Source of the DNA: Methanobacteriaceae archaeon
Lineage (GTDB): Archaea; Methanobacteriota; Methanobacteria; Methanobacteriales; Methanobacteriaceae
NCBI GenBank assembly: GCA_900766745.1
Contig: CAAFWR010000047.1
Location: 1 to 24,389 of the forward strand
DNA: 24,389 bases
Direction: 5' to 3'
The notes under the pieces are model-generated. The model was given only the letters and a program-made list of their open reading frames with translations. It was not told the origin of the DNA and ran no database searches. Of this stretch, positions 1 to 24,389 are shown in pieces (within the stretch, counting starts at the first letter, position 1; every line of letters starts with the position of its first letter). The translations under genes and the position numbers were made by a program.

Positions 1-51
1 ATTTCTGATAATAGGCCAATTGTTTATAGGTATATGTTTTTGGAGGTACTT

Positions 52-1359
52 ATGAACAATTATAAATCGTTAAAAAAGCAGTTAAAATTCTGCATCAAAA
101 CCATGAATGATTCTTCTTCTCTATTTGTTGTTGATTCAAATAAGGATTTTACCCGAAAAAGAAAACATCTTTTTGGAAGCACTCTTTTCAATGTGCTTTT
201 ATTAGAGTCCGGATCTTTAAAAGATGAAATGTTTAAATTGTTTGGATATAAACTTGATACACCTACAGCTTCTTCATTTGTACAAGCACGTAGTAAGATT
301 CGCCCTGATGCATTCCATACATTATTCAATATGTTCAATGAACGAACACATAAAATCAAGCTTCACAAAGGCTATCGCCTTCTCGCTGTTGATGGTTCTG
401 TTCTGCCTATCAGCAGTGCTATCAAAGATACTAAAACCACTTTTTATAAGGCTAATAATTCGAATAAACCTTTCTCCGCCTATCATCTGAATACAAGCTA
501 CGATCTATTGGAATGTACTTATGATGATATTGTTCTTCAAGGAAATGCCGTAATGAATGAAAATGGTGCATTCAATGAAATAGTGGATAGATATGATGGT
601 CCTAAAGCTATTTTCATCGCGGACAGAGGCTATGAATCTATCAATTCTTTTGTGAAAGTAGGTATGAAGAACCATAAGTATTTGATCAGGGTAAAGGATA
701 TTCATTCTAGAACAAGCGTACTGCGTAGTTTTGGTCCTTTTCCAGATGCAGAATTTGATATGCATGTTCGTCGTACCCTAACTACTAAACAAACGAATGA
801 AATAAAAGCTCATCCTGAAATATATAAGTTTGTCCCTAAGAATCAGAGATTTGATTTTTTTGACGGAAGCCCATATTTTGATTTTGAATGTCGTGTTGCA
901 CGTTTTAAAATAAGTGATGATACCTACGAAAGTGTTATTACAAATTTAGATGAATCCGAATTCAATATACAAGATATTAAAGAACTGTACCACCTTCGTT
1001 GGGAGATTGAAACGAGTTATCGTGAATTGAAATATCATCTAGATTTAAATACGTTGCATTCAAAGAAAAGAATGTTTATAGAGCAGGAAATTTATGCAAA
1101 GCTGGTTCTATATAATTTCTGCAGCAGAGTAAGTAACAATATAAAAATTAAAGAAAAAGACAGAAAATACGAGTATCAATTAAATTATGTACGTGCCTTT
1201 CATATAATACGTAACTACCTAAAAGAAAAAGGTGGAAAGAATCCACCTGATATTGAATCACTGATAGCTAAAGAAATACTGCCAATCCGTCCTAATCGCC
1301 AGAATGAACGGAAAGTAAAAGCCAAATCACCGGTATCTTTTAACTATCGATATGATTAA
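52..1359 (+). CDS. IS4-family DDE transposase
   Basis: Cut-and-paste transposase of 435 aa acting on its own IS ends. The start is placed at 52, because GGAGG lies 5 nt upstream, rather than at the in-frame ATG at 34. The DDE residues are visible: the first D in LLAVDGS (about residue 114), the second in FIADRGYES (about 191) and E in YHLRWEIETSYRELK (about 320). The last fits the IS4 signature Y-x2-R-x3-E-x6-K. Length is normal for the family and no frameshift is seen, so it may be active. The relative at the right edge of the window is clearly related but differs at many positions, so the two are not a recent duplication. Confidence 0.95.
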   Translation: MNNYKSLKKQLKFCIKTMNDSSSLFVVDSNKDFTRKRKHLFGSTLFNVLLLESGSLKDEMFKLFGYKLDTPTASSFVQARSKIRPDAFHTLFNMFNERTHKIKLHKGYRLLAVDGSVLPISSAIKDTKTTFYKANNSNKPFSAYHLNTSYDLLECTYDDIVLQGNAVMNENGAFNEIVDRYDGPKAIFIADRGYESINSFVKVGMKNHKYLIRVKDIHSRTSVLRSFGPFPDAEFDMHVRRTLTTKQTNEIKAHPEIYKFVPKNQRFDFFDGSPYFDFECRVARFKISDDTYESVITNLDESEFNIQDIKELYHLRWEIETSYRELKYHLDLNTLHSKKRMFIEQEIYAKLVLYNFCSRVSNNIKIKEKDRKYEYQLNYVRAFHIIRNYLKEKGGKNPPDIESLIAKEILPIRPNRQNERKVKAKSPVSFNYRYD

Positions 1360-1385
1360 CAACTAATATTATATATTTTTTAAAA

Positions 1386-1403
1386 TGTAGTAGCAATACT
1401 ACA
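1386..1403 (+). terminator. Hairpin just after the left transposase gene
   Basis: Perfect 7-bp stem TGTAGTA/TACTACA with a GCAA tetraloop, followed by ATTTTC. The right IS has a hairpin of different sequence (GCAGCA/TGCTGC) at the same place, also followed by a T-rich stretch. The structure is therefore kept while the sequence changes, which fits a transcription terminator of the transposase mRNA. Confidence 0.6.
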
Positions 1404-1430
1404 ATTTTCGTCGTGCCTTCAAATAAAAAT

Positions 1431-1458
1431 ACCATCCAGACAATAGTATCCGGATGGT
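1431..1458 (-). terminator. Hairpin inside the IS end, possible terminator on the minus strand
   Basis: ACCATCC pairs with GGATGGT. On the minus strand the stem is followed by ATTTTTATTT, so it could stop transcription entering the IS from the TM2 gene. The right IS has an equivalent hairpin at 23023-23054. Confidence 0.45.
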
Positions 1459-1614
1459 TCGTCATCTCTTAACTTAATGACATTGGCTAAATGTGCCTCC
1501 TACTCGTTGGACCCTCACAGCACTGTATTCTTGGAACAAATCCTCATACAATGGTACGTACTATACATGGTTAAAATTTCCATTTCAAACGCACAGCCCG
1601 TTTTTTTTATTTAA

Positions 1615-2061
1615 TTAGACGTAAATCATTCCGTTAGCGTCTGCTGGAGTACATAATGCTTTGATTAATTGAATTAAAACAATGATTGCAGGAATCCATG
1701 TCCAACAGAAGAAAAGCATAAGCAGTCCAGAGCCAATTTTTCCAGCTAAGAATTGGTGGAAACCGAGCCCTCCAAAAAACAAACAAATCAAACAATAAGC
1801 AATCTTGTTTACTGGTTTTGTGTTTGGAATTGTCTGATTTACGTTTACATAAACATTTTGAGAACTTGCTCCGTTATTGCCTTGTTGTTTTTCATTTGCG
1901 GAATCCGCTTTGACAATGATAGGGTTGCTGTCTTTATTGTAGATAGTAACAACATCTCCAACCATTGGGGTGTAGTTGAAACATGTCAGCGCAAAGCTTT
2001 CTGTATGCCCGTCGTCGAATCCAATCAAAGCGTTTGTTCCGTCGATTTTAAGAACTTTCAT
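1615..2061 (-). CDS. TM2-domain membrane protein
   Basis: A 148-aa protein with AAGGAGGG about 10 nt upstream of the ATG. The first 60 or so residues look like a small soluble beta-rich domain. A Gln/Asn-rich linker follows, then a C-terminal TM2 domain (about residues 82-138) with two hydrophobic helices. The joining region has the Gly/Phe-rich GGLGFHQFLAGKIGSG segment typical of TM2 domains. TM2 proteins are widespread small membrane proteins without a general assigned function. The gene stands alone between the left IS and a plus-strand promoter, so context gives no clue to its role. Confidence 0.85.
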   Translation of the reverse strand: MKVLKIDGTNALIGFDDGHTESFALTCFNYTPMVGDVVTIYNKDSNPIIVKADSANEKQQGNNGASSQNVYVNVNQTIPNTKPVNKIAYCLICLFFGGLGFHQFLAGKIGSGLLMLFFCWTWIPAIIVLIQLIKALCTPADANGMIYV

Positions 2062-2280
2062 AAGATATTAACCCTCCTTAAATACATTGAACCAGAAAAT
2101 AAACCGAACAGATTTCGCCGCTTAAAGTGCTGCTAAGGAGCAAGGGCTATTCGGAGGTGATGAGAAATTTTTTCAGGCCCCTCGAAACTATTCTGAACAC
2201 AGGAAATTGCATAATTAAAAAAATAAGATGTTCAGAGATGTCGAGATGAAGTAGTTAAGAAAATGAGGACGGCAAAAAAG

Positions 2281-2308
2281 TTGCAAAGGGTATTATATGT
2301 GCTATAAT
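2281..2308 (+). promoter_or_regulatory. Strong sigma-A-type promoter with extended -10
   Basis: TTGCAA (2281-2286), 16-nt spacer, TATAAT (2303-2308) preceded by TGC, giving the extended -10 TGnTATAAT. It is among the best promoters in the window, and no long plus-strand ORF follows it. Confidence 0.75.
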
Positions 2309-2314
2309 ATAGAA

Positions 2315-2477
2315 AACGAAAAGAAGCGGTGTACCCTACCAAAACAAGTGGAAGCGAAAAAAGCGGTCAATCCTTTTTGGGTTGACCATTTCTTTATTTT
2401 AGGAGTAGTTATGCCCTACAGGATATATGCAAAAAGTGAAAGGCTTGTTTAAGCAGATTGTATGTCTGCTTTTTTTT
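2315..2477 (+). ncRNA. Candidate short transcript with two hairpins and a 13-codon ORF
   Basis: The promoter at 2281-2308 should start a transcript near 2315. A first hairpin (GGTCAA/TTGACC, 2365-2387) is followed by a T-rich stretch and could stop some transcripts. Then AGGAG (2401-2405) precedes ATG at 2411, a 13-codon ORF (2411-2452) reading MPYRIYAKSERLV. A strong terminator follows at 2451-2477. Alternatives are a regulatory small RNA, a leader with an attenuator, or a very small peptide gene. I do not recognise the family. Confidence 0.5.
2451..2477 (+). terminator. Rho-independent terminator
   Basis: AAGCAGA (2451-2457) pairs with TCTGCTT (2465-2471) and runs into a T tract. It ends the short transcript described above. 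Confidence 0.75.
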
Positions 2478-2492
2478 CTGCTCATTTTCCAG

Positions 2493-2516
2493 AAAAAAAC
2501 ACATCATATGATGTGT
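2493..2516 (-). terminator. Terminator of the minus-strand paralogue operon
   Basis: An 18-nt perfect palindrome (ACACATCA mirrored by TGATGTGT, 2499-2516). On the minus strand it is followed by seven T residues. It lies just beyond the stop of the last operon gene at 2524. Confidence 0.75.
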
Positions 2517-2523
2517 CTTTCAA

Positions 2524-2871
2524 TTACCATTCTTCAATATCCTTAATTGTATACGATTCACAATCAAATCTTTTTTCTTCCTCATCCCAGTATCGTTTCT
2601 CAACAGTTACGGTACAAGGAATTTGAAGAGCTTCCACATATCCGTAGATATGATGCAATTCTACAACAATACAGCCTTCCAACGTTCCAATACCGTTATC
2701 ATCCCATTCAATTTCATTTAAAACATCTTCGACATCTGTCGTGCGAATACCATCATTTCTTAAATAGTATAAGTCTCGACTATCGTTTAATTTATCGACC
2801 TTTTCTCGATATTCCTCATTCCCGTACCAGTCGGGAAATTCTTTGAATTGATCTAGTTGTTCTTTTGTCAT
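2524..2871 (-). CDS. Hypothetical acidic protein, last gene of the paralogue operon
   Basis: A 115-aa soluble, acidic protein with no signal peptide, membrane segment or motif I recognise. Its ATG overlaps the stop of the frameshifted paralogue upstream by four bases (ATGA), so its translation is probably coupled to that gene. It is not visibly a member of the YGF/IYDD family that fills the rest of the operon. It could be a partner or an unrelated passenger. Confidence 0.7.
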   Translation of the reverse strand: MTKEQLDQFKEFPDWYGNEEYREKVDKLNDSRDLYYLRNDGIRTTDVEDVLNEIEWDDNGIGTLEGCIVVELHHIYGYVEALQIPCTVTVEKRYWDEEEKRFDCESYTIKDIEEW

Positions 2872-3447
2872 TTTCTTTTCTCCTTTTCTTTTTCGAATAA
2901 TTCTATTTCTTGCAAAGCTATATCCAAGGCTTCCTCGAAATCTTCCAAACTTCTATCCAAAGGAATCGTTACCTGAAAGAACTTATCTCCTATCTCGTTT
3001 TGAAATACAGCAATGTCAGCACGTTTTCTAGGAATATACTTCCAGCCATCAGCTTTGAGTTTTGATGCGAGATTTTCTGGAGTTTTACACATCACAATAC
3101 CATCGTCCTTTCTCAATGATGATTTTTGACGGAATGTTATCTTCGCTTGATAATTCCAGCCAAAACTTATCATTTTTATCTTTAACAACATATACTAATA
3201 ATCCATACTCTTTTAAAGAGGTTTCCAGAGTTCCTGTAATAATCGGCTCATTTCCATCTAAAGAATACTCAGAAACAACTGGATAAGCCGTCTGATTTAA
3301 CGAATGTGTTTTTGGTTTTGAATCGTCGTATATAATACCTTGAATGTTAGAATCATCTATTATTTTGGAAAATGGCTTGAAGCCATATTGACTGTATTTT
3401 GACATTATATTTAAAAAATGAATGAAATTTAAGCCTTTAGAACTCAT
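2868..3447 (-). pseudogene. YGF/IYDD-family paralogue broken by a one-base insertion
   Basis: Two overlapping ORFs make up one member of the family. The first begins at 3447 after AAAGGAGATAA and stops at 3085 just after GRWYCDV. The second frame continues with CKTPENLASKLKADGWKY down to 2868. In the intact neighbour (3461-4009) the same join reads SCDCKTPEILMSKLE. Here the DNA reads GAT G TGT AAA instead of GAT TGT AAA, so one extra G near 3090 explains the break. Removing it gives a continuous 192-aa protein, close to the neighbour's 182 aa. It could be a true pseudogene, a sequencing error or, less likely, a programmed shift. Confidence 0.85.
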
Positions 3448-3460
3448 AAAATTATCTCCT

Positions 3461-4009
3461 TTATTTCTTAGCAAACTCTTTAAGCTTCTTATCGTATTTC
3501 TTGATTTTATTCCAAGCGATTTCTAAATCTTTGTTGAAACATTCCAAATCTTTATCAATAGGTATTGCTATCTCAAAAAAATTGACTCCATCTATAAGTT
3601 CTTCAAGCTTACAGTATACGGCATAATCTTCGTGTCTTTCAAATATTCGTTTCCAATCATTTGATTCAAGTTTTGACATGAGAATTTCAGGGGTTTTGCA
3701 ATCACATGACCAGACTCCTTCTTTGACTATGATAGGGTTAAATTTATCATCTCTAGATGTCAACTCAATCCATGTTTCGTTTTTTGAATCTCGAACAACT
3801 TTTGCAATAAAATCGGTATCAAGCAAATTAAACCTAGATATAACAGGATAAGCTGTTTTGTTAAAACCACATTCTTTACCATTTAAATCATCATAGATGA
3901 TACCTTTTACAACTTTGCTATTATCTTTTAAATCAGAAAGAGCATTGAAGCCAAACAAGGTTTCTTCTGCTAATTTGTTTAACATTTTGACTGTTTCTAA
4001 ATTATTCAT
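3461..4009 (-). CDS. YGF/IYDD-family protein of unknown function (full-length paralogue)
   Basis: A 182-aa soluble protein. The ATG at 4009 is chosen because AAAGGAGAT lies just upstream, rather than the in-frame start at 4051. It is the only intact two-part member. The N-terminal part has an F/YGF-x-ALS-x-L motif, KGIIYDD and KTAYPVIS, and a strand ending in KEGVWSCD. The C-terminal part (about residues 115-182) begins CKTPEILMSKL and carries a PIDKDLECF block and a Lys-rich helix. No family assignment is possible by eye. Genes for three relatives lie directly beside it in the same direction, suggesting local tandem duplication and divergence. Confidence 0.75.
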   Translation of the reverse strand: MNNLETVKMLNKLAEETLFGFNALSDLKDNSKVVKGIIYDDLNGKECGFNKTAYPVISRFNLLDTDFIAKVVRDSKNETWIELTSRDDKFNPIIVKEGVWSCDCKTPEILMSKLESNDWKRIFERHEDYAVYCKLEELIDGVNFFEIAIPIDKDLECFNKDLEIAWNKIKKYDKKLKEFAKK

Positions 4010-4029
4010 GATAAAATCTCCTTTAACTA

Positions 4030-4407
4030 CTAAAACATAGTAGTTTTCCATTTACCATCTTTAATGATGATACAAAAATTCACATCAACTTCACTTAATA
4101 TTTCAGCATATATTTCATCTTTACTTTTTACAACGAAAGCTCTAAGGTAATAATCAGATAAAATTTCATCCATCATTGAAAAAACGCGTGGAACACCATT
4201 ATTAAATAAACAGTAATCGTATACCATCGGATAAGCAGTCTTGTCAGAACCTATGCTTTTACTTTCAGAATCATCATACCCGATATCATCATACACGACA
4301 GCTCGAATATCTGAACTCGCATTTAGCTCGGAAAGAGCAATAAACCCATACTTACTGCTTCTTGCAATTTTATTTAATTGTTCGATTGTTTTTTGATCCA
4401 TAATCAT
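4030..4407 (-). CDS. YGF/IYDD-family protein, N-terminal domain only
   Basis: About 125 aa. The likely start is ATG 4407 (or 4401), with AAAGGTGTGAG upstream. The ORF is open further upstream, but that part reads as hydrophobic non-family sequence. It shares KYGFIALSEL, VVYDD and DKTAYPMVYDY with its neighbours and stops soon after IIKDGKWKTTMF. That is where the full-length paralogue goes on into its second domain, so it is a single-domain version. The next gene's ribosome-binding site lies directly after its stop, supporting a polycistronic operon. Confidence 0.7.
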   Translation of the reverse strand: MIMDQKTIEQLNKIARSSKYGFIALSELNASSDIRAVVYDDIGYDDSESKSIGSDKTAYPMVYDYCLFNNGVPRVFSMMDEILSDYYLRAFVVKSKDEIYAEILSEVDVNFCIIIKDGKWKTTMF

Positions 4408-4500
4408 AACACTCACACCTTTATACATATATAATATACCATATAATACATTATATATCCAGTAATTTCTCGTCATTTCCCCCAAAAACCAACTAAAGAA

Positions 4501-4869
4501 TCAGTACATTTCGTTATACCATCTACCACCTTTCACGATAGCTTTAAAACTCTTGTCAGACATCTGCTTAACTTCCATCCAAACATCGAAATCTTGCTTA
4601 ACGACAGTAACTTCGACTCCGTAACAATCCCATACATCATTCCATGTTTTTAAATGATTGATGGAATTTGATACGATTTCTTTGGAAGGTGAGCTGATTG
4701 CTTTGTATAATGTTTGGATTTCTTTCTGGACAAAGGTTCTGTCGTCGTAGATTATTCCTTTAAATTCCTCATCATTTTTAGTCAAATTGGATAATGATTT
4801 GAAACCATATTGGCTTCTTTCCGCCATTTCATTCAAGAATCCAATTATTTTCACATATACCATATTCAT
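4501..4869 (-). CDS. YGF/IYDD-family protein, N-terminal domain only, first gene of the operon
   Basis: A 122-aa protein with GAGGAGGGTG upstream of ATG 4869. Family marks are RSQYGFKSLSNL, FKGIIYDDR, LYKAIS and a final KGGRWYNEMY. It lacks the second domain. It is the most diverged member, with about ten extra residues between the IYDD and tyrosine motifs. As the first gene of the operon it sits behind the promoter at 4896-4924. Function unknown. Confidence 0.7.
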   Translation of the reverse strand: MNMVYVKIIGFLNEMAERSQYGFKSLSNLTKNDEEFKGIIYDDRTFVQKEIQTLYKAISSPSKEIVSNSINHLKTWNDVWDCYGVEVTVVKQDFDVWMEVKQMSDKSFKAIVKGGRWYNEMY

Positions 4870-4895
4870 AAAACACCCTCCTCAACAACCTAGAA

Positions 4896-4924
4896 ATTAT
4901 ATATGATGTGAAGATGATTTGGAA
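4896..4924 (-). promoter_or_regulatory. Probable promoter of the YGF/IYDD operon
   Basis: On the minus strand TATAAT (4901-4896) lies about 27 nt before ATG 4869. It is preceded after 17 nt by TTCCAA, a weak -35 element. The -10 is perfect. Confidence 0.5.
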
Positions 4925-5043
4925 GATATACTTTCACATGATCTAACAAAATGTTTTGATATTTTAAAGATTAGAGTAAGATATATTATATATGCAGTCA
5001 GTTAAGAGACTGTTTAAGTTTTTCAATTTATCATTCTTTCTAA

Positions 5044-5084
5044 AAGCTCCTTATTTCTCTCTTTCTAGGAGCTTCTTTTTTTTT
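5044..5084 (+). terminator. Strong terminator on the plus strand with no recognised gene upstream
   Basis: AAGCTCCT (5044-5051) pairs with AGGAGCTT (5067-5074), followed by C and nine T residues. No convincing plus-strand gene lies before it. It may end a short RNA starting near 4990, just after a TATTATATA stretch. Confidence 0.65.
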
Positions 5085-5145
5085 GCGTTTAGGAAAATCC
5101 CACCTCTAACTTTTCAGTATCCCACCATTAACTATGCAAAGAAAT

Positions 5146-5181
5146 GTTATACCCCTAAGTATAAAGTTAAAAGGGTATAAC
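5146..5181. repeat. Perfect 9-bp inverted repeat
   Basis: GTTATACCC (5146-5154) and GGGTATAAC (5173-5181) are separated by 18 nt. No T tract follows on either strand, so an operator or RNA hairpin is more likely than a terminator. It lies about 60 bp upstream of the small RNA candidate. Confidence 0.5.
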
Positions 5182-5244
5182 AAAAGATATTTTATCGTTT
5201 TATGTCTAGTCAATTTCGAGAAAACTTGTTATTATATATACGAT

Positions 5245-5364
5245 ATACGCCTTCTGTAGAGGCTTACAAAACTTCAAGTCGTAGAAGTTTATCATAATGC
5301 CCTAACATAACTTCTGCGACACTCCAAAAAAATACGCCTGATTTTCGAATCATGGCGTTTTTTT
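5245..5364 (+). ncRNA. Structured small RNA candidate with its own terminator
   Basis: Three stems follow each other. First is a short GCCT/AGGC hairpin (5249-5263). Next is a 12-bp stem GTCGTAGAAGTT/AACTTCTGCGAC (5278-5289 with 5309-5320, all paired with one G-U). Last is a terminator ACGCC..GATT-TTCG-AATC..GGCGT followed by seven T residues (5334-5364). An AT-rich TTATTATATA stretch just upstream could hold the -10 element. No ORF with a ribosome-binding site lies inside. The layout resembles a trans-acting or plasmid-type antisense RNA, but I cannot assign a family. Confidence 0.6.
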
Positions 5365-5409
5365 GTATCTTAACAGTCTTGATTTGATACTCAGTTCAGA
5401 ATCTCTTAT

Positions 5410-5601
5410 TTAACTGGTTTTGCCCCTGTACTTGCTATAAACGAATTTACCATTTTCACCATCTACAAGTTTTGCAGCACCAATTTCAATGATTTGATTT
5501 GTATAAGGATTTAATCCTGTTGTTTCTAAATTAATAGTATAGGGTTCTTTGTAGCCAGTTGCAAATGTTTTACATGTAATATATAAGTGTTCACTATTCA
5601 T
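5410..5601 (-). CDS. Truncated DnaQ-like 3'-5' exonuclease fragment, catalytic Asp replaced
   Basis: A 63-aa ORF with AAAGGAGGA before the ATG. Residues 21-49 contain NLETTGLNPYTNQIIEIGA, the ExoI block of DEDD exonucleases (usual form DLETTGL....IIEIGA). Here the first metal-binding Asp is Asn, while the Glu two residues on is kept. The ExoII and ExoIII blocks are missing and the protein ends 20 residues after the motif. It cannot be an active exonuclease. The good ribosome-binding site and extended -10 promoter suggest that it is still expressed. A decayed remnant is the simplest reading; a small regulatory or decoy protein is possible. Confidence 0.6.
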   Translation of the reverse strand: MNSEHLYITCKTFATGYKEPYTINLETTGLNPYTNQIIEIGAAKLVDGENGKFVYSKYRGKTS

Positions 5602-5628
5602 AAAATTCCTCCTTTATATTCCATATAT

Positions 5629-5637
5629 ATTATACCA
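5629..5637 (-). promoter_or_regulatory. Extended -10 promoter before the exonuclease fragment
   Basis: TGGTATAAT on the minus strand (TATAAT at 5634-5629), about 30 nt upstream of the start, without a clear -35. The same ATGGTATAAT core precedes the hsdM-like gene and the 16835 gene. Confidence 0.55.
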
Positions 5638-5679
5638 TGACAAGCTTGATAGACTTTGCAGGGTTATGTCATCTTATAC

Positions 5680-5711
5680 AAAAAAAACTCCTGATTTTTC
5701 TCAGGAGTTTT
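5680..5711 (-). terminator. Terminator at the end of the defence operon
   Basis: AAACTCCTGA (5685-5694) pairs with TCAGGAGTTT (5701-5710). On the minus strand it is followed by eight T residues. It lies about 65 bp after the MazG-like gene and could also act on the plus strand (TTTT after the stem). Confidence 0.8.
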
Positions 5712-5774
5712 GCTGTTTATGATTAAACTTTGAAAACATCTTCGAATGAAAAATTATCTTCATCAAGAAGTTTA

Positions 5775-6062
5775 TTAGTTCTGATTTGATACTTTATTTA
5801 AAGCTTCTTGCTTGACTTGTTTTACGTCCTTGTCTAGATTCAAAAGGAACTTAACTTGTTCCAGGCAGATCTCAACATCTGCCAGTTCTTTTACAAGATT
5901 TTGTTCAGCTTCTTGTTTGGATACTTTCGTAATCTGACCAATTCCTCGACATCTGTTATATTTTGCGACAGCTTGAATCAGTTCAGCACATTCTTCCTGT
6001 ATTTGCCATAAAAGAACGTCTTTGCCGAGCTTTCTGGCGTTTTGTTTGGATTGTTCGGTCAT
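5775..6062 (-). CDS. MazG-like nucleotide pyrophosphohydrolase
   Basis: A 95-aa all-helical protein with the metal-binding pattern of the MazG/dUTPase-like superfamily: ExxE at residues 24-27 (EECAE) and ExxD at 59-62 (ELAD). Enzymes of this group hydrolyse NTPs or dNTPs to monophosphate and pyrophosphate. Single-domain forms of this size are common in phages and mobile elements. Its ATG overlaps the hsdS stop by four bases (ATGA), so it is translationally coupled to the restriction-modification genes. The substrate cannot be read from sequence. Confidence 0.8.
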   Translation of the reverse strand: MTEQSKQNARKLGKDVLLWQIQEECAELIQAVAKYNRCRGIGQITKVSKQEAEQNLVKELADVEICLEQVKFLLNLDKDVKQVKQEALNKVSNQN

Positions 6063-7267
6063 TTAACACCTTCTACAACTTCTTTTGTTTTCTTAATCAT
6101 TTCATCTTTCCAGTCCACAACATCTCGAATGACAACCTTTTCAGTTGTTTTGATGTATTTTTCCATGTATTCCCAGTCAATTTTACCAGACTCATTAATG
6201 GGGAGGCTGATTGACATTTCTTTAATACGTTCCCAACCTGCTTTAAAAGTCCAACTAAAATTCCCATGTAAGATTTTATTTATACATGCTGCTAAAAACA
6301 AGCCGACTTGTTTATTAGGAATTTCCATGTTTTTTAATTTAATAGCATATGCATCTTGTAACACAGCAAACTCATCGCTTTGATAGAACGTAACACCTGT
6401 ATTTGCACCATTAGCGGAAATACTCATTACGTTTTTTAAAATAGTTGGACACTGAATTCTTTTTGCATATCTTGCAAACCCCTGATTGTCAACGCCAGCA
6501 GTCAGTAATGGAATTGTATATTCCTCACTCTTATAGACTGGAAAATCATTTGCTTTTCCGCAAATCTTTTTTGTTTGGATTTTTTCAAATAATTCATCCA
6601 ATTTAAAACTTCTTGCTTCTTTCAAGCAGCCATTTACAGATGTCGAGTTTTGTAACGCCCCATCCGTTAATTTGGTAGCAAGAATCTCTTTATCTTCATC
6701 CGTCAATTCATAATCATTTAAACCTGCAGCAATTAGATACTGTTCAAGCTCCGCAATGCGTTCCTGTTCAAGCTCCGCAATGCGTTCCTGCATATAATCC
6801 CAGTCAATTTCCTCAGATTCTTTAACGGGGAGTTTGATTGACATCCCTTTAATACGTTCCCATCCAGCCTTATAAGTCCAACTAAAATTTCCATGTAAGA
6901 TTTTACTAATACATGATGCCAGAAATAAACCAACCTGTTCGTTTGGGATTTCAATATCTTTCAATTTAATAGCATATGCATCTTGCAAAACAGCAAATTC
7001 ATTATTTTGATAAAATGTAACGCCTGTATTTGCTCCATTAGCAGAAATACTAATTACATTTTTCAAAATAGTAGGGCATTGATTTCTCTTTGCATATCTT
7101 GCAAGTCCCTGATTATCAGCACCTGCAGTCAATAATGGAATTGTATATTCATCAGTCCTACAAGTCGGAAAATCGTTCGCTTTGCCAGAAATTTTTTCTG
7201 TCTTAATTTTTTCAAACAGTTCATCCAACTTAAACTCTTTCCAAGAGGAAGTATCAATACTGCTCAT
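6059..7267 (-). CDS. hsdS: HsdS-like specificity subunit with two near-identical TRDs
   Basis: A 402-aa DNA-specificity subunit. TRD1 (about residues 11-148) and TRD2 (about 221-358) are roughly 83% identical, including the shared block ISANGANTGVTFYQ. Between them lies a coiled-coil spacer with ERIAELEQ twice and a YELTDEDKEIL block. A final conserved helical region (about 365-402) follows. The ATG at 7267 is used because it lies one base after the stop of the upstream hsdS ORF. The open frame extends back through a G9 tract to 7306, so a one-base change fuses the two ORFs. Near-identical TRDs predict a symmetric two-part target, as known for type IIB enzymes such as AlfI. Stop overlaps the MazG-like start. 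Confidence 0.9.
   Translation of the reverse strand: MSSIDTSSWKEFKLDELFEKIKTEKISGKANDFPTCRTDEYTIPLLTAGADNQGLARYAKRNQCPTILKNVISISANGANTGVTFYQNNEFAVLQDAYAIKLKDIEIPNEQVGLFLASCISKILHGNFSWTYKAGWERIKGMSIKLPVKESEEIDWDYMQERIAELEQERIAELEQYLIAAGLNDYELTDEDKEILATKLTDGALQNSTSVNGCLKEARSFKLDELFEKIQTKKICGKANDFPVYKSEEYTIPLLTAGVDNQGFARYAKRIQCPTILKNVMSISANGANTGVTFYQSDEFAVLQDAYAIKLKNMEIPNKQVGLFLAACINKILHGNFSWTFKAGWERIKEMSISLPINESGKIDWEYMEKYIKTTEKVVIRDVVDWKDEMIKKTKEVVEGVK
6740..6787 (-). repeat. Two perfect 24-bp direct repeats in the HsdS spacer helix
   Basis: Units 6740-6763 and 6764-6787 are identical and encode an eight-residue ERIAELEQ-type unit twice. They lie in the coiled coil that sets the distance between the TRDs. 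In EcoR124 the number of short TAEL repeats at this position changes the spacer length of the DNA target (established). Copy number change here keeps the frame. Confidence 0.9.
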
Positions 7268-7268
7268 A

Positions 7269-7733
7269 TCAGTACCCCCCCCCGATAAGAATATCCAGAC
7301 GTTCAAAGCCTGGAATAAGGGTTGTTTTTACTGGAAGTAGAATACTCGTTTTATTTAAAGATTTCATTGTTGGATAGCTATTATAAGCATTACCGTATGA
7401 ACTCATTTCTTTATTGATAACAGCTTGGAAATATAAAAAGGTATCTTTAATCTTCGGAACTTTAGGCTTCAACAAAAACAAATTTTGACTTGCATACCAT
7501 TCTTTTTCTCGCCATAAGGCTACTGTTTCACCAACCTGTACAAGAGAAAACGAGTCTTTAGGATTGGGAGCAAAGTCGAGTTTATCAACTGTTCCTTGCA
7601 CGCCCCAATCCGTTGAAGTTCTGCCGATAAAATCATATGGAGCATTATTTTTAAATTTAATTTTATTCTTGTCGACACTTTTTGTTGTGCTTATATCAAA
7701 AAAGTCGTTTAACATGTATTCTTTCATTTTCAT
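7269..7733 (-). CDS. Single-TRD HsdS ORF that stops at a G9 tract
   Basis: A 154-aa ORF whose start lies 4 nt after the stop of the nuclease-methylase gene; AAGGAG lies inside that gene's end. It forms one complete TRD (KEYMLNDFFDI start, SYPTMKSLNKTSILLPV end). It differs in sequence from both TRDs of the next ORF. It ends ILIGGGY-stop where nine G residues put it out of frame with the downstream hsdS. With eight (or eleven) G residues it would run on as IGGGTDMSSIDTSSWKEF into the second ORF, giving a 557-aa protein with three TRDs. It may act as a half-subunit, or the locus may be phase-variable as shown for NgoAV in Neisseria. Confidence 0.85.
   Translation of the reverse strand: MKMKEYMLNDFFDISTTKSVDKNKIKFKNNAPYDFIGRTSTDWGVQGTVDKLDFAPNPKDSFSLVQVGETVALWREKEWYASQNLFLLKPKVPKIKDTFLYFQAVINKEMSSYGNAYNSYPTMKSLNKTSILLPVKTTLIPGFERLDILIGGGY
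7275..7283 (-). repeat. G9 homopolymer tract, candidate phase-variation switch
   Basis: Nine consecutive G residues on the coding strand between the two hsdS ORFs. It is the longest G or C run I see in this AT-rich window. At nine copies the first ORF ends at TGA 7271-7269. The run also sits 7 nt before ATG 7267 and could serve as a weak ribosome-binding stretch for the second ORF. Confidence 0.85.
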
Positions 7734-7737
7734 AGTT

Positions 7738-9804
7738 TTAAATATTCTCCTTCATCAATTGACTGACTTTCCAGCTCAAATATGAGCTGACGACCTTTTT
7801 GAAATCTTCATCGGTAGGAGTTGTATCAATCTTTTGATGTTGATTAAAATTCCAATCATCACCGTTTAATGTGATAGTATCTTTAATAATCTTACCGTTT
7901 TGTTCAGTGTAATAAGACGTTTTAGGCTTCTTTCCTAATACATGTGCAACAATTTCATCGTATCTTTCTTCAGCATGATCTGTATTACGAAGATTGACTT
8001 CTTGTGTTGATTTTTTACGATTTTGGCGTGTATACCCATCCTCTGAGAAATCAATAAATGTTACAATATCATCTTCTTCATGAGGACGATTTACCTTTAT
8101 AACAAAGATGCAAACAGAAACGCTTGCTTTGTTTCCAAAAAGACCAGAAGGCATTTTGATAGATGCTTCTAAAGTGTTGTTTTTTAAGATTCTCTTAGTA
8201 TATGGTAGTCCTTGACCACTGCCTGAACTATCTTGAATTAAGATGCAAGCATATCCATCAGTCATTTGATTTAGTGCTTCTTCCACAAAAATAAATCCTT
8301 TTCCTGGAGCTGAATATGGTGGGTTAAGAAGAAAAACGTTGGCAGGGAATGTGCTTGGTAAATCAAAATCATGACTATCTTCATTTAGCATATTTGAACT
8401 TCCATCCCCCATAAGAATCATGTTCAATACAGCTAAAATATAGATATTCCCTAAAATTTCGATACCAAGAAGCTGAGCTTCTTTGATTTTCTTGATTTTA
8501 GCTTCTAATTCTTTTTTGTCATGAATCTTTTCCTGTGCATCTTTGACCATAAGATCCATGGCAGAAACTAAAAACCCTGCACTACCCATAGCTTTATCCC
8601 AAACAAAAGAATCCTTGTTAGTACGAGCCAGTTTAGCCATAAGACGAGTAGTTGCTCTTGGAGACAAAACGACATCATTCGCTGCATCATTCTCAATAGA
8701 AACCCAATCATTCAAACTATTCAAAATACGTCCAGTAAAATCCAGATGAAGGTCCGATTCCAAGCAGGGAATAATATCTGTCTTTACCTGCTGAAATAAT
8801 GTACGTAATAAACTGATTCCGTTTCTAGGATGCCAAAGGACCTGCTTTTTAAATACGCCTTCTAAAAGACCGATAATCATATTCACTTTTTCAACTGAAC
8901 AATTCTTTTTATAAAGAAAAGACTCGATATTTCTCAAAATAGTTGTTCCGTCATTATTTCTTTCATCATCATTTCCTGGCAAATCTTCTGGAGCTAAAGT
9001 CCTTACACCATCAATCTTTAATCCAGACATAATCAATCCACAAAACAGATAAAGTTTCTCATTTGTAGACAGAGCTGTTTTTAGTTGGACATCGTCATAC
9101 AAGCTTTGATGCATAGATTTGATTTTTTCTTCCAAGGTTGCCTCGGTTTTTCTTGTTAAAGCATCCAGTTCAGAATCTGTTAAATTCAAATCGTCTAATA
9201 TTTTGAATAGTTTATTGATATTATCTTGCTTTAAAAGACTCCAATCTTCATTTGTAATGTTCTGAATTTGTTTTGGAATTCTGCGATTCTTTTCCGAAAT
9301 ATAGTAGGCAAGACATTCTGGATCTGAAGGCTTTCCAAAGCCATCCAAAGTCGCCCCATTGATTCCGATAACAATAACTTCTTTATATGTTCCTTCATTT
9401 AGAATAGCCTCTCCGTAATGCACAGCTCCGTTTACAGCGTATTGCTTTACAGCTGTATAGTTAGCATCTCCTTTATGATGAAGAATAACACTGTCTGAAT
9501 TTGGCTTGGAATCTTGTTCGTAATATGTAACGCCAACGATTGCTCCGCTTTTATCGAATTTTATAAGTTTGTTTTTCAATCCTTTAGCTTCAATCATGAC
9601 AGGGATATAACGTTGATGATTGTCATGAATCAATAACTGAATATCTGGGTAATTTGCCCCATTTCCACCAGATTTACTGTCGGCTTTTTGTAAAGCATCA
9701 TAGATTGCTTGATTGATTCTTTCTGTTTTCCCGTAATGACGGACACCTAAAAAATCAAGCTTTGATTTGTAATATTCTTCTACTTTTTCTTCAATACTGG
9801 GCAT
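7738..9804 (-). CDS. BcgI-like fused restriction endonuclease and N6-adenine methyltransferase
   Basis: A 688-aa protein. The start at 9804 is chosen because GGAGG lies 5-6 nt upstream. The N-terminal domain carries a PD-(D/E)xK nuclease signature: PD at residues 53-54 and EAK at 72-74. Residues about 225-480 match HsdM proteins, with a helical domain, VLSPRATTRLMAKLA, a degenerate SAM motif DKAMGSAGF (about 403) and a GIEI..LAVLNMILMGDG block. The catalytic NPPY is at 494-497. A nuclease fused to an HsdM-type methylase, with a separate HsdS downstream and no hsdR nearby, is the type IIB arrangement of BcgI. Such enzymes cut on both sides of the target. The C-terminal 180 residues probably contact HsdS. 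Confidence 0.88.
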   Translation of the reverse strand: MPSIEEKVEEYYKSKLDFLGVRHYGKTERINQAIYDALQKADSKSGGNGANYPDIQLLIHDNHQRYIPVMIEAKGLKNKLIKFDKSGAIVGVTYYEQDSKPNSDSVILHHKGDANYTAVKQYAVNGAVHYGEAILNEGTYKEVIVIGINGATLDGFGKPSDPECLAYYISEKNRRIPKQIQNITNEDWSLLKQDNINKLFKILDDLNLTDSELDALTRKTEATLEEKIKSMHQSLYDDVQLKTALSTNEKLYLFCGLIMSGLKIDGVRTLAPEDLPGNDDERNNDGTTILRNIESFLYKKNCSVEKVNMIIGLLEGVFKKQVLWHPRNGISLLRTLFQQVKTDIIPCLESDLHLDFTGRILNSLNDWVSIENDAANDVVLSPRATTRLMAKLARTNKDSFVWDKAMGSAGFLVSAMDLMVKDAQEKIHDKKELEAKIKKIKEAQLLGIEILGNIYILAVLNMILMGDGSSNMLNEDSHDFDLPSTFPANVFLLNPPYSAPGKGFIFVEEALNQMTDGYACILIQDSSGSGQGLPYTKRILKNNTLEASIKMPSGLFGNKASVSVCIFVIKVNRPHEEDDIVTFIDFSEDGYTRQNRKKSTQEVNLRNTDHAEERYDEIVAHVLGKKPKTSYYTEQNGKIIKDTITLNGDDWNFNQHQKIDTTPTDEDFKKVVSSYLSWKVSQLMKENI

Positions 9805-9843
9805 AATGACCTCCAATCAAAAAACATATTTCTACATAAGTAC

Positions 9844-9852
9844 ATTATACCA
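9844..9852 (-). promoter_or_regulatory. Extended -10 promoter of the restriction-modification genes
   Basis: TGGTATAAT on the minus strand (TATAAT at 9849-9844), about 40 nt before the start of the fused nuclease-methylase. The -35 region is T-rich (TTTTTT at 16-nt spacing), not a good consensus. Confidence 0.6.
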
Positions 9853-9932
9853 TACCACACATTTCAAAAAAGCTTATGAATACGTCACGTCATAAAAGAA
9901 GGATATCTGAAATGCTTCGTAATTGATTAGTT

Positions 9933-10166
9933 TTATACAAACAAAGAATCTACATTAAAGTCTTCAATAATACTTCCAGATGTTTCCGAATCATTCTCAA
10001 CAGCAACAAAATTGTTTCCTGTGTCAGCCGTATATTCACAAATGTATGTTTTTTGGATGATATCTGGTTTTTGAGTAAATGCTCTGTAAGTTATTCCATA
10101 TTTTACAGAGAGCCACTCTGACATGTTTGTACATTGATGGAAATTTTTAGGATTGTTGTAGGTCAT
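9933..10166 (-). CDS. Small hypothetical protein after the DUF262-HNH gene
   Basis: A 77-aa ORF starting 18 nt after the DUF262-HNH stop, with only a weak AAAAGAA before the ATG. It has no membrane segment or signal and an acidic C-terminal third. I do not recognise it. Its direction and short spacing place it in the defence operon, but the start and even its status as a gene are uncertain. Confidence 0.5.
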   Translation of the reverse strand: MTYNNPKNFHQCTNMSEWLSVKYGITYRAFTQKPDIIQKTYICEYTADTGNNFVAVENDSETSGSIIEDFNVDSLFV

Positions 10167-10184
10167 AATACGAATTCTTTTCTG

Positions 10185-11291
10185 TTAATGATTGGATTTC
10201 TCATTATTGCATTTCTTACAAAGCATTTGACAGTTTTCTTGGACAGTCTTTCCACCATTTGACCACGGGATGATATGATTGCTTTGCATTTGTTCAAATT
10301 CAAAATGTTCTCCACAAATAGGACAGATTCCATTTTGTTTTTCATACGCTACAAGTTTCTGTGATTCGGAAAATGCACGCAAATTTAAATGCTTTTCAGC
10401 GCCATCGAATAAATACGAAACAACTCCTCGTTTGTTTTGAACATCTTCATCTTTCATCAGACGTTCGATAGTCTGTTCGAATTCGTTCGGATTGTATGTA
10501 TTTGAATGATATTTATTATATAATAAGCCCCATTCTTGGTTTGTAATGATTGTTTTTCTTTTTCTATATTCCGGAAAGAGCTTATGAACCCAGTTAATAA
10601 CATCCTGATAATACATCCAAAGGTCCATGCAGTCCGTATCATACTGGTGTTTGGACATGTATTCTTCGATAGATTCCAGACCATCGTAATCCACTTTCCA
10701 TGATAATACCTTTTCAAGAAGTTCCTGACGAATTGTTTTGTATTTTACTATATACTCGCCGATAGCAGCCCCTGCACAGTTTGTTGCCGAGAAATGCTTC
10801 TTTGCATCCAGAAGCCACGGACCTGTGTACATTGCATTGCGAAGTTCCTGATCAGAAAGTTTTACACCCGCAATATTGATTGTTTTGAACCAGCCAAGTT
10901 TTTCAGATTCTTCTCCTTCGCAGACATAAACCATCAAAGGATAGTCTAAAAAAGCTTCTCGTTTGTCTTTAGGTAATGACACGAATAAATTTCCGTTTTC
11001 ATCTGTTGTCTCTCCTGACAAAAATTTGCAGAAGGACAGAGTTCTTTGCTGTCCATCAAGGACTTCATATTCGCCCTGATTGTTTTTAACCCAGTACATG
11101 ACGTTTAATGGGAATCCTTTTTTGATTGTGTCGATAACAGCAAGCTGTTTTTCAGCGTCGTACACAAATTCACGTTGAAAAGGAGGACGAATGTCAAGCA
11201 TTCCCCCGTATCCTTTTACGCCGTTCTCACCATCATCGACAAAACCTTCGTAAACATCTCTTACTGTTACTTGAATTGTATCAATTTTCAT
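10185..11291 (-). CDS. DUF262 (GmrS/ParB-like) protein with C-terminal HNH nuclease
   Basis: A 368-aa protein. The start at 11291 is supported by AAGGAGGG upstream. The N-terminal DUF262 domain shows RPPFQREFVYD (about residues 35-45), an IDTIKKGFPLN helix and the DGQQR motif at 79-83. The middle is helical. The last 46 residues form an HNH/zinc domain with CPIC near residue 323, SNHIIPWSNGG and a second CKKC pair. DUF262 plus a nuclease domain is the architecture of GmrSD-type modification-dependent restriction and related phage-defence proteins (established). Which modification or phage it senses is unknown. Its start overlaps the end of the preceding 86-aa gene, so the two are translationally coupled. 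Confidence 0.88.
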   Translation of the reverse strand: MKIDTIQVTVRDVYEGFVDDGENGVKGYGGMLDIRPPFQREFVYDAEKQLAVIDTIKKGFPLNVMYWVKNNQGEYEVLDGQQRTLSFCKFLSGETTDENGNLFVSLPKDKREAFLDYPLMVYVCEGEESEKLGWFKTINIAGVKLSDQELRNAMYTGPWLLDAKKHFSATNCAGAAIGEYIVKYKTIRQELLEKVLSWKVDYDGLESIEEYMSKHQYDTDCMDLWMYYQDVINWVHKLFPEYRKRKTIITNQEWGLLYNKYHSNTYNPNEFEQTIERLMKDEDVQNKRGVVSYLFDGAEKHLNLRAFSESQKLVAYEKQNGICPICGEHFEFEQMQSNHIIPWSNGGKTVQENCQMLCKKCNNEKSNH

Positions 11292-11541
11292 CGTTTGTCC
11301 CTCCTTCATACTCGTACTTCGTCCAGTCATCTTTTCTGGAATATCGGTAATAAATTTCAGCTTTATTTTCTTTTAAAAAATCAATGAAATCCTTTGCAAC
11401 ATTATTCTGGATTATACATTGTCTTTTGTTCAGCCAATATGGGTCAAATTTATTTGGGATTTTAATGAACCATTTGTTAACTGAATAAGTTGAATAATTA
11501 GTATATGGTTTTACATTTATTAATATGCGTAGTTTTGTCAT
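11281..11541 (-). CDS. Small protein coupled to the DUF262-HNH gene
   Basis: An 86-aa basic, Tyr-rich protein with no recognisable domain. AGAGGCG lies before ATG 11541, 16 nt after the end of the methylase module array. Its final codons (EYEGGTNDEN) contain the ribosome-binding site and the start of the DUF262-HNH gene, with an 11-nt overlap. Translation of the nuclease therefore probably depends on it. It could be a partner or inhibitor of the nuclease; nothing in the sequence decides this. Confidence 0.65.
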   Translation of the reverse strand: MTKLRILINVKPYTNYSTYSVNKWFIKIPNKFDPYWLNKRQCIIQNNVAKDFIDFLKENKAEIYYRYSRKDDWTKYEYEGGTNDEN

Positions 11542-11556
11542 TTTCGCCTCTATTAT

Positions 11557-11820
11557 TTAAATCTTTTTTCTAAGAAATATTCTATGATACCCTACATTGG
11601 CAAACCCCTCATTATCAACCCAACAAACTTTTGATCTCCCTGGGGTACCACCTGTTCTAACTTTTCCTTTATTTACCAATTCCATGAATGAAGCAGAAGG
11701 CATAGAACCTTTAATTCCTGCAATCATCCATGAAGAAGAACAACCAATGATATCAAATTGTTTTGGGTTTAATTTGTCAATTATGGTTATTGGCACACCC
11801 ATAATTCCATTACAATATCT
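11557..11820 (-). other. C-terminal module E (probably the original 3' end)
   Basis: RYCNGIMGVPITIIDKLNP, FDIIGCSSSWMIAG, a Gly/Lys-rich middle with KVRTGGTPGRSKVC and an end YHRIFLRKKI-stop at 11557. It is the longest and most native-looking module and lacks the KIL-stop ending shared by A-D. It is reached with one more unit in tract 2 (589-aa protein). The frame is open upstream through module D to tract 2. Confidence 0.8.
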
Positions 11821-11980
11821 TTGAGATAAAGATTCTTGAATATTTTGACTTGCCATTAAGCATTGACCAATAGTTTGCTGACCGTCCTGACATTGTTGAC
11901 ATTGTGATAATTCTAAATTGTTCAGTACTCCATTTGTCAAGGAACGTGATTGGCACTCCGATGATTCCGTTACAATATCT
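11810..11980 (-). other. C-terminal module D
   Basis: RYCNGIIGVPITFLDKWST, then a short middle and LNGKSKYSRIFISKIL-stop at 11810. NGK-x-x-Y-x-RI is the usual family ending. It is out of frame now, and one unit fewer in tract 2 would bring it into frame, giving a 500-aa protein. Confidence 0.8.
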
Positions 11981-12179
11981 TGCGGACCAGAATTCTGAAG
12001 TACGGTGTAATCTGCTTGTTGCTTGTTGCTTGTTGCTTGTTGCTCAAGTGTGTCACACCTGTTGTATATGTCAAGTTTTTTTCATCATTACCTTTGCGGA
12101 ATTTCACAATTTCCAATTGTTCCGGATTGTACTTGTCTAATACAGTTATTGGAACACCGATGCAACCATTACAATATCT
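11970..12179 (-). other. C-terminal module C (contains heptamer tract 2; module now in frame)
   Basis: RYCNGCIGVPITVLDKYNP, a variable middle, an SNKQQAT repeat encoded by tract 2, and an end PYFRILVRKIL-stop at 11970. This is the module read at the repeat numbers seen here. It shares the 12-mer AAGATATTGTAA with module D at its end. Confidence 0.85.
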
Positions 12180-13319
12180 TTTGGATAAACAATCGTTTGT
12201 ATTTTCGATTGGTTCTAATGAGTGGTTGTGCAATTTTTGAGCTTGAGTGCCATAATCCGTTGCTAAATCCTGTTCCTTCTGATTCTGTAGCTCCAAATAG
12301 TTCGAATTGTTCTGGACTCCACTTATCGAGGAATGTGATTGGAGTTCCAATAACTCCGTTACAATATCTTTCTGATAAGGATACGACGGTAAATTGCTTT
12401 CCTTTGAATCGTGATATGATGTGCAACTCCAGCTGTTCTTGGTTCTTGGTTCTTGGTTCTTGGTTCTTGGTTCTTGGTTCTTGGTTCTTGGTTCTTGGTT
12501 CTTCACAGGGTGGCATTCCTCTGGAATGCTGTCAAGTGTTTTTTTACGATAGTCGTCGCCTTCTAGAATTTCAAACTGTTTCGAATTTGCTTTGTCAACA
12601 TAAGTAATAGGGACTCCTATCACCCCATTGCAATAAATCACATTTGCTAGTTCTGCCTCAATTTTTTCTTTATATCCTTCTGAATGATTATGTAGAGCTT
12701 GTCTTAGCTCTGTGTTTTTTGCAGGGATAACATAAATAAGTTCAGTATCATCCTTATGCTCTCTACGAACTTCTTCCCATTGAGTTTTGTCCAATGCTTC
12801 ATATTCTTCAGAATATAATCCCCAGCTTTCACAGTAATCACAGGGAATTTCAGCAACTTTGTCTACATTAATAGCATCGTAGTTGTCATAATGAGGATAT
12901 TCATCTGGGGAATATTTCTTCCAAAGAATCAAATCATCGTGGCGTTTAGGAATGTCTAAGTTTGTAAACCAACGTGTTAATCCTGAAAGTTTTTTGCTAA
13001 TTTCACCAGTTGGCGTCATGAATTCTTTAGGTTGCGTGTATCCAAGCCATAATTTATTATCTTTAATTAAAGGAAAAATTTCTTTGTATGTGATTGCGTT
13101 TTTGTTTGCAATGATTAAAAACTTCTTATTATATTCCATAAGCAAATTAATGAAAGGAATTGTTAGTGAAAACGGTTCGTTAGTAACGACTATATCAGCC
13201 TTTTTTAAGAGTTTTAAACATTCATATAGATTTCTCCTATAAAAGTACTTTTCCGTACAATTACAGTTAACCAATCTTCTATATGTCGCTTTGTATATGT
13301 AAAACATTAACAAAAGCAC
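11970..13319 (-). CDS. EcoRI-family adenine methyltransferase reading into alternative C-terminal modules
   Basis: The ORF as now in frame is 449 aa. Residues about 40-170 match EcoRI-type N6-adenine methylases: ADIVVTNEPFS, a KKFLIIANKNAITYKEIFPL block, LWLGY, RWFTNLD and HYDNYDAI. The catalytic NPPF is NEPF here. The family's N-terminal 100 or so residues are missing: the ORF begins only about 45 residues before NEPF, at GTG 13319 or ATG 13307, with no ribosome-binding site. After about residue 240 comes the IYCNGVIGVPIT recognition segment, then a NQEPRTK repeat from a 7-bp tract. About 80 residues that read module B out of frame follow, then module C ending FRILVRKIL. Activity is doubtful. 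A silent or donor locus is possible. Confidence 0.75.
   Translation of the reverse strand: MLLLMFYIYKATYRRLVNCNCTEKYFYRRNLYECLKLLKKADIVVTNEPFSLTIPFINLLMEYNKKFLIIANKNAITYKEIFPLIKDNKLWLGYTQPKEFMTPTGEISKKLSGLTRWFTNLDIPKRHDDLILWKKYSPDEYPHYDNYDAINVDKVAEIPCDYCESWGLYSEEYEALDKTQWEEVRREHKDDTELIYVIPAKNTELRQALHNHSEGYKEKIEAELANVIYCNGVIGVPITYVDKANSKQFEILEGDDYRKKTLDSIPEECHPVKNQEPRTKNQEPRTKNQEPRTKNSWSCTSYHDSKESNLPSYPYQKDIVTELLELQSHSSISGVQNNSNYLELQNQKEQDLATDYGTQAQKLHNHSLEPIENTNDCLSKRYCNGCIGVPITVLDKYNPEQLEIVKFRKGNDEKNLTYTTGVTHLSNKQQATSNKQITPYFRILVRKIL
12013..12043 (-). repeat. Heptamer tract 2, about 4.5 copies of a different 7-bp unit
   Basis: Four perfect copies of TTGTTGC preceded by TGC on the plus strand (GCAACAA on the coding strand), encoding SNKQQAT. 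It occupies the same relative place in module C as tract 1 does in module A. Confidence 0.9.
12169..12369 (-). other. C-terminal module B
   Basis: Complete alternative recognition module: RYCNGVIGTPITFLDKWSP, a variable middle with GFSNGLWHSSS, and an end YKRLFIQKIL-stop at 12169. Its first 12 bases are the end of module A in another frame. It is reached with one more unit in tract 1 (or two fewer), giving a 385-aa protein. A GAA-containing open frame upstream to 12516 supports entry from the tract. Confidence 0.8.
12359..12635 (-). other. C-terminal module A (contains heptamer tract 1)
   Basis: It begins YCNGVIGVPITYVDKANSKQFEI in the methylase frame and holds heptamer tract 1. In the -1-copy frame it ends AIYRRILIRKIL-stop at 12359, the expected end of an EcoRI-family methylase (Y-x-RILIR). 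In the present frame this end is not used. With one repeat unit fewer the protein would be 317 aa. Confidence 0.8.
12436..12503 (-). repeat. Heptamer tract 1, 9.7 copies of a 7-bp unit
   Basis: Nine full copies of TTCTTGG plus TTCTT on the plus strand (AAGAACC register on the coding strand), with no mismatch. The unit is not a multiple of three, so gain or loss of one copy moves the downstream frame by one. The tract itself is stop-free in every frame and always encodes NQEPRTK. Confidence 0.95.
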
Positions 13320-13365
13320 ACAAAAAACGACGTAAAAAACGTGGCATCATTAGAATTTATATGAT

Positions 13366-13371
13366 ATTATA
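13366..13371 (-). promoter_or_regulatory. Possible -10 element upstream of the methylase ORF
   Basis: TATAAT on the minus strand about 47 nt before GTG 13319, with no good -35. It could allow transcription of the shortened methylase gene. Weak evidence. Confidence 0.3.
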
Positions 13372-13492
13372 TGGGTGTAAAAAAGATACATATATTGTAC
13401 AGACTATGTATAAGAAAGATTGATTTAAACCCCATAACATACAGTGGATAGGCTATCAACCTTTGCTATATATGACTTACACTATATATATC

Positions 13493-13521
13493 TTGCGTTT
13501 TTCTCGAAAAGGTAGTATTAT
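13493..13521 (+). promoter_or_regulatory. Promoter of the 528-aa gene
   Basis: TTGCGT (13493-13498), 17-nt spacer, TATTAT (13516-13521), about 65 nt before the start at 13588. Confidence 0.65.
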
Positions 13522-13587
13522 ATTGCAGGAACGAAAAAGTGGTTGAAAGGGACTTAGAAAGAATAGAGAGAACAGAGGTACATAATC

Positions 13588-15174
13588 ATGGCACAACACA
13601 CAACAGAAACAGTAAAAGGATATAGAATCCATTATTTCGAAAGTGCAGAAGCAGCTCAAATGTGGCTTAAAGAGACTTTTGGAAACGATGCAGATTTTGT
13701 TTCATATCTAAGTAAAAGCGACATCTTTGTGTGGGCTTCTCAAATTTGCGAACATTTCGATGGACAGGAATATGCTCAGCAGGAAATCGTACAGATTATT
13801 AAAGATAGAGATACGAAAACACTTCTAAAAATCAATCCTCAATATTTCCAGTATGTAAAGACGGACTTGACAAAAGAAGATACACAGTTCTTAGCAGAAA
13901 ACCTGTCAATTCTCCAAATGGAAAGATTCCCAAATAGAAGCTTCAGCCTGTTTGACGGCGATAATATTGAAACGATGCTTTATAGAGTGTCTAAAGAAAA
14001 ACGTCCAACATACTTTTATAAACTGTATACAATGAAAAGACAATATGCCGAATCAGATAAAACCGAGTTCGTTCGGGTCAAAGCCTTTACATTGACAGAC
14101 GCTCTTGAAAGAAAATTTAAATATATCAGCCGATACAAAGATCGTGTAAATCGTCTTGGCGGAACTAATAAAGCGGTTGACAGAAATCACGAATATGTTT
14201 CGATTAATGAAGTGTCAAAATACCTTTCGTTAAATATTCAATACATAACCCAGTTAGAAACCTTACATACAGACGGCCTTATGTATAAACACTTAGGAGC
14301 TCCTGAATATGAAAGAAGCAGGAAATACTTCCGTACAGAAAACCTGATTAAATACGTATCAGCCACATATAGACCAATGAATGATGAAATTGGAAATATA
14401 GAGGAAAGAAGATTTCCAAAAGAAGGCTTATTTAAACTTGAAGAACTATTCAAAATGTATGATTGCCATGAAACAATCACGGCAAGAAGTGTACTTTTTG
14501 CAAGGCGACAAAAAACAATTTCATACTTTCAAATCACAGACAAGGCAATTCGATATTCTAGAAAAGACTTTGAAGATTTCATGGAATTTAGAGCACAGAG
14601 AGATATTGGCTTTATCAAGAATGTAGTAAACCGTGACCTGATTCAGTTTCCAAAAGACGCAACAGATTCACAAAAAGACCTGATCATGAGACAATATATC
14701 TCCGAAGAAGAATGGACTGAAATGATGAACTTGGCAGCATCCAATAATATTCAAAACATCTACGAGTCATCAGCCAGAAAACTTCTTGTACAATACGCTA
14801 AAAAATACCGTAACCGTGAAGATGGTAAATTATATTTCTTAAAGAGCGACATTTCAAAAATGTTTAAGGAACATTATGGATATTTAGGTGAAGATGGAAA
14901 AATGAAATATCCTGTTCCATTCAATATTGATGCTATGCAAAGTGCTCATGAACAGAATGATGATTATAGAGGACGTATCTACACCGCTTCAGAATTGGCA
15001 GATTACTGGATGAAGCAGAATCCAGCACTGGCAAAAACATATATTATGATGACATTGAATCGTCTGACAAAAACAGGAAAAATTCCAGTTATCAAGATTA
15101 CGAAGGTATTCAAATACTATTACCTTCCACATATCGAAGATAACGAAACAATTATACATATGCTAAATAAATAA
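13588..15174 (+). CDS. Large hypothetical protein with helix-turn-helix-like segments
   Basis: A 528-aa soluble, charged protein with GAGGT upstream of ATG. It has no signal peptide or membrane helix. Two stretches look like winged-helix or MerR/excisionase-type DNA-binding units: YVSINEVSKYLSLNIQYI (about residues 202-220) and IYTASELADYWM with a following recognition-like helix (about 466-505). It has its own promoter and terminator and is transcribed divergently from the defence island. A role as a replication initiator, element regulator or partition-type protein is plausible from size and motifs, but I do not recognise the family. Confidence 0.7.
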   Translation: MAQHTTETVKGYRIHYFESAEAAQMWLKETFGNDADFVSYLSKSDIFVWASQICEHFDGQEYAQQEIVQIIKDRDTKTLLKINPQYFQYVKTDLTKEDTQFLAENLSILQMERFPNRSFSLFDGDNIETMLYRVSKEKRPTYFYKLYTMKRQYAESDKTEFVRVKAFTLTDALERKFKYISRYKDRVNRLGGTNKAVDRNHEYVSINEVSKYLSLNIQYITQLETLHTDGLMYKHLGAPEYERSRKYFRTENLIKYVSATYRPMNDEIGNIEERRFPKEGLFKLEELFKMYDCHETITARSVLFARRQKTISYFQITDKAIRYSRKDFEDFMEFRAQRDIGFIKNVVNRDLIQFPKDATDSQKDLIMRQYISEEEWTEMMNLAASNNIQNIYESSARKLLVQYAKKYRNREDGKLYFLKSDISKMFKEHYGYLGEDGKMKYPVPFNIDAMQSAHEQNDDYRGRIYTASELADYWMKQNPALAKTYIMMTLNRLTKTGKIPVIKITKVFKYYYLPHIEDNETIIHMLNK

Positions 15175-15187
15175 AGATAATTATAGA

Positions 15188-15219
15188 AACGAGGGTGCTT
15201 GATAGGCTCTCGTTTTTTT
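15188..15219 (+). terminator. Terminator of the 528-aa gene
   Basis: AACGAG (15188-15193) pairs with CTCGTT (15209-15214), running into seven T residues, 14 nt after the stop. Confidence 0.8.
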
Positions 15220-15229
15220 GTGTGACAAG

Positions 15230-15337
15230 CATGAAAAAAGAAAACGTCAAGTCTGTTAATTCGGAAAATATTTGGTATATTAAGAGTCCAGCTAATGCTT
15301 TGCAACTGATTTGCGAAAATCCAAGAAGCATGACGTA
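15230..15337 (+). CDS. Possible 35-codon ORF, weak
   Basis: ATG 15230 to TAA reads MKKENVKSVNSENIWYIKSP and on to PRSMT. Residue use looks protein-like, but there is no ribosome-binding site and the preceding gene's terminator lies just upstream. It may be a remnant. The rest of 15220-15490 holds only a promoter candidate. Confidence 0.25.
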
Positions 15338-15372
15338 ATATATGATAAGAACATTTTTTCGAAATGACGAGG

Positions 15373-15401
15373 TTCGAACTTGCGATTATTACGCATATAG
15401 T
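15373..15401 (+). promoter_or_regulatory. Candidate promoter for the 104-aa gene
   Basis: TTCGAA (15373-15378), 17-nt spacer, TATAGT (15396-15401). A small GTAC..GTAC inverted repeat overlaps the start region. Confidence 0.4.
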
Positions 15402-15491
15402 GTACCATATAAGAGTACAGACAATACATGCTGCTACTTGGACCAAATTTGACGAATTGGCCTGATTTTGATGAATGGAAGGAGCGATTTG

Positions 15492-15806
15492 ATGCAAGAT
15501 AATTTATTCTGTAAGACTTTTCTTGAAAATCTTTATGAGGCTGTTGACGACTACGAATCCTGTCAATATGAAGCCCCATTCGATATTCTGCGTATTTGTG
15601 CTGAGGACACGCTGAAACAATTTGGATTGACGGATAATACCGACTGGACCAATTGCAAAGCAGTTCATTCATTTCTGCTCAAAAGTATTCCAGATGGTGT
15701 GCTAGTTGACCAAATCTATGAGACTTGCTCAAAATACTATCGCTTCCATTTTACTAAGAGTTTGATTCAAAAAAGTATTGCCGAATCAAATCTGATTACT
15801 TTTTAA
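15492..15806 (+). CDS. Small hypothetical protein
   Basis: A 104-aa, mostly helical, Cys-containing acidic protein. The start at 15492 is preferred over 15468 because AAGGAG lies 8 nt upstream of it. It has no motif that I recognise. It is a single gene with its own promoter candidate and a strong terminator, facing the XRE regulator gene. Confidence 0.7.
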   Translation: MQDNLFCKTFLENLYEAVDDYESCQYEAPFDILRICAEDTLKQFGLTDNTDWTNCKAVHSFLLKSIPDGVLVDQIYETCSKYYRFHFTKSLIQKSIAESNLITF

Positions 15807-15816
15807 CCCACAATTT

Positions 15817-15846
15817 GCACGGGCCTGATTCCGTGCTCTTTTTTTT
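15817..15846 (+). terminator. Terminator of the 104-aa gene
   Basis: GCACGG (15817-15822) pairs with CCGTGC (15831-15836), followed by TC and eight T residues. Confidence 0.85.
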
Positions 15847-15868
15847 GCTTAGAAAAGGAAGCCCAAAC

Positions 15869-15899
15869 AAAAAGAAAAGTCATCCAACATGGGATGACT
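15869..15899 (-). terminator. Terminator of the XRE regulator operon
   Basis: AGTCATCC (15878-15885) pairs with GGATGACT (15892-15899). On the minus strand it is followed by TTTCTTTTTG. The stem overlaps the stop codon of the regulator gene. Confidence 0.7.
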
Positions 15900-16191
15900 A
15901 ATGGCCATAGCCTTTCTGATTCTTGAAGTCCTGTTCAAATAGTTCTTCCATCGGCTTGTGAAGCATTCTTGCAATCGTTCTTGCATCGCTGTAAGTCAAT
16001 GGATGAAGCCCTCTTTCCATTTCTGAATAATACTGGGTCGTAATACCTAATACGTCAGCAACATCTTTCTGTGAGATATGAGCCTGTTTACGAAGCTTTC
16101 TTACCTTGTACAGAACAGGGTGCTTGCCAACAACAGTGGCTTTACGCCCGTTATCCAGTTTAAGCTGACGTTTTTCTTTGCAGCCAGTCAT
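15898..16191 (-). CDS. XRE-family transcriptional regulator
   Basis: A 97-aa protein with a helix-turn-helix of the Cro/CI type at about residues 28-85: VRKLRKQAHISQKDVADVLG and ITTQYYSEMERG, then a helix ending MLHKPMEELF. These are the family's usual landmarks. A basic N-terminal extension (KEKRQLKLDNGRK) precedes it. The ATG follows the upstream gene by 8 nt without a clear ribosome-binding site, so translation may be coupled. It probably controls this small operon or nearby element genes. Confidence 0.85.
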   Translation of the reverse strand: MTGCKEKRQLKLDNGRKATVVGKHPVLYKVRKLRKQAHISQKDVADVLGITTQYYSEMERGLHPLTYSDARTIARMLHKPMEELFEQDFKNQKGYGH

Positions 16192-16199
16192 GACTTTGA

Positions 16200-16835
16200 T
16201 TACATTTCAAAGTTAGGCTGGAAAGGTGCTTCTGGTTCTAATGGATCTGTTAAGATTTCCAACAATGCATCCATGTAACCAATACGTGAAGCAATGTCAC
16301 GGTGTAAGTTCTGATATCCATGACTGTTCAATTCGTCAACAAAGCTACGGTCAGCTGCAGTACCTTTTTTATCTGTTTTTGCTACAGACTGAATCATTTC
16401 ATCGTTTTTAGCAAGCAATGCGTTCAAATCTGCGAACTCTTTTGTGAATCTTGAAATTGTCTTCTGATTTGCATTGAAGTCAATTAAGCTGTCGCTTACC
16501 TGATGTGATTCGTTCAAGATTTCAAGCAATCCTTTGATATATCCGATGTGAGAAAGAATATTTTGATTGATTCCCTGATATGCCACGATATTTGCTTTTG
16601 CAGGATCATCCATCAACTGTTCACTTTGATAAGATAATTCTTTCAATTCACCAAATGTGCTGTGAATCTTGATAATAATACTGTCTGAAATAGATGGCTT
16701 CTGTGGTTCTACCGGCTCTGTATGAATAGGTGCTACAGGTTCTGCTGGAGCCTCTGGAGTTTCATTTACTTCATCAACATAATCGTTGTAATAATCATTT
16801 TGATTGTCATCGTACTTTTGCTTTTTGCCAAACAT
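16200..16835 (-). CDS. Hypothetical acidic protein with Pro/Glu-rich linker
   Basis: A 211-aa protein. The start at 16835 is chosen because GGAGAC lies just upstream. Residues 1-25 are charged and Tyr/Asp/Asn-rich. Residues 25-50 are a Pro/Glu/Ala-rich linker, and the rest is predicted helical with a repeated HIGYIKGLLEIL / RIGYMDALLEIL pattern, which suggests an internal duplication. No membrane segment. Co-transcribed with the XRE gene from the promoter at 16877-16904. Function unknown. Confidence 0.75.
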   Translation of the reverse strand: MFGKKQKYDDNQNDYYNDYVDEVNETPEAPAEPVAPIHTEPVEPQKPSISDSIIIKIHSTFGELKELSYQSEQLMDDPAKANIVAYQGINQNILSHIGYIKGLLEILNESHQVSDSLIDFNANQKTISRFTKEFADLNALLAKNDEMIQSVAKTDKKGTAADRSFVDELNSHGYQNLHRDIASRIGYMDALLEILTDPLEPEAPFQPNFEM

Positions 16836-16876
16836 ATAATAGTCTCCTTTCACGATTAAATCGTTTCAACAATGAC

Positions 16877-16904
16877 ATTATACCATATAAAGCTTCAAAA
16901 ACAA
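16877..16904 (-). promoter_or_regulatory. Promoter of the 16835 gene and XRE operon
   Basis: On the minus strand: TTGTTT, 16-nt spacer, TATAAT preceded by TGG (extended -10). Good sigma-A match. Confidence 0.7.
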
Positions 16905-16962
16905 CCTTCCATATCCGTCGCTTTCTTTTTTGGTTCACTATATTCGTAAGGAGATGAAAATT

Positions 16963-17790
16963 ATGCCAACAATAAACAAAACAATTATCACAGCATCTCT
17001 GGCTGTTCTTCCAGTCATCTCCCTGACAACGCCTGTATATGCTCAATCTATGCAGGATTACAGTGATGGAACAGAACAGGTAGCAGAGATTAACAAAATC
17101 ATGAATCAAATCAAGGAATCTGGGAATGAAATCAAATCCGATATGACAGATATTTCGAGTCAGTTTTCACAACTATCCGATAAATATTCCCAGCTGTCAT
17201 CTAAATACGGAACTATAGATACAGAGAGTATTACAGAGTCATGCTACATGGATTATTTATCAAATCTTCAGGATGCAAATGAACAGACTCAGTATGACAA
17301 GAAATTAAAGGCAATTCAGAAATCAGATATTTCAATCAGTGATTCAACTTTATCTGCAACATACAGCAAACTTCGTAAAAATATCAAATCAACTCTGAAC
17401 AAGGCAGGAATCAATGCGAGTGATTCAAAATCCGCAACAACTTCTAAAAAAGCCAAAACAAACAAGGCAAATCGAAATACACTCCTGTCAATTTCAAAAG
17501 CCTCTAAAAAATACAGCTCACTTGTATCTGATTATAAGGATATGGTTTCCAATGGTGAAACGATTCCAAGTTCATATGCTTCAGATGCAACAGCATCAAA
17601 AGCTGTACAGCAGGCAGGAAAAGCTGTATCTGCATCAAATTATGATATATCGCAGAGTGGATTCGTTCCTACATCTGACCTGTTCAACAAAATTAATCAA
17701 AAAATGAGTACGGGTTCATCTGAATCTGAAAATACATGGAATAATTCTGGTTCCTATTCAAGCATTTCGGCAGGAATCAAGGGAAAGTAA
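16963..17790 (+). CDS. Secreted Ser/Lys-rich coiled protein
   Basis: A 275-aa protein from ATG 16963 with AAGGAG about 10 nt upstream. It has a clear signal peptide: a short basic start, hydrophobic IITASLAVLPVISLT and a likely cut after VYA (about residue 27). The mature part has coiled-coil heptads (about 45-95, ISSQFSQLSDKYSQLSS), then Lys/Ser/Ala-rich low-complexity sequence and a Ser/Asn-rich tail. It has no LPXTG or other anchor. It is the first gene of a four-gene plus-strand operon with a PH-domain protein and a lipoprotein, so an envelope role is likely. Family not recognised. Confidence 0.75.
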   Translation: MPTINKTIITASLAVLPVISLTTPVYAQSMQDYSDGTEQVAEINKIMNQIKESGNEIKSDMTDISSQFSQLSDKYSQLSSKYGTIDTESITESCYMDYLSNLQDANEQTQYDKKLKAIQKSDISISDSTLSATYSKLRKNIKSTLNKAGINASDSKSATTSKKAKTNKANRNTLLSISKASKKYSSLVSDYKDMVSNGETIPSSYASDATASKAVQQAGKAVSASNYDISQSGFVPTSDLFNKINQKMSTGSSESENTWNNSGSYSSISAGIKGK

Positions 17791-17819
17791 TTAAACGTTA
17801 AATTAAAGGAGAATAATAT

Positions 17820-18179
17820 ATGGAATATATTTGGACAGATACAAAACGAATTTTAGGACAGCCAATCAGCTTCACTCACTATTCATTAACGGAGGACAGA
17901 CTTTTTGTCCGTTCAGGATTACTAAAAACAGAAGAGAGTCAAAACGAACTTTTTCATGTGAATGATATTCAGGTATCACAGGGGCTTTGGCAGAAAATCT
18001 TTGGCGTAGGTGACGTGAAAGTGTTTGGATATGATACAACAGATAGATGCCTGATTTTAAAGAATGTGAAAGATCCTTTTGGAGTTCGTGAAATCATTTA
18101 TCATCAGGTCGAAATAGCCAAGAAAAACAAAGGCATGCAATATACAGAGTATGCATCAGCTGCTGGCCATAGAGGGTAG
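17820..18179 (+). CDS. Bacterial PH-domain protein
   Basis: A 119-aa protein with AAAGGAG before the ATG. It matches the YdbS/YdbT-type bacterial PH domain (bPH2): YSLTEDRLFVRSGLL, then ELFHVNDIQVSQGLWQKIFG, VKVFGYDTTD and a DPFGVREIIY helix. Members often have membrane helices; here only the soluble PH unit is present. It is the second gene of the operon, 30 nt after the secreted-protein gene. Confidence 0.8.
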   Translation: MEYIWTDTKRILGQPISFTHYSLTEDRLFVRSGLLKTEESQNELFHVNDIQVSQGLWQKIFGVGDVKVFGYDTTDRCLILKNVKDPFGVREIIYHQVEIAKKNKGMQYTEYASAAGHRG

Positions 18180-18181
18180 TC

Positions 18182-18541
18182 ATGCTGATTTGTGAATCTA
18201 CGTATATGATAAACAAAGGTATCAATGTAGCAGAAACATTGATTCAATGTGAAAAATCAGATTTTATCATGCGTATTGATAAGGCAGAGGTTCGGCAAAA
18301 CACTTTAACTCTACATGGAGTAGTAGTACAAGGGTGTTTAAACGGCGATGACAAACGTGGTTTCCTGAATGATATTCCAGTAGAACTTCTTCAGGCTATG
18401 CCAGATAAGATGGTACAGAATATTGTTGTTAAGCATCTGTTTCCTGGAAACAGTGCAACATTGTATATAAAGAAACCAGATGATAAAATTGTGGCTCAAA
18501 TCTTTAATGTAAGAAACAGAGCCTTGAAGGTGGTGCGATAG
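18182..18541 (+). CDS. Hypothetical protein in the envelope operon
   Basis: A 119-aa soluble beta-rich protein starting 2 nt after the stop of the PH-domain gene, so it is probably translationally coupled. It has no signal, membrane helix or recognised motif. It ends 3 nt before the GTG start of the lipoprotein gene. Confidence 0.7.
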   Translation: MLICESTYMINKGINVAETLIQCEKSDFIMRIDKAEVRQNTLTLHGVVVQGCLNGDDKRGFLNDIPVELLQAMPDKMVQNIVVKHLFPGNSATLYIKKPDDKIVAQIFNVRNRALKVVR

Positions 18542-18544
18542 ATA

Positions 18545-19324
18545 GTGAATAATTCAAATAATTACAAATGGATATCAGCAGGACTTGTTATGATTCTTGT
18601 CCTGACTGCAACAGGGTGCTCAAAAATGACACCAAACAGTGTGAGCATGGGTGAAACCAAAACAGAATCCGCATATACATACAATGCAGATGAAGATGAT
18701 GATATGAAAGATTTAGAAACAATCAATGTTTATAATGATCTTGATGCGTTTATCAATGAAAACAATCAGCAGGCAATGCAGCTTGCTGAATTAGACAAAG
18801 ACACTGAAACATCTTCTGAAGAGCTTACACAAAAGAAGAATGCCGTGATTACAAACTATGTAGTCAATCTATATAACCTTGCAAAAGCAAGATTACAGGC
18901 AGATGTTGATTCAGCCTATACACATACAGATAAATACCTGTCATATCTAGCTTTGATGCAGACATTCGTAGATGCTATGACTAGTGAATCAGAAGAATTT
19001 GATAAGAAAATGGCAGCAGGAGACAGTTCCATTCAGGAAATGAACTCGTTTAAAGCTATGACAAATGTAGAAAACTTCTATATGGAAACATACGACTATG
19101 TTAAGAATGGTAAACTGACTTCATCTGATTCGAAAAAATCCGAAACATCCAAGCTTTCAACTCAGTTTGCGAAGGATATTCGAGGTGAAAAATCAAAATC
19201 AAATGTAACGGTGGAAGATAATGATAACAAGAAATCTTCTAAGAAATCTGATAAGAAATCATCTAATTCCAGATATGGAAACGATTCTGAAGATGAAGAT
19301 AATTCAGGATTTGTAGAAGATTAG
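18545..19324 (+). CDS. Lipoprotein with charged C-terminal tail
   Basis: A 259-aa protein from GTG 18545 with AAGGTGG upstream. It has a type II signal peptide: WISAGLVMILVLTATGC, the lipobox Cys being about residue 25. An acidic linker follows, then a helical domain (about 60-195) and a Lys/Ser/Asp-rich low-complexity tail. It is the last gene of the operon and would be held on the outer face of the membrane. Tight packing with the PH-domain and secreted-protein genes suggests one envelope-linked unit. Confidence 0.75.
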   Translation: MNNSNNYKWISAGLVMILVLTATGCSKMTPNSVSMGETKTESAYTYNADEDDDMKDLETINVYNDLDAFINENNQQAMQLAELDKDTETSSEELTQKKNAVITNYVVNLYNLAKARLQADVDSAYTHTDKYLSYLALMQTFVDAMTSESEEFDKKMAAGDSSIQEMNSFKAMTNVENFYMETYDYVKNGKLTSSDSKKSETSKLSTQFAKDIRGEKSKSNVTVEDNDNKKSSKKSDKKSSNSRYGNDSEDEDNSGFVED

Positions 19325-19366
19325 AAGTTAATTAAAAGATATTAGGGTGAAGAGCCCGTATATTGA

Positions 19367-19397
19367 GAGCAGGCCTGTACGTCTGCTCATTTTTTTT
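19367..19397 (+). terminator. Terminator of the envelope operon
   Basis: GAGCAG (19367-19372) pairs with CTGCTC (19383-19388), followed by A and eight T residues. Confidence 0.85.
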
Positions 19398-19413
19398 GCT
19401 TGTTAGTTTTTTT

Positions 19414-19444
19414 GGTCCAGTAAATGGTCCAGAAAATGGTCCAG
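19414..19444. repeat. Three GGTCCAG direct repeats at exact 12-bp spacing
   Basis: GGTCCAG occurs at 19414, 19426 and 19438 within a 12-bp repeated unit, ATGGTCCAG(T/A)AA. Just over one helical turn apart, they could be binding sites for an element regulator, or short iterons. Function is inferred only from spacing. Confidence 0.6.
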
Positions 19445-19468
19445 TAATTAAGTCAAACAACTTAATTA
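19445..19468. repeat. Perfect 9-bp inverted repeat beside the GGTCCAG array
   Basis: TAATTAAGT (19445-19453) and ACTTAATTA (19460-19468) with a 6-nt loop, directly after the third GGTCCAG. No T tract follows, so it looks like an operator rather than a terminator. Confidence 0.55.
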
Positions 19469-19514
19469 GATGATAATTAAGATAACTGAAGTTCAAAAAC
19501 GACGTGAACATCAA

Positions 19515-19544
19515 TTGAATTCAACGCGTAATATGTGATATAGT
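19515..19544 (+). promoter_or_regulatory. Promoter of the small lipoprotein gene
   Basis: TTGAAT (19515-19520), 18-nt spacer, TATAGT (19539-19544), about 30 nt before ATG 19575 and downstream of the GGTCCAG/inverted-repeat block, which could control it. Confidence 0.55.
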
Positions 19545-19574
19545 ATACACAGAAACGAAACGGAGCGTGTCTAG

Positions 19575-19706
19575 ATGTTGAAAAGATGTATTTTAAAAAA
19601 ACTGATGATTATCGGACTTGCAGGGATTGCTGTTATGAATATGACAGGATGTTCTCATGAAAATACTTCGAAAGATGTCCAGATATGTTCCAAAGATTGT
19701 GATTAA
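19575..19706 (+). CDS. Very small lipoprotein (43 aa)
   Basis: ATG 19575 with GGAG about 11 nt upstream. A basic start (MLKRCILKKL) is followed by a hydrophobic segment and the lipobox MTGC, Cys at about residue 27. The mature part is only about 17 residues and contains two further Cys. It resembles the small lysis- or entry-exclusion-type lipoproteins found on plasmids only in general form. It overlaps the unused upstream part of the YodL ORF and precedes it in the same transcript. Confidence 0.65.
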   Translation: MLKRCILKKLMIIGLAGIAVMNMTGCSHENTSKDVQICSKDCD

Positions 19707-19728
19707 AACAGAAAGGAAAGGTAACATT

Positions 19729-20388
19729 ATGCAACCAATGATTTCCGTATACCAGCTGAAGAATATTCCAGCAACCAGATATCTTCATGACAAGTCTTTT
19801 GATGAACTTGAAGCATTTGGACAAAGAATAGATTTTGACAATTATGAAAAAGTAGGAGAAAAGCCGGCCGATGTACCAGACGATGTTGAAGCACTGAAGT
19901 ACAATAAGCGATTTGAAGTCCTTGAATTCTACTACAGCGAGCTTGATAAAGAACAGCTTCCAGAATGGTTCAACGGACACCCAATCAATGTTGGAGATAT
20001 TATCAGTATTTACTTTGATGGAGAAGACAGAGCTTATTATGTAGATGACAGAGGCTTTAAAGAAGTTTCAGACTTTTTCCCAGAAGGTGAAGGATTTGCT
20101 GCTATGGCTCAAAACGAACCGCCAGAAGTAAATGATTTTGATAACCTTCCAGGATTTGAACATTATCCTAGACATGCCGCCAAAGAAGCAAATTATCAGC
20201 CTCAGCAGACAGAATTTAGAGATGAGATGCATTTCTATACATCTTTATATATTGAACTAGGTCAAATGGTCCAGTCTAAAGAAGAAGCTCAGCAAAGAAT
20301 GGAATCGTATTTACAGGAAATTGCTGAGAAACATCCAGAATTTTCTTACACGATTCATGATGCCGAATTTCAATCAACTAAATATTAA
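19729..20388 (+). CDS. YodL-domain protein
   Basis: A 219-aa protein. The start at 19729 is chosen because AAAGGAAAGG lies upstream; the earlier in-frame ATG at 19657 would overlap the lipoprotein gene. Residues about 5-125 match the YodL domain common in conjugative elements: ISVYQLKNIPATR, FDNYEKV, a LEFYYSEL helix, PEWFNGHPINVGDIISIY and AYYVDDRGFKEVSDFF. A Pro/Gln/Asn linker and a helical C-terminal domain follow. Function of YodL is not established; its presence supports a conjugative or mobile origin. Confidence 0.75.
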   Translation: MQPMISVYQLKNIPATRYLHDKSFDELEAFGQRIDFDNYEKVGEKPADVPDDVEALKYNKRFEVLEFYYSELDKEQLPEWFNGHPINVGDIISIYFDGEDRAYYVDDRGFKEVSDFFPEGEGFAAMAQNEPPEVNDFDNLPGFEHYPRHAAKEANYQPQQTEFRDEMHFYTSLYIELGQMVQSKEEAQQRMESYLQEIAEKHPEFSYTIHDAEFQSTKY

Positions 20389-20408
20389 TCAGAAAGGAGA
20401 TTTTGCTT

Positions 20409-20870
20409 ATGAGTAATGAAGTCGATGTAGTGGCTAATCGAAAAAGTACAACCATTGTATTGACTGAAAACCGTTTTGAAGCCGTACAGTTTCTGAACAA
20501 TTTTCTTGAAGAGGATACATGGTTTGGTGTTCGCAACTTTGTGGACACGGGAAATGGAGCAGGATCTTTAAAAGAAATGAACCCATTTTTTGGACAGGCG
20601 GTAATTGATGATTCTATTTCAACAAGACATAAACACATGGATACAAAATCGAATCCTTCTAAGAAAATGACAGATGCTTTGTTTTATATTCGACCATCAA
20701 TGGAATTTGCAAGCTACCCTGTATGGGCTCCGTTTCAAATCCAGTATGACATGAAAAGAGATGCTATGTATGTTTTAACGAAGCTGAATGAAGTGTCGAC
20801 TATCTACGTTTTTGCTCATGGCGCTATTAGCTTAATTTCAAAACGTCGTTGTTGTTCTAAACAATTGTGA
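20409..20870 (+). CDS. Hypothetical protein, possibly 3'-truncated
   Basis: A 153-aa soluble protein. The start at 20409 (AAAGGAG 10 nt upstream) is preferred. No domain recognised. Its last codons (CSKQL) lie inside a copy of the repeated block that precedes the structured RNA elements, and the C-terminus turns abruptly basic and Cys-rich. The gene may therefore have been cut by recombination at that repeat. Confidence 0.6.
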   Translation: MSNEVDVVANRKSTTIVLTENRFEAVQFLNNFLEEDTWFGVRNFVDTGNGAGSLKEMNPFFGQAVIDDSISTRHKHMDTKSNPSKKMTDALFYIRPSMEFASYPVWAPFQIQYDMKRDAMYVLTKLNEVSTIYVFAHGAISLISKRRCCSKQL

Positions 20871-20891
20871 TTTTTAGCATGATTCGAACAC
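20854..20891 (+). repeat. Orphan copy of the promoter-like block (copy 0)
   Basis: GTTCTAAACAATTGTGATTT and on to GATTCGAACAC. It resembles the blocks at 20919-20954 and 22763-22799 but is not followed by the structured RNA. It overlaps the end of the 20409 gene. Confidence 0.55.
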
Positions 20892-20918
20892 AAATGTGCG
20901 GCGATAAAGCTTTAATAT

Positions 20919-20954
20919 GTTCTAAACCGTTGTAATTTCTAGTACAATTCGCAC
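20919..20954 (+). promoter_or_regulatory. Promoter-like block before structured RNA copy 1
   Basis: TTCTAA, 17-nt spacer, TACAAT (20943-20948), ending 9 nt before the RNA element. The same block precedes copy 2 at the same distance, suggesting that it drives the RNA. Confidence 0.5.
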
Positions 20955-20963
20955 TTTTACAAT

Positions 20964-21133
20964 GGAATAGAAAAAGGCAGTATGCAGGTGGCAAGACTGT
21001 ATCCGACCGTAAACAAAAGACATCGGCTGCTCCTCTGCTTTGGTGCTGAGACCTCTTATGCTGGACAAGAGGGAGAAAACAAGTTCCAGCCTAGAGAAGA
21101 TGCAGGAGTCTTGCACTTGCTTAAGTCTTTTCT
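20964..21133 (+). ncRNA. Structured RNA candidate, copy 1 (170 nt)
   Basis: This is 170 nt with 10 differences, all transitions, from the copy at 22808-22977. A long closing helix pairs 20984-21003 with 21099-21120: GCAAGAC with GTCTTGC, TGTATC with GATGCA, GCAGG with CTTGC. An inner hairpin CCTCTT/AAGAGG has a GCTGGA loop that is complementary to TCCAGC downstream, allowing a pseudoknot. Changes between copies turn Watson-Crick pairs into G-U pairs or back, so the pairing is kept. It does not match any riboswitch or ribozyme that I can recall. Confidence 0.7.
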
Positions 21134-21214
21134 GACGTCTGTTTCCAGTTTCAGAACAAAAAGCTGGTTTTATGTTTCTGTACAAGGTAAGACTATTAAA
21201 AAATAAATCAAAAA

Positions 21215-21285
21215 CAGATATAGTCCGTACCTGTAAGAAACACTTGTTTTTTAACTGCAAATCGTGGTACGAGACATAATATCTG
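21215..21285 (+). promoter_or_regulatory. Long hairpin in the leader of the sigma factor gene
   Basis: CAGATAT (21215-21221), GTC and CGTACC (21226-21231) pair with GGTACG (21266-21271), GAC and ATATCTG (21279-21285): about 16 pairs with small bulges and a 34-nt loop. It ends 10 nt before the ribosome-binding site GGAGG. It may be a translational or transcriptional control element. Confidence 0.5.
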
Positions 21286-21306
21286 CCAAACATATGGAGG
21301 GATGAT

Positions 21307-22515
21307 ATGCCAAATGCTAAAAAAAGAAAGGTCCTGCTTCCAACCTTTGAAAACGAAAAAGAAGCAAAGCAATACTTAATCTCCCAAAATGCCGAAAATC
21401 AACCTGTATCTCAAAACTTAATCTGCTCAATTGTTGAATCACTGGGATTAAGCGAAGAAGAATCTGTTGATTTTTACGGTTGGTGCGAATCACAGGAATT
21501 TGTTATGGAGGATAAAAAAGAAGCACTTAAACGATCTCCTGCTTCAAAACCAATCCAGCATAAAAAACGAGCTCATGTTGATAAATACATTAAGAAGAAT
21601 ACTTTAGACCCGCTTCAGTTGTATTTTAATGACATTGGGCAATACCGCCTGTTAACTGCTAAAGAGGAAGTGGAACTTGCTAATCGAATTCAAGGAGCAC
21701 AATCCCGAAATGAAGAAGATAAAGAGGCTATGGAAACTCTTGTATGTGCCAATTTAAGACTGGTTATTAATATTGCTGCCGATTATAAGATTATGGGCAA
21801 AAAATATGGAGTTTCATATATGGACATGATTCAGGATGGAAATCTTGGCTTATGGCGAGCTGCTACAAAGTACAAGCCAGATTATCGGTTTTCAACCTAT
21901 GCAACATACTGGATTCGTCAGACGATTCTTCGTGGCATTTCTACACATAGAACTGCTCTGAGAGTTCCTATTCACATTTTTGAAGATATTCAGGCAATGA
22001 AGAAAATCGAGACAACATACGTTGAAAAAAACGACAAAGAAATCCCGATTGAAGAACTTGTAGCTAAAATGAATGAACGAGAAGAGAGGAAAAGTAAGAA
22101 AAGTAAAACTGTTTATAATGTCGATAAGATTCGATATTTAAAGGATTTAGACTCAAAAGTTATTTCAATGGAAAAGCCAGTAAAAGGGAACGATGGAAAT
22201 GATGAATCCGTATTTCAGGACTTCTTAAGTACGCCTAAATCAAATGAAGCTGAGGAAAAAGTAAGCAAGATGGTCCTGCATGATGAAATTAATAAGGCTT
22301 TGAATCGAATTCCAAAGATTGAACGTGAAATTATCATTCTCAGATTTGGAATTGGTCAGCCAGAAGCATTGAAAGTAAGCGATGTAGCGAAAAAGCTTGG
22401 TCTTACTGTAAATAAAGTCAAGAGCCTTCAGGAAGACGCAATCATGCATCTTGGAATGTCTTTTCAAGATAATGCTTTGATGGTACAGCTTTTTGAAGAA
22501 GTTCAAAATAGATGA
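21307..22515 (+). CDS. Accessory sigma-70 factor, RpoD-like
   Basis: A 402-aa protein with GGAGG about 7 nt upstream. Residues 1-90 are an unusual N-terminal extension. Region 1.2 starts at about 99 (DPLQLYFNDIGQYRLLTAKE). Region 2 has NLRLVINIA, YMDMIQDGNLGLWRA and FSTYATYWIRQTI (about 150-205). Region 3 follows, with a Lys/Glu-rich insert near 255-275. Region 4 has RIPKIEREIIILRFGIG and a helix-turn-helix, VSDVAKKLGLTVNKVKSLQE. It is a divergent primary-type sigma factor on an accessory element and would direct host RNA polymerase to specific promoters. The neighbouring repeated blocks are candidate targets (inference). Confidence 0.9.
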   Translation: MPNAKKRKVLLPTFENEKEAKQYLISQNAENQPVSQNLICSIVESLGLSEEESVDFYGWCESQEFVMEDKKEALKRSPASKPIQHKKRAHVDKYIKKNTLDPLQLYFNDIGQYRLLTAKEEVELANRIQGAQSRNEEDKEAMETLVCANLRLVINIAADYKIMGKKYGVSYMDMIQDGNLGLWRAATKYKPDYRFSTYATYWIRQTILRGISTHRTALRVPIHIFEDIQAMKKIETTYVEKNDKEIPIEELVAKMNEREERKSKKSKTVYNVDKIRYLKDLDSKVISMEKPVKGNDGNDESVFQDFLSTPKSNEAEEKVSKMVLHDEINKALNRIPKIEREIIILRFGIGQPEALKVSDVAKKLGLTVNKVKSLQEDAIMHLGMSFQDNALMVQLFEEVQNR

Positions 22516-22565
22516 AAACAAGTTTCAAATGTATATCATTGTGATACTTTAGAAAGGAAAAAATT

Positions 22566-22757
22566 ATGGAGAATGTAAAGAAACGTGCCAAATATGACCC
22601 AAGAGGTGTTTGTTTAGAAATTGCCAAGGTTAAATGGCCGTCTTTAAAACTATTATCCAAAAACAGTATGATTGTAATTGGTTTTACGGTTCTGTTTGGA
22701 TTACTTTTTGTTGGATATGAAAGTTTGATTGGATTTGCTTTTAAGAATCTGCTTTGA
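22566..22757 (+). CDS. SecE-like protein translocase subunit
   Basis: A 63-aa protein with AAAGGAAA before ATG. It has the SecE layout: an amphipathic N-terminal segment with EIAKVKWPSLKLL (the conserved KVxWPS of SecE, about residues 19-31), then one transmembrane helix (MIVIGFTVLFGLLFVGY, about 35-51). SecE binds SecY in the membrane and is essential in chromosomes. An extra copy behind a sigma factor gene on an accessory element is unusual. The spacing of about 50 nt suggests co-transcription. Confidence 0.8.
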   Translation: MENVKKRAKYDPRGVCLEIAKVKWPSLKLLSKNSMIVIGFTVLFGLLFVGYESLIGFAFKNLL

Positions 22758-22762
22758 TTGTT

Positions 22763-22799
22763 GATTTGAACTATTGTGTGTTTTAGTACGATTTGAACC
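22763..22799 (+). promoter_or_regulatory. Promoter-like block before structured RNA copy 2
   Basis: Related to 20919-20954, with TACGAT at 22787-22792 in place of TACAAT, ending 8 nt before the RNA element. Confidence 0.45.
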
Positions 22800-22807
22800 T
22801 GTGCAAC

Positions 22808-22977
22808 GGAATAGAAAAAGGCAGTATGCAGGTAGCAAGACTGCATCCGACCGTAAACAAAAGACATCAGTCGCCCCTCTGCTTTGGTACTGAGACCTCT
22901 TATGCTGGATAAGAGGGAGAAAACAAGTTCCAGCCTAGAGAAGATGCAGGAGTCTTGCACCTGCCTAAGTCTTTTCT
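22808..22977 (+). ncRNA. Structured RNA candidate, copy 2 (170 nt)
   Basis: Same length as copy 1 and 94% identical. The closing helix pairs 22828-22847 with 22943-22964. The inner hairpin is stronger than in copy 1 (CCTCTTAT with ATAAGAGG), and the GCTGGA/TCCAGC pseudoknot pairing is kept. It ends 20 bp before the right IS boundary. Confidence 0.7.
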
Positions 22978-23022
22978 AGATATGCCGTCCAACTGGACAA
23001 TGTCATTTAGTTAAGAATGGAT

Positions 23023-23060
23023 AGACTGTTTAGATTGATATATCTAAGCAGTCTTTTATT
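23023..23060 (+). terminator. Hairpin in the right IS end, terminator on the plus strand
   Basis: AGACTG.TTAGAT pairs with ATCTAA.CAGTCT (23023-23054), followed by TTTTATTT. It would stop transcripts entering the IS from the SecE/RNA region. Confidence 0.7.
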
Positions 23061-23073
23061 TGCTTTCACGACA

Positions 23074-23095
23074 AAAAGTGCAGCATTTCTGCTGC
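23074..23095 (-). terminator. Terminator of the right transposase gene
   Basis: GCAGCA (23080-23085) and TGCTGC (23090-23095) with a 4-nt loop. On the minus strand it is followed by ACTTTTTG. It is the positional equivalent of 1386-1403. Confidence 0.65.
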
Positions 23096-23120
23096 ATCGT
23101 TAGACATTTAGGCATAAGTA

Positions 23121-24389
23121 TCAATCGAAGCGATAATTAAAGGAGACGGGTGCTTTAGGTTTCAGTTTTCTTTTATTTTGCCGATTTCTGCGAACAGGAA
23201 GAATTTCTTTGGCAATAATATCACAAATATAAGATGGAACTTTTGCCTTTTTGAGATGCTCACGAATGATATGAAAACCTCGAACAAAGTTGAGCTGATA
23301 TTCATATTTACGTTTTCGTTTGGCAATATCAATTCCATTGGTAATACGACTACAGAAGTTATAAAGAATCATCTTTGCATAGATTTCCTGCTCAATCAGG
23401 TTTCGTTTCTTAGAATGCAGTGTATTTAAATCTAAATCATATTTTAGTTCACGATAACTAGTTTCAATTTCCCATCGTAAGTGATATAACTCTTTGATAT
23501 CCTGCATACTGAATTTATTTTCATCTAGATTCGTTACGATGCATTCGTATGTTTCATCTGTGATTTTAAAACGAACTACACGACATTCAAAATCATAGAA
23601 TGGTGTGTCACCAAAATAGTCAAATTGCTGATTTTGTGGCACAAATTTATAGATTTCAGGATGAGATTTAATTTCATTTGTCTGCTTTGTAGTCAGTGTT
23701 CGTTTGGCCCAAACGTCGAATTCTTCGTCTGGGAATGGTCCAAAACTGCGTAACATCCCAGTGGAATGAATATCCTTGACTCGAACTAGATATTTATTTC
23801 CAGATAAATGAATCTTCTCAAAGGAATTGATGGATTCATACCCTCTGTCTGCAATAAAGATAGCTTTGTCTCCTCTATAGCGTTCTACGATTTTATTAAG
23901 CGCCTCTCGTTCATCTTGTACAGCTTGCCCCTGAAGAATGACATCATCATAGGTATATTCTAAAATATCATAACTTGTATTCAGGTGAAAAGCAGAGAAC
24001 GGTTTATCTGAATTATTTGCTTTTCGGATTGTTGTTTTATTATCTTTGATTTCAGAGGTAATAGGCAATGTTGAACCATCCACAGCTAGAAGACGGTACC
24101 CTTTATATAATTTAGTTTTACGAGTTCTGTCGTTAAACAAATTGAATAAGGTATGAAAAGCATCTGGTTGAATCTTATCTCTTGACTGTATAAAAGAAGA
24201 TACACTTGGTGTATCTAGATTACAGCCAAACAATTTATTCAATTCATCTTTTAGTGAGCCTCCCTCTAAAAGCAGAACATTTATCAATGTGTTTCCAAAC
24301 AAATGTTTTCGTTTGCGAGTGAAGTCCTTATCTGGATTGATAACAAATAGTGAAGATGATTCATCCAATTGATGTATACATTGTTTTAA
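23121..24389 (-). CDS. IS4-family DDE transposase, 5' partial
   Basis: The frame is open to the window edge (…LKQCIHQLDESSSLF). By comparison with the left copy about 15 residues lie outside. DDE residues are present: LLAVDGS, FIADRGYES and YHLRWEIETSYRELK. The remainder is full length and intact, ending SFNYRFD like the left copy (SFNYRYD). It is clearly a paralogue, not an identical copy, so homologous recombination between the two would be inefficient. Confidence 0.93.
   Translation of the reverse strand, partial: LKQCIHQLDESSSLFVINPDKDFTRKRKHLFGNTLINVLLLEGGSLKDELNKLFGCNLDTPSVSSFIQSRDKIQPDAFHTLFNLFNDRTRKTKLYKGYRLLAVDGSTLPITSEIKDNKTTIRKANNSDKPFSAFHLNTSYDILEYTYDDVILQGQAVQDEREALNKIVERYRGDKAIFIADRGYESINSFEKIHLSGNKYLVRVKDIHSTGMLRSFGPFPDEEFDVWAKRTLTTKQTNEIKSHPEIYKFVPQNQQFDYFGDTPFYDFECRVVRFKITDETYECIVTNLDENKFSMQDIKELYHLRWEIETSYRELKYDLDLNTLHSKKRNLIEQEIYAKMILYNFCSRITNGIDIAKRKRKYEYQLNFVRGFHIIREHLKKAKVPSYICDIIAKEILPVRRNRQNKRKLKPKAPVSFNYRFD

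Follow-up and report, generated by a model that had tools for sequence, protein, structure and literature searches.

Repeat tracts likely to set the terminal module of EcoRI-type adenine methylases with tandem C-terminal modules

An EcoRI-type adenine methylase locus in the window (the whole stretch of DNA analyzed, 24,389 nucleotides of a Methanobacteriaceae archaeon assembly) displayed in three-frame translation a catalytic part followed by five tandem, putatively alternative C-terminal modules (11557-13319, minus strand). Two repeat tracts lie within modules 1 and 3; through loss or gain of units they would set the frame that is read, and this is predicted to determine the last module of the protein and hence likely the DNA site methylated. 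Tract 1 would thereby offer module 1, module 2 or passage to module 3, where tract 2 would offer modules 3, 4 or 5. Judged from sequence comparisons, slippage in the tracts quite probably sets the frame and picks the terminal module, and with it the likely methylated site. The original prediction had proposed such repeat-driven frame choice; it was well supported by the layout of relatives and by proteins that diverge at the tract, while its assumption of a functional window copy was not.

The window locus was recognized as a methylase by its Pfam match and by conserved motifs (Table 1). PF13651 was the sole Pfam match of the 449-aa open frame, which, as sequenced, extends from 13319 through module 3 (231.5 bits in three stretches, the best covering profile positions 131-299 of 345), and the gene is not a Type I HsdS subunit. 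A catalytic motif resembling N-P-P-F was present (TNEPFSL, 13164-13184), and NEPF also occurred in full-length relatives. The C-terminal block of EcoRI-type methylases, from GVPIT to Y-x-R, was found five times: each module of the window array starts with IYCNG or RYCNG followed by GVPIT or GTPIT, and ends with Y-x-R, a hydrophobic residue and a stop. AAGAACC, the unit of tract 1, was dropped as a hallmark of the methylase gene, as three copies of this heptamer were found in at least 120 viral stretches.

Table 1. Features of the methylase array and of the genes next to it in the window
Feature	Position	Strand	Evidence or remark
DUF262-HNH nuclease	10185..11330	-	Pfam GmrSD_N + HNH; PADLOC REase_II PDLC03418, residues 14-380
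Small open frame, 86 aa, between methylase array and nuclease	11281..11541	-	ORF list
Module 5, RYCNGIMGVPIT ... YHRIFLRKKI stop	11557..11820	-	Translation and coordinates
Module 4, RYCNGIIGVPIT ... YSRIFISKIL stop	11810..11980	-	First half also open in the frame toward module 5
Module 3, RYCNGCIGVPIT ... YFRILVRKIL stop, contains tract 2	11970..12179	-	Module in frame in the window sequence
Tract 2, 7-bp unit AGCAACA, 4.6 copies, 100% match	12013..12044	-	Repeat detection; inside module 3
Module 2, RYCNGVIGTPIT ... YKRLFIQKIL stop	12169..12369	-	First half also open in the frame toward module 3
Module 1, IYCNGVIGVPIT ... YRRILIRKIL stop, contains tract 1	12359..12638	-	Translation and coordinates
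Tract 1, 7-bp unit AAGAACC, 9.9 copies, 100% match	12435..12503	-	Repeat detection; inside module 1
Catalytic part, EcoRI-type adenine methylase (PF13651)	12639..13223	-	Pfam and similarity to full-length relatives
Non-methylase-like open frame, upstream of the similarity	13224..13319	-	tblastn, first 175 residues of 11 relatives

Frame geometry at the locus agreed with the original prediction. The five tandem modules were borne out by three-frame translation and coordinates, which also confirmed that modules 1 to 5 end in frames 1, 0, 2, 1 and 0; both 7-bp tracts lie ahead of three-way forks, with all three following frames open and ending in Y-x-R-hydrophobic; and the predicted products of 317, 385, 449, 500 and 589 aa were reproduced exactly by single-unit changes in the tracts. 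Each of the four junctions places the stop codon of a module within the first codons of the following one, with an identical 11-nt overlap. The sequence common to the junctions, AAGATATTGTAA(T/C)GG, encodes K-I-L-stop in one frame and R-Y-C-N-G in the following one, so that the frame cycle 1, 0, 2, 1, 0 follows from a fixed stop/start overlap and not from chance lengths. From tract 1, the frames lead to module 1, to module 2, or along an open alternative frame across both into module 3; from tract 2, they lead to modules 3, 4 or 5. Modules 1, 3 and 5 do not have to be crossed, and their alternative frame is closed. As in phase-variable methylases with simple sequence repeats, the tract stands in the coding frame and its unit (7 bp) is not a multiple of 3; as in NgoAV, the tract frame decides at sequence level which putative recognition part is translated.

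The window copy of the gene is truncated at its 5' end, which had been overlooked in the original prediction. Similarity to the N-terminal parts of 11 relatives begins only at 13220-13232, corresponding to residue 145 of the relatives P0004 and P0005 (tblastn); about 144 N-terminal codons are missing, and the product sizes given above are therefore measured from a GTG that lies in unrelated sequence. CNCDDP, a motif without variation among 40 aligned relatives, is absent from the window copy, though a CNC triplet occurs. Relatives such as P0004 possess the full catalytic domain including this N-terminal part; the window copy does not. Functional proteins from the window copy, as originally predicted, are thus not supported; with this part missing, the gene in the window is probably inactive, or a remnant. 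Full-length relatives do exist, and intact relatives carry the same modules as the window.

A silent store of modules, or a decaying remnant, whose modules reach an active gene by recombination and not by frame choice, would be consistent with this truncation. It would also fit the 65-73% DNA identity that modules 2-5 share with one of their number over 97 nt, and the relatives that differ in module content behind a near-identical front (e.g., P0149/P0157). A remnant is, however, not expected to keep three open frames after both tracts, nor to have its open alternative frames precisely in modules 2 and 4. Inverted repeats that could serve a recombining store amounted to just three pairs of 17-19 nt (84-89% identity) in 11400-13400, families having been scanned for in part of the neighbouring ORFs, and full-length relatives reach the same modules by frame. 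Supply of modules from a silent store or remnant by recombination in place of frame choice is an unlikely explanation; new arrays may well arise by recombination in addition to slippage.

Frame choice by the tract was favoured by the recurrence of the layout in other genomes, with other repeat units. The genome set consisted of 79 loci, the best of 534 encoding a relative, and is biased toward the query. Six loci (L025, L026, L027, L049, L059, L074) had a 4- or 5-bp tract followed by two further modules in other frames, and four (L016, on a viral contig, L028, L030, L063) had tracts of 2 or 5 bp and one further module. L015 (viral), L036 and L097 have a single module, which contains the tract, and the frames behind it open onto alternative tails. 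An early stop closes one of the three frames in L025, L049, L015, L016 and L028. Titles of the genome records named Clostridia, Clostridiales, Eubacteriales, Lachnospiraceae, Ruminococcaceae, Oscillospiraceae, Spirochaetaceae, Spirochaetales, Bacteroidia, Bacteroidaceae, Elusimicrobiales and a strain of Alterileibacterium massiliense. A tract with at least two proper frames was found in 12 of the 79 genome loci and not in the other 67. The majority of relatives were ordinary: a survey of one order gave 26 of 392 genomes above the cut-off, one of them with a separate C-terminal match, as well as a second tract locus (L132).

At the DNA level, the window had one short match among plasmids, to a specificity gene, and no similarity match in the phage collection. 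Distant and protein searches retrieved 5 plasmid and 12 phage records, and 92 plasmid records when P0098 was used; none of these plasmid or phage records covered 80% of the query. Scans of viral contigs gave one relative with P0004 and one (L156) with P0098, and L024, a close relative on a viral contig, was ended by the contig edge.

Three proper C-termini behind one tract occurred among tract loci and were absent from the control. The survey covered 129 distinct methylase loci, 34 of which hold 36 tracts, two of these (L029, L042) running into contig ends. Three proper C-termini were displayed by 11 of the 34 testable tracts (nine loci plus the two tracts of the window), two by 7 and one by 16, with L132 and L156 each scored as lacking a match in the third frame, although its end looks close to the pattern. 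Unit lengths were 1 (18 tracts), 2 (7), 4 (6), 5 (3) and 7 (2), never a multiple of 3, and repeat periods in the proteins of relatives were mainly 2, 4, 5, 7 and 8 residues. When 81 tract-less loci were read from the same place (14 loci skipped), one proper frame was obtained in 71, none in 9, two in 1 and three in 0. As a background, 1.0% of stop-terminated stretches of at least 10 residues (474 of 47,184, from 105 loci) end in the Y-x-R pattern. The alternative frame was open in 9 of 9 middle modules that have to be crossed (L025, L026, L027, L049, L059, L074, L156, and modules 2 and 4 of the window) versus 35 of 110 control blocks (Fisher p = 7e-5); the window protein had served to retrieve the loci, and both the end pattern and the set of middle modules were chosen once the layout had been seen. 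Other blocks in array loci were open in 9 of 21 cases. L106-L125 (and L155 in some analyses) duplicate other loci and were excluded from the open-frame, module-core and nuclease comparisons.

The tracts could also be ordinary on/off phase-variation devices, in which one frame works and downstream modules are duplication relics. In favour of this, the 16 tracts with one proper frame were homopolymers in L031, L039, L054 and L095, three of which hold tandem whole methylase genes, and in L016 and L028 one frame stops at once or after six residues. On/off switching nevertheless appeared improbable, given the third of testable tracts that keep three proper C-termini and the alternative tails found in proteins from other samples.

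All six post-tract frames of the window occurred as ends or continuations in proteins of other samples, among the best 120 of 7,973 and the best 120 of 7,997 matches of two protein searches. The frames behind tract 1 were found in P0001 (97%), in P0027 and P0037 (100% of 24) and in P0004 and P0005 (100% of 87), and those behind tract 2 in P0007 (95%), P0001 (100% of 66) and P0114 (13 residues only). Tract 1 had 9.9 copies in the window and in P0003, 7.9 in P0016, 4.9 in P0004, P0005, P0006, P0008 and P0026, and 3.9 in P0001; counts in relatives were derived by hand from peptides and differ by whole units. Among 240 proteins, 253 pairs shared at least 230 residues at no less than 98.5% identity before diverging: 211 diverged at a tract and came back to the same tail, 26 diverged at a tract into unlike tails, and 16 had no tract. 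The 26 unlike-tail pairs formed 10 groups, reduced to 10 pairs in 8 groups once two groups with PF01420 fusions behind a TDRQ tract had been excluded from the same-allele count as possible false joins. P0003 and P0026 were identical over 407 residues, lay five whole 7-bp units apart as deduced from peptides, and entered different frames, while P0143 and P0154, identical over 360 residues, had tails in different frames of a single locus, L030. The contig of P0143 is probably the same record as L030. Tails of near-identical proteins corresponded to different frames of known DNA in two cases; in the other groups, unlike tails point to a different frame. Differences in tract length between otherwise near-identical alleles were seen in relatives only (P0003/P0026 and other groups), as deduced from peptides; slippage in the cell presumably produced them.

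Such length differences between alleles could also be artefacts of assembly or sequencing at the repeats. Assemblers can shorten repeats, most genome loci are titled MAG, the protein sources carry no description, and the PF01420 fusions behind the same TDRQ tract (P0132, P0133, P0173, P0174, P0178) may be false joins. Where differences were worked out, however, they were whole 7-bp units; three-frame openness does not require a correct tract length; and the layout is also present in a named-strain record (L059, Alterileibacterium massiliense), which leaves artefacts with a low probability. A shift of frame by the ribosome rather than in the DNA, all products being made together, would find a use for the overlapping stop/start geometry but is very improbable, since the differences between near-identical proteins sit at the tract itself, the repeat units are not uniform in sequence or length, and no shared slippery signal was noticed.

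Modules of the window differed in how far they could be traced among ordinary relatives. All five aligned to single-module tails at 39-66% identity, conserved ends included. The idea that ordinary relatives hold a counterpart of each module had to be narrowed, as with the conserved ends removed only the cores of modules 2 and 3 matched tract-less single-module relatives above shuffles, and did so by far; the cores of modules 1, 4 and 5 gave no match above shuffles among 90 tract-less cores. These three modules, compared by sequence, share with tract-less relatives only the conserved frame of the module, and confidence in frame choice was slightly lowered because three of the five cores were unmatched among tract-less relatives. 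The modules are putative target recognition domains, and a change of module would be expected to alter methylation.

The structure model of a single-module relative (L126) reached a pLDDT of 87.5, and its residues about 12-253 matched methyltransferase folds, a comparison that barely tests residues outside this range. Foldseek returned nothing against the PDB at E <= 0.001, and a second look listed methyltransferase folds. The C-terminal part of the P0005 model was poor (pLDDT mostly below 50), which suggests that alternative-frame linkers may be unstructured or harmful. Sequence searches of solved structures found none for the methylase P0027 and weak HNH matches for the nuclease.

The methylase adjoins a DUF262-HNH nuclease on the same (minus) strand, as in Type II pairs; this nuclease commonly accompanies the methylase family. 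The window nuclease matched PDLC03418 (REase_II) with 419.9 bits, and the PADLOC models name the gene pair MTase_II + REase_II. No more than 1.7 kb behind the methylase, a DUF262 motif was found in 67 of the 79 genome loci (it was lacking in 5, and 7 were cut or untestable), in 11 of the 24 viral loci (lacking in 10, with 3 cut) and in 7 of the 21 survey loci (lacking in 2, with 12 cut). Over 72 loci (2,556 non-independent pairs), nuclease identity was correlated with that of the methylase catalytic part (rho 0.53) but hardly with that of the module core (rho 0.12). Among the 58 pairs with nucleases at least 70% alike, module cores were below 30% identity in 42 and at or above 60% in 12, against a mean of 14.5% and a 95th percentile of 25% for shuffled cores; L062 and L070 had nucleases 99% alike and module cores 25% alike. 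An earlier version of this comparison (modules below 40% in 7 of 73 pairs whose nucleases were at least 70% alike) was replaced, as its identity measure inflated short modules. Since the nuclease hardly tracks the module in relatives, it probably draws its specificity from the methylase or from methylation.

Known systems share parts of this arrangement. In NgoAV of Neisseria gonorrhoeae, slippage of a poly-G in hsdS changes specificity in a two-way manner (PMC9577141). The window-type loci resemble it in having a tract in the coding sequence whose frame sets the extent of the recognition part translated, with a change of specificity expected. NgoAV differs, in the available text, by a separate HsdS subunit, a truncated versus a fused protein, two specificities and a homopolymer (PMC9577141), while window-type loci encode the methylase as one polypeptide, for which three or five C-termini are available as alternatives. 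In the Type IIG system JHP1272 / HP1353-HP1354 of H. pylori, frameshift repair changes the recognized site, and two tracts likewise lie within one gene; there the first tract acts on/off and the second two-way, and the available text describes no three-frame tandem alternative modules (PMC3936762). Type III mod phasevarions also slip in unit number within the methylase gene, but as on/off switches whose recognition domain, in the text available, is not chosen by frame (PMC5149525). Recombining Type I hsdS loci of the SpnIII type share the possession of several alternative recognition domains with one in use, the choice being made, according to the available text, through inverted-repeat recombination (PMC5149525, PMC7394358), unlike in the window with its few short imperfect inverted pairs. 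The PADLOC Type II pairs of PF13651 and DUF262-HNH (PDLC03297, PDLC03418) have the same genes in the same order in 67 of the 79 genome loci; unlike the window array, 67 of the 79 genome loci have no tract giving two or more proper frames.

Novelty had been claimed in the original prediction for selection among several recognition domains of one gene by repeat-driven frame choice. This was too broad, as the NgoAV and JHP1272/HP1353-1354 precedents already describe a two-way, slippage-driven change of specificity. A literature search, mostly outside subscription journals and without bioRxiv, retrieved no account of multi-way frame-chosen recognition modules, of three- or five-way selectors, or of tracts in EcoRI-type methylases. 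New are the three- and five-way selectors, the dual coding of middle modules, and a DUF262-HNH nuclease whose identity shows hardly any relation to the module. Tentatively, with slightly less than even confidence, these loci may form an undescribed class, widespread in several bacterial phyla, in which a tract acts as a three-position module selector, middle modules are dual-coded, chained tracts give five positions, and the nuclease borrows the current specificity of the methylase.

If frame choice by the tract holds, one gene would harbor three to five DNA specificities, drawn by chance at each slip, without recombinase or donor genes. This would be a compact route to varied restriction of phages, or to several methylation-dependent gene programmes in one clone. 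A nuclease with borrowed specificity would let the cell survive a module switch, and how a restriction nuclease copes with a target-changing methylase would become testable. In the modules, EcoRI-type enzymes would also have a natural collection of recognition parts that can be interchanged.

A specificity-type gene of the window was split into two ORFs, with a run of nine G residues (G9, coding strand) at the split point. Judging from the sequence, a suitable change in the length of this run would place both ORFs in one frame, an arrangement resembling NgoAV, the Type I system of Neisseria gonorrhoeae with a poly-G in hsdS. Direct repeats of 24 bp, reading ELEQERIA in the protein, were located inside the 415-aa specificity ORF. 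Two similar transposase-like genes, oppositely oriented, lay near the two ends of the window. An open frame of 528 aa, oriented divergently from the methylase, gave no match in Pfam or NCBIfam.

Coordinates of features in the window
Feature	Position	Remark
Transposase-like gene	34-1359	matches DDE_Tnp_1
Specificity-type gene fragment	6059-7306	ORF, 415 aa
Direct repeats	6729-6790	24 bp
Specificity-type gene fragment	7269-7733	ORF, 154 aa
G9 run	7275-7283	coding strand
Open frame	13588-15174	528 aa, divergent from methylase
Transposase-like gene	23121-24368	alike by eye to gene at 34-1359

Among loci encoding relatives of the methylase, L031, L039 and L095 carried entire EcoRI-type methylase genes in tandem copies (3 to 7 module blocks per locus), most of which had a G9-G10 run where the module starts; in L031 and L095, the tandem genes were followed by a DUF262 gene. 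Five related proteins (P0132, P0133, P0173, P0174 and P0178) ran from the methylase front through a TDRQ tract into PF01420, a specificity domain of Type I systems; these junctions are either genuine fusions or artefacts of assembly at tracts that the genes share. In the viral contig L156, an A11 run (4912-4922) preceded three tandem modules lying in three frames, and this homopolymer may therefore act as a module selector.
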